A stretch of DNA of 64,000 nt from Mariprofundus aestuarium (GTDB taxonomy: Bacteria > Pseudomonadota > Zetaproteobacteria > Mariprofundales > Mariprofundaceae), in the NCBI RefSeq assembly GCF_002795805.1, contig NZ_CP018799.1, positions 365,001 through 429,000 of the forward strand. The letters run 5' to 3'. The first letter of the stretch is position 1; each line of letters begins with the position of its first letter. A model generated the notes under the pieces. The model did not search any database. It was not told where the DNA came from and saw only the letters and a list, made by a program, of their open reading frames with translations. Both the position numbers and the translations under genes were made by a program. This document shows, piece after piece, positions 1 through 64,000 of the stretch.

Positions 1-2013
<2,013 letters not shown>

Positions 2014-2097
2014 ATGCAACGTTAAGACATTGGAATATTACAGATTATCACAAAGTACTTGTTATAGATTGGATCTTAACCGATTCAATCCACCAGT

Positions 2098-2215
2098 TTC
2101 CTGGTGTTTATAGCGAGGAGGAAACGCCTGATCCCATCCCGAACTCAGAAGCTAAGCTCCTTTGCGCCGATGGTACTGCAGCGTTCGTTGTGGGAGAGTA
2201 GGTCGATGCCAGGAA
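2098..2215 (+). rRNA. rrf: 5S ribosomal RNA
   Basis: 5S rRNA of normal length, about 85 bases after the 23S end. The terminal helix is formed by TTCCTGG near 2098 and CCAGGAA at 2209-2215. The internal CCATCCCGAACTCAGAAG block of bacterial 5S is at about 2134. The spacer from 2014 to 2097 holds no tRNA. The ends are set by the pairing and may be off by one or two bases. Confidence 0.95.
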
Positions 2216-2224
2216 TTTAATACA

Positions 2225-2266
2225 AAGCCCCACCGTTGAGCCAAAAGCTCCGGTGGGGCTTTTTTT
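2225..2266 (+). terminator. rRNA operon intrinsic terminator
   Basis: GC-rich stem AAAGCCCCACCG paired with CGGTGGGGCTTT, followed by a T-run, ten bases after the 5S gene. The A-run on the other side means the same hairpin could also stop transcription coming from maf on the minus strand. Confidence 0.9.
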
Positions 2267-2288
2267 GTTTGTCCTTAAATTTTTCTGT

Positions 2289-2861
2289 TTAACTTCTAAG
2301 TTGCTTTAACGGTTTTAGCCACTGGCTTAGACGGATCAGGGGTAGCCCTATCAGTGCTGTAGGATCATCCCCTTCCATGCGCTCAAACAGAGAAATACCC
2401 AGCCCTTCAGATTTGAAACTGCCAGCACAGTCGACTGGGTTTTCCAGCTCAACATAGGTTCTGATTTCATCACGGCTAAACTCCCTGAAATAGACACGAA
2501 AAGAGATGATTTCACTGCGCTTCTCCCTTTGGCTGAATAGGGCAAGCCCGGTCAGGAATGTCACGCTTTTACCTGAGAGCATGGCAAGCTGCTCGCACGC
2601 TTTTTCAGCAGAACCAGGTTTTCCCAGCACCATATCCTGACAAACAGCAAGCTGATCGGATGCAATTACTGTGGCTTGGGGGTATCGCGCCAGCACATTA
2701 TCGGCCTTTCCTTTCGTGTTATGCAGAACCAGCTCAGCAGGAGGCATATAACCGGGTTCTGCTTCAATGAACTGGGGATCCACCTGCTGAAAAGGAAGGT
2801 GAAGTCGCTGGAGCAATACTCTTCGATAAGGAGATGTTGATGCAAGAATCAACTCTGCCAT
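2289..2861 (-). CDS. maf: Maf-like nucleotide pyrophosphatase (YceF-type)
   Basis: A 190-residue member of the Maf/HAM1 superfamily. These enzymes hydrolyse non-canonical or modified nucleoside triphosphates to monophosphate and pyrophosphate in the cytoplasm. The N-terminal signature LASTSPYRR is at residues 6-14, with ASDQLA at 67-72 and GKP at 80-82. The SDQ form, instead of ADT, and the following TGLALF point to the YceF branch, whose E. coli member prefers 7-methyl-GTP. Substrate preference is inferred from subgroup only. It is the last gene of a minus-strand cluster, starting two bases after the stop of the membrane protein upstream. Confidence 0.92.
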   Translation of the reverse strand: MAELILASTSPYRRVLLQRLHLPFQQVDPQFIEAEPGYMPPAELVLHNTKGKADNVLARYPQATVIASDQLAVCQDMVLGKPGSAEKACEQLAMLSGKSVTFLTGLALFSQREKRSEIISFRVYFREFSRDEIRTYVELENPVDCAGSFKSEGLGISLFERMEGDDPTALIGLPLIRLSQWLKPLKQLRS

Positions 2862-2862
2862 G

Positions 2863-3321
2863 TTATGAGTGAGCCATTGAAATAATGATGATCCAGCCGA
2901 AGATGGAGAGTGCTGCTATCGTGTCGCGAACACAGGCCACAGTGAGCCACCATGCATCTCCATTCAGCCAGAGCCTCAGCCCTGAACGGATCGCATGCAG
3001 GCTGAACATGGTTGCAAGAAGGTAGGAGCCAAGTTCCGAACGCAGAGCAAGTGAAACAGCCATGCTGGTTGCCAGTATCCATATGGCGGCAAAGAGCGGC
3101 CATTTTGAATCGACGGGCTGGTGATAGAGAATTGTGTCGGCAGTGACGGCGCAGAGTAGCAGAGCGCTGGCAGTGATCAGCCAGTCAGTCTCAAAAGCAA
3201 GCGAATGGGCACCATCATTCAGGCCTTGAAGTGGCCAGACAAGTACGGGAAGAAGAAGCGCAACGCTTATTGCTGAATAGCTTAATAGCGGTGGGATGAG
3301 CCGGGTGTCCGAATCAGCCAT
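2863..3321 (-). CDS. multi-pass membrane protein of unknown function
   Basis: I do not recognise a family. The 152-residue product is very hydrophobic, with about five predicted transmembrane segments (for example SYSAISVALLLPVLVWPL near the N-terminus and ALSIFGWIIIISM at the C-terminus) and few charged residues. The start at 3321 gives an ATG overlapping the yacG stop (ATGGCTGA) with a GAGG a few bases upstream. An in-frame ATG at 3336 would add five residues. It sits between yacG and maf with almost no spacing, so it is probably co-transcribed, but the neighbours do not reveal a role. Confidence 0.7.
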   Translation of the reverse strand: MADSDTRLIPPLLSYSAISVALLLPVLVWPLQGLNDGAHSLAFETDWLITASALLLCAVTADTILYHQPVDSKWPLFAAIWILATSMAVSLALRSELGSYLLATMFSLHAIRSGLRLWLNGDAWWLTVACVRDTIAALSIFGWIIIISMAHS

Positions 3322-3502
3322 AACCCTCAGGTTCATCCGGAATTAGCGCGGGATCTCCCGCGATTCGGTAATCACCCGTAGCCCAGCGTCCGAGATCAAT
3401 TATACGGCAGCGGTCACAGCAGAAGGGGAAGTTTTCGCTATCACGAGAGACTGCCTTTTTGCAGTTCGGGCAGCGAAAAGAAGGGGTTGATGCACTTTCC
3501 AC
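3314..3502 (-). CDS. yacG: DNA gyrase inhibitor YacG
   Basis: A 62-residue zinc-finger protein. The YacG fold binds one zinc through four cysteines, seen here as CPNCKK near residue 11 and CCDRCR near residue 28, followed by the family motif IDLGRWATGDYRI. In E. coli YacG binds GyrB and inhibits DNA binding by gyrase. The acidic, proline-rich tail (PDEPEGYG) is typical. The gene follows zapD closely on the same strand, the same pairing as yacF(zapD)-yacG in gammaproteobacteria, which supports both calls. Confidence 0.92.
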   Translation of the reverse strand: MESASTPSFRCPNCKKAVSRDSENFPFCCDRCRIIDLGRWATGDYRIAGDPALIPDEPEGYG

Positions 3503-3507
3503 AGTCT

Positions 3508-4287
3508 TCAGCCTCCAATGGGGATCAGCATCATCGCATAGGGCTGATCCTCTTTATAATCTTTCGTTGGCTCACCAGGTAACCACTGCTGAAAACGAAT
3601 CCTGATTGCCAGTCGGTTGCCAGAGATGTCCGGGATAATGCCACTTGCTACAGCCTCTTCAGGAAGTGAAACGACTAGCAGGCCATAGGCGACTTTTCTG
3701 TCAGGGGTGATATGCCCACTGCCGCCAACAGCAACCTCCTGTTTCCAGGCAACAAAATCGTTGAGCATGCTATCAAGAAAACTCACGGCCTCGTGGAGCG
3801 GGGTCAGGGCATGGTGCAGCGGCATGGTCCGTAGATCTGAATGCTTCCAGATTGCCTTTAAGCTCTGTTGCAGGCAGAGCTTATGGCCCAGCCAGTCATG
3901 TTTTTTCTGTGCATTGAGGTAGGCAGAAAGCAGTGCGTCACCACTGAGGATTCGCGCAGCATCTGGCACACCCGTTGCCAGTTGATGCATGTGATGTTCG
4001 ATTTCAAAGCAGGCCTTTTGAATATGCTCCTGGTAGTGCGGGGCATCCTTGCAAAGATCTTCCAGATAGGTCTCTACATCCTGAAGCAGGCCAATAACTT
4101 CCGGGACAACTGGCTTGCGTCCATGGTCACCCAGCAGTGATGTGCTAAGATCACAGGCGGCATGAAGCCATGCCGGACCATTATGTGAGAGATGGGCGGA
4201 TTCAAGGCAGGCGAGGGCATCCCGCAGTTCGATAAATGAACGCATGCGAGAACTTAACGAGAAAGAGAATTGAACCATGTTACTCAT
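3508..4287 (-). CDS. zapD: cell division protein ZapD
   Basis: A 259-residue cytoplasmic protein of the ZapD (DUF1342/YacF) family, which cross-links FtsZ filaments and stabilises the Z ring. Family features visible are the N-terminal region FSLSSRMRSFIELRDAL, the central helical domain, the segment SHLSHNGPAW, and a C-terminal beta-rich part with IRIRFQQW. The length is close to the usual 245-260 residues. It overlaps the upstream ABC ATPase by eight bases and precedes yacG. Its target FtsZ is encoded in the dcw cluster about 38 kb away. Confidence 0.88.
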   Translation of the reverse strand: MSNMVQFSFSLSSRMRSFIELRDALACLESAHLSHNGPAWLHAACDLSTSLLGDHGRKPVVPEVIGLLQDVETYLEDLCKDAPHYQEHIQKACFEIEHHMHQLATGVPDAARILSGDALLSAYLNAQKKHDWLGHKLCLQQSLKAIWKHSDLRTMPLHHALTPLHEAVSFLDSMLNDFVAWKQEVAVGGSGHITPDRKVAYGLLVVSLPEEAVASGIIPDISGNRLAIRIRFQQWLPGEPTKDYKEDQPYAMMLIPIGG

Positions 4288-4921
4288 ACCTGCCCTCCCT
4301 GTGCGGCAGATCCTCTGCAGCGGTAACCCGCCAGGATTGCGTAGCTACCGGTTGCCAATCATGCCAGCGATTACAGGCAACGACTACGGTTGTACTGGAT
4401 CGATGCACCCACGCTGCAATATCATCGCGAAGGGCGATTGCATCAGGTTCAGGCAGGGCATCCGTAGGGTTATCAAGAAGCGCGACTGAAGGCCTGGCCA
4501 GTGCCATGGAAGCAAGGTTTAAGCGAGCCGTCTGAAGCCGGTTGAGTGATGTTAATTCGCAGCCAGGGTCAAGTGTACTCAAGCGCCAGTCGGCAAGCAG
4601 TTCAGATAACCTTTCCGGGTCAGGTCTATCTTTCAGGCCGAATGATAACTCTTCGACCACGCTCTGGCCGAGCCAGAGCGGAGGTTGCTGGTCAAACAGC
4701 ATCCTTACTGTGCCGATCACTTTGCCTGGCTCTTGTCCATTGATGCTGGCCGAAGTATGGGATGGTAACGCAACCAGCCCTGCCAGCCGTTTCAACCACA
4801 GGCTTTTGCCGCTTCCAACCTCACCGGTAAGCAGAATGATTTCTCCGGGTGCGGCTTTAACTGCTTGCTCGGCATCGCTAAGGATCAGGGTGGGATTCTC
4901 GGGTAATGGGGTGGATTTCAT
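4280..4921 (-). CDS. degenerate ABC-type ATPase domain protein
   Basis: A 213-residue stand-alone nucleotide-binding domain. Walker A is intact (GEVGSGKS near residue 32) and a Q-loop-like FDQQPP follows. The signature motif expected as LSGGQ reads LNRLQTARL. The Walker B region reads VALLDNPTDAL, with asparagine where the catalytic glutamate should be. It probably binds ATP but may hydrolyse it poorly. No permease gene is adjacent. It overlaps zapD by eight bases, suggesting co-expression with the division regulator. FetA-like transporters are the nearest resemblance, but this is not a confident family call. Confidence 0.75.
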   Translation of the reverse strand: MKSTPLPENPTLILSDAEQAVKAAPGEIILLTGEVGSGKSLWLKRLAGLVALPSHTSASINGQEPGKVIGTVRMLFDQQPPLWLGQSVVEELSFGLKDRPDPERLSELLADWRLSTLDPGCELTSLNRLQTARLNLASMALARPSVALLDNPTDALPEPDAIALRDDIAAWVHRSSTTVVVACNRWHDWQPVATQSWRVTAAEDLPHREGRYE

Positions 4922-4947
4922 GCTTGTGCGCAGATTGTCATAAAAGA

Positions 4948-5021
4948 TGGAGCGGGTGAAGGGAATCGAACCCTCGTATGCAGCTTGGGAAGCTGCCGTT
5001 CTACCATTGAACTACACCCGC
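4948..5021 (-). tRNA. tRNA-Gly (anticodon CCC)
   Basis: Minus-strand cloverleaf. The acceptor stem is GCGGGTG with CACCCGC, the T-loop is GGTTCGATTCC, and the anticodon stem GCAGC/GCTGC encloses the loop TTCCCAA, so the anticodon is CCC. Discriminator U is followed by an encoded CCA. Confidence 0.95.
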
Positions 5022-5044
5022 AGTCGTGTTGTGTGAAACTTTAA

Positions 5045-5788
5045 TCAGGCCAGTTCCGGATGATGCCAGATGGTCTGTCCGTCGCTCTCCTTGTGGATGC
5101 GTTTCATCATCGAAATGTGCGCTTCATGCTCATGGTCGGCAATAGGCAGTGAATTGCGTTTCATGATATTCGCTGTTTCAGCCTTCTCATCGCGGCCTCT
5201 GGACTGTTCAGGGAGCTGTACAAAACTTGAAGCGGGCAGGCTCGGAATATCCATGCCGAGCGAGAACTGGCGACCACCAGTCATGCCAAGATAGACCTCG
5301 GCCAGTAGCTCCGAGTCGAGCAGTGCGCCGTGCAGATCGCGATGTCCGCGTTCTATGTTGTAACGGTCACAAAGGGCATCAAGATTATTTCGCTGATTCG
5401 GGTGTTTCTTGCGAGCAAAAGCCAGCGTATCGATCACCAGGGTGTTTTCAATGTTATGAAATCCATTCAGGCGCAATTCGTTCATAATGAAGCCAAGGTC
5501 AAACGAGGCATTATGGATAACCAGCGTGGCCCCTTCGATGAAATCGAGGAAGTCCTGTGCAATCTCTTTGAAGGTAGGCTTGTTTTTCACCTTGGCATTG
5601 TCGATGCCGTGAATGCGTACTACCTCAGCAGGGATATTACGCTCTGGATTGATGTAGTGATGAAAAACGTGCTTATCGCCGGAAAGAACTTTGCGATTGA
5701 GTACTTCGATTGCACCGATCTCGACCATGCGGTCGCCATTGAGAGGCGATAGCCCCGTGGTTTCGGTGTCGAGCATGATCAATCGCAT
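5045..5788 (-). CDS. dnaQ: DNA polymerase III epsilon subunit (proofreading exonuclease)
   Basis: The 3'-5' exonuclease of the replicative polymerase, 247 residues, the usual length. The DEDDh catalytic set is complete: D7 and E9 in DTETTG, D97 in HNASFD, and H153 and D158 in the ExoIII stretch LHGALLDSELLAEVYL. The C-terminal part beyond residue 180 is the flexible region that binds the alpha subunit in E. coli and contains QLPEQ, which resembles a clamp-binding pentapeptide. It is transcribed in the same direction as the tRNA-Gly gene downstream. Confidence 0.96.
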   Translation of the reverse strand: MRLIMLDTETTGLSPLNGDRMVEIGAIEVLNRKVLSGDKHVFHHYINPERNIPAEVVRIHGIDNAKVKNKPTFKEIAQDFLDFIEGATLVIHNASFDLGFIMNELRLNGFHNIENTLVIDTLAFARKKHPNQRNNLDALCDRYNIERGHRDLHGALLDSELLAEVYLGMTGGRQFSLGMDIPSLPASSFVQLPEQSRGRDEKAETANIMKRNSLPIADHEHEAHISMMKRIHKESDGQTIWHHPELA

Positions 5789-5872
5789 GGCGGCAGTATA
5801 GCCCTCTTTCTATTTCTGCCAATGCGTAACTGCAGCTGTGCTGAAAGAAGGGCAAACCTCAGGCGTTAGGTG

Positions 5873-6223
5873 TTAATCCACGCTCCCAACCTCATCATTT
5901 ACATCTTCGATCAGGCAGCGGATCTCTTCAATAGCACCGGTGTTCCCTGATTCAATCAGGCCGATGATGAAGTTCTCGATGGTGCGCGGCAGCAGGGTGG
6001 GCTCATCCACCGGACCTCGGGAGTAGAGGATGAAGCCGTTGAGGAATCCTTCAAACTGCTCATCAGTGAGCTTTTCGAAGTTCTTGTTTTGAGACCCGGC
6101 CATGAAAGCCTTGATCTGGCTGCTGCTGAATTCAAAGTCGCCCAGCTCAAAAATCTCTTTGATCTCGAAATGCTTAAGATTGTTGGCGATTGCTATTTTT
6201 TTAAGAATATTGTTTTTGGTCAT
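5873..6223 (-). CDS. DUF1456 family protein (YehS-like, short)
   Basis: A 116-residue protein resembling the YehS/DUF1456 family of unknown function. Family members have two repeats, each beginning NNxxLKK...A and ending FLNGFI. Here the first half fits well: NNILKKIAIANNL, then QIKAFMAG and FEGFLNGFILYSRG. The second repeat is replaced by a shorter acidic tail ending EDVNDEVGSVD, so the protein is shorter than the usual 150 or so residues. An AGGTGG about 15 bases upstream may be the ribosome binding site. Neighbours suggest no function. Confidence 0.7.
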   Translation of the reverse strand: MTKNNILKKIAIANNLKHFEIKEIFELGDFEFSSSQIKAFMAGSQNKNFEKLTDEQFEGFLNGFILYSRGPVDEPTLLPRTIENFIIGLIESGNTGAIEEIRCLIEDVNDEVGSVD

Positions 6224-6328
6224 GGGCGTAGCGTAACCACCTACCTTCCAGTAAGGCCAGCAATATTATGAAAAGAAGTTCAGCGACACGATTACTCGTG
6301 CAATCATTGTAGGTGCCTCATGCTGAGC

Positions 6329-8980
6329 TTAATTCTTTGAAAGCATCTGGTTCATTATCTGGCTTAACCCTTCAAAAGAATAGGGTTTGGTCAGAATTTC
6401 ACAGTTCGCAATAACTGCGTTGCCCGATGTGACAAGTTCCCTGTCATAGCCGGTTGCAAGAATAATCGGAACATTGCTTCCCATCTTGCGAATCTCTTTG
6501 GCCAAGTCTACACCTCCGATTCCAGGCATGACAATATCGGACAGAATCAGATCAATCTGATCCTGATGCTGCAAAAAGAGGGATAGTGCCTGCTCTCCAT
6601 CACTGGCCTCGATAACCTGGTAACCAAGACCCTGCAATACCTCTGATGTGGTTAAGCGCAAACTCTCTTCATCATCGGCCAGTAGGATCGTTTCCTGATT
6701 GCCCTGAACGGATGAATCATCAGCAATTGTCGCATCAATGATAGGGGCCTCGACAAGGGGAAGGTAGATGTGAAATGCAGTGCCTTCTCCAGGTTGGCTT
6801 TCCACTTCGAGAATACCACCGTGGCGCTCTATAGAGCCGAAGACCATGGCAAGCCCCAGCCCAGTGCCTTTACCCGTCTCCTTGGTGGTGAAGAAAGGGT
6901 CGAAGATTGCATTCAGGTGGACACTCTTAATGCCACAGCCATTATCCTTCACTGAAATTCTGGCAAACTCACCTGTCTCTGCCTCTGGGTGTTCTTTCTT
7001 GAATGAATCAGAGGCCTGATATTTCTGCACGCTCCATTCGATCTTGGGGTGGTCGGTGCCATCAAGGGCATCCCGTGCATTGTTCGACAGGTTGATCAGT
7101 ACCTGCTGAAGCTGGGTGATATCGGCATTTACCCTCAGCGGTTCATCGCAGATCTCCAGGTGACGGTCGATGTTTTCCGGAATTGTACTTCGGGCAAGTT
7201 TGAAGGCGTCGCTTATCAGAGTGTTCAGGTCAAGCGGCTCAATATCTACAATATCCTTTTTGGCAAAGGTGAGCAGCTGTTTTACGACGCCGCTGGCATT
7301 GGTTGCCAGTTTATGGATGGTTTGCAGTTTAATCTTGACCGTTTCCGGTTCTTTAAGATTCCTGATGGCTAGGAATACATTGCCCTGAAGCGCTGCCAGC
7401 ATGTTGTTGAAGTCGTGCGCAATACCGCCGACCAGAGTGCCCATTGACTCCATCTTCTGAGCTTGCAGCAGTTGATTCTCCATCCTTTTCTGCTCGGTGA
7501 CATCCTTCATGATGGAGACATAGTGCGTGATTGTACCATCGCCATCCAAGATGGGGGCAATGGAGAGGAGAGCTGGAAAGAAGCTTCCATCCTTGCGTCG
7601 TTCTATGAGGCTTCCCTCCCATATATTGCCACTGGAGATAGTTTGCCAAAGGTCTCGATACACCTCCGGGTCCTGTGCTTCGCTCTTGAGCAGCGAGGTA
7701 TTATGGCCAATGATATCTTCAGCAGTGTAACCGGTGATGCCTGTAAAAGAACGGTTTATGTATTCAATACTCGCATCGCGGGAGGTGATCATAATTCCTT
7801 CGCCTGCCTGCTGCAGGGCCAGTGAAAGCTTCGAGAGCTCTTTCTGCTGCTTTGCTATCTCCTGCTGAGCAAGCCTTCTCTCGCTGATGTCGACAGCGAA
7901 AACCATGAATGTGCCGCCATTGAAGGGATAGAATGTGGTGACAATCTCTACTGGCCAGATCTCACCACTCTTGGTTCGGTGCCATGTCTCAAAGCGGTCA
8001 TGCCCTTCGCGGATTATTTTCTCAATATGGGCTCTGGTCTCTTCGGTTGTTTCAGATGCTTCGATGTCAGGGATACGCATGCTCAGAAGTTCTTCGCGGC
8101 TGTAGCCGGAGCGTTTCGCATAGGCTTCATTGACCTCGATGATGTGCCCCTGCGAGTCAGACACCCAGAAACCATCCGCAGATGTTTCTACGAGAGCATT
8201 GTACTTGCGCTCCTTCTCCTTCAACTCAACATACAAACGCTTGCGTTCAGAGATGTCGCGAACGAACCCTAGCCACTTGCCATCATCAATGATTCTGGCG
8301 CTGATCTCAACGGAAATAGGGCTCCCATCCTTCTTTTTCAAGGTCCATTCGGAGACCTCGGATTCACCCTTCAGAAGGTATTTTTTATGAGAAGGGAGGC
8401 GGTCAAGATCCTTCGGAGCAAGAAGGTCGATAATGCTTTTTCCGATAAGTTCATCGCGCTCGTAGCCCAGCATTTTACAGCCGGTGCTGTTCACATCTTT
8501 ATAGCACCCTTCAAGGTCGGCAATGAAGATGCCTTCTGAAGCGTGCTGGAAGAGAGACTGCCACTGCTGCTCTTTTTCCAGGATCAAGTTCTCACTCTGC
8601 TTTCGTTCGGAGATGTCGCGCACTATGGCAAAGATATATGTTTCACCACCAACATTTAGAAAACGTGCATTAAGCTCAACGGGCATAATGGAGCCATCTT
8701 TGCGGCAGTGGGCTGTTTCAAACACGGCGGAACCATGTTCAAGGATTTGCTGAATGCGAGCGGGAACCTTGGCTGCAAATTCAGGGGTGTCGAGTTCGAC
8801 CACGGATTTTTCCACCACTTCATCTTTGGCATAGCCAAGTCGGCGATGGAAGGAGGGATTGCAGTCAAAAATCTTTCCCTGATGGTTGACGATCAATACA
8901 CCGTCATCCATCACATCAAACAGAAGGGTGTTAAATTCGGAAATTGAATCAAGTTCTACATGGCTTCTATGTTCTTGCAT
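6329..8980 (-). CDS. soluble PAS-PAS-PAS-PAS hybrid histidine kinase with receiver
   Basis: A cytoplasmic two-component sensor of about 883 residues with no transmembrane segment. Four PAS domains lie in series, each followed by a PAC-type VRDISERK or MKDVTEQK linker, so it probably senses small ligands, redox or oxygen. The phosphoacceptor is the histidine of GGIAHDFNN, followed by the N box NNARDAL, G1 DNGCGI and G2 GTGLGLAM. A C-terminal receiver has its aspartate in LILSDIVMPG. No DNA-binding output follows, so the output partner is unknown. An ATG at 9001 is in frame, but GGAGAG just upstream of the ATG at 8980 favours the shorter form. Confidence 0.92.
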   Translation of the reverse strand: MQEHRSHVELDSISEFNTLLFDVMDDGVLIVNHQGKIFDCNPSFHRRLGYAKDEVVEKSVVELDTPEFAAKVPARIQQILEHGSAVFETAHCRKDGSIMPVELNARFLNVGGETYIFAIVRDISERKQSENLILEKEQQWQSLFQHASEGIFIADLEGCYKDVNSTGCKMLGYERDELIGKSIIDLLAPKDLDRLPSHKKYLLKGESEVSEWTLKKKDGSPISVEISARIIDDGKWLGFVRDISERKRLYVELKEKERKYNALVETSADGFWVSDSQGHIIEVNEAYAKRSGYSREELLSMRIPDIEASETTEETRAHIEKIIREGHDRFETWHRTKSGEIWPVEIVTTFYPFNGGTFMVFAVDISERRLAQQEIAKQQKELSKLSLALQQAGEGIMITSRDASIEYINRSFTGITGYTAEDIIGHNTSLLKSEAQDPEVYRDLWQTISSGNIWEGSLIERRKDGSFFPALLSIAPILDGDGTITHYVSIMKDVTEQKRMENQLLQAQKMESMGTLVGGIAHDFNNMLAALQGNVFLAIRNLKEPETVKIKLQTIHKLATNASGVVKQLLTFAKKDIVDIEPLDLNTLISDAFKLARSTIPENIDRHLEICDEPLRVNADITQLQQVLINLSNNARDALDGTDHPKIEWSVQKYQASDSFKKEHPEAETGEFARISVKDNGCGIKSVHLNAIFDPFFTTKETGKGTGLGLAMVFGSIERHGGILEVESQPGEGTAFHIYLPLVEAPIIDATIADDSSVQGNQETILLADDEESLRLTTSEVLQGLGYQVIEASDGEQALSLFLQHQDQIDLILSDIVMPGIGGVDLAKEIRKMGSNVPIILATGYDRELVTSGNAVIANCEILTKPYSFEGLSQIMNQMLSKN

Positions 8981-9154
8981 CCCTTCTCTCCGCGAGTCCA
9001 TTCAGTTTAGTTTGGGAAATAGTCAACCCTGTATGGCTAGCAATATTGGTGCCGCATGAATAGCCCCTTTATGGCTGTCCTCATATATTTCATGGTATCT
9101 TAACGTAGTTAAAGGCATTCTTCGCGATCGGTAATTTCCGCAGGTATATAATTA

Positions 9155-11023
9155 ATGACTACAAATGAAAACATTCAGCCTACCTTTAGTGAGCTGAACC
9201 TACACCCAGACGTGCTTAAAGGCGTTCAAGATGTGGGTTATGAAACACCATCCCCAATTCAGGCACAGACGATTCCACTGTTATTAGAGGGCAGGGATCT
9301 CGTGGGCCAGGCGCAGACAGGTACGGGTAAAACCGGAGCCTTTGCTCTGCCGCTGCTCTCCCATATTGATTTGAACAAAAGCTCACCGCAGCTGCTGGTG
9401 CTGGCACCAACGCGCGAACTGGCTATTCAGGTTGCTGAGGCATTCCAGATCTATGCGAAGCATATGCGGGGCTTCCATGTGCTGCCGATCTACGGCGGCC
9501 AGAGCTATGAAATTCAGTTGCGCGCCCTTAAACGTGGCGTGCATGTTGTGGTAGGGACTCCGGGTCGTGTAATGGACCACATGCGCCGTGGCACACTCAA
9601 GCTCGACGGCCTTCGCGCACTTGTACTGGATGAAGCTGACGAAATGCTACGTATGGGCTTTATCGACGATGTGAAGTGGGTGCTTGAGCAGACCCCTTCT
9701 AAGCGTCAGATTGCACTCTTCTCGGCGACCATGCCGCCAGTCATCCGCAAGATTGCAGAGGAGCACCTCAATAATCCTGCGCATATTACAGTGAAGGTGA
9801 AGACCTCTACTGCCGAAACTATCCGCCAGCGTTTTCTGATGGTCAGTGGTCGCGAAAAGCTGGAAGCGCTGACCCGCATTCTTGAGGCAGAAACGTTCGA
9901 TGGCATGATCGTCTTTGTGCGCACCAAATCGGCGACCGAAGAGATCGCAACCAAACTGGAGGCGCGCGGATTTTCCGCAGCAGCCCTGAACGGTGATATC
10001 ACCCAGAAAATGCGTGAGTCGACGGTTAACCGCCTGAAGAGTGGCACGATTGATATCGTTGTAGCTACTGATGTGGCAGCACGCGGGCTGGATGTAGACC
10101 GAATTTCGCATGTGATCAACTACGACATTCCTAACGATACTGAACCCTATGTTCACCGCATCGGCCGCACCGGCAGGGCGGGACGTAAAGGTGATGCTAT
10201 TCTCTTTGTAGCACCACGCGAGAAACGCATGCTTTACAGTATTGAGCAAGCGACGAAGCAGAGGATCGAGCAGTATGAAATGCCGACCACTGAAAGCATT
10301 AACAATAAACGCATTGGCGAGTTCAAGCAGCGCATTTCTGATACGCTGGCATCAGATGAAGACATGACGCTGTTTGCCCAGATTGTTGAGCAGTACCGGG
10401 TCGAACATGATGTTTCTGATGCTCAGATCGCTGCAGCACTGGCCCGCATGGCTCAGGGTGATAAATCACTTCTGCTTAAGGATCAGCCACGACGTACGCG
10501 CCCTGAGTCTCGTGATGGTTCAGATCGCAATCCACGATTCGAAGCTGATGATAAACGCAGGAGCATGAGCAGAAGCCGCAGCGAGACATCGGATTCATCT
10601 GATCGCGCACCTCGCAGAGAGAGGTCTGCAGCTACGTTTAGCGGCCCCAGGCCTGAGAGGGGCATGGCGCGCTACCGTATTGAGGTCGGTGAAACGCACG
10701 ATGTGAAACCGGGCAATATCGTTGGGGCTATTGCCAACGAGATGGGTCTGGATTCCGAATTTATCGGTAATATCCAGATTATGGATGATCACAGCACTGT
10801 CGACCTGCCGGAAGGCATGCCCAATGAGCTGTTCAAGCAGTTTCGTGAAATTCGGGTTGCCGGGCGTACGCTTGATGCCACCTGCCTGAGTGACTCCGGG
10901 GATTCCAGGCCTGCGCCTACGAAAAAACGGAGTGTTGGACCGGCCGGACCAAGGGGTGGCAAGCGTCCACCGCGTCAGGGCAATGGACCAAGAGGCGGGA
11001 GCAAGCCACCCCGCAGGAAGTAA
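9155..11023 (+). CDS. deaD: DEAD-box ATP-dependent RNA helicase (DeaD/CsdA-like)
   Basis: A 622-residue RNA helicase. The Q motif with F10 and SPIQAQTIP, Walker A AQTGTGKTG, PTREL, DEADEML, SATMP and HRIGRTGRAGRKG are all present in order. A DbpA-type RNA-binding domain lies around residues 505-575 (ARYRIEVGETHDVKPGNIVG). The last 45 residues form a basic Gly/Pro/Arg tail. This architecture is that of CsdA/DeaD, which helps ribosome assembly and mRNA turnover, especially in the cold. The upstream sequence is AT-rich (TATATAATTA directly before ATG) with only a weak CAGG as ribosome binding site. The gene ends in a clear terminator and is monocistronic. Confidence 0.93.
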   Translation: MTTNENIQPTFSELNLHPDVLKGVQDVGYETPSPIQAQTIPLLLEGRDLVGQAQTGTGKTGAFALPLLSHIDLNKSSPQLLVLAPTRELAIQVAEAFQIYAKHMRGFHVLPIYGGQSYEIQLRALKRGVHVVVGTPGRVMDHMRRGTLKLDGLRALVLDEADEMLRMGFIDDVKWVLEQTPSKRQIALFSATMPPVIRKIAEEHLNNPAHITVKVKTSTAETIRQRFLMVSGREKLEALTRILEAETFDGMIVFVRTKSATEEIATKLEARGFSAAALNGDITQKMRESTVNRLKSGTIDIVVATDVAARGLDVDRISHVINYDIPNDTEPYVHRIGRTGRAGRKGDAILFVAPREKRMLYSIEQATKQRIEQYEMPTTESINNKRIGEFKQRISDTLASDEDMTLFAQIVEQYRVEHDVSDAQIAAALARMAQGDKSLLLKDQPRRTRPESRDGSDRNPRFEADDKRRSMSRSRSETSDSSDRAPRRERSAATFSGPRPERGMARYRIEVGETHDVKPGNIVGAIANEMGLDSEFIGNIQIMDDHSTVDLPEGMPNELFKQFREIRVAGRTLDATCLSDSGDSRPAPTKKRSVGPAGPRGGKRPPRQGNGPRGGSKPPRRK

Positions 11024-11047
11024 ATCGACCTGCTCACCGGTAAAAGA

Positions 11048-11082
11048 CAAAAGCCGCTCCTCCTTGGGGCGGCTTTTTTTTA
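11048..11082 (+). terminator. intrinsic terminator after the RNA helicase gene
   Basis: Stem AAAAGCCGCTCC paired with GGGGCGGCTTTT and a run of T, 25 bases after the helicase stop. It separates the helicase from the Wsp operon. Confidence 0.88.
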
Positions 11083-11181
11083 TGCATGAGCCAAAATAAT
11101 CGACCTCCTCAATAGATGAAACGTGTTGTTTTCCAAAGTGATTGTCAGCTAGTCTAAGTCGCTGGGATAGGAGCTTTGCAT

Positions 11182-12840
11182 ATGGGATTTCTAAATAACT
11201 TAAAAATTCGCGAAAAATTACTGCTTGGATTTGCAGTGGTCGTTTTGCTTTTCGCGCTCTCTTCGGCATTTACTTTGATCCAGGTCTCCGAGATTAACAA
11301 GGTCACTCGTTCTATGGCTGAAAGGGACGCGCCGGCCTGGGATGCGATTATGGAAGCTAAGGTCGAAGTGCTACAGGGACACCTCTGGCTTGAAGAGACC
11401 TCCTTAGGAAAGAGAGCGGAAGAGAAAGAGAAGATTTTTGCTCACTTTGAAGAGGCTCGCTGGCTCGGGGGCGCACTTCTTAATGGCGGTGAAAATAGCG
11501 AAGTAAAGGTTATCGCAATCGAGGACTCTGTTGTGCGAGCTTCAGTAAGCAAGTTCATGAATGACTTGTCGGCTTTTGTGGCTCTGGCTGAACAGCGCTA
11601 TGGAGATGTTGGAGAAAGCGCCGCCGACATGGTGTCTGATAAACGCCTGGATTCGGTGTTTAATGAGAAATTTGCAGTTCTTCTGGATGATTTGAGTAAA
11701 GCTGAGGATGAACTCGCAAAAACCATCGCTGCAAATAATAAGGTGTCACAGGATTTGATCGAGCAGGAGATCCGCTCCATTATTATTGAACTTATTATCT
11801 TGTTGATTGTCAGTATCTTCATCGCCGTATTTATCAGCCAGCGTGTTGTGGCCCAGCCACTGAAGCAGATCTCTGACATGGTTCAGCGTGTTGCTGATGG
11901 AGACCTGACTGCGGTCTCTAGCATTAATACCAAGGATGAACTTGGCTTACTCTCTGAAGCGGTAAACACGATGGTCAGCAAGCTCTCCATGCTGGTATCC
12001 CGGGTGCAGAAGTCCGGGATACAGGTGGCCAGCTCCGTGACTGAAATTGCTGCATCCACCAAAGAGCAGGAGGCGACCGCCACTGAACATGCAGCAACCA
12101 CCAGTCAGGTCGCTGCCTCAGTCAATGAAATTTCGGCCACATCCAAGCAGCTGGGGCAAGCGACCGAAGAGGTGACCCACCTCGCACTGGGGACAGCAGA
12201 ATCGGCCAGTGAAGGGCAGGAGATCCTGGCTAGCCTGGATGCCACCATGAATCACATGGCCAAGGCTTCCGGTTCAATTGCAGACAAGCTGGCGGACCTG
12301 AATGAGAAGGCGAGCAATATTGGCAACATGGTTCTGACGATTAACAAGGTGGCAGATCAAACCAACCTTCTCTCTCTTAATGCGGCAATCGAAGCTGAAA
12401 AAGCGGGTGAATATGGAAGAGGTTTCGCTGTCGTGGCCACTGAAATCAGGCGCCTTGCGGATCAGACGGCTGTGGCCACCTATGACATAGAACAGATGGT
12501 TGGCGAGGTGCGCTCAGCTATTTCTGCGGGTGTTATGAGCATGGATAAGTTTGCAGAAGAGATTCATAGCAGTGTGAGCGAAGCAAAAAATGCAGGCGTG
12601 CAGTTGGAGAAGATTATCGATCAGGCACAGGCTCTGGCACCACATATTGAATCTGTGAACGAAGGTCTGCAGGCGCAGGTTGAAGGGGCTGAGCAGATTA
12701 GTGAGGCCATGAGTGCCCTGAGAGAGGCAGCACAGCAAACCGCAGAGTTTGTCCGCCATTCGAATGACGCGATTGGTGAGCTCAATGAGGCCGCCCGCGG
12801 TATGCAGGAGGGCGCGGCGATATTCAAGGTGAAAGCGTGA
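11182..12840 (+). CDS. wspA: Wsp chemoreceptor (methyl-accepting protein WspA)
   Basis: A receptor of 552 residues: transmembrane segment near residues 10-30, a helical periplasmic sensor region, a second transmembrane segment ([18 protein letters not shown]), a HAMP domain, then a methyl-accepting signalling domain whose hairpin tip reads [20 protein letters not shown]. In Pseudomonas WspA responds to surface contact or envelope stress and activates the WspE kinase. A TTG at 11176 is in frame, but the GGAG at 11169-11172 lies nine bases before the ATG at 11182, which is preferred. It is the first gene of a colinear wspABCDEFR set. Confidence 0.9.
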
Positions 12841-12873
12841 AGCTCCGGTCAGGCAACGGATAATACGAAAATC

Positions 12874-13341
12874 ATGCTTCTACTCTGCTTCTCTATGGAT
12901 GATGAACGTTATGCGCTGGAGGTATCAAAGGTGCACAAGGTCATTCCCCGGGTCAGTATGAAAAAAATACCCAAGGCACCTGATTGGGTTGCCGGGGTGA
13001 TGCATTACCAGGGCAGCAGTGTGCCAGTTATCGACCTGTGTGCCTTGAGCCTGGCAAGGAAGTGCCGGCAGAGGCTGAGTAGCCGAATTATTCTGGTGAA
13101 TTACAGAGCCGGTAACAATGAGGAGCATCTGCTTGGACTTCTGGCCGAGCAGGTTAACGAAACCATGCGGCGGCAAGAGGAAGATTTCAGCGCTACAGGT
13201 CTGGACTCTCCAAAAGCCCCCTATCTGGGTGGTGTTGCCCGCGAGCAGGATGGTTTGATTCAATGGATTGAAATAGACAAGCTCCTACCCGGTAAAGTGC
13301 AGGAGCTTCTTTTTCAAAGTCATTTGGGAGAAGAGCATTGA
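12874..13341 (+). CDS. wspB: CheW-like coupling protein WspB
   Basis: A 155-residue CheW-domain protein that links the receptor to the histidine kinase. Visible features are the opening strand LLLCFSMDDERYALEV, the conserved IPRVSMKKIPKAPDWVAGVMHYQG (given here in two parts around IPR and GVMHYQG), and PVIDLCAL. The length and position immediately after wspA match WspB. The end overlaps the start codon of wspC. No strong ribosome binding site is visible before the ATG, and it lies 33 bases after wspA. Confidence 0.88.
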   Translation: MLLLCFSMDDERYALEVSKVHKVIPRVSMKKIPKAPDWVAGVMHYQGSSVPVIDLCALSLARKCRQRLSSRIILVNYRAGNNEEHLLGLLAEQVNETMRRQEEDFSATGLDSPKAPYLGGVAREQDGLIQWIEIDKLLPGKVQELLFQSHLGEEH

Positions 13342-14624
13342 GCGCGGATAGAATCGCATCGATGTTACAGGAGGCGATGGGGCTGGATCAGGCCAGTGTC
13401 GGCTCCGGGGTCATCCTCAATGCTATCCGTAAGCGAATGCGTGAAACAGGTGTGAGCGATGAAAAGCGGTTTCTGGCCCTGTTGAATGATTCACCAGATG
13501 AGATGAAAGCCATGATTGAGGAAGTCGTTGTACCGGAAACATGGTTCTTTCGTAACGATGCTGCCTTTCAGCTTATGGTGAAACACCTCTCTGGAAAGTG
13601 GAAACGTGCACACCCAAGCAGAACCCCCCGCCTGCTTAGCATACCCTGCTCCACTGGAGAGGAGCCCTATTCGATGGCCATGGCACTGCTTGATGCCGGT
13701 TATAAAACCGATGAATTTCACATCGATGCGATAGATATCAGTAGCCAAAACCTGAATAAAGCCCAGAAGGCCGTGTACGGAAAGGGTTCATTCCGTGGAG
13801 AACATCTGGATTTCCGCCAGCACCATTTCAATAAGATAAAAACAGGTTATGCGCTTGAATCTCAGGTTCGCCGGGCAGTCAACTTCCACCAGGCCAATAT
13901 CCTGGATCATAGCCAGGTCAACAGATTCGGTTCCTACGATATTATTTTTTGCCGCAATCTTTTAATTTACTTTAATCAGCCTGACCGTGATAGGACCGCC
14001 AGAATTCTGTCTGCCATGCTAAATCAAGATGGGTTTCTGTTTGTCGGTCATGCTGAAACAGGCCTTATGTGGAAAGAGCGCTTCGCTGCTGTCCCTCACT
14101 CTATGGCCTTTGCTTATCGCCCTCTGGGTAGTGACGAGGCTGCTCGCACCTCCCGCCCTAAATTGCGAGCCCTGTCCCGGGTGCCCGTAATTCCCAAACC
14201 TAAGAAGCCTGATTCACTCCACAGGCCCGCAAAGAAAAAACCAACCCGGCCTTTGTCTGCTGTTTCAGACCGGAAAATCGAAAGCATGAAAGTAAAGCAA
14301 GAAAAGGGAGCCATGCTTGAAGAGGCCTCCAGGCTGGCGGATAAGGGGTTGCTTGAGGAGGCGCTCCAGCAATGCGAAGACTTTCTTAAGGAGAAGGGCA
14401 ACTCGGCCCAGGCATGGTTTCTTATGGGCCTTATTCTCGATACGCAGGGGGATAAAGAGCGGGCCAAGGAGGGGTTTCGTAAAGCTTTATACCTGGACCC
14501 GAATCATTATGAGGCGCTTGTACACCTTGCACTGTTACTCGATCAGCTTGGTGAGCTCAAGGCTGCGCAGCAGTTGCGCAGCCGAATTCAACGTCTGCAA
14601 GGCCACCTGAGGTCTAACCCATGA
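13338..14624 (+). CDS. wspC: CheR-type receptor methyltransferase with TPR tail, WspC
   Basis: A 428-residue protein. Residues 1-260 are a CheR methyltransferase: SAM-binding IPCSTGEEPYSMAM, the EEVVVPETWFFR segment, FCRNLLIYF and FVGHAE. Residues 320-425 hold tetratricopeptide repeats (GLLEEALQQCEDFL and RAKEGFRKALYLDPNHYEAL), joined by a basic, proline-rich linker. This CheR plus TPR form is characteristic of WspC, which methylates WspA glutamates. The start is TTG at 13338, overlapping the wspB TGA, with GGGAG ten bases upstream. Confidence 0.9.
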   Translation: MSADRIASMLQEAMGLDQASVGSGVILNAIRKRMRETGVSDEKRFLALLNDSPDEMKAMIEEVVVPETWFFRNDAAFQLMVKHLSGKWKRAHPSRTPRLLSIPCSTGEEPYSMAMALLDAGYKTDEFHIDAIDISSQNLNKAQKAVYGKGSFRGEHLDFRQHHFNKIKTGYALESQVRRAVNFHQANILDHSQVNRFGSYDIIFCRNLLIYFNQPDRDRTARILSAMLNQDGFLFVGHAETGLMWKERFAAVPHSMAFAYRPLGSDEAARTSRPKLRALSRVPVIPKPKKPDSLHRPAKKKPTRPLSAVSDRKIESMKVKQEKGAMLEEASRLADKGLLEEALQQCEDFLKEKGNSAQAWFLMGLILDTQGDKERAKEGFRKALYLDPNHYEALVHLALLLDQLGELKAAQQLRSRIQRLQGHLRSNP

Positions 14625-15307
14625 CCTCGCCAAAAATCAAACCTGAGTTTGAAATAGACGATTGCTGGAAAAGGATCGGGGTATGGGGAGACAAACAGTG
14701 TCCCGAACTGATCAGCTGCCACCACTGCCGTAATTGTGAGGTCTACTCCCGAGCCGGCCGTCAGCTGCTGGATAGAAGGCCTCCTGCAGGTTATATGCAG
14801 GCTTGGACAAAACAGCTAGCAGAGCCGCAGCAAGAGTCGATGCCAGGGCAGGTTTCGCTATTTATCTTCCGTATAGGACCGGAGTGGTTTGCCATTCCCA
14901 CCCGGCAGCTGGCCGAGGTGCTGGAATTACGCAATGTGCACAGTATTCCCCATCGCAGTAATCCAATCCTTCTGGGGCTGGTTAATGTTCGTGGAGAGAT
15001 GCAGTTATGCGTCTCAGTTGGAAAATTACTCGGCGTAGATAAAGATTTTACAAAAGAAGAATCGGATGACAGCAAGGCAATTGGTCGCTTGCTTCTCATT
15101 TCCTTGGAGGGGGAGAGGTTGGCCTTTTATGTGAGTGAAGCGTGTGGTATTCACTCCTACCATCCAAGTGAACTGCGAGAGTTGCCTTCAACACTGCCTG
15201 AGGAGACAAGCGTCAACAGCAAGGGGCTGTTACGCTGGAATGGGCACCATGTCGCAGTGCTGGATGAGAAAATCCTGTTTGAGAAGCTGCTGAGGAGTAT
15301 TCAGTGA
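14621..15307 (+). CDS. wspD: second CheW-like coupling protein WspD
   Basis: A 228-residue protein with an N-terminal cysteine-rich segment (IDDCWKRIGVWGDKQCPEL, then CHHCRNCEVY) before a CheW domain that starts near residue 83 (QVSLFIFRIGPEWFAIPT) and contains GLVNVRGEMQLCVSVG. This Cys-rich leader is characteristic of WspD and distinguishes it from WspB. The cysteines could bind a metal or cluster, but that is only inference. The ATG overlaps the wspC stop (ATGA), and the stop overlaps the wspE start. Confidence 0.9.
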   Translation: MTSPKIKPEFEIDDCWKRIGVWGDKQCPELISCHHCRNCEVYSRAGRQLLDRRPPAGYMQAWTKQLAEPQQESMPGQVSLFIFRIGPEWFAIPTRQLAEVLELRNVHSIPHRSNPILLGLVNVRGEMQLCVSVGKLLGVDKDFTKEESDDSKAIGRLLLISLEGERLAFYVSEACGIHSYHPSELRELPSTLPEETSVNSKGLLRWNGHHVAVLDEKILFEKLLRSIQ

Positions 15308-17592
15308 ACGATGATCTGAGCGGCTTCTCCATGATGGAGCTCTTCCGTGTTGAAACGGAGAACCAGGCTGCAGTACTGAGTGAAGGACTGCTGGAGCTGG
15401 AGCGTGATCCACTGGCAGCAGATACCCTCGAAGCTCTGATGCGAGCAGCCCACTCCATCAAGGGGGCAGCACGAATCATCAGTCTTGATGGTGCGGTACG
15501 CATTGCGCATCAGATGGAGGACTGTTTTGTTGCTGCCCAGGGAGGCCTGATCGTACTTGGCGCAACAGCCGTTGATGTCCTGCTCTCTGGCGTGGACATG
15601 CTTTCGCAGATATCAAACCTGCAGGAGAGCGAAGCAAATTCATGGTTCGAAGGCCATGATGTGGAGATCAATGCGCTTGTTGCGGGCATGGCTGCGATTC
15701 TGGATGCGGAACCGGAAGAAGCTGAAGAGCAGGGCTCTAATAGCAAACGAGTGCAACAGAGCACTGCAGAAAATGATGTGGATTCAGCTGCTAAAGTTAA
15801 AACGCCAGTTGTAGAGGATAGGCCGGAAGATGTTGGCCGGGATGAATCCAAGGATCGGGTGCTGCGCCTGAGCTCAGAACATCTTGATCGCATGCTTGCC
15901 CTGGCAAGTGAGATGCAGGTGGAGTGGCAGTGGCTCAGGCCATTCTCCGACTCCATGTTGCAGCTTAAACGCCGCCTCTCTGAACTGGAGAAAATGTTGA
16001 GTGGCCTGGAGCCCTCTGTCTCTGAGGTGGATTCATCTACAGGTAGTGCCAGATTGAAAAGTGTCCAACGCAAAGCAGAGCAGTGCCGGCTATTGCTTGC
16101 AGAGCAGCAGGAGGACCTTGAAATGCATAGCCGCTATGTCTCCAGCCTGTCGCATCGTCTCTATCATCAGACGGTTGCCAGTCGTATGCGCCCTTTTGGT
16201 GATGGCGTGCCTGGATTCAGGCGGATGGTGCGGGATCTGGCAAGAGACCTGGGTAAAAAGGTGCGTTTGGAGATCACAGGGCTCGAGACTTCAGTAGATC
16301 GGGACATTCTTGAGAAAATTGAATCGCCACTGAATCACCTGATTCGCAATGCCATTGATCACGGGCTCGAAATACCCGAAGAACGCCGAAGTCAGGGTAA
16401 ACCCGAAGAGGGGGTGATTCAGCTCGAAGCGATACATCAATCTGGTATGTTGCGTATTTCAGTAAGTGATGATGGGCGAGGAGTGGATCTCGATGCATTA
16501 AGGGAGAAAGTGATCCGTAATGGTCATGCGACCAAAGAGATGGTGGATCGAATGACTGAATCCGAGTTGATGTCATTCCTATTTCTTCCCAAATTCACCA
16601 TGAAGGAGAAGGTGACTGAAATTTCCGGTCGTGGCGTGGGCCTGGATATTGTTGCCAGTATGATCCGGGATGTGCGCGGCACATTGCATAGCAGCGCCCG
16701 AAATGGGGCGGGCATGCGCTTTGAACTGCTGCTGCCCATCACGCTTTCGGTTGTTCGCGCATTGTTGGTGGATATTGGCGGGGAGCCATACGCCTTCCCT
16801 CTCGTCCATATCAATCGGACACTGAAGTGCAGGATTGATGAGATTGAGCGCATTGAAGGACGCCAGTATATCACTCTGGGATCTCAGCAGATTGGACTTG
16901 TTTCGGCCAGAGAAGTTCTGGGGCTGCCGCCGGAGGCAGGCAGCAGCGACAGCTATTCAATTGTTGTTGTAGGCACAATGGAGTCACTCTATGGCCTGAT
17001 TGTAGACGATTTTCTCGGCGAGAGAGATCTGGTCGAGAAGGTGCTGAACCCTAGGTTGGGTAAGGTGAAGGATATCAGTGCCGCTGCAGTGACGGCTGAT
17101 GGATCCCCAATCCTGATCTTTGATGTTAATGACCTGCTTCGCTCGATCGCCAAGCTTATTGGCGATGGGAAGCTTGGTCGCGTCAGTCAGGGTGGTGGTT
17201 CCAGCGGCAAGGCTGTTGCCAAGCGTATTCTGGTGGTTGACGACTCGCTTACCGTTCGGGAGGTGGAGCGCAAGCTTCTGGTTTCTCGTGGATATGAAGT
17301 TGAAGTCGCAGTGGACGGTATGGATGGACTGAACACGGTTCGCTCAGGTGGATTTGATCTGGTGATCAGTGATGTGGACATGCCACGTATGGATGGCATC
17401 GAATTCGTCAGCCTGATTAAGAGTGATGTCAGGCTCAGGGATACGCCGGTGATTATTGTCTCCTACAAGGAGAGTGATGAGGATCGTATGCGTGGTCTTG
17501 ATGCGGGCGCTGACTCCTACCTGACAAAAAGCAGTTTTCATGATGAAACCCTGCTGGAGACAGTGGTGGATCTGATTGGCAAGGCAAGCTAG
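15304..17592 (+). CDS. wspE: CheA-type hybrid histidine kinase WspE
   Basis: A 762-residue kinase. An N-terminal Hpt domain carries the phosphorylatable histidine in AAHSIKGAARI near residue 44. A helical dimerisation region follows, then the HATPase domain (NHLIRNAIDHGLEIPEERR and SDDGRGVDLDAL), a CheW-like domain, and a C-terminal receiver (RILVVDDSLTVRE, aspartate in VISDVDMPRMDG). This CheA plus receiver layout is WspE, which in Pseudomonas phosphorylates both WspR (switching on c-di-GMP synthesis) and WspF. The start is GTG, overlapping the wspD stop. Confidence 0.92.
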   Translation: MNDDLSGFSMMELFRVETENQAAVLSEGLLELERDPLAADTLEALMRAAHSIKGAARIISLDGAVRIAHQMEDCFVAAQGGLIVLGATAVDVLLSGVDMLSQISNLQESEANSWFEGHDVEINALVAGMAAILDAEPEEAEEQGSNSKRVQQSTAENDVDSAAKVKTPVVEDRPEDVGRDESKDRVLRLSSEHLDRMLALASEMQVEWQWLRPFSDSMLQLKRRLSELEKMLSGLEPSVSEVDSSTGSARLKSVQRKAEQCRLLLAEQQEDLEMHSRYVSSLSHRLYHQTVASRMRPFGDGVPGFRRMVRDLARDLGKKVRLEITGLETSVDRDILEKIESPLNHLIRNAIDHGLEIPEERRSQGKPEEGVIQLEAIHQSGMLRISVSDDGRGVDLDALREKVIRNGHATKEMVDRMTESELMSFLFLPKFTMKEKVTEISGRGVGLDIVASMIRDVRGTLHSSARNGAGMRFELLLPITLSVVRALLVDIGGEPYAFPLVHINRTLKCRIDEIERIEGRQYITLGSQQIGLVSAREVLGLPPEAGSSDSYSIVVVGTMESLYGLIVDDFLGERDLVEKVLNPRLGKVKDISAAAVTADGSPILIFDVNDLLRSIAKLIGDGKLGRVSQGGGSSGKAVAKRILVVDDSLTVREVERKLLVSRGYEVEVAVDGMDGLNTVRSGGFDLVISDVDMPRMDGIEFVSLIKSDVRLRDTPVIIVSYKESDEDRMRGLDAGADSYLTKSSFHDETLLETVVDLIGKAS

Positions 17593-17641
17593 GAAAGGCG
17601 ATGTTTTGCAGGATTAAATGCCTGAAGCGTGAGGGAAGCCT

Positions 17642-18667
17642 ATGAGAATTGGCATCGTAAATGATATGCCCATGGCCTTGGAGCTGTTACGGCGAATCAT
17701 ATCCAAAATGCCCGAGCATGAGGTTGCCTGGTTCGCTTTGGACGGCGAAGCGGCGATATTGAAATGCAGCAAGGACAGGCCGGACCTGATATTGATGGAT
17801 TTGATCATGCCCGGCATCAACGGCGTGGAAACAACGCGTCGAATCATGCAGGAAACCCCATGTGCAATCATGGTGGTCACAGCATCGGTTGAAGCTAACC
17901 AGGCGCTGGCCTTTGAGGCGCTCTCTGCAGGTGCTATTGATGTGGTCAAAACGCCGGTAGCCTCTATAGAGGAGGAGTTCGCTCCTTTTCAGAAAAAAAT
18001 ATACAACATCAGTCGAATTGTTGGTAATGGTGAGACGGCTGCTGAGAGCAATATTAACAGTAGAGAATCGGCTGTCAGCAACAAGGCTGAAGAGGTATCG
18101 GAGGCGCTATTAATTGGTATCGGTGCCTCAACGGGGGGGCCGGCTGCCGTGGTTGAAGTGCTCAAGTCTTTGCCGGCATCATTTCCGGCGGCTCTGGTTG
18201 TCGTCGTTCATGTGGATGAAGAGTTTGCTCCCGGCATGGCTGAATGGATGAATAGTCAGATCAACCTGCCAGTCCATCTGGTGCGGGAAGGGGAGCGTCC
18301 CAAGGCTGGGGAGGTCTTGTTTGCTGCGACCAATGAGCACCTAGTGTTGAATCATTATCAAAAGTTGCACTACACTCCTGAGCCAGTGAGCTGCCACTAT
18401 CGGCCATCTGTGGATGCCTTCTTTTCCAGCCTTACCCGGAACTGGAGGGGCGGTGCGATAGGCGTTTTGTTGACCGGTATGGGGCGCGATGGGGCGCAAG
18501 GCTTGAAAAGTATGCGTGAGAATGGCTGGCAGACCATTGCTCAGGATGAGGGAAGTTCCGCTATTTATGGCATGCCCAAGGCTGCCGCTATGATTGGTGC
18601 AGCCAGCAAAATTCTCTCATTAGAGAATATTGGCCCTGAGCTGATTCGCATGACCAAGAAGCTATGA
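17642..18667 (+). CDS. wspF: CheB-type methylesterase WspF
   Basis: A 341-residue response regulator and protein-glutamate methylesterase. The receiver begins IGIVNDMPMAL, a variant typical of WspF, with phosphoacceptor D53. The esterase domain has its triad as S163 (GASTGG), H190 (VVVHVD) and D283 (GMGRDGA). WspF removes methyl groups from WspA and damps signalling; in Pseudomonas its loss locks the pathway on. A run of seven G (18133-18139) encodes part of the active-site loop. It is preceded by a 49-base gap containing GAGGGAAGCC as ribosome binding site. Confidence 0.92.
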   Translation: MRIGIVNDMPMALELLRRIISKMPEHEVAWFALDGEAAILKCSKDRPDLILMDLIMPGINGVETTRRIMQETPCAIMVVTASVEANQALAFEALSAGAIDVVKTPVASIEEEFAPFQKKIYNISRIVGNGETAAESNINSRESAVSNKAEEVSEALLIGIGASTGGPAAVVEVLKSLPASFPAALVVVVHVDEEFAPGMAEWMNSQINLPVHLVREGERPKAGEVLFAATNEHLVLNHYQKLHYTPEPVSCHYRPSVDAFFSSLTRNWRGGAIGVLLTGMGRDGAQGLKSMRENGWQTIAQDEGSSAIYGMPKAAAMIGAASKILSLENIGPELIRMTKKL

Positions 18668-18709
18668 ACAGGAAGTTGCGCGGCTATGGCTGCATATTTG
18701 GAGAGAGCT

Positions 18710-19726
18710 ATGACCTACAGTAATATCGAAAAAACTGGAGCTGATAGAACGTTTGCGCCGCACTCTATTATGGTGTTGCTGGTTGATGATCAACCAATGA
18801 TTGCCGAGACCATTCGTCGCATGCTTGATGGTGAGGATGATATCGATTTTCATTACTGTTTAGATGCCGAAGAGGCGTTGAATATGGTTGCCGCAATTCA
18901 TCCGACGCTAATTCTTCAGGATTTGATCATGCCGCAGGTGGATGGGCTTGATTTGGTGAGCCAGTACCGCAGTCATCCTGAATGCAAAGAGATCCCAATT
19001 GTTGTGCTTTCTGCCAGAGAGGACCCCAATGTCAAAGCAGAGGCTTTTGCTCGGGGCGCTAATGATTATGTGGTTAAGCTTCCGGATAGAGTTGAGCTGC
19101 TCGCCCGGATTCGCTATCACTCACAATGGTATATTCACAAACGCCAGCGGGATGAGGCATACCGCTCTCTTCAGGAAAGCCAGAGGCAGATGGAGAGCAT
19201 GAACCTGAAGCTGATGCATCTCTCCACACATGACAGCCTGACCAATATTCCCAATCGCTATCATTTTGATCAGATGTTCAGTGGTGAATGGAGTCGCTCT
19301 GGGCGCGACAAAACACCTGTTTCCATTATCATGATAGATATTGACGAGTTCAAAAAATATAACGATGCGCTGGGTCATCCAGCTGGAGATAAGTGCCTTG
19401 CGGCAGTGGCAAATGTGTTGTCTAATATTTTGAAGCGACCTGCCGATCTTGTTGCCCGCTACGGGGGAGAGGAGTTTGTGGTTCTTCTGCCGGGCACGGG
19501 TGCCGAAGGGGCAAAAAGCATTGCTGAGAAGATGGCGTCCGAGGTGGAGGCGTTGAGGGTGCCGCATCCCGGTTCATCTGTATCAGACCATATCACCATC
19601 AGCCTTGGGGTTGCCACCTCTGTCGCAGACAAGTCAGGGCGACCGGATCGTCTGTTACATGACGCAGATGAGGCGCTGTATGTTGCCAAGAAAGGTGGCC
19701 GCAATCAGATCAGGATGGCGAAATAG
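18710..19726 (+). CDS. wspR: diguanylate cyclase response regulator WspR
   Basis: Receiver plus GGDEF protein, about 338 residues. The receiver has VLLVDDQPMI and the aspartate in LILQDLIMPQVDG. The cyclase has the active GGEEF motif in RYGGEEFVVLLP, with the product-inhibition site RPAD just before it. The helical stalk between the domains is a coiled coil, as in Pseudomonas WspR. It makes c-di-GMP when phosphorylated by WspE. GGAGAGA at 18700-18706 supports the ATG at 18710. An in-frame ATG at 18686 would add eight residues. Confidence 0.93.
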   Translation: MTYSNIEKTGADRTFAPHSIMVLLVDDQPMIAETIRRMLDGEDDIDFHYCLDAEEALNMVAAIHPTLILQDLIMPQVDGLDLVSQYRSHPECKEIPIVVLSAREDPNVKAEAFARGANDYVVKLPDRVELLARIRYHSQWYIHKRQRDEAYRSLQESQRQMESMNLKLMHLSTHDSLTNIPNRYHFDQMFSGEWSRSGRDKTPVSIIMIDIDEFKKYNDALGHPAGDKCLAAVANVLSNILKRPADLVARYGGEEFVVLLPGTGAEGAKSIAEKMASEVEALRVPHPGSSVSDHITISLGVATSVADKSGRPDRLLHDADEALYVAKKGGRNQIRMAK

Positions 19727-20703
19727 TGGCAGACCAGAAGATAAATGCGGGTATAGGTGTGCCAGCCAAGGCACCTTTCCGGGTGCTGCTGGTGGATGAT
19801 CAGGCCATTATATTTGAAGCCGTACGTCGCATGCTCTCAGCTGCCAATGATATTGAGTTGCACTATTGTGGAGAAGGTGCAAAAGCCTTGCAGATGGCGA
19901 GTGAGGTCAAACCTGATGTCATCCTGCAGGATCTAATCATGCCTGATGTGGATGGCCTGATGCTTGTGAAATTCTACCGTGCCAATGCGGCGACAACCGA
20001 GATTCCGGTTGTCGTGCTCTCCTCCAAGGAGGAGGCCAAAACCAAAGCTGAAGCCTTTCATTGTGGCGCCAACGATTATCTGGTTAAGCTGCCGGACCAG
20101 ATCGAAATGCTGGCCCGCCTGCGTTACCATGCCAAAACCCATAAAACGCTGTTGGAACGAAATGCTGCTGTAGAGGAGTTAAAGCGAATCTCGCTTACTG
20201 ATGGGCTCACTAAGATTAACAACCGCCGCCATTTCGACATGACGCTGCTCGGAGAATTCAAGCGTGCCAGGCGTGAAAAGTCGTCACTCGCAGTGGTGAT
20301 GCTGGATGTGGATCACTTTAAGCAGTTTAACGATAATTACGGCCATCAGGCTGGCGATGAGTGCCTGGTACAGGTGGCTGAGGCTCTGCAGTCTTCAATC
20401 AGTCGGCCTGCAGATATGGTTGCCCGATATGGCGGTGAAGAGTTTGTCGCGATCCTGCCGGATACCAGTCGCGAAGGTATGCTTCATGTTGCTGAAAAAA
20501 TCCGCCAAGCTGTCTTTAATCTGCAGATACCGCATGAGTATTCATCTGTGGAGAGTGTCGTTACGGTAAGTCTTGGTGTTGCCCAGATGATGCCGGCTCC
20601 TGAAGCAGAAGATTCGCAGGTGGAATTACTGATCAAGCTCGCCGATCAGGGGCTTTATGAGGCCAAAGAGTCAGGTCGCAACCGTATAGCTGGGGTGAAT
20701 TAA
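19726..20703 (+). CDS. second WspR-like diguanylate cyclase response regulator
   Basis: A 325-residue paralogue of the preceding WspR: receiver (VLLVDDQAIIFEAVRRML, aspartate in ILQDLIMPDVDG), a coiled-coil link, and a GGDEF domain with intact GGEEF and RPAD inhibition motifs. The GTG start shares one base with the wspR stop, so the two are probably translationally coupled. It may be a second output of WspE, or may hetero-oligomerise with WspR. The duplication is old, since the stalk and the cyclase surface differ clearly. A run of nine G follows the stop codon. Confidence 0.9.
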   Translation: MADQKINAGIGVPAKAPFRVLLVDDQAIIFEAVRRMLSAANDIELHYCGEGAKALQMASEVKPDVILQDLIMPDVDGLMLVKFYRANAATTEIPVVVLSSKEEAKTKAEAFHCGANDYLVKLPDQIEMLARLRYHAKTHKTLLERNAAVEELKRISLTDGLTKINNRRHFDMTLLGEFKRARREKSSLAVVMLDVDHFKQFNDNYGHQAGDECLVQVAEALQSSISRPADMVARYGGEEFVAILPDTSREGMLHVAEKIRQAVFNLQIPHEYSSVESVVTVSLGVAQMMPAPEAEDSQVELLIKLADQGLYEAKESGRNRIAGVN

Positions 20704-20805
20704 GGGGGGGGGTGGCTTGGCAATGACTATGGTGACCGTGGAGTAAACAATCTGGAGTGAAGGCTTGGCCCGCATGTGTTGTAATGGCTTTCTAATCACT
20801 CCATG

Positions 20806-22533
20806 TTAGCTGTCACAGCAGGGGTGATCGTCGTCAACCAGTGCAATCAGTGTGTCGACCACGAGTTCATCGTAAAGCAGGTTTTTGTTCTGTTTTAGCT
20901 CTTCAAGCGCCTTTTCCACGCCTTTAGCGGGCCTGTATGGGCGATGGGATGACATCGCCTCAAAAACATCGGCGACGGAAATTATTTTTGCTTCCAGGCT
21001 GATCTGGCTCGCTATCAATCCATCCGGATAGCCCGAACCGTCCATGCGCTCATGATGGTGGTGGATGATATCCAGAATTGTCTCCGGCACCTTCGACTTG
21101 CTCAATATCTCGTAGCCCACCTGGGAGTGGCACTGGATCAGGGCAAACTCCTGTTCAGTGAGCCTGGTGGGTTTGTTGAGTATCTCTGCTGGCGTCTGGA
21201 TTTTTCCAATGTCGTGAATCATTGCTCCAAGCCGGATATTCCTGATCTGCTCATCTTCCAGCCCCATGGATTCAGCGATGGCGACACTGATGTCGGCTAC
21301 CCGGCGCTGGTGGCCTGCCGTATAGGGGTCGCGGGCCTCCACGGCTTTAGAGATCGCCACGACTGTGTCTTCGAGAAGCACTGCCTGTTTGACAAGCGAA
21401 TCCTCAAGCTGCTTCTGCTTGCGGTCCCGGTCTTGTATGCCATAGAGGATCGGTGCTGTGTGATCGGCAATGCTCTGTAGCATTTCAATGTGGCTTTCCC
21501 GGTAGTCGCCCTCTTTGTTGGCGACCTGTATCAGACCGATCACCTTCTCCTGGTAGACAATCGGCATGGTGGCGTGTCGGCTGATGGGGAACACCCCTTC
21601 CGCCTCTTTGCTGGAGGGGTTGTTGCTGAAGCTCTCCTTCTTCTCCCTGATGGCGGCTGCCCAGGCGTGATTACGCCACTCCTCTTTTGGGAATACGTGG
21701 GTGTTGCCGCGCAGTTGATATCCCACCCAGAGTCCGTGAGTCATGCTGGGGACGACAAGATCCCCAGCTTCGTCGATATAACCGAATGCGCCAGATTTAC
21801 TGTTCATCATACGCAGGATAACAACCAGTACCTTGTCGTAGATGTCTGCACCACGGTATTTCAGGAATGCCTCGGTGATCTCTTTGTTGGCCCTAAGTAG
21901 CTGCTCCTGCCTTTTTTTCTCGGTGATATCCGAGAAGGTAATAACCGATCCGGTCAGTCGCTTCTCCCTGCTGTAGATCGGGGTGCTGGTGTAGCGAACA
22001 GGGAACCCTGTACTGTCATGTCTCCAGAAATAGTCCTCGCCCCGATGAGGTCGCGCACTCTGCTGGCCCTGATAGAACGGGCAGTCACGTTCATCATAGT
22101 GGGAGCCATCCGGATGTGAGTGGTGCCAGGTGATATGGCTATCGCGGCCGATCAGTTCGTCACCAGAGTAGCCGAGCATTTCCGTTGCAGCAGGATTTAC
22201 AAAGGTGTGCCTGCCTTTGAGGTCGATGCCGAATACCCCTTCAGCGGTAGAGTTGAGGATCAACTCTTCGCGATGGTTGCGCCACTGTTTGACGCCCATC
22301 GCCCGCCTCAGTCGGGCGATGGTGCGCTGGCCGTAGTAGGCGAATATGCCGATTAGGAAGAGCGTGGAGAGGCGCATGAGCAGGCTGTCGAGATCTGAGG
22401 GGAGGAGTGCTTCCTGCCACGTATCCTGTTGAATATATCGGTGAATGAGGGTTTCGGCTCCCCAGTAAGCCGAGGTGACGATGACAATGGCTTTGTAGAA
22501 ACCCAGTCGGTCTAATGTTCGAAATGGCCTCAT
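20806..22533 (-). CDS. membrane PAS-GAF-HD-GYP cyclic-di-GMP phosphodiesterase
   Basis: About 575 residues: two N-terminal transmembrane segments (YKAIVIVTSAYWGAETLI and LMRLSTLFLIGIFAYYG), a PAS domain (residues about 85-205), a GAF domain (about 215-375), and a C-terminal HD-GYP domain with HDIGK, HHHHERMDGSGYP and VADVFEAM. HD-GYP enzymes break down c-di-GMP. It faces the Wsp operon and ends about 100 bases from the second cyclase gene, so synthesis and degradation genes are side by side. An ATG at 22581 is in frame, but GAGGAG directly before the ATG at 22533 favours the shorter form. Confidence 0.9.
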   Translation of the reverse strand: MRPFRTLDRLGFYKAIVIVTSAYWGAETLIHRYIQQDTWQEALLPSDLDSLLMRLSTLFLIGIFAYYGQRTIARLRRAMGVKQWRNHREELILNSTAEGVFGIDLKGRHTFVNPAATEMLGYSGDELIGRDSHITWHHSHPDGSHYDERDCPFYQGQQSARPHRGEDYFWRHDSTGFPVRYTSTPIYSREKRLTGSVITFSDITEKKRQEQLLRANKEITEAFLKYRGADIYDKVLVVILRMMNSKSGAFGYIDEAGDLVVPSMTHGLWVGYQLRGNTHVFPKEEWRNHAWAAAIREKKESFSNNPSSKEAEGVFPISRHATMPIVYQEKVIGLIQVANKEGDYRESHIEMLQSIADHTAPILYGIQDRDRKQKQLEDSLVKQAVLLEDTVVAISKAVEARDPYTAGHQRRVADISVAIAESMGLEDEQIRNIRLGAMIHDIGKIQTPAEILNKPTRLTEQEFALIQCHSQVGYEILSKSKVPETILDIIHHHHERMDGSGYPDGLIASQISLEAKIISVADVFEAMSSHRPYRPAKGVEKALEELKQNKNLLYDELVVDTLIALVDDDHPCCDS

Positions 22534-22763
22534 TATTCTCCTCTGTTCCTGAGCTCTGCTCACGCATTTGCAGCAAAGCATGGCAGCATCTGGGCGGAGT
22601 GCCGTATCGTTATTATAGCAGGTTAAACTTATGACCGTGCTGCCAGCAAAAGAGAGCTATAGTTGTCCGGTCTGTTGAGAGGGAATGAATGGAAAAAGGG
22701 CGATATCAAGCCATCAAAAAAGTGAAGGATGAGGTATAAGGTGTGCATCGGTGTCTGCACTGT

Positions 22764-22798
22764 CCTGCTCCTCTGTTCAGGACCAGAGGAGCAGGTTT
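22764..22798 (-). terminator. 12-bp hairpin at the end of ygiQ
   Basis: CCTGCTCCTCTG (22764-22775) pairs perfectly with CAGAGGAGCAGG (22784-22795) around an eight-base loop, immediately after the ygiQ stop. The T-run is better on the plus strand (GTTTTA), so termination from either direction is possible. Confidence 0.5.
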
Positions 22799-24912
22799 TA
22801 CCGTTTTGCAGGGCCTCTTCTTTGATGGCGTCGAGGGCTTGAGGGCGATTTTCTCCCGTGGCCCGGCCTGCCCATTGATGAGTCAGGAATCAGTTGATCC
22901 GGGCCGTTGCCGATCAGGTCGCTGCGGCCCATCTTCTTAAGAGTGTCGCGAAGCAGCGGCCAGTTGACCGGGTCGTGATACCTGAGGAATGCCTTATGTA
23001 GGTCGCGCTGTTTTTTCCGCCTGGGGCTGAATACCCGTTCTGATCCCCTGCCGATCTTACGCAGCGGGTTACGGCCGGAATGATACATTGCACTTGCCGT
23101 AGACATTGGCGATGGCAGGAAGGCCTGTACCTGGTCGGGCCTGAAGCTGTTGCGCTTCAGCCATAGAGCCAGGTTGAGCATGTCCTCATCGGTTGTTCCG
23201 GGATGGGCTGCAATAAAGTAGGGGATGAGGAACTGCTTTTTGCCCGCCTTCTTCGAGTAGCGCTCAAATAATTTTTGGAAGCGATCAAAGCTACCGATAC
23301 CGGGTTTCATCATTTTATTTAGAGGGCCATCTTCGGTGTGCTCGGGCGCGATTTTTAGATAGCCGCCGACATGGTGGGTTACCAGTTCCTCGATATATTC
23401 CGGTGACTCCACCGCCAGGTCATAGCGCAGTCCTGAAGCGATAAAGATGCGTTTGATGCCGTGAAGCGAGCGCGCCTTGCGATACAGCTTAATCAATGGC
23501 GCATGGTCGGTGTTCAGGTTTTTACAGATGCCGGGAAATACGCACGATGGTTTGCGGCAGGCAGCTTCAATCTCGCGAGAGCTGCAGGCCAGTCTGTACA
23601 TGTTCGCAGTAGGTCCTCCGAGGTCGGATATCGTGCCTGCAAATCCCGGTGTTTTATCGCGGATATTTTCGATCTCTCTGAGAATTGAGCCCTCCGAGCG
23701 ACTCTGGATGATACGACCTTCATGTTCGGTAATGGAGCAGAAGGTGCAGCCGCCAAAACAGCCACGCATGATGTTCACCGAGTACTTGATCATCTCATTG
23801 GCCGGGATATGTGCATTACCGTAAGATGGGTGTGGCAGGCGTGAATAGGGAAGGTCGAATACGGAGTCGATCTCATCTGTTGCCAGCGGGATGGGAGGAG
23901 GATTGATCCAGACATCGCGCTCGCCATGCCGCTGTACCAGTGCCCTTGCATTGCCGGGGTTGGTCTCCAGGTGCATCAGGCGTGAAGCGTGGGCATAGAG
24001 GACGGGATCGCCTTTTACCGCCTCATAGGAGGGGAGTCGAATGACAGTTTTCGCTCTGTTCAATCTGATATGGGAAAGGGGGATGGTGGTTTCAGTCTTC
24101 TTCTCGCCCGCTGTTGTCGCACACGTCGATGTGTCCTGAGCGCCTTTCATTGCATATGGGTCAGGGTGTTCGATCAGAGCGCCCGGGGTATCCACTTCGG
24201 TTGAGTCAAGCTCCGTCCAGCCTGATGGGATTTCGCGGCACATAGTTGCCGTTCCGCGGATGTCGGAGAGTTCCCTGATTGACTCACCAGCAGCCACTCT
24301 GTGGGCGATCTCAATAATCTGGCGCTCTCCATTACCGTAAACCAGCAGGTCAGCTTTGGAGTCGGGAAGTACCGAACGGCGTACTGTATCGGACCAGTAG
24401 TCGTAGTGGGCAATACGCCGCAGTGATGCTTCGATGCTACCGATAATTACCGGTACCCCTTTAAATGCCTCGCGACATCGTTGTGCATAAACCGTAACTG
24501 CGCGGTCCGGGCGTTTGCCTGCAATGCCGCCTGGCGTATAGGCATCATCGGATCGGATGCGCCGTTCGGAGGTGTAGTGGTTGACCATCGAGTCCATATT
24601 TCCTGCGGTAACACCAAAAAAGAGATTGGGTTTTCCGAGGGTTCGGAAAGCGTCCGCAGACTTCCAGTCGGGTTGTGAGATAATGCCAACCCGGAATCCC
24701 TGCGCTTCGAGCACGCGGCCAATGACAGCCATGCCGAAGCTGGGGTGGTCGATATAGGCGTCACCAGTAACAATAATGATATCGCAGCTATCCCAGCCAA
24801 GCTGTTCCAACTCAGCCATTGTCATTGGCAGATGCGAGGGGGGAGATAGATCAGGGCGGCATTTCGGCCAGCTGCTCAGGGGGCGAGGTTTGGGGGCGGT
24901 GAGGTGTACCAT
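22798..24912 (-). CDS. ygiQ: YgiQ-family radical SAM protein
   Basis: A 704-residue member of the YgiQ family (UPF0313), radical SAM enzymes of unconfirmed reaction. The N-terminal domain contains [20 protein letters not shown] and [17 protein letters not shown]. The radical SAM domain carries the cluster motif CFGGCTFCS, in the [19 protein letters not shown] stretch. The C-terminus is basic and disordered. No clear ribosome binding site is visible before the ATG. The gene is alone on its transcript apart from the downstream hairpin. A function in RNA or cofactor chemistry is sometimes guessed for the family, but nothing here decides it. Confidence 0.92.
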
Positions 24913-24983
24913 GGGCGCAGCCTAACAGCCAAACGGGATTGATGCTTATATCGGAAATGTGAGGGTATGGCAGAAGTGTGTCG

Positions 24984-25418
24984 TTAAGGTCTGCCGCAGC
25001 AGCGCTTGGTTTTCACTCCGCTGCCGCAGGGGCAGGAGCTATTGCGGCCGGCTTCGCTGACATCACAATCCCCGTCGAGGTAACGCCAGTTGCCGTCAAC
25101 CTGTTCGAAACGGCTGGTTTCGTGCAGCACCATGACCTTCGAGTCTTCGCGGAACCCGGCGATGAACTCAACAGTGCTGGAGGTGGTTTTAACGATAGTA
25201 AGCCCCAGCCAGTCGGTGCTGGTTGGTGAAACGCGCGATGGACGTGTCTTTGGATGCCAGCTCTCATGCAGGTAGTCCCAGTAGCCCAGCACATAGGCCG
25301 AGTAGCGCGAGCGCATCAATGCTTCGGGGGTCACTGCAACTGCCCCTAGAATGGTCGGCTCGCAGCAGCTGGCGAACGACCTTCCGCTGCCGCAGGGGCA
25401 GGTTTTATCTGTCCCCAT
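24984..25418 (-). CDS. ychJ: YchJ-like protein with two SEC-C zinc motifs
   Basis: UPF0225/YchJ family, about 144 residues. A SEC-C motif stands at each end (CPCGSGRSFASCC and CPCGSGVKTKRCCGRP), each expected to bind zinc. The middle is an NTF2-like domain with the family motif RSRYSAYVLGYWDYL and the TW/SW equivalent in LHESWHP. Biochemical function is not established. The ATG at 25418 overlaps the end of the YcgN gene; earlier in-frame starts at 25427 and 25451 are possible. It is probably co-transcribed with ycgN. Confidence 0.85.
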   Translation of the reverse strand: MGTDKTCPCGSGRSFASCCEPTILGAVAVTPEALMRSRYSAYVLGYWDYLHESWHPKTRPSRVSPTSTDWLGLTIVKTTSSTVEFIAGFREDSKVMVLHETSRFEQVDGNWRYLDGDCDVSEAGRNSSCPCGSGVKTKRCCGRP

Positions 25419-25851
25419 CAGTGTCATCCGGATCGATAATGTGGCGCACAATATCTTCCTCAGTGAAGTTTTCGCCGTTTACAGTTTTCTTCTGCAGTGA
25501 AATTCCAGCCTTGTGTACGGAGTCCTTGCTGTCTGAAATCAGGGGGTGCCAGTCGAATAGCGGTTTACCTTCATGAAGCCGGCGATAGGCACAGCTCTCA
25601 GGCAACCATGCATACTGTGCGTCTGAGAGTTTGCGGATATCCATGCAGTCGGGGACGATAGCTGTGCGTTGCGGGTAGTCAGTGCAGCGACAGGTTGCAT
25701 CATTAAACAGGTGGCAGCGGATGTCGGTGTAGAGGATTTCTCCGCTATCTTCATCCTCAAATTTCCACACACAGCAGCGGCCACAGCCGTCGCAGAGACT
25801 TTCCCACTCATCATCAGACATCTCTGCCAGTGCTTTTTCTTTCCAGAACAT
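25405..25851 (-). CDS. ycgN: YcgN-like cysteine-cluster protein (UPF0260)
   Basis: About 148 residues of the UPF0260/YkgJ cysteine-cluster family, thought to bind zinc or an iron-sulfur cluster. The signature CDGCGRCC near residue 20 is followed by further cysteines in IRCHLFNDATCRCTDYP and CAYRRL, then GKPLFDWHPLIS, a YcgN hallmark. The ATG at 25851 has GGTGGAAG just upstream. An in-frame start at 25905 would add 18 residues without a good binding site. It shares its 3' end with ychJ. Confidence 0.87.
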   Translation of the reverse strand: MFWKEKALAEMSDDEWESLCDGCGRCCVWKFEDEDSGEILYTDIRCHLFNDATCRCTDYPQRTAIVPDCMDIRKLSDAQYAWLPESCAYRRLHEGKPLFDWHPLISDSKDSVHKAGISLQKKTVNGENFTEEDIVRHIIDPDDTDGDR

Positions 25852-25984
25852 CACGCTTCCACCTTTTGGTGCCAACACTACCCACATTCTCCCACTGATA
25901 AACACTCCTTATGTTCATTGGGGAAACAGCAGTGATGGCTGTGCCGCAATGATTCACTGTCCATTCATTCTGCTTTGGAGGGGG

Positions 25985-26013
25985 TTGACAAGGGTGGAAT
26001 GGTGGCCAAGATT
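25985..26013 (+). promoter_or_regulatory. likely mraZ / dcw cluster promoter
   Basis: A perfect -35 hexamer TTGACA at 25985-25990 is followed after 17 bases by AAGATT, a weak -10. It is the only clear promoter-like sequence before mraZ, and the MraZ boxes overlap its -10 end. Confidence 0.5.
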
Positions 26014-26037
26014 GGCATTTGGTGGGGATTTGTGGGT
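26003..26037 (+). promoter_or_regulatory. MraZ operator: four TGG boxes at 10-bp spacing
   Basis: TGGCC (26003), TGGCA (26013), TGGGG (26023) and TGGGT (26033) recur at exactly one helical turn. Known MraZ operators are TGGGN pentamers separated by five bases. The two promoter-proximal boxes are degenerate and the two nearest the gene are canonical. This implies autoregulation of the cluster by MraZ. Confidence 0.75.
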
Positions 26038-26076
26038 AAAGGTTGATTTCAAGGGTAAGGGCGAGGAACGAAACGT

Positions 26077-26508
26077 ATGTTTCAGGGCGAGTTCAGCAAC
26101 AATATGGACGACAAAGGGCGCGTAAGCATCCCTGCCGCTTTCCGTGATGCGCTGAAGAGCTGTCATGCCGAAGAGTCGATTATCATTACCCGTACGCCGC
26201 ACTCACGCTGCCTGGTCGCATATCCGATACGTGAGTGGAAGCGACTTCAGACCCGTATCAACGCCACTCCTTCTAGCGAAGCACTGCGCGCCTATAAGCG
26301 CATCGTAATCAGTTCCGCACAGGAGTTTTCTCCAGACCGTCAGGGGCGCGTGCTTCTTTCTGCGGCCCTGCGTGAATATGCCTCTCTTGACCGTGCTGTT
26401 CAGTTTGCGGGTGCGGGTGAGACTTTCGAAATTTGGGACAAGGGCAGCTGGGACAGACAGCTTGAAGCTGATTTGGCGCTCGCCCAGAATTTCGAGCTCG
26501 GCCTCTGA
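26077..26508 (+). CDS. mraZ: transcriptional regulator MraZ
   Basis: A 143-residue protein with two AbrB-like repeats, each carrying the DxxGR motif: DDKGRVSIPAAFRD near residue 11 and DRQGRVLLSAALRE near residue 88. MraZ forms a ring and binds TGGGN repeats to repress the dcw cluster. The first gene of the cluster here, it starts FQGEFSNNMD, a variant of the usual start. The operator boxes upstream match its known specificity. It ends one base before the rsmH start. Confidence 0.95.
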   Translation: MFQGEFSNNMDDKGRVSIPAAFRDALKSCHAEESIIITRTPHSRCLVAYPIREWKRLQTRINATPSSEALRAYKRIVISSAQEFSPDRQGRVLLSAALREYASLDRAVQFAGAGETFEIWDKGSWDRQLEADLALAQNFELGL

Positions 26509-26509
26509 T

Positions 26510-27505
26510 GTGGGCGGCGATAAAAGCTATGCCGAACACATTCCTGTCCTGCGCGACGCCTTCATTGATGCGCTGTTCACCGACCCCGACGGGTATTATG
26601 TGGACTGCACCTTCGGGCGCGGAGGGCACAGTCGCGAGTTGCTTGCGAAGCTTTCCGAAAATGGGCGGCTGCTTGCCATCGATCGCGACCCTGAAGCTAT
26701 TGCCGAGGGGGAGAGACTTGCTGAAGAAGATGGCCGCTTCTCAATTGTGCACGCAGATTTTGCCCGCCTTGGCGAAGCCCTTGACGAAAAGGGGTGGCAT
26801 CAGGTGACAGGCGTTGGCTTCGATCTCGGCGTCTCATCGCCGCAGGTGGACAATGCTGAGCGCGGGTTTTCATTTCAAAAGAATGGTCCGCTGGATATGC
26901 GCATGGATTCATCCTCAGGACAGCCATTGTCGCAAATGCTGGAGCGTGTTTCCGAACGCGAACTGGCCGACATCATTTATCGTTTCGGTGATGAGCGTTA
27001 CTCCCGCCGCATTGCCAAATCCATCCTTAATGCAAAACATGAGGGGAAGTTGAATTCAACCTCCGATCTGGAGAATGCCTGCTTCCACGCCACGCCAAAA
27101 CAGGCGCGTCATGGCGGCGCACACCCTGCTACGCGCACCTTTCAGGCGCTGCGCATCTGGGTGAATGAAGAGATGGATCAGATCGATGTCGGCGTAAACG
27201 CGGCCATGGAGCACCTGAAGCCCGGCGGAAGACTGGCAGTGATCTCATTTCACTCCGGCGAAGACCGCCGCATTCGCGACCTGATTGAGGCGCAGGTACA
27301 CCCGTGCAAATGTCCGCCACAGATGCCTATGTGCGTATGTGGCAAGATCCCTTCCATGCGCTGGTTGCAGAAGAAGCCTGTTCGTCCCAGTGATGCGGAG
27401 GTTGCCATTAACCCGCGCAGCCGCTCATCGCTGATGCGTATTGCCGAGCGCATATCCGAGGCCGAAGGTAGAAAGCTGGCAGGCTACAGTGGAGGTTCCC
27501 TCTAA
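26510..27505 (+). CDS. rsmH: 16S rRNA m4C1402 methyltransferase RsmH
   Basis: RsmH (MraW) methylates N4 of C1402 in 16S rRNA using SAM. About 331 residues from the GTG at 26510, the first start after the mraZ stop. The typical N-terminus YAEHIPVLRDAF follows, then the SAM motif DCTFGRGGHSREL, GVGFDLGVSSPQVD, RGFSFQKNGPLDMRM, and the C-terminal NPRSRSSLMRIAER. The frame is open back to 26372, but that part overlaps mraZ and has no family similarity. The stop shares a base with the ftsL start. Confidence 0.93.
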   Translation: MGGDKSYAEHIPVLRDAFIDALFTDPDGYYVDCTFGRGGHSRELLAKLSENGRLLAIDRDPEAIAEGERLAEEDGRFSIVHADFARLGEALDEKGWHQVTGVGFDLGVSSPQVDNAERGFSFQKNGPLDMRMDSSSGQPLSQMLERVSERELADIIYRFGDERYSRRIAKSILNAKHEGKLNSTSDLENACFHATPKQARHGGAHPATRTFQALRIWVNEEMDQIDVGVNAAMEHLKPGGRLAVISFHSGEDRRIRDLIEAQVHPCKCPPQMPMCVCGKIPSMRWLQKKPVRPSDAEVAINPRSRSSLMRIAERISEAEGRKLAGYSGGSL

Positions 27506-27768
27506 TGGCCTCCTTTCTGAAACCGTGGTTGCTGGTGCCGGTCCTGGCTGGGCTACTGGCCGCTGGCCAGATATGGCTCTCCCATCTGCGTTATGAATTG
27601 TCGCTGGAGACGCAGGCGTTGAGTGCCGAGAAGCAGATTGTACAGGGCGAGTCCAGCAAGCTCAGGCTTGAACTTGCCAGCATGACCCGTCCTGAGCGCT
27701 TGCGTAAGCTGGCGCAACAGAAGCTGGGCATGGCGCCGCCCCGCCCTGAACAGGTGGTGCATCCGTGA
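27505..27768 (+). CDS. ftsL: cell division protein FtsL
   Basis: An 87-residue bitopic protein: a short cytoplasmic N-terminus, one transmembrane segment (LLVPVLAGLLAAGQIWL), then a periplasmic leucine-zipper-like coiled coil and the segment ERLRKLAQQKLGMAPPRPEQ, the family's conserved end. FtsL forms a complex with FtsB and FtsQ that activates FtsWI. Sequence conservation is low in this family, so the call rests mainly on topology, the C-terminal motif and its place between rsmH and ftsI. Confidence 0.88.
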   Translation: MASFLKPWLLVPVLAGLLAAGQIWLSHLRYELSLETQALSAEKQIVQGESSKLRLELASMTRPERLRKLAQQKLGMAPPRPEQVVHP

Positions 27769-29645
27769 GCGACAAGCAACAGGTGTTCGTTCGCCGCCGC
27801 ATCGAAGCGGTTGCAGGCCTGCTGGCTCTGGGGCTGGTGATGCTGCTGGTTCGTGCTGTCGATCTGCAGTGGCTGCAGGCTGATTACCTGACCTCTCTGG
27901 CAGAGAAGCAGCGTTATCGCCAGTTCACGGCTGTTGCACCGCGTGGGCCGATCTTGGATAGCAAAGGGCGCACGCTTGCCGAGAGTGTTGAGATTCCATC
28001 TATTGCGGCCATGGCCGATGAGGTGCCGGCAGGGCGCGTAAATGAGCTGGCCAGAGCACTGGGTCTTCCTTCTGAGAAAGTAGACCGTAAGCTGAACAAA
28101 CGTCATGGATTTGTCTGGTTGGCGCGCCAGGTTCCACCCTCTATCGCCAGGAAGGTTATGGCACTGAATATCCCTGGCGTGCGTATGGAGACGGAGTGGC
28201 GGCGTTATCATCCGATGGGTCCGGAGACCGGCCATCTGCTCGGTTTTGTCGGCATTGATGGCAAAGGTCTGGAGGGCGTTGAGCGCAGCTGGAATGCAGC
28301 GCTGACAGGCGAGGCCGGCATTCGCCAGGTGCGCCGCGATGCGCGTGGCCACTCGCTGCCGGATGGTGTCTGGTTGCGTGAGGCAACAGCGGGAAAATCG
28401 ATCAAGCTGACTACCGATGCTTCGATTCAGAGTATTGCCTATGCAGCACTGGCTGAAGGGGTGCGCAGCCAGAAGGCAAAGGGTGGGTCCGTCGTTGTGA
28501 TGAGACCCAAAGACGGGGCGATTCTGGCGATGGTCAACTGGCCAGGTTATAACCCGAACAATTACCGTCAATATAAACCTGGGCAGTGGCGTAACCGTGC
28601 GGTTACTGATGTCTTTGAACCGGGCTCGACAATGAAACCATTTTCAGTGGCGGCAGCACTGGCTTCAGGAAAATGGCAGCCCGACTCGATTGTTTACTGC
28701 GAGAAAGGGGCGATGCAGGTTGCTGACTACACCATTCACGACGACCATCCCGAGGGGTGGCTGGATGTTACCGGCATCTTGGTCAAATCAAGTAATATCG
28801 GAGTGGCCAAAATGGCGCTCGATATAGGCGCTGATCCACTCCACGATATGTTAACAAAAGCGGGATTTGGGCAGCGAAGTCATATGGGGCTGGGCGGGGA
28901 ATCGCCTGGCATTGTGCTCTCCCCAGATCGGTGGGGGCCTGTTGAAACGGCCAACATCGCCTTTGGACAAGGTATCGCTGTCACGCCGTTGCAACTTGCA
29001 GCGGCCTTTTCCGTTTTAGCGAATGAGGGTCTGTATGTCGCGCCAATGCTGGTTGAAGGCGGCATAGATGCACCTCAAAACGCAGGCCGCAGGGTGATGG
29101 ATGCATCGATTGCCCGCCAGGTCATGAGCATGCTGGAATATGCGACCAGTGAAGATGGTACAGGCTCTAAAGCAGTGCCGGTAGGTTATCGCGTGGCTGG
29201 TAAAACAGGCACGGCACAGAAGCCGGACGCCAGAGGGCGCTACAGCAAGGGGAAATATACGGCTGTGTTTGCAGGTGTGGCACCAGTGGACGACCCGCAG
29301 CTGGTGATTGTTGTGGTGATCGATGAGCCGCAGAAGAGCATGTACGGTGGGCAGGTTGCTGCACCTGTATTCCGCCATATTGCAGAGAGCGCACTGCCTT
29401 ATCTCGGCGTTCCTGCGCAGATTACAAATCAGGGGCAGTGGCAGGCGATGGAGATTGCCACCGAGGCGCCTGTCTTTGCTGCCGATAGCACTTACGGCAT
29501 GTCGATGCGTGAGGTGCGCCGCTTTGCTGCATCACGCGGACTTCGCCTGCATGTGCGTGGCTCAGGCTGGGTGACCCGCCAGAAGCCAGCGAACGTGGCT
29601 TCCCTGAATAGCGGTGAGGAGCTTGAGGTGTGGCTGAATGAGTAG
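27765..29645 (+). CDS. ftsI: septal peptidoglycan transpeptidase FtsI (PBP3)
   Basis: A class B penicillin-binding protein, 626 residues. It has an N-terminal transmembrane segment (AGLLALGLVMLLVRAVDL), a PBP dimer domain, then the transpeptidase domain with S288-T-M-K291, S342-S-N344 and K480-T-G. Past residue 565 there is a PASTA-like domain (GMSMREVRRFAASRGLRLHVRG), which E. coli FtsI lacks but many other bacteria carry. It crosslinks septal peptidoglycan together with FtsW. The GTG start overlaps the ftsL stop (GTGA). Confidence 0.95.
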   Translation: MSDKQQVFVRRRIEAVAGLLALGLVMLLVRAVDLQWLQADYLTSLAEKQRYRQFTAVAPRGPILDSKGRTLAESVEIPSIAAMADEVPAGRVNELARALGLPSEKVDRKLNKRHGFVWLARQVPPSIARKVMALNIPGVRMETEWRRYHPMGPETGHLLGFVGIDGKGLEGVERSWNAALTGEAGIRQVRRDARGHSLPDGVWLREATAGKSIKLTTDASIQSIAYAALAEGVRSQKAKGGSVVVMRPKDGAILAMVNWPGYNPNNYRQYKPGQWRNRAVTDVFEPGSTMKPFSVAAALASGKWQPDSIVYCEKGAMQVADYTIHDDHPEGWLDVTGILVKSSNIGVAKMALDIGADPLHDMLTKAGFGQRSHMGLGGESPGIVLSPDRWGPVETANIAFGQGIAVTPLQLAAAFSVLANEGLYVAPMLVEGGIDAPQNAGRRVMDASIARQVMSMLEYATSEDGTGSKAVPVGYRVAGKTGTAQKPDARGRYSKGKYTAVFAGVAPVDDPQLVIVVVIDEPQKSMYGGQVAAPVFRHIAESALPYLGVPAQITNQGQWQAMEIATEAPVFAADSTYGMSMREVRRFAASRGLRLHVRGSGWVTRQKPANVASLNSGEELEVWLNE

Positions 29646-31176
29646 CCACCTGCAAGCGCATGCCGCCGAACTGGCGCACGGATTCTCTCTTTGCGAGCTT
29701 GCCGAGGGGCTTGGTCACCTTGATATGGATGGGGCCGATGATGTGCTCATCATGGGCATCTGTGACGACTCGCGCCATGCCAAGCCGGGTTATGCCATGC
29801 TCTGCCTGCCGCGTGCGGAGGGCCGGGCCAGCGAATTTGCAGAGAGTGCGAGAGAGCTCGGGGCGACTGCGATCATCAGTGTTGGCATACCAGTCGACAC
29901 ACAACTTCCTAGCCTTCATCTCGACTCCATGGGTCAGGCGGGAACATTGCTTCGCCGTATGTTCAAAACCGAGCAGGCAGGCGCACACCTTTATGGCATC
30001 ACCGGAACCGATGGTAAAACCAGCGTGACCTGGATGCTGCGTGAGGCACTTTCCCGCTATCAGCAGCAGCCGGTGTGGAGCACAGGCACGCTGGGCCTGA
30101 TGCGCAGTTCCGATGATATTCGTGACATCGGCAATACCACGCCATCGCTATTGACGATGCATGCAATGCTCGCTGAAGCCTGTCGGGAACATGTGCATTC
30201 AGTTGTGAGTGAAATCTCATCCCACGGCATCGCACAGTCACGTATTGCAGGTCTCGATTTCAGGACCGCAATCTGGACCAGCATGGGGCACGACCACCTG
30301 CAGGATCACGGTGGTTATGGACCCTATCTGGCAATCAAGGCTGGATTTGTTTGTGACTGTGGCAGCCATGGCGGTAATGTGATTGCCAATGCCGACCATG
30401 CCGATATCCGTGAAAGGGCCCCTGCCTCTTCACGTTGGTATGGGCATGGACTCTCCCGTGATGATGTGGATATGGGCTGGGAACAGGAGTTGCCAGGCAT
30501 GCTGCGGTTGCGCAGTCGTGGAGAAGAGGTGGTGATCGAAGACATCCCGCTCGGTGATTTCCATGCTGAGAATGTTGCTTGCGTTGCACTGATATTGATG
30601 GTGTCACAGGACATCGGACTGCAAGAGCTGCCTGAACTTCTCTCAGGCATAACCGCACCTCCAGGACGCATGCAGGATGTGCTGGCCGGTTATGGCCAGG
30701 TGTTTATCGATTATGCTCATACCCCTGAGGCACTGGAGCGCTGTCTGAGGGCGGCCCGTAAGCTGGCCCGCAATCGGCTGATTGTCGCATTCGGATGCGG
30801 CGGTGAACGCGACCGCGAAAAGCGACCGCAAATGGGTGAGATCGCAGTCGAGTTTGCCGATGCGGTGTGGATTACATCCGACAATCCGCGCGGAGAGCTG
30901 CCTGCCGTTATCGCATCGGAGATCGAGTTTGGCATGCAGAAGCCCTATCGGGCTGAGGTGCACCTGCAGCTGGACCGCGACAAGGCGATTGGCGAGGCGG
31001 TCGCTGCGCTTGCGGAAGGAGATATCCTGGTGATTGCCGGTAAAGGGCATGAGGCCTACATGGAGGTGTGCGGCAGGCGCATGCCATGGAGCGATGCCGA
31101 GGCAGCCGAGAAATATCTGCGCAGAAAAAACAGTGGAACGGGCTTGGTTTCCGAAGGTGAAGATATATGCGCATGA
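29638..31176 (+). CDS. murE: UDP-MurNAc-tripeptide synthetase (meso-DAP ligase) MurE
   Basis: A 512-residue Mur ligase that adds the third residue of the stem peptide. The ATP-binding loop is ITGTDGKTSVTWML. The motif SDNPRGELP is present, and DNPR is the established signature of meso-diaminopimelate-adding MurE enzymes. GKGHEAY lies near the C-terminus. This predicts DAP-type peptidoglycan, consistent with mpl at 46995. It overlaps the end of ftsI by eight bases. Confidence 0.95.
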   Translation: MSSHLQAHAAELAHGFSLCELAEGLGHLDMDGADDVLIMGICDDSRHAKPGYAMLCLPRAEGRASEFAESARELGATAIISVGIPVDTQLPSLHLDSMGQAGTLLRRMFKTEQAGAHLYGITGTDGKTSVTWMLREALSRYQQQPVWSTGTLGLMRSSDDIRDIGNTTPSLLTMHAMLAEACREHVHSVVSEISSHGIAQSRIAGLDFRTAIWTSMGHDHLQDHGGYGPYLAIKAGFVCDCGSHGGNVIANADHADIRERAPASSRWYGHGLSRDDVDMGWEQELPGMLRLRSRGEEVVIEDIPLGDFHAENVACVALILMVSQDIGLQELPELLSGITAPPGRMQDVLAGYGQVFIDYAHTPEALERCLRAARKLARNRLIVAFGCGGERDREKRPQMGEIAVEFADAVWITSDNPRGELPAVIASEIEFGMQKPYRAEVHLQLDRDKAIGEAVAALAEGDILVIAGKGHEAYMEVCGRRMPWSDAEAAEKYLRRKNSGTGLVSEGEDICA

Positions 31177-32540
31177 GCGGAGCCGATATCATGAATGCTA
31201 CCGGTGGCAGCTGGCACGGTGCTACTCCCGAAGTTATTACCGCCATCGCAACGGATACGCGCGACTTCAAGACGGGTCAGGTATTCCTTGCCCTGCGCGG
31301 CCCGAATTTCGATGGCCACACCTTTGCTGCACCAGTGGCTGACCGGGCGCTGGCGTTGATCGGCGACCGGGAAGGGGTGTCGCTCTGGTCCGGCATTGAT
31401 ACCAGCAAGCTTGAGGTGGATGATACCCTGCAGGCGCTCGGTGATATCGCGCACGCCTGGCGGATGCGCCTTGAGCATACAACAGTCATCGCAATCACCG
31501 GTTCATATGGTAAAACCAGCCTGCGTACAATTCTGGAAACAGGTTTCGCCGCTTTGGGACTTAATGTCTCTGCGACTCGTGCCAACCTGAACAACCTGAT
31601 CGGTGTACCCCAGACATTACTGGCCGTGCCTGAGGATGCTGAGATTGCCGTGATTGAATGTGGTATCAGCGAGACAGGAGAGATGGCACGTCTGGCTGCC
31701 ATGGTGCAGCCGGATATAGCTATCCTTACAGGTATGACTGCCGCGCACGCGGAAGGGCTCGGCGGCCTGGCCGGGGTGGTCAGGGAGAAGGCACTGCTTC
31801 TCGAGCATCTGAGCGGAAATGGCTGGAGCGGGCTGGGCGAAGGCGTAGCGGATCTTTTGCGTGCAAATCATATTTCTCTGCCTGAGCAGGCACTAACTCT
31901 CGATGCTGATGAAGAGAAGGATTCGGTCAGCTGGCAACTCGTAGGGCGAGAGTTGCTGATGCGGTGGAGAGAAGAGGAAGCCTCAATGGCGCTGGCGCTG
32001 CCTGCCGCTCACTGGGCTGCCAACATCGCCTTTGCCGCATCGATTATACTGCGTTATCTCAATGGTCGTGACAGGAAGGCAGGTCTTACTGAAGTAGTGG
32101 CTGCCATCTCCAGTTGGCAGCCGCCAGCGGGGCGGATGCAGCAGTGTGAAGGTTTGAATGGCTGCCTTGTACTGGACGATTGCTACAACGCCAATCCTGT
32201 TTCAATGCAGGCTGCAATCGATACGCTGCGCGCACTTGATGGCGGCAGGATTGCGATTCTGGGTGACATGGGCGAACTGGGTGAAGGCTCCGAGAAGGCG
32301 CATGGCAGCATCGACATTCAGGGGCTTGATCGCGTTTACCTGATTGGCAAGCGCATGCAGGCGCTGGCGGCAAGATATCCTGAGGTTCGCTGGTTCGCTT
32401 CGACGGATGAGGCAGTTGCCGGATTATCGGATGAGTCGTTTGAAGCCGGTGATACCGTGCTGGTCAAGGCATCACGCTCAATGGCACTGGAATCGATTGT
32501 ACGCCTGCTCTGCAGAGAGGAGATGGCCCATGCTTTATAA
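31167..32540 (+). CDS. murF: UDP-MurNAc-tripeptide:D-Ala-D-Ala ligase MurF
   Basis: A 457-residue Mur ligase adding the D-alanyl-D-alanine dipeptide. The ATP loop reads [12 protein letters not shown], then [16 protein letters not shown], a MurF hallmark, and [12 protein letters not shown]. The C-terminal domain has [16 protein letters not shown]. The ATG overlaps the murE end by ten bases; a second ATG two codons on is possible. It is one of nine consecutive peptidoglycan precursor and division genes in this cluster. Confidence 0.95.
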
Positions 32541-33600
32541 TCTGCTCTACCCATTGGCCGATCAGGTATCCCTGTTCAACCTCTTCCAGTATATCACCTT
32601 CCGGACTGTCTACGCGCTGGTGACCTCGCTGGTGCTCTGCTGGATTATCGGGCCGTGGTTTATCAATCGACTGAGGGTGAAGCAGGGTCAGGGGCAGCCG
32701 ATTCGCAGTGATGGACCGCAGACTCATCTGGTTAAGCAGGGGACGCCGACCATGGGCGGCCTTCTCATCCTTCTGGTTATGACGATTGCCACTCTGTTGT
32801 GGGCTGACCTTACCAATGGCTTCATCTGGCTGGCGCTGCTGGTGACACTCGGTTATGGACTGATTGGCTGGCTGGATGACTATCTGAAGATTATGCGCCG
32901 CAACCCGAAAGGACTTGCCGGGCGCTGGAAGCTGTTGCTGCAGTGTCTGTTCGGCGGCATCGCAGCTGGCGGCTTGATGATCATGACCGACCCTATTGTC
33001 GATATCCCCTTCTTTAACATGCAGTGGGATATGGGCTGGTTCTATGTTATTTTTGTACTGTTCGTGCTCGTAGGCACCTCCAATGCGGTGAATCTCACTG
33101 ATGGGCTGGATGGGCTAGCTGTGGCGCCGACCTTTATGGTGGCTAGTTCCCTGGCTGTTGTGGTCTATCTGGCTGGTCATGCCAAGTTTGCTGCCTACCT
33201 GATGATCCCCTTTGTTCCGGGCTCCGGTGAGTTGGCGGTATTCTGCGGTGCCCTGGTCGGGGCATGCCTCGGATTCCTCTGGTTCAACACCTACCCTGCA
33301 CAGGTGTTTATGGGTGACGTTGGAGCGCTTGCACTGGGCGGTGCGCTCGGCTTTGTGGCTTGTGCGGTGCACCAGCAGTTTTTGCTGGCGATTGCGGGTG
33401 GGCTGTTCGTCTTGGAGGCAGTATCAGTAATGGTACAGGTGGCCAGCTTCAAGTTGACTGGGAAACGTGTCTTCCGAATGGCGCCGATCCACCATCACTA
33501 TGAGCTGAAAGGCTGGCCTGAACCCAAGGTGATTGTCCGCTTCTGGATTATTTCGATTCTATTGGCACTGGTGGCGCTATCCACCTTGAAGATCCGATGA
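32530..33600 (+). CDS. mraY: phospho-MurNAc-pentapeptide transferase MraY
   Basis: An integral membrane enzyme of 356 residues that transfers phospho-MurNAc-pentapeptide to undecaprenyl phosphate, giving lipid I. About ten transmembrane segments are visible. Key motifs are [16 protein letters not shown] (the aspartate pair), [21 protein letters not shown] and the HHHYELKGW loop. The frame is open back to 32344, but that part is inside murF. The ATG at 32530 begins the conserved [10 protein letters not shown]-terminus and overlaps murF by 11 bases. Confidence 0.95.
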
Positions 33601-34961
33601 GTACAACGGAACCACATATGAGCGAACAGCTGACAGCGATTATCGGCATGGGTAAGACCGGACAGGCGGCAGCTAGGTTCTTGCTACGCGAGGGAATGGC
33701 ATGCGAAGCATTCGATGAGAAGAAGGTTGTGTTGCCAGAGGCAATCGATGTGCCACTGCATATCGGTAAGCTGAAAGCAGCCAGCCTGAAGCGCTTCTCA
33801 CGAATTATTGTCAGCCCAGGCATTAACTGGGATCACCCTGCTCTGGTTGAGGTGCGTGCCAGCGGCATTCCGACTTACGGGGACCTTGAGCTGTTCGGTG
33901 AGCACTACCATGGAGACACCATCGCGATTACCGGCACTAACGGCAAAACAACGACTGTGTCACTGATCAGTACAATGCTGGATACGTTGCCTGGAGGTAT
34001 TGAAGCGGGCGGCAATATAGGCACTCCGATGCTCGACCTGCTGGGCGATGAGCAGCCATCCCGCATCGTGCTTGAGCTCTCCAGCTTCCAGTTGGAGCGC
34101 GCCAGCCAGATACGTCCACGCTGGGCGGCACTGTTGAATATTCAGCCGGATCATGCAGACATGCATGCCGATGCAGCCGCATACAGGGCTGCAAAGTTGC
34201 GCCTGTTTGCTAAGCAGGGTGAAGGCGATAAGGCGATGCTGCCAGCAGATAGCGAGTGGAATGCGCTGGCCGATGAATTGAGGGGGCGTGGTGTATATGT
34301 GCGCCGCTTCGGCATCGGAGCCGCAGAGGAGTTGGATTCCGGTGTGCAGCTGTTGCCGGATGGATCGTGGCAGCTTTTCTGGCATCACTTCCATATTCCT
34401 GAGTTTATCTCCTCCGACGATTTGCCATCCAAAGGAATACACCAGCATCAGAATCTTGCAGTGGCGGCTCAGGCAGCTACTGACTACGGCGTGTCGGCCA
34501 GTGTGGTGCATCAGGCACTGACCTCATTCCGAGGGCTGCCTCATCGACTGCAATCACTGGGTTTTGTGGCTGGGCGTGAGTGGTACAACGATTCCAAGGC
34601 GACCAATCCGGATGCTGCAATTGCAGCCCTGAAGTCCTTTCATCAGGTGATCTGGATCTGTGGAGGCCTACGCAAGGGGCTGGATGTCTCGGTGATGAAG
34701 GAGGCCGTGGCCAGCCATGTCGAGCATGTCTACATCATCGGCAAGGATCCTGGGGAATTTGTAAAATTGGCGGATGCAGCAGGTGTGCCATCAAGCTTTG
34801 TTAAAAATATGGATCAGGCGGTCAGGCAGGCATCGATGTCTCAGGATGGATTGCCGGTGCTGCTCTCGCCTGCTGCCGCCAGTCAGGATCAGTTTTCCGA
34901 TTATGCCGAACGTGGGCGCGTCTTTGTCGATGCGGTTAAAGCGCTGGAGAAGAAATCATGA
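33597..34961 (+). CDS. murD: UDP-MurNAc-L-alanine:D-glutamate ligase MurD
   Basis: A 454-residue Mur ligase adding D-glutamate as the second residue of the stem peptide. The N-terminal domain starts [16 protein letters not shown]. The ATP loop is [14 protein letters not shown], followed by [12 protein letters not shown] and the MurD motif ELSSFQLE. The C-terminal domain has [15 protein letters not shown]. It overlaps the mraY stop by four bases (ATGA). A second ATG seven codons downstream is possible. Confidence 0.95.
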
Positions 34962-36160
34962 GCGCGAAAGCTGCAAAGCAGCTGATGCCGGCTGATCCGA
35001 TCCTGACAGGCTGCGTACTGGCACTGCTCAGTTTCAGCGTGTTGATGGTCTACAGCACCAGCATCAGCGTGGCAGAGGTTCGCTATAACGATCCATTTCG
35101 TATTATTGGCCACTGGCTGGTCTACATTCCTGTTGGCCTGATGATCATGTGGTTACTATCACGTGTTGAGGCTATCTGGTGGCGCGCCATTGCGCTGCCG
35201 ATTCTAGCGGTTGCCGTAGTGTTAATGATCGCCGTACTGGTGCCGGGGGTTGGCCGCGAGATCAACGGAGCACAGCGTTGGATTTCGCTATTCGGTTTGA
35301 CATTGCAGCCGGTCGAACTGCTCAAGCCAGCCGTGATCATCTACATGGCCTATTATATGGGCACATTTCCGGATCGCCTGCACAACTTTGCCAGCGGACT
35401 GGCACCCATGTTGGTGGTGTTGATGGTGTCGCTGGCGCTACTGTTGCTTCAACCCGATTTTGGCAGTGCAGCACTACTCGCCTCTGTCTGTTTTGCCATG
35501 TGGTTTGTCGGAGGTGTGCCGATCCGGCACTTACTGAGCATGCTGGCGGGATTCATCCCTTTGGCCATTATCGTGCTGGTCGCGGCTCCATACCGCGTAC
35601 AGCGTCTGCTTAGCTTCCTTGATCCATGGGACGACCGCTTTGGTACCGACTATCAGCTGATCCAGTCAATGCTAGCCTTTGGAAGTGGCGGTATTGCCGG
35701 TACCGGCGTAGGTCAGGGTGTTCAGAAGCTCTTTTATCTGCCAGAGGTCTTTACGGACTTTATATCTGCCAGTATTGGCGAAGAGCTCGGGCTGGTCGGC
35801 ATTGTGGCGCTGATTCTGCTGTTCGCCCTGCTGCTCGGTCGCGGCATCTGGTTGGCCATCCATTGCGAAGATATGTTCTCCCGCCTACTGACTATGGGCT
35901 GCATTATGATCCTCGGCGTTGCCTTCATTATTAATATGGGAGCAGCTATGGGGATACTTCCAACCAAGGGCATGCCAATGCCATTCGTATCCTACGGAGG
36001 CAGTGCCTTGATCGGCGAATGTGTGCTGGTTGGATTGATCCTCTCCATTCAGCGCCACAGGCCAGGCAACTTGCGTCTGGCAAAACGTGCAGCTGGTGGA
36101 AATAAATCAGCAATAAAGGGTAAAGCCCGGAAAACCAACGCAATGGAGGGAGTGGTGTGA
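34958..36160 (+). CDS. ftsW: septal peptidoglycan glycosyltransferase FtsW
   Basis: A SEDS-family polymerase of 400 residues with about ten transmembrane segments. It polymerises lipid II at the septum together with FtsI. Diagnostic stretches are MVYSTSISVAE near the start, GINGAQRW-like EINGAQRWI, LLLQPDFGSA, DYQLIQSMLAFGSGGIAGTG and PFVSYGGSALI. The last 30 residues form a basic cytoplasmic tail. It overlaps murD and murG by four bases each. Confidence 0.95.
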   Translation: MSAKAAKQLMPADPILTGCVLALLSFSVLMVYSTSISVAEVRYNDPFRIIGHWLVYIPVGLMIMWLLSRVEAIWWRAIALPILAVAVVLMIAVLVPGVGREINGAQRWISLFGLTLQPVELLKPAVIIYMAYYMGTFPDRLHNFASGLAPMLVVLMVSLALLLLQPDFGSAALLASVCFAMWFVGGVPIRHLLSMLAGFIPLAIIVLVAAPYRVQRLLSFLDPWDDRFGTDYQLIQSMLAFGSGGIAGTGVGQGVQKLFYLPEVFTDFISASIGEELGLVGIVALILLFALLLGRGIWLAIHCEDMFSRLLTMGCIMILGVAFIINMGAAMGILPTKGMPMPFVSYGGSALIGECVLVGLILSIQRHRPGNLRLAKRAAGGNKSAIKGKARKTNAMEGVV

Positions 36161-37266
36161 GTAGTGTGCCACTTCTCTGTGTCGCCGGCGGTGGAACCGG
36201 GGGGCATGTTATGCCTGCACTGGCACTGGCTGATGCTGCCCGTGAGCGCTGGCCGGAGTTGCGCGTGAACTTTATCGGCGCTGAACGTGGGCTGGAGGCG
36301 AAGCTTCTGCCGGAGCGCGGTGAGAACGTGTTGCTGCTGACCATGCATGGCGTGAAGGGTGCGGGTATTGTGCAGCGTTTGCGCGTTCTGCTCTGGGAGC
36401 TTCCCAAGGCGGTGGTGCAGATTCGGAAATCGTGGGAAAAGCAGAAGCCCGACCTACTGGTTGGCGTAGGTGGATACGCGAGTGTCTCCGGTGTCATCGC
36501 GGCCCTGATGAGCCGGGTTCCGGTTGTGCTCTACGAACAGAATGCGATGCCGGGCCTGGTAAATAGAACGCTGGCCCGCCTCTGTAGTCGAATCATGCTG
36601 GGGTTTGCCGAAGCATCACACCACTTGGGTGCAAGCGTGAACCGTGCATTCACCGGAAACATTGTCCGCGATGTGATTGCAGGGGTTCAGTGGAGCACGC
36701 ATACACCTCCACGCCTGCTTGTGTTGGGTGGGTCTCAGGGAGCACTGGTGCTTAACCGTACCGTACCCCAGGCGTGCGCCCAGCTGGCTAGGGAAGGGCG
36801 CGAATTCAGCGTATGCCATGTGGCGGGAAAGGATGAAACAGCGCGCATGCAGGTAGAGAGCATCTATGCGGGTGCGGGAATTAAGGCCGAGGTGCTGGGC
36901 TTTTGTGACGACATGGCCGGCTTCTATGCCAAAGGTGACCTGATGATTGCACGTGCCGGTGCAATGACGGTAACCGAGGCTGCCATATGTGGTATGCCAA
37001 GCCTGTTTGTACCGTTGCCGCATGCGGCTGACGATCACCAGCGCTTTAATGCGGAGAGCGTCGCCGTTGCTGCTGGTGCGCGCGTACTGGACCAGAAAAC
37101 GATGACGCAGGAGACACTGGCTGCAGAGCTGGACGGGTTGATGTTCGACAACGGGAAACTTAGCCGGATGTCCGAGGCAGCCAGAGCATGGGCGCCATTT
37201 GAAGCCAGAGAAAGGCAACTTGATGTGTTGGCAGAGTTTTTACCGGTAAGCGGAGTGAAACAATGA
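36157..37266 (+). CDS. murG: lipid II synthase MurG
   Basis: A 369-residue GT-B glycosyltransferase on the inner face of the membrane. It adds GlcNAc from UDP-GlcNAc to lipid I. The N-terminal loop is AGGGTGGHVMPALALAD, then GVGGYASVSGVIAAL and YEQNAMPGLVNR. The C-terminal domain has LGGSQGALVLN and RAGAMTVTEAA. The start is GTG overlapping the ftsW stop (GTGA). Confidence 0.95.
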   Translation: MSSVPLLCVAGGGTGGHVMPALALADAARERWPELRVNFIGAERGLEAKLLPERGENVLLLTMHGVKGAGIVQRLRVLLWELPKAVVQIRKSWEKQKPDLLVGVGGYASVSGVIAALMSRVPVVLYEQNAMPGLVNRTLARLCSRIMLGFAEASHHLGASVNRAFTGNIVRDVIAGVQWSTHTPPRLLVLGGSQGALVLNRTVPQACAQLAREGREFSVCHVAGKDETARMQVESIYAGAGIKAEVLGFCDDMAGFYAKGDLMIARAGAMTVTEAAICGMPSLFVPLPHAADDHQRFNAESVAVAAGARVLDQKTMTQETLAAELDGLMFDNGKLSRMSEAARAWAPFEARERQLDVLAEFLPVSGVKQ

Positions 37267-38636
37267 AGATGCGCGTGCAGCATATCCATCTGATCGGCAT
37301 CGGCGGCATCGGCATGAGCGGCATTGCCGAACTGCTGTTCAATCAGGGGTTCAGTGTTCAGGGCAGCGATGTTGCCGAGAGTAATAATGTTAAACGCATG
37401 CGCAGCCTTGGCATCCATGTCGCGATTGGACATGCGGCGGAGAATCTGGGTAAAGCCCAGGTGGTTGTGGTCTCATCAGCCATCGATAAAACCAACCCGG
37501 AAATCGCGGCTGCACAGCTGCAGGGAATTCCGGTGATTCCGCGGGCAGAGATGCTGGCTGAGTTGATGCGCATGAAGCAGGGGGTGGCCGTAGCAGGAAG
37601 CCACGGTAAAACCACTATGACCTCGCTGATTGCGCACGGTATGGAGGCTGCGGGCCTGGACCCGACCTACATCATTGGCGGTCGCCTTACGGCAACCGGC
37701 AGTAACGCACGCTTGGGAGCAAGTCCATGGCTGATAGCTGAGGCCGATGAGAGCGATGGCTCATTCCTGCGCCTCTCCCCGACAATTGCCGTGGTTAGTA
37801 ATATTGACCCTGAACACCTCGATCACTATGGCGATTTTGAGACACTGATGGAGGCTTTCCGCACCTTCGTTTCACTGGTTCCATTTTACGGCCGTGTTGT
37901 GCTGCACCATGAACACCCGAATGTTGCTGCCCTGCGTGAGAACCTGCATAAGCCAGTCACCACCTACGGCAGCAGTCCACAGGCCGACCTTCATCTGCTG
38001 GAGAGTCGGGCAGATAGCGAAGGGCAGATTTTCCGGGCGGCCAGTCGCGAACTGGGCGAGTTGGGCGAGTTCAGGCTGCCGATGCCTGGGCGCCACAATG
38101 CCGAGAATGCGCTGGCAGCGATTGCAGTACAGCTCCATCTCGGTATCGACATTGAGACCATTCGCACATCCATTGCCTCATTTGAGGGTATTCAGCGCCG
38201 TTTCCAGCGCACTCAGGTCGGTGAAGGCGTTCTGGTCGACGATTATGCACATCACCCGAAAGAGGTGATGGCAACACTGTCAGCTGCCCGCGACTGCTGG
38301 CCTGAACGGCACATGACCGTGGTCTTCCAGCCGCACCGGTTTAGCCGTACCCGTGATTTGATGGATGATTTTATGGGTGCATTTGATGCCGCTAACGAGG
38401 TCGCACTGTTGCCGATCTATGCTGCCAGTGAGACAGAGATCGAGGGAATCAGCAGCGACTGCATGGCTGAAGGCATGATGGTTCGTGGTCATCGTGGCGT
38501 ATCTCTGGTGGCCGGGCTTGAGGATGCACACAAGCTGGTCCGCTCTGCGCTTGAAAGGGGTGATGTCGTACTGTTGATGGGAGCTGGCTCGATCGGATCT
38601 CTGGCACAGCAGATACGTGAGGAGGTCGCTGCATGA
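37263..38636 (+). CDS. murC: UDP-N-acetylmuramate:L-alanine ligase MurC
   Basis: A 457-residue Mur ligase that adds L-alanine to UDP-MurNAc, the first stem-peptide step. The N-terminal Rossmann motif is IGIGGIGMSGIAELL, the ATP loop is VAGSHGKTTMTSLI, and EADESDGSF and DDYAHHPKEV follow. All are standard. It overlaps murG and murB by four bases each. The related salvage enzyme Mpl is encoded at 46995. Confidence 0.95.
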   Translation: MKMRVQHIHLIGIGGIGMSGIAELLFNQGFSVQGSDVAESNNVKRMRSLGIHVAIGHAAENLGKAQVVVVSSAIDKTNPEIAAAQLQGIPVIPRAEMLAELMRMKQGVAVAGSHGKTTMTSLIAHGMEAAGLDPTYIIGGRLTATGSNARLGASPWLIAEADESDGSFLRLSPTIAVVSNIDPEHLDHYGDFETLMEAFRTFVSLVPFYGRVVLHHEHPNVAALRENLHKPVTTYGSSPQADLHLLESRADSEGQIFRAASRELGELGEFRLPMPGRHNAENALAAIAVQLHLGIDIETIRTSIASFEGIQRRFQRTQVGEGVLVDDYAHHPKEVMATLSAARDCWPERHMTVVFQPHRFSRTRDLMDDFMGAFDAANEVALLPIYAASETEIEGISSDCMAEGMMVRGHRGVSLVAGLEDAHKLVRSALERGDVVLLMGAGSIGSLAQQIREEVAA

Positions 38637-39595
38637 ACGGTTCTCTGATGAATGCCGACATCCTACCCGGAACAGAGTCCGATATGGATCAGGGTGCCAA
38701 TGACGAAACATGGTTTATCCCTCTGGCAGGGCTTGGCTCTTTGCGTGAAAACGAGCCGATGGCGAGGCACACGACACTCGGCGTCGGAGGTCCGGCACGC
38801 TGGTTTTTCCGACCCGAAGATCGAGCAGCTCTTGCAAGTGCGGTGGCTCTCTGCCCTGAAAGTATTTCGATTCTGCCGCTGGGGCGTGGCAGTAATATGC
38901 TGGTTCCAGATATCGGCATCTATGCATTGGTCATTGATCTTAGTGAGCTTAATGCCTTCCATATTGAGGGCTGCCTGGTGCACGCGGAGGCTGGTGTTCG
39001 CATGAGTCGCTTTGCCCGCCAGTGTGCCGAGCACGGCCTCTCAGGCTGTGAGTTTATGGCAACCGTACCCGGAGATGTTGGTGGAGGTGTAGCGATGAAT
39101 GCGGGCTGCTTCTCTCAGCAGGTCTCCGATTCACTCAGCCATATCGAGGTGATGTTGCGCAGTGGTGAGGTGGTTGAGATCGACGCCAAATCACTTGAAA
39201 TGAGCTATCGCCATACAGAGCTGCCGGAACAGGGGGTAGTGGTCAGTGCCTGTTTTGAGTTGCGTCCTGATCATCCTGACCAGATTCGTGAGCGTATGCG
39301 CACCATGCGCAGCCGTCGCAGTTCAACGCAGCCGTTAAGCCAGCCTAATTGCGGGTCGGTATTCAAGAATCCGGAGAATGACCATGCAGCGCGTTTGATT
39401 GAGGCGGCCGGGCTGAAAGGTTACTCCATCGGAGGTGCCCGCATCTCCGATCAGCATGCCAATTTCATCGTCAACGAGGGTGAGGCGAGCAGCGCCGACA
39501 TTGTTGAGCTGATTCAACGGGCACAGCGGGTTGTGAAGGAAAAATTTGAAATCGAACTGGAGCCGGAAGTGCGCATGGTGGGAGAGTGGATGTGA
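38633..39595 (+). CDS. murB: UDP-N-acetylenolpyruvoylglucosamine reductase MurB
   Basis: A 320-residue FAD-dependent reductase giving UDP-MurNAc. FAD-binding stretches are TLGVGGPARWFF, LGRGSNMLV and VPGDVGGGVAMNAGCF. SYRHTELP and NCGSVFKNP place it in the type II MurB group common outside the enterobacteria. About 35 residues precede the conserved core, and an internal start cannot be ruled out. It overlaps the murC stop by four bases. Confidence 0.94.
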   Translation: MNGSLMNADILPGTESDMDQGANDETWFIPLAGLGSLRENEPMARHTTLGVGGPARWFFRPEDRAALASAVALCPESISILPLGRGSNMLVPDIGIYALVIDLSELNAFHIEGCLVHAEAGVRMSRFARQCAEHGLSGCEFMATVPGDVGGGVAMNAGCFSQQVSDSLSHIEVMLRSGEVVEIDAKSLEMSYRHTELPEQGVVVSACFELRPDHPDQIRERMRTMRSRRSSTQPLSQPNCGSVFKNPENDHAARLIEAAGLKGYSIGGARISDQHANFIVNEGEASSADIVELIQRAQRVVKEKFEIELEPEVRMVGEWM

Positions 39596-40512
39596 ATAAG
39601 TCTCGATTCGGTCGCGTCGGCGTGCTGATGGGCGGCACCTCTGCAGAACGCGAAATCTCTCTTCGTTCGGGCAGTGCTGTATTGAAGGCGCTACAGAACT
39701 CCGGTGTCGATGCTGTGGCGGTTGAGCTCAATAACGACTGGAGCGGCCAGATTGCTAAAGCCGGCATCCAAAGCGCATTCAATGTTTTGCATGGCACGCT
39801 CGGTGAAGATGGCTGCGTACAGGGAATGCTAGAGGTGATGGGGATTCCCTATACCGGTTCGGGCGTAATGGCCTCAGCGCTCTGCATGAACAAAAAGCTC
39901 TGCAAACAGATTCTTACCCATGCTGGTTTGAAGGTTCCTTTGGATATCACGATTGCTGCAGATGGCCCGATTCGCTATCCGGTGTTCATAAAACCGGTAT
40001 CAGAAGGATCCAGTATTGGCCTGCATCATCTCACCTCAAAGGCGGAGTGGCAGGCACTGGCGATCCACAATTCAGAAAACTGGATGGCTGAAATGCCGGT
40101 GAAGGGAGTTGAAATTGCCGTGGCAGTACTGGATGGCAAGGCGCTGCCGCCGGTCGAGGTGGTGCCAAAATCGGGCGTCTATGACTTCGCCTCCAAATAT
40201 ACTAGTGGTGCTACCGAATACTTCTGCCCGGCGCGGCTGCCTGCCGAAACATTGCGTTACTGCATGCAACGGGCGGAAGCGGCCGTGGCTGCGCTGCACT
40301 GCAGTGGAGCACCGCGCGTGGATATGATCGTGGATAGTGGTGGTGAGCCGCTTGTGCTGGAGATCAATACCTTGCCGGGCATGACCGAGACCAGCCTTTT
40401 GCCCAAGTCAGCTGCCACAGCAGGCATCAGTTTTGAGGAGCTCTGCCTCTCAATCCTGGCGACAGCTTCACTGGAGAATGGCGAGATGATGCAATCTGGG
40501 GGTGCATTATGA
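39592..40512 (+). CDS. ddl: D-alanine:D-alanine ligase Ddl
   Basis: A 306-residue ATP-grasp enzyme making the D-Ala-D-Ala dipeptide used by MurF. VGVLMGGTSAEREISLRSG opens the protein. KPVSEGSSIGL is the ATP-binding loop, and EINTLPGMTETSLLPK is the metal-binding end. GGAG at 39581-39584 is correctly spaced for the GTG at 39592, which overlaps the murB stop (GTGA). An in-frame GTG at 39586 sits too close to that site. Confidence 0.94.
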   Translation: MNKSRFGRVGVLMGGTSAEREISLRSGSAVLKALQNSGVDAVAVELNNDWSGQIAKAGIQSAFNVLHGTLGEDGCVQGMLEVMGIPYTGSGVMASALCMNKKLCKQILTHAGLKVPLDITIAADGPIRYPVFIKPVSEGSSIGLHHLTSKAEWQALAIHNSENWMAEMPVKGVEIAVAVLDGKALPPVEVVPKSGVYDFASKYTSGATEYFCPARLPAETLRYCMQRAEAAVAALHCSGAPRVDMIVDSGGEPLVLEINTLPGMTETSLLPKSAATAGISFEELCLSILATASLENGEMMQSGGAL

Positions 40513-41258
40513 GCAATCAGCGCCGCATCGACCCGGAAGTGGTAAAGGCCAGCCGCATGCGACTGCTGGCAAGGATCGGCAAGGCATTCATGCTGGCAGG
40601 CATGATTGGAGGCACGTTGTTCACAGGCTGGTGGCTGAACGGGGTGATGACGGTTGAAAACTGGAAGATAGAGGGCGACACCCAACTGAAGCAGGCAATT
40701 GCAGAACAACTCGAAGCGATGGATAAACGGGACTTTATAAGTACGCGCCCCGATCTACTCAGAGAAGAGTGGATGAAGAGGCAGCCGGACTTGGCTTCGG
40801 TGCAGATCACGCGCGTATTGCCAGACAGCCTGCATATCCGTGCCGTGGCGCGGGTGCCTGCAGCACTCTGGCAGGATGAGGAAAACGAACTGCAGCTCTT
40901 TGATGACAAGGGCAATGCTTATCGCACCCTGCGTCGTGGCGAATCGCCTGATCTGCCACTGTTGCGCGTCTCCAGAGAGCAGCTTAAGCCTGCGCACCAG
41001 CTGCTGGAGCTTTTGCGCAGCCAGAATTCGGATGCCATTCCGGCCTTGAGCGAGATCAGGGCGGGAAACCGTTATTGGCAGATCTATTTTTCGAAGGGTG
41101 TGACATGGAAGCTGCCATTCGGCGATGAGCGGGAATCCATTGCACAGCTTTCAACTTTAATAAAACAACCGCGTTGGTCTAATCGCAACTGGAAAATCGA
41201 TGCGCGCCAGCAGGCACGCTGGTTTATCCGACCGGCCAAGTATGGGGGAGTGATCTAA
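40509..41258 (+). CDS. ftsQ: cell division protein FtsQ
   Basis: A 249-residue bitopic division protein: basic cytoplasmic N-terminus, a transmembrane segment at about residues 20-42 (FMLAGMIGGTLFTGWWL), a POTRA domain beginning VENWKIEGDTQL, then the FtsQ beta domain with ASVQITRVLPDSLHIRAVARVP, read here in two parts around RVLPDSL. It recruits FtsB/FtsL to the ring. Lower conservation is normal for this family; place between ddl and ftsA supports the call. It overlaps ddl by four bases. Confidence 0.9.
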   Translation: MSNQRRIDPEVVKASRMRLLARIGKAFMLAGMIGGTLFTGWWLNGVMTVENWKIEGDTQLKQAIAEQLEAMDKRDFISTRPDLLREEWMKRQPDLASVQITRVLPDSLHIRAVARVPAALWQDEENELQLFDDKGNAYRTLRRGESPDLPLLRVSREQLKPAHQLLELLRSQNSDAIPALSEIRAGNRYWQIYFSKGVTWKLPFGDERESIAQLSTLIKQPRWSNRNWKIDARQQARWFIRPAKYGGVI

Positions 41259-42490
41259 TGTTGAAGCACGATCAGCTACTGGTAGGCCTCGATATCGGCA
41301 CAAGCAAGATTGCCTGTATCGTGGCAGAGGCATCACCGGATGGAAAAGTCGATGTTATCGGTATCGGTACACACCCGTCCCGCGGATTGAAAAAGGGTGT
41401 TGTTGTTAATATCGAAAGCACGGTTGAGTCGATCAGGCTGGCAGTAGAAGAGGCAGAGCTGATGGCTGGCGTTGATATTCAGTCAGTTTTTACCGGTATC
41501 GCCGGAAGTCACATCCGCGGTTACAACAGCCACGGCGTGGTGGCGACGAAAAATGGCGAGGTGACACAGGAGGATGTGGATCGCGTGGTGGATGCTGCGC
41601 GAGCGATGAATATCCCTGCCGATCAGAAGGTTCTGCATATCCTGCCGCAGGAATACATCATCGACTCTCAGGATGGAATCCGCGAACCGATAGGCATGAG
41701 TGGCGTGCGACTGGAGGCGAAGGTGCATGTGGTGACCGGTGCGGTCTCATCGGCTCAGAATATCGTTAAATGCTGTAATCGCTGCGATCTGGATGTCTCC
41801 GACATGGTTCTGGAGCAGGTGGCCTCAGCTGAGGCGGTGCTGATGCAGGATGAGAAGGATATCGGCGTGGTGCTGGTTGATATCGGCGGCGGAACCACCG
41901 ATATCGCGATCTTCCTGAATGGGTCAATTCGTCATACGCATGTGATTCCGATCGGTGGTGATCATCTGACCAACGATCTGGTGATCGGGCTGCGTACCTC
42001 GGCACGCGAGGCCGATCAGCTTAAACGGAAGTACGGCGCCTGCATGACCACCATCGTGCCGCCGGAAGATCAGATTGAGATACCAAGCGTTGGCGGGCGC
42101 GCACCGCGCCCGATGCCAAGGCAGGTGATGGCACAAATTCTCGAACCGCGTGTTGAAGAGCTGTTCGAGATGATCAGAGATGAGCTGCAGCGCTCCGGTT
42201 TTCAGGAACTGGTCGCCGCAGGCATGGTGCTGACGGGCGGTTCTTCCTTGCTCGAAGGCATGGTGGAGCTGGCAGAAGATGTGTTCGATATCCCCGTGCG
42301 GTTGGGACGGCCGCAGGGAGTCGGGGGGCTGGTGGATGTGGTTTCCAGTCCGATGTACGCCACAGGTGTTGGATTGATCCTGTACGGGCATCGCTATCGT
42401 CAGGGTTCACAGAAAGTCAGATCGACTGACAGGAATATGTTCGCACGCGTATGGAGACACATGCGAAGCTGGTTTGGTGATACGGCGTAA
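41258..42490 (+). CDS. ftsA: cell division protein FtsA
   Basis: An actin-like ATPase of 410 residues that tethers FtsZ to the membrane. Phosphate 1 is VGLDIGTSKIACIV, the 1C domain follows, phosphate 2 is LVDIGGGTTDIAIF, and GGSSLLEGM is the adenosine motif. The C-terminus FARVWRHMRSWFG is the amphipathic membrane-targeting helix. The ATG shares one base with the ftsQ stop. An A-rich leader separates it from ftsZ. Confidence 0.96.
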   Translation: MLKHDQLLVGLDIGTSKIACIVAEASPDGKVDVIGIGTHPSRGLKKGVVVNIESTVESIRLAVEEAELMAGVDIQSVFTGIAGSHIRGYNSHGVVATKNGEVTQEDVDRVVDAARAMNIPADQKVLHILPQEYIIDSQDGIREPIGMSGVRLEAKVHVVTGAVSSAQNIVKCCNRCDLDVSDMVLEQVASAEAVLMQDEKDIGVVLVDIGGGTTDIAIFLNGSIRHTHVIPIGGDHLTNDLVIGLRTSAREADQLKRKYGACMTTIVPPEDQIEIPSVGGRAPRPMPRQVMAQILEPRVEELFEMIRDELQRSGFQELVAAGMVLTGGSSLLEGMVELAEDVFDIPVRLGRPQGVGGLVDVVSSPMYATGVGLILYGHRYRQGSQKVRSTDRNMFARVWRHMRSWFGDTA

Positions 42491-42573
42491 CAACAGGGAA
42501 AAAGAAATAAAAAAAGAGATAAACAAACACAAACGGGAAAATAAAAAAAGGGAACGTGAGGAGGACCAGAAAC
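42491..42573 (+). promoter_or_regulatory. A/purine-rich ftsZ leader with strong ribosome binding site
   Basis: Almost free of T and strongly A-rich from 42491 to about 42555, followed by GTGAGGAGG nine bases before the ftsZ ATG. It is the only real gap within the long coupled cluster apart from the one before lpxC. A leader this unstructured would favour high ftsZ translation. Confidence 0.5.
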
Positions 42574-43776
42574 ATGGCAACTTTATTTACATTTGAGGAT
42601 ACAGCGGCCCAATCGGCCAAGATCAAGGTGATTGGCGTCGGTGGTGGCGGCGGCAACGCATTGAATAATATGATCACCCAGAAATTGCGCGGCGTGGAAT
42701 TCATCGTCGCAAATACCGATGCGCAGGCCATCGAGCGCAACGACGCTGAGGTCAAGCTTCAGCTTGGTGCGGATATCACCCGTGGACTTGGTGCGGGCGC
42801 TAACCCGCAGATTGGTCGCGAAGCAGCTTCAGCGGAAAAGGATCGACTGCGTGAGTTCATGCAGGGCACCGATATGGTGTTCATTACTGCAGGCATGGGT
42901 GGCGGCACCGGTACCGGTGCGGCACCTGTCATTGCAGAGGTTGCCAAAGAGATGGGTGTGCTGACTGTGGCGGTAGTCACCAAGCCGTTCAACTTTGAGG
43001 GCAAGCGCCGTATGCGTCAGGCCGATGCGGGCATCGCAGAACTGCGCAAGTATGTTGATACATTGATCACCATTCCAAACCAGAAGCTGATCGGCGCGGT
43101 GGGTAAAAACACCAGTATGCTGGAAGCCTTCCGCAAGGCGGACGATGTGTTGCTGCAGGCAGTGCGTGGTATTGCTGAACTGATCACACACACCGGCTAC
43201 ATGAATGTCGACTTTGCTGATGTGAAAGCCGTGATGAGTGAAACCCGCGGCGTAGCGATGATGGGCTCTGGATCTGCAACTGGCGAAAGCCGTGCCATTG
43301 AGGCTGCAGAGCGCGCGATCTCTTCACCACTGCTTGAGGATATCGATATTCACGGTGCACAGGGTATTCTGGTCAATGTAACCGGTAACGAAGATATGAC
43401 GCTGGCCGAGTACGATGAAGCGGTCTCCATTATCCACAACATGGCCGATGAGGATGCCAATATCATTTGCGGCATGGTTTACGACCAGGATGCAGGTGAA
43501 GAGGTTCGTGTTACTGTGGTGGCAACAGGTCTTTCCGGTGATGTCTCTGTTAACCTCTCCTCCTTTGAAGGCAAGCCTGAGGTGGTGGTGCTTCCGCGTA
43601 TTCCAACAGCCCAGATCGGCGCTGTTCAGGGTGCTCCGGTCGCTGCTGCTAACGTTAGTCCGCAGGCGCCTCAAGTGGGTCAGGGACCGCAGGTGCAGCC
43701 AAAACCATTCGGCAATCTCGACTTCAACGATGATGAGTTTGCGGTGCCAACCTTCCTGCGCAGGCAGGCCGACTGA
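42574..43776 (+). CDS. ftsZ: cell division GTPase FtsZ
   Basis: The tubulin-like ring protein, 400 residues. GTP-binding GVGGGGGNALNNMI and GMGGGTGTGAAPVIAEVA are standard, as is NVDFADVKAVMSE. A linker of about 50 residues rich in Pro, Gln and Val leads to the C-terminal peptide DEFAVPTFLRRQAD, which contacts FtsA and other partners. An in-frame GTG at 42556 exists, but GAGGAGG supports the ATG at 42574. ZapD, which bundles FtsZ, is at 3508. Confidence 0.97.
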   Translation: MATLFTFEDTAAQSAKIKVIGVGGGGGNALNNMITQKLRGVEFIVANTDAQAIERNDAEVKLQLGADITRGLGAGANPQIGREAASAEKDRLREFMQGTDMVFITAGMGGGTGTGAAPVIAEVAKEMGVLTVAVVTKPFNFEGKRRMRQADAGIAELRKYVDTLITIPNQKLIGAVGKNTSMLEAFRKADDVLLQAVRGIAELITHTGYMNVDFADVKAVMSETRGVAMMGSGSATGESRAIEAAERAISSPLLEDIDIHGAQGILVNVTGNEDMTLAEYDEAVSIIHNMADEDANIICGMVYDQDAGEEVRVTVVATGLSGDVSVNLSSFEGKPEVVVLPRIPTAQIGAVQGAPVAAANVSPQAPQVGQGPQVQPKPFGNLDFNDDEFAVPTFLRRQAD

Positions 43777-43975
43777 TCGCCGGAGAGGGTAGAATATTTG
43801 GCTTTTACGGTTTTTATGGCAGGGTTGTGCGTTTGATAATGGGGTCAAAGTTTGCGGATGCTGGATTTGTGGGATAAATCACATTGAATTTCAGCGCTTT
43901 ACGTAGAGTTGCCCCGATGATGTTCGTACCATTGGCGTCATGCAAATGCTATGCCCTATACGAAAGGAGGCATAA

Positions 43976-44875
43976 ATGATTGTTCAGAGAACACTGGATC
44001 ATACGATTCGCTGTAGTGGAATCGGCCTGCATTCAGGGCGCAAAATTCAACTGGTTTTGCATCCGGCAGCCGAGAACACCGGCATTACGTTCGTTCGTTC
44101 CGATCTCGGTGTTGAGATTCCGGCCAAGGCCGAATTTGTTACTGATACCCGTCTCTGCACAACCATTGGCCATGACGGTGCTCATATTTCTACTATTGAG
44201 CATCTGCTTTCCGCCTTTGCAGGCCTGGGCGTGGATAACGCCCGCATTGAAGTCAGTGGTCCAGAAGTCCCCATTATGGATGGATCATCCGCCCCGTTTG
44301 TGTTTCTGATTCAATGTGCCGGTATTCGCGAACAGTCCAAGGCAAAGAAGGTCCTTCGTGTTCTTAAGCGTGTAGAAGTTCAGGAGGGTGACAAACGTTG
44401 CGCTCTCTACCCTGCAGGTGGATTCAGGATCAGCTATCTGCTCGACTACGATCATCCGCTGCTGCGGAAACGCAAGGTGGCCATTAACTTCGCCCATCAG
44501 GCGTATACCCGTGAAATTTCCCGCGCCCGCACCTTTGGCTTCCTGCATGAAGTTGAAGCGCTGCAAAAGGCGGGACTTGCTCTCGGTGGTTCGCTGGAAA
44601 ATGCCATCGTACTCGATACGCACCGTGTCGTGAACGAGGGTGGTCTGCGTTATGAAGATGAATGTGTTCGTCACAAGATTCTTGATACGCTGGGCGATCT
44701 GTTTCTTTCAGGGTATCCGATTGTCGGTGCCTTTGAGGGTGAACTGACAGGTCACGACATGAACCACAAACTTGTTACCACGCTGCTTGCAGATCCTTCG
44801 AGCTACCGTATCGAAGAGTTGATGGCAGAAGAGGTAGCAGTCGAAGAGGGTGAAGGCGCAGCACAACACGCTTAA
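43976..44875 (+). CDS. lpxC: UDP-3-O-acyl-GlcNAc deacetylase LpxC
   Basis: A zinc amidase of 299 residues doing the committed step of lipid A synthesis. Zinc ligands are in STIEHLLSAF and HKILDTLGD, with the typical opening QRTLDHTIRCSGIGLHSG and the loop PEVPIMDGSSAPF. AAAGGAGGC five bases before the ATG is a strong ribosome binding site. The 199-base gap after ftsZ may hold its own promoter, but no convincing one was read. The acidic C-terminal tail is slightly longer than in E. coli. Confidence 0.95.
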   Translation: MIVQRTLDHTIRCSGIGLHSGRKIQLVLHPAAENTGITFVRSDLGVEIPAKAEFVTDTRLCTTIGHDGAHISTIEHLLSAFAGLGVDNARIEVSGPEVPIMDGSSAPFVFLIQCAGIREQSKAKKVLRVLKRVEVQEGDKRCALYPAGGFRISYLLDYDHPLLRKRKVAINFAHQAYTREISRARTFGFLHEVEALQKAGLALGGSLENAIVLDTHRVVNEGGLRYEDECVRHKILDTLGDLFLSGYPIVGAFEGELTGHDMNHKLVTTLLADPSSYRIEELMAEEVAVEEGEGAAQHA

Positions 44876-44909
44876 CTCTCCCAACGTTCCATTTTATTTT
44901 CTCTTTTTG

Positions 44910-44942
44910 ACAGGCCGGGCTTCCCTCCCGGCCTGTTTTTTT
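44910..44942 (+). terminator. intrinsic terminator after lpxC
   Basis: ACAGGCCGGG pairs with CCCGGCCTGT, followed by a run of T. It closes the dcw-lpxC transcription unit. Confidence 0.9.
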
Positions 44943-44974
44943 GCCCGCCGCACGTAACAGCCAAGCAGGACGTC

Positions 44975-44983
44975 TGCTATACT
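44975..44983 (+). promoter_or_regulatory. extended -10 promoter placing +1 at the start codon
   Basis: TGCTATACT is an extended -10 element. The expected start of transcription, six to eight bases on, falls at 44990-44991, directly before the ATG at 44992. No -35 is obvious. Confidence 0.4.
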
Positions 44984-44991
44984 CTGAGTGT

Positions 44992-45657
44992 ATGGATCTT
45001 CTTACGCGACAGGACCGGTTCTTTGTGGCCAAGATAATGGGCGCCATAATCAGTATGGCCAGCGTCATTGTTCTGCTGGGTTGGATGTCTGAAATTTTTA
45101 ATATCTACCTGTATGGGGGCATTTTGCCGCAAAGAATAGGCATGAAGTTTACTTCGGCGCTGTCGTTTCTTTTAAGTGGCCTGTTGCTTCTCTCTATTGC
45201 CAATGCCTATGAGAAAAATTCAACTTCATCCGGCACTCTCCACCAGGTCGCAAGCATGGTGATTATGTTGATCGTGATTATCATGTTGATCTCCAGCCTG
45301 GAGGGTACAAAGGCGGGAATTGAACACTGGTTTGTTGGGGGTGCAGCCTATGCAATCAAAGGAGATATGGCAGGCTCAATATCTTTCGGAACCATGGTCG
45401 CCTTTGTCGTTATTTCCCTCGTCGGCATATTCACCATGATCAATCCTCCAAAAGCTTCCCTGCTTCTTCTGGCCGGAATCATAGAGTGCGCTGTTGGTGG
45501 ACTCTCATTTTCCGGGCACCTGCTGAACATTCCAATTCTCTACTTCGGTATTGAGGGGGCTACTGCTGGTGTTGGACTGCCTGCAGCGGTCTTGATTTTT
45601 ATGATGGGAATGGGGTTGCTTGTACTCGGGACGACCAAGGGGAATCCGAACGGATAA
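44992..45657 (+). CDS. stand-alone polytopic membrane protein, unknown
   Basis: A 221-residue membrane protein with about six to seven hydrophobic segments, no soluble domain, and a small-residue, charge-poor make-up. It resembles the membrane sensor regions found at the N-terminus of some histidine kinases and cyclases (phrases such as FTSALSFLLSGLLLLSIANAY and PKASLLLLAGIIECAVGG), but here no output domain follows. I cannot assign a family. The ATG at 44992 is preferred to 44941, which lies in the terminator of lpxC. The transcript may be leaderless. The next feature is the oppositely oriented SRP RNA gene. Confidence 0.7.
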   Translation: MDLLTRQDRFFVAKIMGAIISMASVIVLLGWMSEIFNIYLYGGILPQRIGMKFTSALSFLLSGLLLLSIANAYEKNSTSSGTLHQVASMVIMLIVIIMLISSLEGTKAGIEHWFVGGAAYAIKGDMAGSISFGTMVAFVVISLVGIFTMINPPKASLLLLAGIIECAVGGLSFSGHLLNIPILYFGIEGATAGVGLPAAVLIFMMGMGLLVLGTTKGNPNG

Positions 45658-45690
45658 GTAATCAGACGACATTCGAATATTAAGAAAATG

Positions 45691-45802
45691 CGCCGCCCGA
45701 GCCGGACAGATCCGCAACGCGCCTCGTCCTGCTGCCGCTGCTTCCTTCCGGACCTGACGGGGTTCACAGGGGTCCGCCGTGCGGGGCCCGACCCGGGCGA
45801 CA
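45691..45802 (-). ncRNA. ffs: signal recognition particle RNA (4.5S, small bacterial type)
   Basis: Minus strand. The conserved apical domain CAGGTCCGGAAGGAAGCAGC of bacterial SRP RNA is exact. The terminal helix is formed by the ends: on the minus strand GTCGCCCGGGTCGG pairs with CCGGCTCGGGCGGC over 14 pairs. The RNA binds Ffh to target membrane proteins. A TTTTCTT follows its 3' end as a likely terminator tail. Ends are set by the pairing and may shift by a few bases. Confidence 0.93.
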
Positions 45803-45885
45803 CCTGGGTTCCACGGGTGTGGAAATCGGTATCGAGACAGGGTCTCGTAAATTCGATTTAGAGAGCATATTCCGAGAGGGATTAT

Positions 45886-45957
45886 GTCTGGCATCCATGC
45901 CGGCCACCCTTCGGGCCGCTGCTTTGCAGCGTTCGGATTTGCTATCCTGCAAATCCG
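45886..45957 (-). repeat. three-hairpin GGAT-loop repeat element, copy 1
   Basis: Read on the minus strand: hairpin 1 CGGATTTG-CAGGATAG-CAAATCCG, hairpin 2 CGCTGC-AAA-GCAGCG, then GGCCCGAAGGGTGG and hairpin 3 GGC-ATGGAT-GCC. It lies between tRNA-Ser and the SRP RNA gene, in the same orientation. The same order of modules is found at 54131-54278 and, in part, at 61671-61717. Confidence 0.65.
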
Positions 45958-45991
45958 TCGAACCCACGAGGGTTCTCAGCACTCTATCTCG

Positions 45992-46030
45992 AATTTATTT
46001 TATTGGATGGCGGAAGCCATCCATTAAAAT
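45992..46030 (-). terminator. hairpin downstream of tRNA-Ser
   Basis: GGATGGC pairs with GCCATCC around a GGAA tetraloop, extended by A/T pairs on both sides. It lies five bases past the tRNA-Ser 3' end on the minus strand and probably ends that transcript. The A/T arms would let it work in both directions. Confidence 0.55.
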
Positions 46031-46034
46031 AAAC

Positions 46035-46124
46035 TGGCGGAGAGAGAGGGATTCGAACCCTCGGTACGCTTACACGTACACACGCTTTCCAGGCGTGCTC
46101 CTTCAACCACTCAGACATCTCTCC
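46035..46124 (-). tRNA. tRNA-Ser (anticodon GGA)
   Basis: Minus-strand tRNA with a long variable arm (TGTACGTGTAAGCGTAC region) typical of serine. Acceptor GGAGAGA/TCTCTCC, T-loop GGTTCGAATCC, anticodon stem CACGC/GCGTG with loop CTGGAAA, so the anticodon is GGA. Discriminator G and CCA are encoded. Confidence 0.95.
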
Positions 46125-46241
46125 AGCTTTCCCATGCGATTGTCAGATATGACCCATCACAAGGGCGGCGGATATTAGGGATTTAGGCCGGCATCCGCAA
46201 GGTCTTAGGTGAGTAGGTTTCAGCGGTGAGTTTTAAGATTG

Positions 46242-46916
46242 TCAGTCAGCTGAAAAGGTGCTGGTGATCCACTTGCCGATATGCCTGATCTCTTCAGCGC
46301 AAACACTGTGCTGCATTGGGTAGCTGTGCCATTCGACAGGACAGCCTGCATCGACAAGTTTTCTCCGAGTCTTGTCACCGAGCGCATAGGGCACAACTGG
46401 ATCATTGATGCCATGAGCCATGAATATCGGCGTGTTAAGTGCGGCCGGTTTGAACTGGGCCATCTGATCGGGCAGCAACAGGTAGCCTGAGAGGCTCATA
46501 ATGCCCGCAAGCGCACTCTCCTGACGCAAACCGATGTGTAGGCTCATGGCCGCTCCCTGCGAGAAGCCAGCAAGAATGATGCGGTTGGCTTTGATGCCAC
46601 GCATCTGCTCCTTCTCGATCAGTAACTGGATGTCACTGGCTGAGGCCTTAATGCCGCTTTTATCGTGCTCAATGCCGAGATCGGTCTGTTTGATGTCGTA
46701 CCAGGCGGGCATGATGTACCCGCCATTCAGTGTCACAGGCATGGATGGGGCGTGGGGGAAGATAAAGCGGACTGCGAGGTCGGCTGGCAGTCCAAGCTGC
46801 GGCACGATCGGTTCGAAGTCATGACCGTCAGCACCAAGCCCGTGCAGCCAGATGATGGTAGCTGTTGGCTTGGGACCAGTTTCGACCGTGATATGTGGCA
46901 AGGTATGCAGAATCAT
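46242..46916 (-). CDS. alpha/beta-hydrolase carboxylesterase (YpfH/phospholipase family)
   Basis: A 224-residue serine hydrolase of the small carboxylesterase/lysophospholipase family. The nucleophile elbow is GFSQGAAMS, the acid is in MAHGINDPVVPY, and the histidine is in MQHSVCAEEI. The oxyanion strand is IIWLHGLGADGHDFEPI. It most likely cleaves short acyl or thioacyl esters in the cytoplasm; the substrate is not known from sequence. It is oriented away from mpl and separated from it by a short AT-rich gap. Confidence 0.88.
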   Translation of the reverse strand: MILHTLPHITVETGPKPTATIIWLHGLGADGHDFEPIVPQLGLPADLAVRFIFPHAPSMPVTLNGGYIMPAWYDIKQTDLGIEHDKSGIKASASDIQLLIEKEQMRGIKANRIILAGFSQGAAMSLHIGLRQESALAGIMSLSGYLLLPDQMAQFKPAALNTPIFMAHGINDPVVPYALGDKTRRKLVDAGCPVEWHSYPMQHSVCAEEIRHIGKWITSTFSAD

Positions 46917-46994
46917 GCGGCAATCATGGACGATTTTAATTTAAATGTCTTTTTGATTTAACTTGTTGGGCTACATCCCTATGATTCAATTCCT

Positions 46995-48392
46995 ATGACA
47001 AGCAGACACATTCATATTCTAGGCGTATGCGGCACGGCAATGGCTGCGATTGCAGCGCTGGCCAAATCCGGTGGCTACCGGGTGACGGGCTCCGATGCCG
47101 GCGTCTATCCACCAATGTCCGATTATCTGGCCGAACTGGGGGTTGATATTGCGCCGTTTTCTGCGGCAAACCTGGACCCTGTTCCCGACCTCTGTGTGAT
47201 CGGCAATGCGATGGGGCGAGGTAATGTCGAGGTGGAGTTGATCCTGAATCGTGGACTGGCCTACTGTTCAGGGCCCGAGTTTGTCGGCAACCATATCCTG
47301 CCTGGTCGCCATGCTGTGGTCGTGGCAGGGACCCATGGTAAGACGACTACGGCATCTATTATGGCGCATGTGCTGGAAGTGGCGGGAAAACAGCCGGGGT
47401 TTCTCATTGGTGGCGTGCCGGAGAACTTTGGTGGTGGGGCAAGACGTGGAGAGGGTGAACCCTTTGTTCTGGAAGGGGATGAGTACGACACAGCCTTTTT
47501 CGATAAGCGCAGCAAGTTCCTGCATTACCATGCGCGTACGCTGATTCTGAATAATCTTGAATATGATCATGCTGATATCTTTCCGAACCTTGAGGCAATC
47601 AAAATACAGTTCCACCATCTGGTGCGCACAGTGCCTGCCTGTGGCACGATCATCGCTAACGCTGATGAGGAGCATGTCGCGGACGTGCTGGAGCGTGGTT
47701 GCTGGACGCCGGTGACTACCTTTGCTCGTTACCCGCACCCCTCAGCCCAGTGGCAGTGGGAGCCGTTAAGTGAGGATGGTGCACTGTTTCGCATCTACCG
47801 AAATGGCAAACTATGGCTCGAGTCCGAATGGGAGATGATTGGTGTGCACAATGCGGCCAATGCCTGTGCAGTGGCTGCCGCGGCATCTTCAATGGGTGTT
47901 GAGTGTGCCGATATCGCCAGGGCATTTGAGAGCTTTTCCGGAATTCGCCGCCGCATGACGCTGGTCGGTGAAGCAGGGGGGGTGAAGGTGTTCGATGATT
48001 TTGCCCATCACCCTACCGCAATTACCAATATGGTTACGGCAGCCAAGGCTGCGATGAGGCGTGGCGGCAGTGGGGGACGGCTATGGGTCATTGTAGAGCC
48101 GCGCTCCAACACCATGCGTACCAAGGTGCACCAGGATAGGTTGCCGCTCTGCTTTGATGCGGCTGATTTCGTGGTCTTTGCAGAGCCCTCCGAGCGCAAC
48201 CTGAAACAGGGAGAGGTGCTCGATGCCACGGCGATCTGCAGGGCGATCGGGAAGCACGCATCCATGATTGCTACTGTGGAGGCTATTGTTTCCCATGTTG
48301 GAAAAAAAGCTGAGTCCGGTGACCATCTTCTGGTTCTCTCTAATGGTGGTTTCGAGGGGATTCACGGAAAGCTGCTCAAGACGCTCGCCTGA
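46995..48392 (+). CDS. mpl: murein peptide ligase Mpl
   Basis: A 465-residue Mur ligase relative that attaches recycled L-Ala-D-Glu-meso-DAP tripeptide to UDP-MurNAc. The N-terminus HIHILGVCGTAMAAIAAL is characteristic of Mpl and distinguishes it from MurC. The ATP loop is VAGTHGKTTTASIM, then FLIGGVPENFGGGAR and EGDEYDTAFFDKRSKF, all Mpl hallmarks, and DDFAHHPTAI. It implies recycling of DAP-type peptidoglycan, in agreement with the MurE DNPR motif. It is separated from the dcw cluster by the SRP RNA region. Confidence 0.95.
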   Translation: MTSRHIHILGVCGTAMAAIAALAKSGGYRVTGSDAGVYPPMSDYLAELGVDIAPFSAANLDPVPDLCVIGNAMGRGNVEVELILNRGLAYCSGPEFVGNHILPGRHAVVVAGTHGKTTTASIMAHVLEVAGKQPGFLIGGVPENFGGGARRGEGEPFVLEGDEYDTAFFDKRSKFLHYHARTLILNNLEYDHADIFPNLEAIKIQFHHLVRTVPACGTIIANADEEHVADVLERGCWTPVTTFARYPHPSAQWQWEPLSEDGALFRIYRNGKLWLESEWEMIGVHNAANACAVAAAASSMGVECADIARAFESFSGIRRRMTLVGEAGGVKVFDDFAHHPTAITNMVTAAKAAMRRGGSGGRLWVIVEPRSNTMRTKVHQDRLPLCFDAADFVVFAEPSERNLKQGEVLDATAICRAIGKHASMIATVEAIVSHVGKKAESGDHLLVLSNGGFEGIHGKLLKTLA

Positions 48393-48465
48393 TATCACTG
48401 CTGCTTTGGGGTTTTGTAATTGTACCTTTGTTTGGATAGTATGAGCGCGCTTTATATCTATGCAG

Positions 48466-48493
48466 CCCTGTTTTCAGGGAGGCTTTAAAGCCT
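48466..48493 (+). promoter_or_regulatory. two small hairpins in the fbp leader
   Basis: CCCTG-TTTT-CAGGG (48466-48479) is followed at once by the palindrome AGGCTTTAAAGCCT (48480-48493). They end five bases before the GGGAGGGG ribosome binding site of fbp. They could be a weak attenuator or an mRNA 5' stabiliser. Confidence 0.35.
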
Positions 48494-48508
48494 AGATCGG
48501 GAGGGGAT

Positions 48509-49456
48509 ATGCCAACGACAATGAACAATATTGCCAAACAGGGAGCCAATGGCTCTGCGATGATGCCGATTATTCAGGGTGTCGGACGTGCTGCGATTGA
48601 AATTGCAGCGGTTCTTCGCGGCGCTGTTTTCCGGGGCGCACTGGGCGGTGCCGGCAGCGAGAATGTACAGGGTGAGCAGCAGCAGGTGCTGGATGTGCTC
48701 TCCGATGAGATTTTTCTCGATGAGATGCGCTCCACAGGTTTTGTATGTGCGGTAGGCTCCGAAGAGCAGGAAGAGCTGCTGGTGATTGAAGAGTATAGCC
48801 ACGCCGATTACCTGGTGCTGGTAGATCCGCTGGATGGTTCATCCAACCTTGATGTCGATGGGCCTGTCGGCACCATCTTCTCGGTTGTGAAGCGTAAAAC
48901 GTCTAACGCTGAGCGTCCGCACGTATCTGATACGCTGCAGTCCGGTCAGGAGGTGATTGCAGCAGGTTATGTGCTCTACGGCCCATCCCTGATGCTGGTC
49001 TGTTCTGTGGGTGATGGCGTAAACGGTTACACCTTTAATCCGAACAATGCGCGCTTCGAACTTAGCCATGGAGATATCCGTATCCCTGAAACCGGTGGTT
49101 ACTACTCTGTGAATGAGTCCAACAAGGACAAATGGCTGGACGGCATGGGCGCTAAGCTCGATAACATGAAATCCGAAACGGGGCTTGGCATGCGTTATGT
49201 TGGCGCCATGGTTGCCGATATGCACCGCACCCTGCTTAAAGGCGGCGTATTCCTCTATCCTGCTGATGACAAGAACACGACCGGTAAGCTGCGTCTTCTC
49301 TATGAAGCAATCCCTATGGGGTTTGTGATGGAGCAGGCTGGTGGTAAAGCGATGAGTTGCGGCATAAAGGTTCTCGATATTGAGCCTGAAGCACTGCATC
49401 AGCGTGTACCTGTCTATCTTGGTTCAAACACCAACGTCGACGCTTTACTCGGCTGA
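48509..49456 (+). CDS. fbp: fructose-1,6-bisphosphatase class I
   Basis: A 315-residue sugar phosphatase making fructose 6-phosphate in gluconeogenesis and in the Calvin cycle. Metal and substrate motifs are GSEEQEELL, VDPLDGSSNLDVDGPVGTIFSV (seen as VDPLDGSSN and GTIFSV), and GGKAMSCGIKVLDIEP. All are class I features. The strong ribosome binding site GGGAGGGG precedes the ATG. If the organism is an autotroph, as the lineage guess suggests, it would serve carbon fixation, but no other Calvin gene is in the window. Confidence 0.94.
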   Translation: MPTTMNNIAKQGANGSAMMPIIQGVGRAAIEIAAVLRGAVFRGALGGAGSENVQGEQQQVLDVLSDEIFLDEMRSTGFVCAVGSEEQEELLVIEEYSHADYLVLVDPLDGSSNLDVDGPVGTIFSVVKRKTSNAERPHVSDTLQSGQEVIAAGYVLYGPSLMLVCSVGDGVNGYTFNPNNARFELSHGDIRIPETGGYYSVNESNKDKWLDGMGAKLDNMKSETGLGMRYVGAMVADMHRTLLKGGVFLYPADDKNTTGKLRLLYEAIPMGFVMEQAGGKAMSCGIKVLDIEPEALHQRVPVYLGSNTNVDALLG

Positions 49457-49476
49457 TTTTAAGGGGTTTTCCGGCT

Positions 49477-50235
49477 TTGCCTGAAAACGAGAAGTTTCTA
49501 ACAACGTATTTGAGGGAAATCGGTGTGCAGACACCGGTTTCCCTTTTTGCATCCGGGCCGGCGATTTCGGCACCGGAGGTGGCTGTTGAAGAAAAGACGG
49601 CTCTACCAGCGACTGAGGTTCACGCGCCTGCTGTAGATTCTTCAGTTATAGAAATATCTTCGGTTGAGGTTTCTACATCCGGAGGCTTATCTTCTTTGGA
49701 GGCAAAGGCGGCTACGTGTCGTCTTTGTTCGCTGGCTGAAACGCGTACGCAGGTGGTGTTTGGGACAGGCAATCCGAGTGCTGATATTGTCTTTATTGGT
49801 GAGGCGCCAGGGCGTGATGAGGATCTGAAGGGCGAGCCATTTGTCGGTCGTGCGGGTCAGTTGCTTGATCGCATGCTCTCGGCAATCGGGATGGACCGGA
49901 ATCAGGTCTATATTATGAATACAATCAAATGCAGGCCGCCGAACAATCGCGATCCAAAGATTGATGAGGTGCAGGCCTGTAATCTCTGGTTTGAACAGCA
50001 GCTTGCGTTGCTGCAGCCAAAGGTGATTTGCCTGCTGGGGCGTGTGGCTGCGCAGACCGTGCTGGAAACCGATGCGCCTCTGGGTTCATTGCGCGGGCAC
50101 TGGCACAACTATCAGGGGATGCCGGTCTGGGTGACCTATCATCCTGCTTACCTGTTGCGTTCGCCGACGCAGAAACAGAAGAGCTGGCAGGACCTGCAGC
50201 AGCTTGTTTCGCGCTATCGGGAAATAAAAGGCTGA
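49477..50235 (+). CDS. uracil-DNA glycosylase, family 4 (Fe-S)
   Basis: A 252-residue DNA repair enzyme removing uracil. The catalytic core starts near residue 68: cluster cysteines in ATCRLCSLAETRTQVV and CNLWFEQQ, the active-site loop GEAPGRDEDLKGEPFVGRAG (motif GEAPG), and YIMNTIKCRPPNNRDP. The histidine motif is VWVTYHPAYLLR. The first 67 residues are a low-complexity Ala/Val/Glu region as in many proteobacterial members. The start is TTG at 49477, 20 bases after fbp with AAGGGG upstream; it could begin later. Confidence 0.9.
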   Translation: MPENEKFLTTYLREIGVQTPVSLFASGPAISAPEVAVEEKTALPATEVHAPAVDSSVIEISSVEVSTSGGLSSLEAKAATCRLCSLAETRTQVVFGTGNPSADIVFIGEAPGRDEDLKGEPFVGRAGQLLDRMLSAIGMDRNQVYIMNTIKCRPPNNRDPKIDEVQACNLWFEQQLALLQPKVICLLGRVAAQTVLETDAPLGSLRGHWHNYQGMPVWVTYHPAYLLRSPTQKQKSWQDLQQLVSRYREIKG

Positions 50236-50258
50236 AGCAGCCTTAAAGGTTTGCGGCT

Positions 50259-50330
50259 CTATATCAGGATGCTGCCAATATAAAAGCCAGTCAGCGTAAT
50301 CAGTGAAATGGTAATATCGAACTCTAACAT
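50259..50330 (-). CDS. tiny single-span membrane peptide, 23 residues (downstream of pair)
   Basis: Minus-strand ORF: MLEFDIT..., a 23-residue peptide with an acidic start and one hydrophobic span (ISLITLTGFYIGSILI). GGGAGGGG five bases before the ATG is one of the strongest ribosome binding sites in the window, which argues for real translation. It shares its plan and the M-x-(E/K)-x-D-I start with the peptide encoded just upstream (50421-50489). No family is recognised. Peptides of this size often sit beside large membrane complexes such as oxidases or transporters, which is only an analogy. Confidence 0.5.
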   Translation of the reverse strand: MLEFDITISLITLTGFYIGSILI

Positions 50331-50381
50331 GGTAACCCCTCCCAGAGTATTGATGCGGAGAAGTATCTGTCGAATCGAGGA

Positions 50382-50403
50382 TGTGACAGTGTTATGTGTC
50401 ACA
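50382..50403. promoter_or_regulatory. inverted repeat between the two tiny genes
   Basis: TGTGACA (50382-50388) and TGTCACA (50397-50403), a perfect 7-bp inverted repeat with an eight-base spacer. Its TGTGA arms equal those of the CRP-type site at 50546, but the spacing is wrong for CRP. It may be a hairpin in the mRNA or another operator. Confidence 0.4.
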
Positions 50404-50420
50404 CAAGTTGCCGAACCTCT

Positions 50421-50489
50421 TTAGATGGAAGCGGCAACGAAAAAGCAGGCCAGTGTCAGCGCAGTGTATGCGATGTCGATCTTGATCAT
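50421..50489 (-). CDS. tiny single-span membrane peptide, 22 residues (upstream of pair)
   Basis: Minus-strand ORF of 22 residues: MIKIDIA..., one hydrophobic span rich in Ala, Leu and Phe (YTALTLACFFVAASI). AGGAG six bases before the ATG supports translation. It resembles the second peptide at 50259-50330 in size, in the MxxxDI start and in having a single span, so the two are probably paralogues. Upstream on its strand lie a -10-like TATAAA (50500-50505) and a perfect CRP-type palindrome centred at 50553.5. Function unknown. Confidence 0.5.
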   Translation of the reverse strand: MIKIDIAYTALTLACFFVAASI

Positions 50490-50545
50490 TTTCTACTCCT
50501 TTATACAGTGGGGCGCGGCACCCTCTGCGGAAAAAGCAGTGTGGA

Positions 50546-50561
50546 TGTGACCTGGATCACA
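50546..50561. promoter_or_regulatory. CRP/FNR-family palindrome
   Basis: TGTGACCTGGATCACA is an exact match to the CRP core TGTGA-N6-TCACA. Relative to the -10-like TATAAA at 50500-50505 on the minus strand (expected +1 near 50493), the centre falls at about -60.5, the position of a class I activator site. It could instead serve the cyclophilin gene on the plus strand. Confidence 0.55.
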
Positions 50562-50682
50562 ACAGTGAGAGGGGTTTAAGGTTTAGGAGTCTTGCTGGGT
50601 GAATCGGAGGCCATGCCTCTGGATTGCCTAGGGCGGCGGTCATGTGCATGCTGTGGCTTATTGTTCGAGGAGTTCTGTCTAT

Positions 50683-51258
50683 ATGAAGCTATTTATAAAG
50701 AGCCTTATGGTTGCGGCCCTGCTTGCATTTTCAGCAGGCCTTGCAAGTGCCGAGGATATCAAGCGCCATGTCGAAATTCAGACTACAAAGGGCAACATTG
50801 AAATCGAGCTATATGCGGACAGAGCACCTGAAACCGTGAAAAACTTTATCAGGTATGTGCTGGCATCTGCATATGACGGCACCATTTTTCACAGGGTGAT
50901 TCCCGGTTTTATGATTCAGGGTGGAGGCTTCGAAGCCAGCTTCAGGGAGAGGCCTACTGCCGCTCCCATCAGGAACGAAGCTGAGAATAGCCTGAAAAAC
51001 CTTCGCGGCACCCTGGCCATGGCGCGCACTGGCGACCCACATTCGGCCACTTCGCAGTTTTTTATCAACCTGAAAGATAACGGTTTTCTTGATTTTCGTT
51101 CCCGCAACTCTGGTGGTTGGGGGTATGCCGTGTTCGGCAAGGTGACTGCAGGTATGGATGTGGTTGATGCGATTGCTATGGTGCAGACCACTTCAGTTAG
51201 GCAATACGATAATGTTCCTGTCGTGCCTGTGATCATTAAAAGCGTTATCGTTCGATAG
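50683..51258 (+). CDS. ppiA: periplasmic peptidyl-prolyl isomerase (cyclophilin type)
   Basis: A 191-residue cyclophilin. A Sec signal peptide is clear (MKLFIKSLMVAALLAFSAGLASA, given here only by its ends KLF and ASA, cleavage after about residue 23). The catalytic core has GTIFHRVIPGFMIQGG, GTLAMARTGDPHSATSQFFI and YAVFGKVTAGMDVVD. It should assist proline isomerisation during outer-membrane protein folding. GAGGAG ten bases before the ATG supports the start at 50683, and the frame open back to 50644 has no signal peptide logic. Confidence 0.92.
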   Translation: MKLFIKSLMVAALLAFSAGLASAEDIKRHVEIQTTKGNIEIELYADRAPETVKNFIRYVLASAYDGTIFHRVIPGFMIQGGGFEASFRERPTAAPIRNEAENSLKNLRGTLAMARTGDPHSATSQFFINLKDNGFLDFRSRNSGGWGYAVFGKVTAGMDVVDAIAMVQTTSVRQYDNVPVVPVIIKSVIVR

Positions 51259-51273
51259 CGGTTTCCGGAAAGC

Positions 51274-51349
51274 TGGAGCCGATGAGCGGATTCGAACCGC
51301 TGGCCTGCTCATTACGAATGAGCTGCTCTACCAACTGAGCTACATCGGC
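51274..51349 (-). tRNA. tRNA-Thr (anticodon CGT)
   Basis: Minus strand. Acceptor GCCGATG/CATCGGC, anticodon stem GCTCA/TGAGC with loop TTCGTAA, so the anticodon is CGT, reading ACG. T-loop GGTTCGAATCC; discriminator U and CCA are encoded. Confidence 0.95.
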
Positions 51350-51402
51350 CTGTAGTGGCGCCTCATATTTTAACCGGCTGTGCCAAAATTAGAATGTATT
51401 AA

Positions 51403-52125
51403 TTAACTGTCGATCAGCGATTGAATGGCGGCAAGGAGTGCCGGAGCAGCGGTTTCGGTGCGCATAATGCGTGGGCCGAAAGTAAGATTCTTAAATCCCT
51501 GGGCTGTGAGTGTTTCGATGTCTTGATGGCTCCATCCACCTTCAGGGCCAACGGTCAGGGTGATATCACTGGCAGAAAGGAGTCTCAACTTTTCACCGGC
51601 CCAGCTGGTGGCGGCCTCCGGATGAAGGGTGTAGCAGAGCCCCTCTGCATGGATATTGGTGAGTCTGTCTTGCCATGAAAGCGTGGGCAGGGCTGTCCGT
51701 TCACTCTGTTCGGCCGCTTCAATGATGATTTTCTGCCAGCGCTCCATGCGTTTGTTTAATCGTGCCCCGTCCAGTTTCAGTGATGAGCGTTCGCTGCGTA
51801 CGATATGGAAGCTTGCAGCCCCCAGTTCGGTACCCTTCTGTAGGATGGAGTCGATTTTTTCACTGCGGCAAGCCGCTTGCACAATATGCACCCGGCACGC
51901 CATTTCACGGTTAATATCAGAAAATGACTCCACATGGATGCTGGAGCTCTGCTTGGTGAGAGTGTCGATGCAGCCGTAGTATTCGCCGCCTGAACCATTA
52001 AACAGGATTACCGGATCGCCCAGTGCATGGCGCATGACGCTGCGCAGGTAATACCCTTGATCTGCAGGCAGTTCAATGCTGTGGCCGGGGCATAAGTCGT
52101 GTTCGATATAGAGGCGACATGTCAT
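51403..52125 (-). CDS. rsmE: 16S rRNA m3U1498 methyltransferase RsmE
   Basis: A 240-residue SPOUT methyltransferase modifying U1498 of 16S rRNA. An N-terminal PUA-like domain begins CRLYIEHDL. The knotted C-terminal domain has TELGAASFHIVRSERS, IIEAAEQSERT and VGPEGGWSHQDIE, then LGPRI-like FGPRIMRTETAAPALLA. The frame is open to 52254, but the ATG at 52125 gives the usual family start and length. No good ribosome binding site is visible before it. Confidence 0.93.
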   Translation of the reverse strand: MTCRLYIEHDLCPGHSIELPADQGYYLRSVMRHALGDPVILFNGSGGEYYGCIDTLTKQSSSIHVESFSDINREMACRVHIVQAACRSEKIDSILQKGTELGAASFHIVRSERSSLKLDGARLNKRMERWQKIIIEAAEQSERTALPTLSWQDRLTNIHAEGLCYTLHPEAATSWAGEKLRLLSASDITLTVGPEGGWSHQDIETLTAQGFKNLTFGPRIMRTETAAPALLAAIQSLIDS

Positions 52126-52229
52126 GGGTGGAATTCGGCCTGATTTATCCGGTAAGCGCAAGTCATGTGCTTGGAGTTGTTTTGTGTGATTCATCTTGAC
52201 CCGGTGGCTGCTTGCCACAGGATGCGGAC

Positions 52230-52802
52230 ATGTTCTTCGGTCCCCTTGAAACACAAAACTGGCAGTCAGTGCGCTACTGGAAGGCGGATGAATCAGGTCT
52301 CGGCCGCGATGCGGCCGCAGTGCTGACCACAGCTGGTTCCCTGACCCGTTTCCTTGAGCGCCATTTTGGCATTAAGCTGGAGGTGCGCCTACACGATCAG
52401 TTTGTTGATATAGCTCACCCTGAAGAGGCGGCTTTGCTCCGTTGTGATGACGGTGCCGCATCACTGCGGCGTCAGGTTTCGCTGATGCATCGGGGTTCAG
52501 TGTTGTTCGATGCTGAGTCTGTACTGCCGCTTGCAGATCTTCCCGCCGATCTGATGAATGATCTTGAGGAGGGTAAGCGCCCGCTGGGTAACCTGCTTCT
52601 GGATCGCGGACTGTCGCTCTCCCGTTCAGATCTCAGTGTTACGCAGATTTCGAGTGGTGCTGCTATTAACGGCTGCTGGGCGCGCCGTTCAGTGCTGCGT
52701 TCCCCATCGGGAACCCGCGCGCTGGTGGTCGAGGTCTTTCATTCTGAGATGTGGAAGCGACTGGAGTCCTCTGCTCGCCGTTACAACGTCCGCGAGAGTT
52801 GA
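52230..52802 (+). CDS. ubiC: chorismate lyase-like protein UbiC
   Basis: A 190-residue protein of the UbiC fold, which converts chorismate to 4-hydroxybenzoate and pyruvate. Family features visible are LTTAGSLTRFLERHFG, the arginine-rich central strand (RRQVSLMHRGSVLFDAESVLP region), NDLEEGKRPLGNLL and WARRSVLRSPSGTRALVVEVFH, read in parts. The similarity is moderate, but the directly following ubiA makes the call firm. AGGA nine bases before the ATG at 52230 fits better than the TTG at 52212. Confidence 0.85.
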   Translation: MFFGPLETQNWQSVRYWKADESGLGRDAAAVLTTAGSLTRFLERHFGIKLEVRLHDQFVDIAHPEEAALLRCDDGAASLRRQVSLMHRGSVLFDAESVLPLADLPADLMNDLEEGKRPLGNLLLDRGLSLSRSDLSVTQISSGAAINGCWARRSVLRSPSGTRALVVEVFHSEMWKRLESSARRYNVRES

Positions 52803-52804
52803 TT

Positions 52805-53677
52805 GTGCAATTCACGCCTGTTGGTTCGGTTTCTGACTGGTACAGGCTGCTGCGTATTGATCGACCGGTCGGTTACTGGCTGCTGCTCTGGCCAACCATG
52901 TGGGGTCTGTTTGCTGCAGCCAATGGTCTGCCATCCCTGAAAAATATGACTGTTTTCGTTGCCGGTGTGTTCCTTATGCGCTCGGCTGGTTGTGTCATTA
53001 ACGATTTTGCGGACCGCGATTTTGATCCACATGTTGAGCGCACCAAGTTGCGGCCGATTGCCGCTGGGAAGGTTGCGCCCGGAGCTGCATTTGTCGGATT
53101 TGTATTGATGATGCTGGGGGCGTTGTTGCTGGTAGTAATGACATCACCCTATGTGATTGCGCTTGCCGTGGTGGGTGCTGTGCTGGCGGGGCTCTACCCG
53201 TTTTTGAAGCGTTACACCCATTTTCCACAGGCGTGGCTTGGCATGGCTTTCGGTTGGGGGGCGGTGATGGCGTGGGCTGCTGAAACAGGTTCGGTGTTCG
53301 ATTCACCGGTGCCATGGTTACTTTTTTGTGCCAATGTCTGCTGGTCGCTCTCTTATGACACAGCTTACGCATTCGGGGACCGGGCCGATGACCTGAAGGT
53401 TGGCGTAAAATCAACGGCAATCTGGTTTGGCGATCGAGCCGTGGTGGCCGTGGTTGCACTGGGGCTGGCAACGATGCTGTTGCTGGTTGTAGCGGCATCA
53501 ATGGTTGGAGGTTTCTGGGTGGCGGCAGGCTGGGGCGCGGCCATGGCGCTGCAGGTTATGCTTTGTGCGCGATTGATGCGCGAGGGCGAGGCCTGGGGGT
53601 TTTCCTTTTTCCTTAAGTCTCACTGGGTCGGCGCACTGTTTACGCTTGGCCTGATGCAACAAGGGTTGTTCGGCTGA
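52805..53677 (+). CDS. ubiA: 4-hydroxybenzoate polyprenyltransferase UbiA
   Basis: A 290-residue membrane prenyltransferase attaching the polyprenyl tail to 4-hydroxybenzoate in ubiquinone synthesis. About eight or nine transmembrane segments. The two aspartate-rich motifs are NDFADRDFD and YDTAYAFGDRADD. WLLLWPTMWGLFAA near the start is typical. The start is probably GTG at 52805 after GAGAG, three bases beyond the ubiC stop. The product feeds quinone to the NADH dehydrogenase encoded at 54907. Confidence 0.95.
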   Translation: MQFTPVGSVSDWYRLLRIDRPVGYWLLLWPTMWGLFAAANGLPSLKNMTVFVAGVFLMRSAGCVINDFADRDFDPHVERTKLRPIAAGKVAPGAAFVGFVLMMLGALLLVVMTSPYVIALAVVGAVLAGLYPFLKRYTHFPQAWLGMAFGWGAVMAWAAETGSVFDSPVPWLLFCANVCWSLSYDTAYAFGDRADDLKVGVKSTAIWFGDRAVVAVVALGLATMLLLVVAASMVGGFWVAAGWGAAMALQVMLCARLMREGEAWGFSFFLKSHWVGALFTLGLMQQGLFG

Positions 53678-53707
53678 CGTTGTCGGCATAAGATTGGCCA
53701 TTCGCAC

Positions 53708-54057
53708 GGGGGCGACTTGGTATCGACGGAGATACTGAACCTTGTGGGGCATGTCGGGATGGCACTCTCGTTAAAAAGGCTACTTGCAATAATTGCAAAC
53801 GACGACGTAGAACTAGCTTACGCTGCGTAAGTTACCCCGCTCTTGAGGTGTCCATCCATTGGGAATCCGGGGTCATTTAGATGGAATCGCCACTGCAGAA
53901 CGGAGACTCGTGGTCTGTAGGGTTAAATAGCTACGAATCGACCCTTTGGGCATTTTGTCCGTTTGGTTCTCAAGGGGTGCTGTTCGAACGGACTAAACAT
54001 GTAGAACCACAGGCTGATGGTTTTCGGACGCGGGTTCGAGTCCCGCCGCCTCCACCA
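53708..54057 (+). ncRNA. ssrA: transfer-messenger RNA (tmRNA)
   Basis: A one-piece tmRNA, 350 bases. The tRNA-like acceptor pairs GGGGGCG (53708-53714) with CGCCTCC (54047-54053), with a G-U at the third pair as expected for alanine identity, and ends in ACCA. The tag reading frame starts with the resume codon GCA at 53795 and ends TAA at 53830, giving the tag ANDDVELAYAA. Pseudoknot sequences fill the remainder. It rescues stalled ribosomes together with SmpB, which is not in this window. Confidence 0.95.
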
Positions 54058-54060
54058 TTA

Positions 54061-54097
54061 AATAAAAAGGGCGCCCAAAAGGGCGCCCTTTTTATTT
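54061..54097 (+). terminator. intrinsic terminator after tmRNA
   Basis: A long perfect stem: AATAAAAAGGGCGCCC pairs with GGGCGCCCTTTTTATT across an AAAA loop, three bases after the tmRNA CCA. Confidence 0.92.
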
Positions 54098-54130
54098 AAT
54101 GTGAGCGCATCAGATGAGTGCTCTTGGTTC

Positions 54131-54204
54131 GACAGCCTGCTACGACAGGCAGGTTGGACGCGTAAAACGCGCCCGAAGGGTGAGGGACAGGATGCCCCGG
54201 ATCA
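54131..54204 (+). repeat. three-hairpin GGAT-loop repeat element, copy 2
   Basis: GCCTG-CTACGA-CAGGC, then CGCG-TAAAA-CGCG, then CCGAAGGGTGAGGG-ACAGGAT-GCCCC. The last part recurs at a 73-base period in copy 3. It lies in the non-coding stretch behind tmRNA. Confidence 0.6.
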
Positions 54205-54278
54205 CAAAAAGGCAGGATGGCTAATTGAAGCGGCCTCAGGCCGATCCGAAAGGTGAGGGCCATGGATGCCCCGAGTCA
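54205..54278 (+). repeat. three-hairpin GGAT-loop repeat element, copy 3
   Basis: GGC-AGGATG-GCT, then the palindrome CGGCCTCAGGCCG, then CCGAAAGGTGAGGG-CCATGGAT-GCCCC. It stands in direct tandem with copy 2. Just after it GTCCCGCCTCCAC (54279-54291) echoes the 3' end of tmRNA. Confidence 0.6.
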
Positions 54279-54291
54279 GTCCCGCCTCCAC
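54279..54291 (+). repeat. partial echo of the tmRNA 3' end
   Basis: GTCCCGCCTCCAC resembles GTCCCGCCGCCTCCAC at 54040-54055 with three bases missing. Such echoes can be left when an integrative element uses the ssrA 3' end as its target. No integrase is present, so this may be chance. Confidence 0.25.
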
Positions 54292-54335
54292 ACAGGAGTA
54301 AAGCCTCCACCTTATAACTCAGTTAGTGTGCAGCC

Positions 54336-54590
54336 ATGAAGCACCATACCTATCTGGCCAGAGCGATGCGAATATTCGAGATCACGCGCCGTGCCCGATT
54401 CCGCAAGAGCGATCTGATTGAATTGATGGAGGGCGACCGCGATTACTCCGGTATGGATGCAATTATCGAGCAATACGGAATAAAGCCTCCGGCCAGCCAA
54501 TACAGTAGAAAGGCAATAAAAAGAGCCTATGATCGGGCGTTACTGCGTGCGGGAGAGGCCGGACTTATAGATTCTTCTGCAGGGGAGTAG
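54336..54590 (+). CDS. small basic protein of unknown function
   Basis: I do not recognise a family. The 84-residue product is basic at the N-terminus (RRARFRKSDLIELM) and largely helical, with a central DRDYSGMDAIIEQYGIKPP and a second basic helix KAIKRAYDRALLRAGEAG. It could be a nucleic-acid-binding protein, but that is inference from charge alone. No good ribosome binding site precedes the ATG; the ATG at 54366 is an alternative. It follows the repeat-bearing stretch behind tmRNA and may be a leftover of a mobile element. Confidence 0.5.
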   Translation: MKHHTYLARAMRIFEITRRARFRKSDLIELMEGDRDYSGMDAIIEQYGIKPPASQYSRKAIKRAYDRALLRAGEAGLIDSSAGE

Positions 54591-54906
54591 TTGGTGGCTG
54601 ATTGCGCATGGCGGATGGTCTGAGAGTTTTCTGTGCGCAGCAATGTTTCAGCGGTTGCTGGTGAAAATTCCAAGTAGGGATATGGAGCTGCATGGGTGGT
54701 CTTGCGGTGAGGGTGTTTGCGTTTCAATCGCCTGTGTTTCCAAGGAAAAACGCGCATGTCTGTCATTTTTTTTCGCTTGTTTCTCCGTAGTTTTCATAAG
54801 GTTAAGTTCCGTTAATAAACTTGACCAGATGCCAGACGGATGGTAGCAAGCACACCCTGCTTTCGAGGGTAGAAGCAGGGGCTCAGTTTAGAGAGGAGGG
54901 GGTTCC
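54591..54906 (+). promoter_or_regulatory. non-coding leader of the nuo operon
   Basis: 316 bases without a credible gene. A T8 run (54766-54773) has no hairpin before it. Near the end CCCTGCTT (54855-54862) pairs with AAGCAGGG (54873-54880) around a ten-base loop, 10-15 bases before the GAGGAGG ribosome binding site of nuoA. The nuo promoter must lie here, but no hexamer pair was convincing. Confidence 0.4.
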
Positions 54907-55278
54907 ATGGGCGCGGCTTATCTCGCGAACGAATACGCACCAATCTTTATCTTTATTATCATTGCTTTTGCCATGGGTGCAGCTCCGCTTGTGCTTACCC
55001 TGTTTCTGGCAGAGCAGAAGCCTAATGCCGAAAAGCTTTCGGCATATGAGTGTGGCTTCGAAGCATTTGAGGATGCGCGACTTCAGTTTGATGTCCGATT
55101 CTATCTGCTAGCAATTCTTTTTGTTGTCTTCGACCTTGAAAGTGCATTCCTGTTTCCGTGGGCGATCGTACTGGATCAGATCGGCCTGTTTGGTTTCGTT
55201 GAAATGGTGCTGTTCCTCCTGATTCTTCTGGTCGGGTACATTTATGCGTGGAAGAAAGGAGCCTTGCAATGGGAATAG
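54907..55278 (+). CDS. nuoA: NADH dehydrogenase I subunit A
   Basis: A 123-residue membrane subunit of complex I with three transmembrane segments. The conserved matrix-side loop [20 protein letters not shown] (motif YECGFE) and the segment [22 protein letters not shown], read in two halves, are diagnostic. GAGGAGG precedes the ATG. It is the first gene of a colinear nuoA-K operon and overlaps nuoB. Confidence 0.95.
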
Positions 55279-55745
55279 AAGGTATTCTTGAAAAGGGCTT
55301 TATCACCACGACGGCTGATAAGCTCATTAATGGTGCCCGCTGCGGTTCTCTGTGGCCTATGACTTTTGGCCTGGCCTGCTGTGCGGTTGAGATGATGCAT
55401 GCCGGTGCCTCCCGTTACGATCTTGACCGCTTTGGTATCGTGTTCCGTCCGTCTCCACGTCAGTCTGACGTGATGGTGGTGGCGGGTACGCTCTGTAATA
55501 AAATGGCACCTGCACTGCGCAAGGTTTATGATCAGATGTCTGAGCCGCGCTGGGTGATCTCCATGGGAAGCTGTGCCAATGGTGGCGGTTACTATCATTA
55601 CTCCTACTCGGTAACACGCGGTTGTGACCGTATTGTGCCGGTGGATATTTATGTGCCGGGCTGTCCTCCGACGGCTGAGGCGCTTCTCTACGGCTTTATC
55701 CAGTTGCAAGAGAAGATCAAACGTACCAACACGATTGCGCGGTAG
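55269..55745 (+). CDS. nuoB: NADH dehydrogenase I subunit B
   Basis: A 158-residue subunit holding the terminal cluster N2. The cysteine pair CC in [34 protein letters not shown] and [14 protein letters not shown] are all present. The ATG at 55269, seven bases after AGGAG, overlaps the nuoA end; the open frame back to 55248 is inside nuoA. It passes electrons from the hydrophilic arm to quinone. Confidence 0.96.
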
Positions 55746-55751
55746 GTTAAG

Positions 55752-56369
55752 ATGACAGACGAGAAATTACAGGATGATATCGGGGTGGCTGTGACCACTG
55801 ATGTTTCGCCAGAGGTTAAAGGTCTGCGCGATAAGTTTGGCGATCAGCTTCTAAGTGTTGTAATGGGCCTTGATTGCGAAGTGGTGACGCTGGCGCGCGA
55901 GTCAATTGCCGATGCTTGTCACTTCCTGAAGAATGAGCAGGGATATGAGCAGATGATGGATCTCTGCGGCGTGGATAACAGTGAGCTTCCGGGCTGGAGT
56001 GATGCAAGCCCTCGATTTGAGGTGGTTTATAACCTGCTCTCTATTTCCCGCAACAAGCGCATCCGCATCAAAGTAGGTGCGAACGAGCGTGACCTGGTGG
56101 ACTCGGTAACTGAAGTGTGGCCGACTGCCAACTGGTTTGAGCGCGAAGCGTTTGATATGTACGGCATTATCTTTAACAACCATCCGGATCTGCGTCGACT
56201 ACTGACCGACTACGGTTTCGAGGGGTATCCGCTGCGTAAAGATTTCCCAATGATGGGTCGTGTTGAGATGTTCTTTGACGAGGCGCAGTGGCGTTGTGTT
56301 TATCGCCCGAACAAGCTTGAGGAACGCATTCTGATTGAGCGGACGTGGCCGGGGGTCGATCGTGGCTGA
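55752..56369 (+). CDS. nuoC: NADH dehydrogenase I subunit C
   Basis: A 205-residue subunit of the hydrophilic arm. The core features are [24 protein letters not shown], of which [10 protein letters not shown] is the family motif, [10 protein letters not shown] (the ERE-DMYG block), [23 protein letters not shown] and the C-terminal extension. It is not fused to NuoD, unlike in enterobacteria. Confidence 0.95.
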
Positions 56370-57540
56370 GATTAAAAACTATACCCTTAACTTTGGTCCC
56401 CAGCATCCTGCTGCGCATGGTGTGCTGCGTCTGGTTCTTGAGCTTGATGGTGAGGTTGTCGAGAAGGCCGATCCGCATATTGGCCTTCTGCATCGTGGTA
56501 CCGAGAAGCTGTTCGAGTACAAAACCTACTTGCAGAATGTTCCCTATTTCGACCGTTTTGATTATGTCTCAATGATGGCCAACGAGCATGCTTATGCACT
56601 GGCTGTTGAGAAGATGCTTGGCATCGAGGCGCCTGAGCGCGCTCAGTATATCCGTGTGATGTATGCCGAGATTACCCGTATTCTTAACCACTGCATGTGG
56701 CTGGGCGCTGTTGCACTGGATATCGGTGCGATGACCGTATTTCTCTACTGCTTCCGTGAGCGCGAAGACCTTTTTGATTATTACGAAGAGGTGAGTGGCG
56801 CACGTATGCATGCGGCCTACTTCCGTCCCGGCGGCGTTTCCAAAGACCTTCCTGATGGGCTACTGGAGAAGATTAAAGGCTTCACCGAGCGCTTTCCAAC
56901 CTATGTCGACGAGTATGAGACACTGCTGACTGAAAACCGTATCTGGAAGCAGCGTAACGTTGATATTGCAGTTGTTGATAAAGATACCGCTCTGGATATG
57001 GGTTTCTCCGGCCCGATGATTCGCGGTTCCGGCATTGAATGGGATCTGCGCAAGACCCAGCCGTATGATGCTTACGATAAGGTTGAATTCGATATTCCGG
57101 TGGGCGCTACCGGCGACTGTTATGATCGTTATCTGGTGCGTGTCGAGGAGATGCGCGAGTCCAACCGTATCATGGCTCAGTGTGTTGAATGGCTGGCTAA
57201 CAATCCGGGCCCTGTAAAGGTCGAGGATTATAAGCTGACCAATCCGAAGCGTGCTGAGATGAAAAGCGATATGGAAGCGCTGATCCATCACTTTAAATAT
57301 TTCCAGGAAGGTTTCCATGTGCCTGCCGGTGATGTCTATCAGGCCGTTGAGCATCCAAAGGGTGAGTTCGGTGTTTATATCGTCTCTGATGGCTCCAATA
57401 AGCCGTACAGGATGAAGGTTCGTGCGCCGGGCTTTGCCCATCTTGAAGCGCTGGATTACATGTGTCGAGGCCACATGATTGCCGATGTCGTGGCGATCCT
57501 TGGAACACAGGATATTGTATTTGGGGAGGTTGACCGATGA
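56362..57540 (+). CDS. nuoD: NADH dehydrogenase I subunit D
   Basis: A 392-residue 49-kDa-type subunit that forms the quinone cavity with NuoB. It opens [21 protein letters not shown] and contains [24 protein letters not shown] and [11 protein letters not shown]. The GTG at 56362, with GGGGG six bases before, overlaps the nuoC stop. The ATG at 56335 would place nine extra residues inside nuoC. Confidence 0.95.
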
Positions 57541-58037
57541 GTGCGGATACAGTTCGCTTCAGTGACGATCGTCTGGCCGAAATCGCCGAGTTGGTGAAAC
57601 GTTACCCGGGCCCGCAGTCTGCCCTGATGCCTGTGCTGTATATGGCGCAGGAAGATTTCGGTTATATCTCCATGGACGCGCAGAAGATGATCGCGGATGT
57701 ACTGGGCCTGCGCCTGATGCAGGTGCGTGAAGTGGTGACCTTTTATACCATGTTCAAAGAGCAGCCTACCGGTAAATACCTGCTTGAGGTATGCACCAAT
57801 GCCGGCTGCATGCTTAATGGTGCATATGAGTTGGCTGATCACATGTGTGAAAGTCTCGGTATTAAAATGGGTGGGACTACAGCAGACGGGCTGTTCACTA
57901 TCGCGGAGGTAGAGTGTGCCGGAGCTTGTGGCGGTGCCCCTGTAGTGCAGGTGAACAACATCTATCATGAGAAGGCAACAGCTGAATCGATGGACGCACT
58001 GATTACCCAGATACGTGCAGATGGGGGTGAGGCATGA
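57537..58037 (+). CDS. nuoE: NADH dehydrogenase I subunit E
   Basis: A 166-residue thioredoxin-like subunit carrying the N1a [2Fe-2S] cluster. Ligands are the two pairs CTNAGC and CAGAC, in the order expected. The pattern EVVTFYTMF is typical. The first pair is C-x4-C with NAG rather than the common xxP. It overlaps nuoD and nuoF by four bases each. Confidence 0.94.
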
Positions 58038-59314
58038 CCATCTCCTCCGACCCTAAACAGGTCACGCAGATCTGCTTTGACCGCATTAATATCCCGAACC
58101 AGAACAAACTTTCAGTAGCGCGTGAAAATGGCGCTTATGAGCTCCTGCCAACCGTGCTTGAAGAGTTCGATTCGGCAAAAATCATTGGTGAAGTAAAAAC
58201 CTCAGGCCTGCGTGGTCGTGGTGGTGCTGGCTTCCCAACCGGGCTGAAGTGGTCGTTTGTGCCGCGCAACACCGGCAAGCCAACCTACCTGTTGTGCAAT
58301 GCTGATGAGGGCGAACCTGGCACCTTTAAAGATCGCGATATTATGCGCTTTGATCCACACCTGCTTATTGAGGGCATGATCATGGCTGGCTTTGCACTCG
58401 ATGTGCGCGATGCCTATATTTATATCCGTGGCGAATTCCTGCATGAGGCAAACGTGCTGAATGAAGCGATTGCCGAGGCGTATGCCGCTAACCTGCTGGG
58501 TGAGAACATCCTCGGAAGCGGTTACAGCATGAATCTGACCGTGCATCGCGGTGCGGGCGCTTATGTTTGTGGTGAAGAGACTGCGTTGATTGAGTCGCTC
58601 GAAGGGAAACCAGGCCGTCCGCGCTTTAAACCACCTTTCCCCGCTGTTGAGGGTTTCTACCGCTGCCCGACCGTGGTTAATAATGTTGAAACACTGGCAA
58701 CGATTCCTGCCATCCTGAAGTTTGGCGGTGAGTGGCACGCATCAATCGGTATTCCTAATAATACCGGATGCAAGATCTTTTCGGTCTCCGGCCATGTAAA
58801 TAAGCCTGGCAACTATGAGGTGCCTATGGGCACCTCGCTGAAGACGCTGATTGAAGAGTATTGTGGTGGTCTGCAGCACGGTAGCGTGCCTAAGGTGATT
58901 ATTCCGGGCGGTTCATCCACGCCGTGGCTGACTGGTGAGCATTACGACACCCCGTTGACCTATGATGACCTGATGAAGGCTGGTTCCTTCCTGGGTTCCG
59001 GAGCAATTATTGTCATGGATGAGACAGCTGATCTTGTTGCGCTGACACACCGGCTGACCCATTTCTATGCGCACGAATCCTGCGGTCAGTGCACACCGTG
59101 CCGTGAAGGTACAGGCTGGCTTGAGCGTGTGATGGGCCGTGTAGAGAATGGTAAGGGCTGTGCAGCTGATGTGACTGTGCTGAAGGATGCTTCCGAGCAT
59201 ATGGCTGGCAGAACCATCTGTGCACTGGCAGAAGGTGCTGCTGCACCTGTTCTCTCCCTGCTCAAATACTTCCCTGAAGATGTGCAAACCCGTCTGGCGG
59301 AGAATGCAGAATGA
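58034..59314 (+). CDS. nuoF: NADH dehydrogenase I subunit F (NADH-binding)
   Basis: A 426-residue flavoprotein at the tip of the complex. FMN and NADH sites are in GLRGRGGAGFPTGLKW and CNADEGEPGTFKDR. The N3 [4Fe-4S] ligands are in ESCGQCTPCREGTGW with the fourth cysteine near TICALAEGAA. All key residues are present. It overlaps nuoG by four bases. Confidence 0.96.
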   Translation: MTISSDPKQVTQICFDRINIPNQNKLSVARENGAYELLPTVLEEFDSAKIIGEVKTSGLRGRGGAGFPTGLKWSFVPRNTGKPTYLLCNADEGEPGTFKDRDIMRFDPHLLIEGMIMAGFALDVRDAYIYIRGEFLHEANVLNEAIAEAYAANLLGENILGSGYSMNLTVHRGAGAYVCGEETALIESLEGKPGRPRFKPPFPAVEGFYRCPTVVNNVETLATIPAILKFGGEWHASIGIPNNTGCKIFSVSGHVNKPGNYEVPMGTSLKTLIEEYCGGLQHGSVPKVIIPGGSSTPWLTGEHYDTPLTYDDLMKAGSFLGSGAIIVMDETADLVALTHRLTHFYAHESCGQCTPCREGTGWLERVMGRVENGKGCAADVTVLKDASEHMAGRTICALAEGAAAPVLSLLKYFPEDVQTRLAENAE

Positions 59315-61668
59315 CCTCGCTATTTATTAACGACCAAGAAGTCGAAGTAACCCCGGGAACCAGTATTCTGGAGGCCTGCCGCCAGAATGAGGTTGATGTT
59401 CCATACTTCTGTTACCATCCGGAGCTTTCTGTGGCTGCGAACTGCCGCATGTGTCTGGTTGAGGTTGAGGGTTGGGGTAAGCCTGCCGCATCCTGCTGTA
59501 CACCTGTTTCCGAAGGCATGAAGGTGAAAACCCAGACTGAAACGCTGGCTAAAGACCGTGAGATGATGATGGAGTATCTGTTGATTCACCATCCGCTTGA
59601 TTGTCCTGTCTGTGATCAGGGTGGTAGCTGTAAACTTCAGGACTATACCGTTGAACATGGCGCTTCCAAGGGGCGTTACTCCGAGCCTAAGCGCGCAGTG
59701 ATCAATTATGAGCTGGGCCCGTTCGTGAATACATGCATGACCCGTTGCATTCACTGCACCCGCTGTGTTCGTTTTGCCGATGAAGTCGCTGGTACGGGTG
59801 ATATTGGCATTTTGAACCGCTCGGACCACATGACCATTGCCGGGATTGTTGAAGAGGCACTCTCATCTGAGCTCTCCGGTAACCTTCCGGACATCTGTCC
59901 TGTTGGCGCACTGCTCGATAAACCATCGCATGATGTTTCCCGCCCATGGGAGATGAACCGCCACGACAGCACCTGTACAGAATGCCCGAATGGTTGCGCT
60001 ATCTCGATTGAGTCGCGTGGCGATGAGGTGATGCGTATACTTCCAGTGGATGGCAGTCCTGAACCATGGATCTGTGATCGCGGTCGTTATGTGTATGATG
60101 CATTCCGCTCTGATAGTCGTATTCTCGAACCAAAGGTCCGCACTGATGGCGAGTTGCAGTCAGCTGATTGGGGTGATGCGTTTGATCGCACCATCGACCT
60201 GTTAAAAGATAAGAAGGTGGGGATCGTTTTCTCATCGCAGTGGAGTGTTGAGGGGCAATTGGCGATTAGCCTGATGCGCGATGCACTTTTCCCTGATGCC
60301 AAGGTCGCTTTTGACCTGCATCGTCGTGATATGCGTCCATTTGCATTCGAAGAGGGCCTAGCCATGACAACCAGCCAGATCGAAGCTGCTGATCAGGTTG
60401 TAATCCTTGGATCAGATCTGCGTCAACGGCTGCCACTGCTGATGCAGCGACTGCGCAAACGTGGTCGTGCCGGTAAACCTGTATCCCGTATTGGTGCCAT
60501 GAACTACCGCACCAATATGGAGATCAGTAGCGAAGCACTGATTCGCCCACGTGACTGGGCCGCTGTGATTGCACGTGCCATGGAGCAGGTCTCCGAGTTG
60601 GGTAAAACAGCAGCTGGATTTGATGCATGGCTAGGGTCTGTTTCCGAACGTCATGAAGCAGGCAAAATTCTTGCTGATGCGCTGATCTCGGATAGTTGTG
60701 CACTGCTTGTTGGTGAAGAGATTCGTTCGCATGAAGATGCTGCCGCCCTGATTCATGGGCTTGACCTTCTGATGCGTGCCTGTGGTCATGCCGAAGCTGG
60801 TAATGATGGTCGTAACCTTATTCCTGAGGGAATGAATGCTCAGGCATTGTCTGCTGTGTTTGCCGATGGACGTGTCAGTGCCGGTGAGATTTTTGCTGCA
60901 GCAACTGCGGGTGAACTGGATGCATTGATTCTGGTCGGTAGTGATCCGATTGGTGATGGCCTGTTTCCGTCGGCCGCCAAGGAAGCTTTGCAGAAGGTGC
61001 CTCTGGTTCAGATCGGTTCGATCTCAGGTGAGATGGGCGAATATGCAGAAGTTCAGCTTCCGGCAGCTGCTTATTCCGAAATTGAAGGTACGTTTGTAAA
61101 TATGGAAGGCCGCGTTCGTGTGGCAACCAACCCAATTAAGTCACTTGGTCAGGAGCGTCCACTCTGGAAGGTGATGATGCGCCTTATTCAGGTGATGGGT
61201 GGTGAGGTTCCTGTTGTGAGTCTGGATGAGTTGCGCAGTGAGGTTTGTAAGCGCATGTCATCACTCTCTGATGCATGGTGCGCCACTGGCCAGGAAAGTG
61301 CCTTGATTGCTCCAGTGCGTAATCGTGACGCAGCAGCACTACCTAAAGCCAGGACAGACAGTTTTGAGCTGGACGTAGTGAGTCGCTACTCCATGTATCG
61401 TGAAGGTATGTGGGCGCGTGCTTCTGCACTGCTGTCAGAAGCGGGAAGGATCAATGCACTGGATGATGTGCTGGTTCACCCGGAAACATTGGCTGCCAAG
61501 GGGTTGAGTGCTGGCGAACTTCAAGTCACCTCATTCCTTGGTAAACAGAGTTATAACATCGGCGTGCGTGAGGATGTGGCTCCAGGTGTACTATTCGTCG
61601 CTAAACGTGGCGTAGCCGGTGATCTCTCCGATGTTGCTGCGGCTACTGTCGATGGAGGTGCGGTATGA
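59311..61668 (+). CDS. nuoG: NADH dehydrogenase I subunit G
   Basis: A 785-residue iron-sulfur subunit. The N1b ferredoxin-like domain has CYHPELSVAANCRMC, then HHPLDCPVCDQGGSCKLQ (N5, His ligand), CMTRCIHCTRCVRF (N4) and a molybdopterin-oxidoreductase-like domain with CTECPNGCAI, possibly carrying an extra cluster (N7). The C-terminal end DGGAV overlaps a short ORF (ATGA) rather than nuoH, which is unusual and discussed separately. Confidence 0.95.
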   Translation: MTSLFINDQEVEVTPGTSILEACRQNEVDVPYFCYHPELSVAANCRMCLVEVEGWGKPAASCCTPVSEGMKVKTQTETLAKDREMMMEYLLIHHPLDCPVCDQGGSCKLQDYTVEHGASKGRYSEPKRAVINYELGPFVNTCMTRCIHCTRCVRFADEVAGTGDIGILNRSDHMTIAGIVEEALSSELSGNLPDICPVGALLDKPSHDVSRPWEMNRHDSTCTECPNGCAISIESRGDEVMRILPVDGSPEPWICDRGRYVYDAFRSDSRILEPKVRTDGELQSADWGDAFDRTIDLLKDKKVGIVFSSQWSVEGQLAISLMRDALFPDAKVAFDLHRRDMRPFAFEEGLAMTTSQIEAADQVVILGSDLRQRLPLLMQRLRKRGRAGKPVSRIGAMNYRTNMEISSEALIRPRDWAAVIARAMEQVSELGKTAAGFDAWLGSVSERHEAGKILADALISDSCALLVGEEIRSHEDAAALIHGLDLLMRACGHAEAGNDGRNLIPEGMNAQALSAVFADGRVSAGEIFAAATAGELDALILVGSDPIGDGLFPSAAKEALQKVPLVQIGSISGEMGEYAEVQLPAAAYSEIEGTFVNMEGRVRVATNPIKSLGQERPLWKVMMRLIQVMGGEVPVVSLDELRSEVCKRMSSLSDAWCATGQESALIAPVRNRDAAALPKARTDSFELDVVSRYSMYREGMWARASALLSEAGRINALDDVLVHPETLAAKGLSAGELQVTSFLGKQSYNIGVREDVAPGVLFVAKRGVAGDLSDVAAATVDGGAV

Positions 61669-61742
61669 CAATTTTGCAGGATGGCAAAATTGCACGCGCA
61701 AACGCGCGCCTGCAAGGTACTGCGCATGGAGGTGCAGTATGA
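61665..61742 (+). CDS. 25-codon mini-ORF between nuoG and nuoH
   Basis: ATG at 61665 overlaps the nuoG stop (ATGA) and has GGAGG eight bases upstream. The frame reads MTILQDGKIARANARL... and ends GGAV at a TGA that overlaps the nuoH ATG in the same way. The product is basic and has no recognised domain. Because the stop and start are kept coupled at both ends, ribosomes could pass from nuoG through it to nuoH. It probably arose by duplication and insertion and may be only a coupling device, not a functional peptide. Confidence 0.4.
   Translation: MTILQDGKIARANARLQGTAHGGAV
61671..61717 (+). repeat. GGAT-loop hairpin repeat element, copy 4 (within nuo operon)
   Basis: ATTTTGC-AGGATG-GCAAAAT (61671-61690) followed by CGCG-CAAA-CGCG (61695-61706) and CCTGCAAGG, matching hairpins 1 and 2 and the CCGAAGG link of the other copies. 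TTGCAGG (61674) and CCTGCAA (61709) also pair over the whole unit. Hairpin 3 is missing or replaced by the flanking repeat. Confidence 0.6.
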
Positions 61743-62800
61743 CACCTATTGATATGGCTATTCAGGCCGGTATCTGGGCGTTGGAAATTCTGGCAATTGC
61801 TGCTCCTGTGGCGCTCTCTGTTGCCTATATTACCTATTTCGAACGCCGTATTATCGGTTGGGTACAGGTTCGTCAGGGCTGTAACCGTGTTGGTCCTGCA
61901 GGTCTTCTGCAGCCGCTTGCTGATGGTCTGAAGCTGTTCCTGAAAGAGACCATTATTCCTGCTCGTGCCAATAAGCTGCTGTTTGTCGGCGCGCCGCTTA
62001 TGTCACTGGTTCCAGCTCTGATTGCGTTTGCTGTTGTTCCATTTGGTGAAACTTCATTGTTTGGTATCTGGGACACCCCTCATGTGATGGCGATTTCCAA
62101 TCTAAACATGGGCCTGCTCTATGTGATGGCGATCTCTTCACTCTCGATCTACGGCGTGCTGATGGCAGGCTGGGCATCGAACTCAAAATATCCGATTATC
62201 GGATCGATCCGTTCTACCTGTCAGATGATCTCTTATGAGATATCCATGGGCTTTGGCCTTGTAACTGTGATGATGCTGGCCGGTTCACTTAATCTTTCCG
62301 ATATCGTGCATGCTCAGGCTGGGGGCATTCTGCACTGGTACATGATCCCACTGTTTCCAATGCTGATTGTTTACTTTATCTCCGGTTGTGCGGAAGTAGG
62401 GCGTACCCCCTTCGATCTGACTGAAACTGAAGAGTTGGTATCAGGTTATCACACTGAGTATTCGGGCATGTGGTTTGCCACCTTCTCGTTGGCTGAGTAT
62501 GGCGCCATGATCCTGATCAGTCTGATGACCTCGATTATGTTTCTGGGTGGCTGGTATGCGCCAATTCCTGCTCTGGACGTTATCCCGGGCACCTTCTGGT
62601 TGCTGGGTAAAACCGCATTCCTGATCTTTGTATTCATCTGGTTCCGGGCCACGTTCCCGCGTTACCGTTACGATCAGATGATGAGGCTGGGTTGGAAGAT
62701 CTTCCTGCCGTGGACACTGGGCTGGATTTTTGTAATGGGTCTGTGCATCTATACACCGGGTCTGGATAACATTATCGACTTCTGGCTGGCGTGGAGGTAA
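61739..62800 (+). CDS. nuoH: NADH dehydrogenase I subunit H
   Basis: A 353-residue membrane subunit at the junction of the two arms, with eight or so transmembrane segments. [21 protein letters not shown], seen as ERRIIGWVQ and [41 protein letters not shown] and [19 protein letters not shown]-like [11 protein letters not shown] identify it. The ATG at 61739 begins the conserved region; the open frame upstream to 61619 lies in nuoG and the insertion. GGAGG lies eight bases before. Confidence 0.95.
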
Positions 62801-62804
62801 TGGC

Positions 62805-63287
62805 ATGCTGAAACGAGCGTTTAAAACCTGGTTTCTGTGGGAGCTGCTGATTGGTTTGTCAGTGACTGGCCGCTACCTGTTCAAGAAGAAGATCACGATT
62901 CAGTATCCTGAAGAGAGGACGCCGCTTTCACCGCGTTTCCGTGGTCTGCATGCGTTGCGTCGATACGAGTCAGGTGAAGAGCGTTGCATCGCATGTAAGC
63001 TTTGCGAAGTGGTCTGCCCTGCAACGGCAATTTGGATTGAGTCAGAAGAGCGAGAGGACGGTTCGCGCCGCACCACCCGCTATGACATTGATTTTTCCAA
63101 GTGCATTTACTGTGGCTTCTGCCAGGAGGCATGCCCGGTTGATGCCATCGTTGAGACGCAGGAGTTTGAGTATTCATGCGAAACGCGTGATGGCCTCTAC
63201 TACAACAAAGAGATGCTACTGGCCAACGGTGACCGTAATGAGAAACAGATCGCAGCGAACCTCGCTGCTGATGCGCGCTACAGTTAA
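62805..63287 (+). CDS. nuoI: NADH dehydrogenase I subunit I
   Basis: A 160-residue ferredoxin-like subunit with the N6a and N6b [4Fe-4S] clusters. The two ligand sets are [12 protein letters not shown] and [12 protein letters not shown], each followed by the cysteine or proline pattern of 8Fe ferredoxins. The N-terminal TTFKHL-equivalent and [18 protein letters not shown] segment (motif PRFRG) are standard. It begins four bases after nuoH. Confidence 0.95.
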
Positions 63288-63308
63288 GCGCGGAAATTAG
63301 GAGGGAAG

Positions 63309-63893
63309 ATGCTCGAAACCGCGTTTTTTTACATGTTCGGAGGCCTCGCTGTACTCTCCGGCATGGGTGTGGTGCTGGCGCGCAATACCATGCACTCGGT
63401 GATGTTTCTTATTTTCTGTTTCTTCAATGCATCAGGCCTGTTCTTCCTGCTTGATGCGGAGTTCCTCGGTATCATCCTGATTCTGATCTATGTCGGTGCT
63501 GTCATGGTGCTGTTCATGTTTGTGATCATGATGCTGGAAGTGAATGTGGCGAAACTGCGTGAAGGGTTTCTACAGTATCTGCCGCTGGGCGGCATGATTG
63601 CCGCGATTCTGATGATTGAGTTTATTGCTGCAGCCAGCTCTGGTGTGTTTGCCGAGGGTGCGATGGCGACTGCCGCGCATATTGGCCAAGAAGTGAACAA
63701 CACCAAGGAGATAGGCAAGGTGCTCTATACCAAGTATCTGCTCGGCTTCGAGATTGCTGCAATTATCCTGCTGGTTGCACTGATTGGTGCGGTTGTGCTG
63801 ACCATTCGTGAGCGAAAGGATGCCAAATACCAGAATATGTCTGCGCAGGTGAAAGTGCGCAGGGAAGATCGTGTTCGCAAGGTGAGTATGTGA
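63309..63893 (+). CDS. nuoJ: NADH dehydrogenase I subunit J
   Basis: A 194-residue membrane subunit with five hydrophobic segments. [19 protein letters not shown] and [25 protein letters not shown], read in parts, carry the conserved Y/GAVMVLF signature. The C-terminal tail is basic. GGAGGG precedes the ATG. Its stop shares a base with the nuoK start. Confidence 0.94.
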
Positions 63894-64000
63894 TGGTTGG
63901 ACTCTCTCAATATCTAATCGTCGGTGCAGCCCTGTTTTCGCTGGGGATCATCGGCCTGTTTTTGAATCGTAAAAACGTGATAACAATTTTGATGTGCATC
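63893..64000 (+). CDS. nuoK: NADH dehydrogenase I subunit K, cut by window end
   Basis: Partial. The ATG at 63893 overlaps the nuoJ stop. The visible 36 residues include [20 protein letters not shown] and [10 protein letters not shown], matching the first helix and the start of the second helix of NuoK. It is too short for the ORF threshold used elsewhere, but the call is secure by place and motif. Confidence 0.9.

Follow-up and report, generated by a model that had tools for sequence, protein, structure and literature searches.

Two minus-strand open reading frames (ORFs) of only 22 and 23 residues lie between a uracil-DNA glycosylase (UDG) gene and a cyclophilin gene in the genome of Mariprofundus aestuarium, and they raise the question of whether such short sequences are genes and, if so, what kind of peptide they encode and under which control. 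The DNA analyzed, referred to here as the window, was a 64-kb stretch (G000:C1:365001-429000) of this 2.54-Mb genome (G000). The two peptides are designated K-type and E-type according to the residue at position 3. The following features, given in window coordinates, were identified at the locus.

49477-50235, plus strand: UDG gene, named from a reading of its translation.
50228-50244, minus strand: terminator-like intrinsic hairpin, downstream of the E gene and overlapping the end of the UDG gene.
50259-50330, minus strand: E-type peptide gene, 23 aa, MLEFDITISLITLTGFYIGSILI, read from an internal ATG at 50330 and supported by homologues and pN/pS.
50336-50343, minus strand: E-gene ribosome binding site (RBS) GGGAGGGG, read from the sequence, with a purine-rich GGAGG/GGGAG-type site retained in homologues.
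50362-50367, minus strand: -10-like hexamer GATACT, 28 nt from the centre of the E-gene site (class II geometry), assigned from the consensus only.
50388-50403, minus strand: E-gene CRP-type site TGTGACACATAACACT, 8/10 match, with orthologues at 9/10 and at 59-67 nt.
50421-50489, minus strand: K-type peptide gene, 22 aa, MIKIDIAYTALTLACFFVAASI, supported by the ORF, homologues and pN/pS.
50496-50502, minus strand: K-gene RBS AAAGGAG, read from the sequence, with GGAG/AGGAG retained before homologues.
50546-50561, no strand assigned: K-gene CRP-type site TGTGACCTGGATCACA (TGTGATCCAGGTCACA on the minus strand), 10/10 match, retained in homologues.
About 50684-51258, plus strand: cyclophilin gene, named from a reading of its translation.

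A preliminary description of the locus had reported two minus-strand ORFs of 22-23 residues, each with a strong RBS and an M-x-(E/K)-x-D-I start, in a stretch that otherwise looked empty. The coordinates were confirmed on the sequence, as were both RBSs (which are also present before homologues) and the start motif in both ORFs, and no genes other than those for the peptides were found between the end of the UDG gene (50235) and the start of the cyclophilin gene (about 50684); tRNA-Thr and rsmE lie further out, past the cyclophilin gene. The same description had the pair led by a perfect CRP-type site. The site at 50546-50561, centred 64 nt upstream of the K ATG, is indeed the sole perfect (10/10) CRP-type site in the 64-kb window, but the E gene has a weaker site of its own, centred 65 nt upstream of its ATG within a 22-bp palindrome (50382-50403). 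Because the downstream gene carries this site, K and E are probably two separately controlled genes rather than a single operon under one site. The hairpin at 50228-50244 may terminate transcription of the UDG gene as well as of the peptide genes. Elsewhere in the window, a 27-aa hydrophobic ORF (about 48008-48091, minus strand) was rejected as the shadow of an mpl-like gene on the opposite strand.

The UDG locus was then fetched from relatives independently of the peptide sequences. In the same interval, G008, G001, G015, G016, G017, G019, and G020 have short ORFs of the same kind, in the same orientation and each with an RBS. A profile search over the class (78 genomes) further identified G003 and G010 (MEFDIAIAVTSLAGFFIAHALI) and gave nothing convincing outside Mariprofundus. 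No K/E peptide was found outside the genus among 399 genomes of the phylum, where the same 10 carriers were recovered, and a search of a collection of genome contigs yielded no match beyond Mariprofundus; the scan returned the close relatives Mariprofundus sp. KV, M. micogutta, and a Mariprofundus MAG. The homologue search proposed in the preliminary description thus resulted in 18 K/E genes without internal stops from 10 of 23 Mariprofundus genomes, with RBSs retained. E-type peptides occur in all 10 genomes and further K-type peptides in G008, G001 (two copies), G015 (two copies), G019, and G020, giving the arrangements K+E (G000, G008, G019, and G020), K+K+E (G001 and G015), and E only (G016, G017, G003, and G010). 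The peptide gene of G003 is within the UDG-to-tRNA-Thr/rsmE interval, beside a nuclease-like gene, and that of G010 is beside the same nuclease-like gene and tRNA-Thr. Since no K/E peptide was detected in 13 of the 23 genus genomes (some of them incomplete, but including the well-assembled G002, G011, and G012), the K/E function is dispensable or replaceable. In G017, the UDG/tRNA-Thr interval (L012/L036; L012 2535-3129) encodes three other tiny membrane ORFs in addition to the E-type peptide, two of which have CRP-type sites on the opposite strand, making this interval a hot spot for tiny membrane genes.

Stop codons or frameshifts in close relatives had been named as the observation that would speak against coding, and none was present in the 18 genes from 10 genomes. 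Summed over disjoint species pairs, pN/pS was 0.02/0.30 for K-type genes (19 differences in 63.5 synonymous sites vs 4 in 203.5 nonsynonymous sites; Fisher p=5e-10) and 0.06/0.35 for E-type genes (23.5 in 67.4 vs 12.5 in 205.6; Fisher p=1e-8). The K and E genes are under strong purifying selection. That the conserved element is instead a regulatory RNA, with the ORF incidental or serving as a leader peptide, is highly improbable: short transcripts ending at the terminator-like hairpin could be small RNAs, but the concentration of interspecies substitutions at synonymous sites largely refutes this explanation, the sequence between the ORFs looks by eye to be poorly kept beyond the site and RBS, and no Rfam family matches the locus.

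Residues D5 and I6 are invariant across all 18 genes, the K vs E charge difference at residue 3 is retained in every carrier genome, and 17 of the 18 peptides have small residues at both position 15 (G/C) and position 19 (G/A). The proposed paralogy of the two peptides held when sequences were shuffled in fixed register (p <= 2e-5), with p <= 3.4e-4 when the polar N-terminus and the hydrophobic part were shuffled separately. Independent genomes also bore out their description as short single-span membrane peptides; the predicted products, at 22-23 aa with hydrophobic residues 6-23, fall within the small membrane proteins (<=50 aa, mostly one hydrophobic span). Searches of Pfam, NCBIfam, and PHROGs assigned them to no family.

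The CRP-type site noted at the pair is likewise retained upstream of homologues in independent genomes. Each of the 18 K/E genes has its own TGTGA-N6-TCACA-like site, with a match of at least 9/10 in 16 cases and of 8/10 in the other two, and only 0.25% of shuffled upstream regions scored >=9/10. The centre of the site is 59-67 nt before the ATG in most of the genes and at 78 nt in two K genes (G015_1 and, for its CRP-like 8/10 site, G001_1). A class II CRP promoter requires a -10 element at a set offset from the site centre, and a -10-like GATACT/CATACT is found 28 nt from the centre before the E genes of four genomes (including G008, G001, and G015); the K genes have only weak hexamers at this position. 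Leaders of approximately 22 nt with a strong RBS are predicted. As read from the DNA of relatives, K and E were thereby shown to combine conservation of the coding sequence with a strong RBS and with a CRP-type site whose spacing is fixed. In the mechanism that we propose, an activator would bind approximately 41.5 bp before the transcription starts (class II), and each peptide would be translated from a short-leader mRNA.

Other genes behind the same arrangement were sought with the pattern GTGATN5TCACA-N40-66-GGAG, which places the site and then a Shine-Dalgarno sequence at the K/E distance. This search resulted in matches in 19 of the 23 genus genomes, and the reversed control pattern had no match in the 23; as the regulon was sampled through pattern searches, the counts are a lower bound. 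The 49 distinct matches with site and RBS were sorted into 19 tiny membrane ORFs, 4 other tiny ORFs, 18 larger proteins, and 8 cases with no clear start. Tiny membrane ORFs therefore follow the module in 19/49 cases, compared with 5/117 for the same RBS-to-ATG rule in the 64-kb window with the two peptides left out (Fisher p=6e-8, a value to be read as indicative because this one window serves as the background and some matches are orthologous). Decoding of the matches gave further tiny single-span ORFs (31-52 aa), found in carriers and non-carriers of K/E alike, such as the following.

G000 C1, about 588065-588163, minus strand: MIKQQAADKHEQLLTIAMVTALIGALGFITAYL, 33 aa, perfect CRP-type site (L080, L183).
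G000 C1, about 1349564-1349668, plus strand: MPITHDHSPRTEDRAILIAIVALITIFGVVSSFI, 34 aa, perfect CRP-type site (L082), with a relative in G008.
G017, UDG/tRNA interval: MRTGDVAMERRGMDKKSIAAIIILIGVALIATAYL, module match.
G018 and G020: MSAIF...IALIALAALFFFR, module match.
G007 and G022: MAVPYHIRDTKDHLHIIPEAYRNEIKIALLVPAGLACLTLFIMLALHN, module match.
G006, G009, G011, G012, and G014: family ...NLEIVAMVTVLVGFIGITNAIF, module match.

In the tiny families other than K/E, every pair tested had a lower pN than pS (ratio 0.13-0.61). Both of the further G000 genes (33 and 34 aa) were unrecognized until now. Many of the larger targets look exported by their N-terminus, including a PD40 beta-propeller protein in several genomes, lipoproteins, and a protein labelled OmpW-like from a reading of its N-terminus only. 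The exported PD40 protein (L083 780-1901, minus strand; L133, L137, L172, L173, L223, L241) has a CRP-type site genus-wide, and its gene adjoins that for glucose-6-phosphate isomerase in G000 and G008. A cysteine-containing, non-membrane protein of 53-58 aa (MNFLNNMMNELMHEKELAAMSATCHVSNGECSGAY...; L150, L151, L156, L116) follows the same module in several genomes. Outside the genus, 2 of 22 module matches lead to tiny hydrophobic ORFs, one of them lipoprotein-like, so the expansion of tiny membrane targets seems specific to Mariprofundus; an exported PD40-like protein with a CRP-type site recurs in another genus too. Taken with the conserved sites, there is strong support for placing K and E in a Mariprofundus regulon whose activator, of the CRP family and probably carrying cAMP, induces many tiny membrane proteins and exported envelope proteins.

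A second tiny family served as an independent test of the module. A search of 78 genomes with a profile of the protein only gave 18 matches, all in Mariprofundus, and a CRP-type site precedes 18/18 copies. Six of these copies (G012, G020 twice, G008, and G019 twice) were reached by the protein profile alone, and a 9/10 site precedes each of them, at 63-67 nt in five cases. In the sixth (G020 C16, about 15.76 kb, L190), the site is intact and the reading frame is disrupted near its start, suggesting that copies arise and are lost. A further, divergent, tiny membrane gene lies approximately 200 bp away from the L190 copy. A comparison by hhalign did not support homology of K/E with the second family, and the link between them is thus a shared promoter module and protein type rather than demonstrated descent.

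This turnover in the wider tiny set would also suit type I toxins such as Ibs, Ldr, and TisB, which resemble K and E in being very short hydrophobic peptides with tandem copies. K and E would then be membrane-depolarizing peptides checked by antisense RNA and arranged in tandem as ibs/sib or ldr, and their length of 22-23 aa, hydrophobicity, tandem copies, and restriction to one genus agree with this. We nevertheless consider it improbable, as no promoter-like site was detected on the opposite strand of the locus, which also, as noted, has no Rfam match, the predicted leaders of approximately 22 nt with strong RBSs are unlike long structured toxin mRNAs, and each gene has a dedicated CRP-type activator site. 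Positive residues beside the hydrophobic part are common in membrane-acting small proteins and toxins (PMC12719787), whereas the N-termini of E-type peptides are net negative.

A candidate regulator was sought in G000, which encodes two CRP/FNR-family proteins (C1:250915-251577 and C1:2322227-2322928) with cNMP_binding and HTH_Crp_2 domains as well as about ten class III cyclase domains. The recognition helix of both proteins contains R-E-x-x-S-R, similar to the R-E-x-x-G-R of CRP, and the 233-aa regulator retains FFGELSLLDAEPRSATV, which we take to resemble the CRP cAMP-pocket motif. Two marks of a CRP-type regulon were thus found: a palindrome at activating distance and, in the genome, a CRP-family regulator together with cyclic nucleotide synthesis. 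Because these regulators, their motifs, and the cyclases are present, control of the module by cAMP-CRP, through one or other of the two proteins, is plausible. The Mariprofundus system shares with known cAMP-CRP regulons its TGTGA-N6-TCACA sites, CRP-family regulators, and class III cyclases, and differs from them in that the most frequent single target class found, within this one genus, is tiny single-span membrane ORFs.

Regarding function, the earlier suggestion of accessory peptides of a membrane complex, or of signalling or stress peptides, remains the right class for K and E as judged from their sequences, and the analysis pointed to no partner protein. Most likely, they are small membrane proteins induced through CRP that have a modulating effect on inner-membrane or respiratory function and are YohP- or CydX-like in action. 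We give roughly an even chance to the fuller reading that they are CRP-activated paralogous single-span peptides that tune membrane energetics or a membrane complex within a tiny-protein regulon of Mariprofundus. The inner membrane would be crossed by the whole helix of 22-23 residues, the charged residues 3 and 5 lying at one interface and the C-terminus remaining inside the bilayer. The helix would pack through the small residues G/C15 and G/A19, either with its like in homo- or hetero-oligomers or with a larger protein of respiration or transport; this contact would tune membrane energetics or complex activity under energy or carbon limitation. The helical volume moment at 100 degrees was not significant (p=0.61) and did not support a packing face, so the proposed face is drawn only from conserved residues 15 and 19.

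The closest worked example for such action, as a functional analogy, is YohP of E. coli, a 27-aa protein that is induced by starvation, dimerizes through a glycine motif, and lowers the membrane potential without killing (PMC12719787). K and E are similarly monocistronic-looking and single-span, glycine-type packing is proposed for them, and induction by energy or nutrient limitation would be expected. The likeness is functional only; the E-type span lacks flanking positive residues, and for K and E the induction is deduced from the CRP-type site.

The main rival to CRP-induced tuning peptides is a CydX-like subunit role, in which K and E would be constitutive, structural accessory subunits of one respiratory or transport complex and needed for its assembly. 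CydX is a tiny single-span bacterial membrane protein, found in Mariprofundus as well, and a member of the cytochrome bd complex (PMC4325964). The size, single span, and strong conservation of K and E fit such a role, the invariant D5-I6 could be a docking surface, and paralogues that differ by K or E at position 3 might be partners inside a complex. We regard this as unlikely, if less so than the toxin explanation. CydX is a recognizable family encoded with cydAB, whereas K and E match neither CydX nor any other Pfam or NCBIfam family and lie away from oxidase genes; no oxidase or transporter gene adjoins them at the loci inspected, where the neighbours are UDG, cyclophilin or others, tRNA-Thr, and rsmE. 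Fewer than half of the genus genomes have them, with a copy number of 1 to 3. PetG (cytochrome b6f subunit 5) was rejected as a relative, the PDB match being a 12-residue local similarity (TLAGFYIG/TLAGLFVA) at chance level (E=1.4), and K and E have no b6f context.

A small membrane protein under CRP-type control is a known kind of gene. As far as our searches of open papers show, the K/E families and a regulon that favours tiny membrane proteins are undescribed, and no paper joining Mariprofundus with CRP was found in the open literature. It is possible, if somewhat short of an even chance, that in Mariprofundus a CRP-family regulon has become a programme dedicated to filling the inner membrane with tiny single-span peptides that vary between lineages, in six or more groups that are distinct in sequence and arise and disappear behind a single standard promoter module; this would be an undescribed architecture for retuning the membrane. 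Gene finders miss such genes, so a numerous output of a global regulator in microaerophilic iron oxidizers has apparently been overlooked. From the regulon, tiny membrane proteins can already be listed together with the conditions predicted to induce them, and the fixed spacing from site to start is a route to further such genes that needs nothing but sequence. Should the peptides tune membrane potential or respiratory complexes, they would bear on how these low-energy iron oxidizers meet energy limitation.
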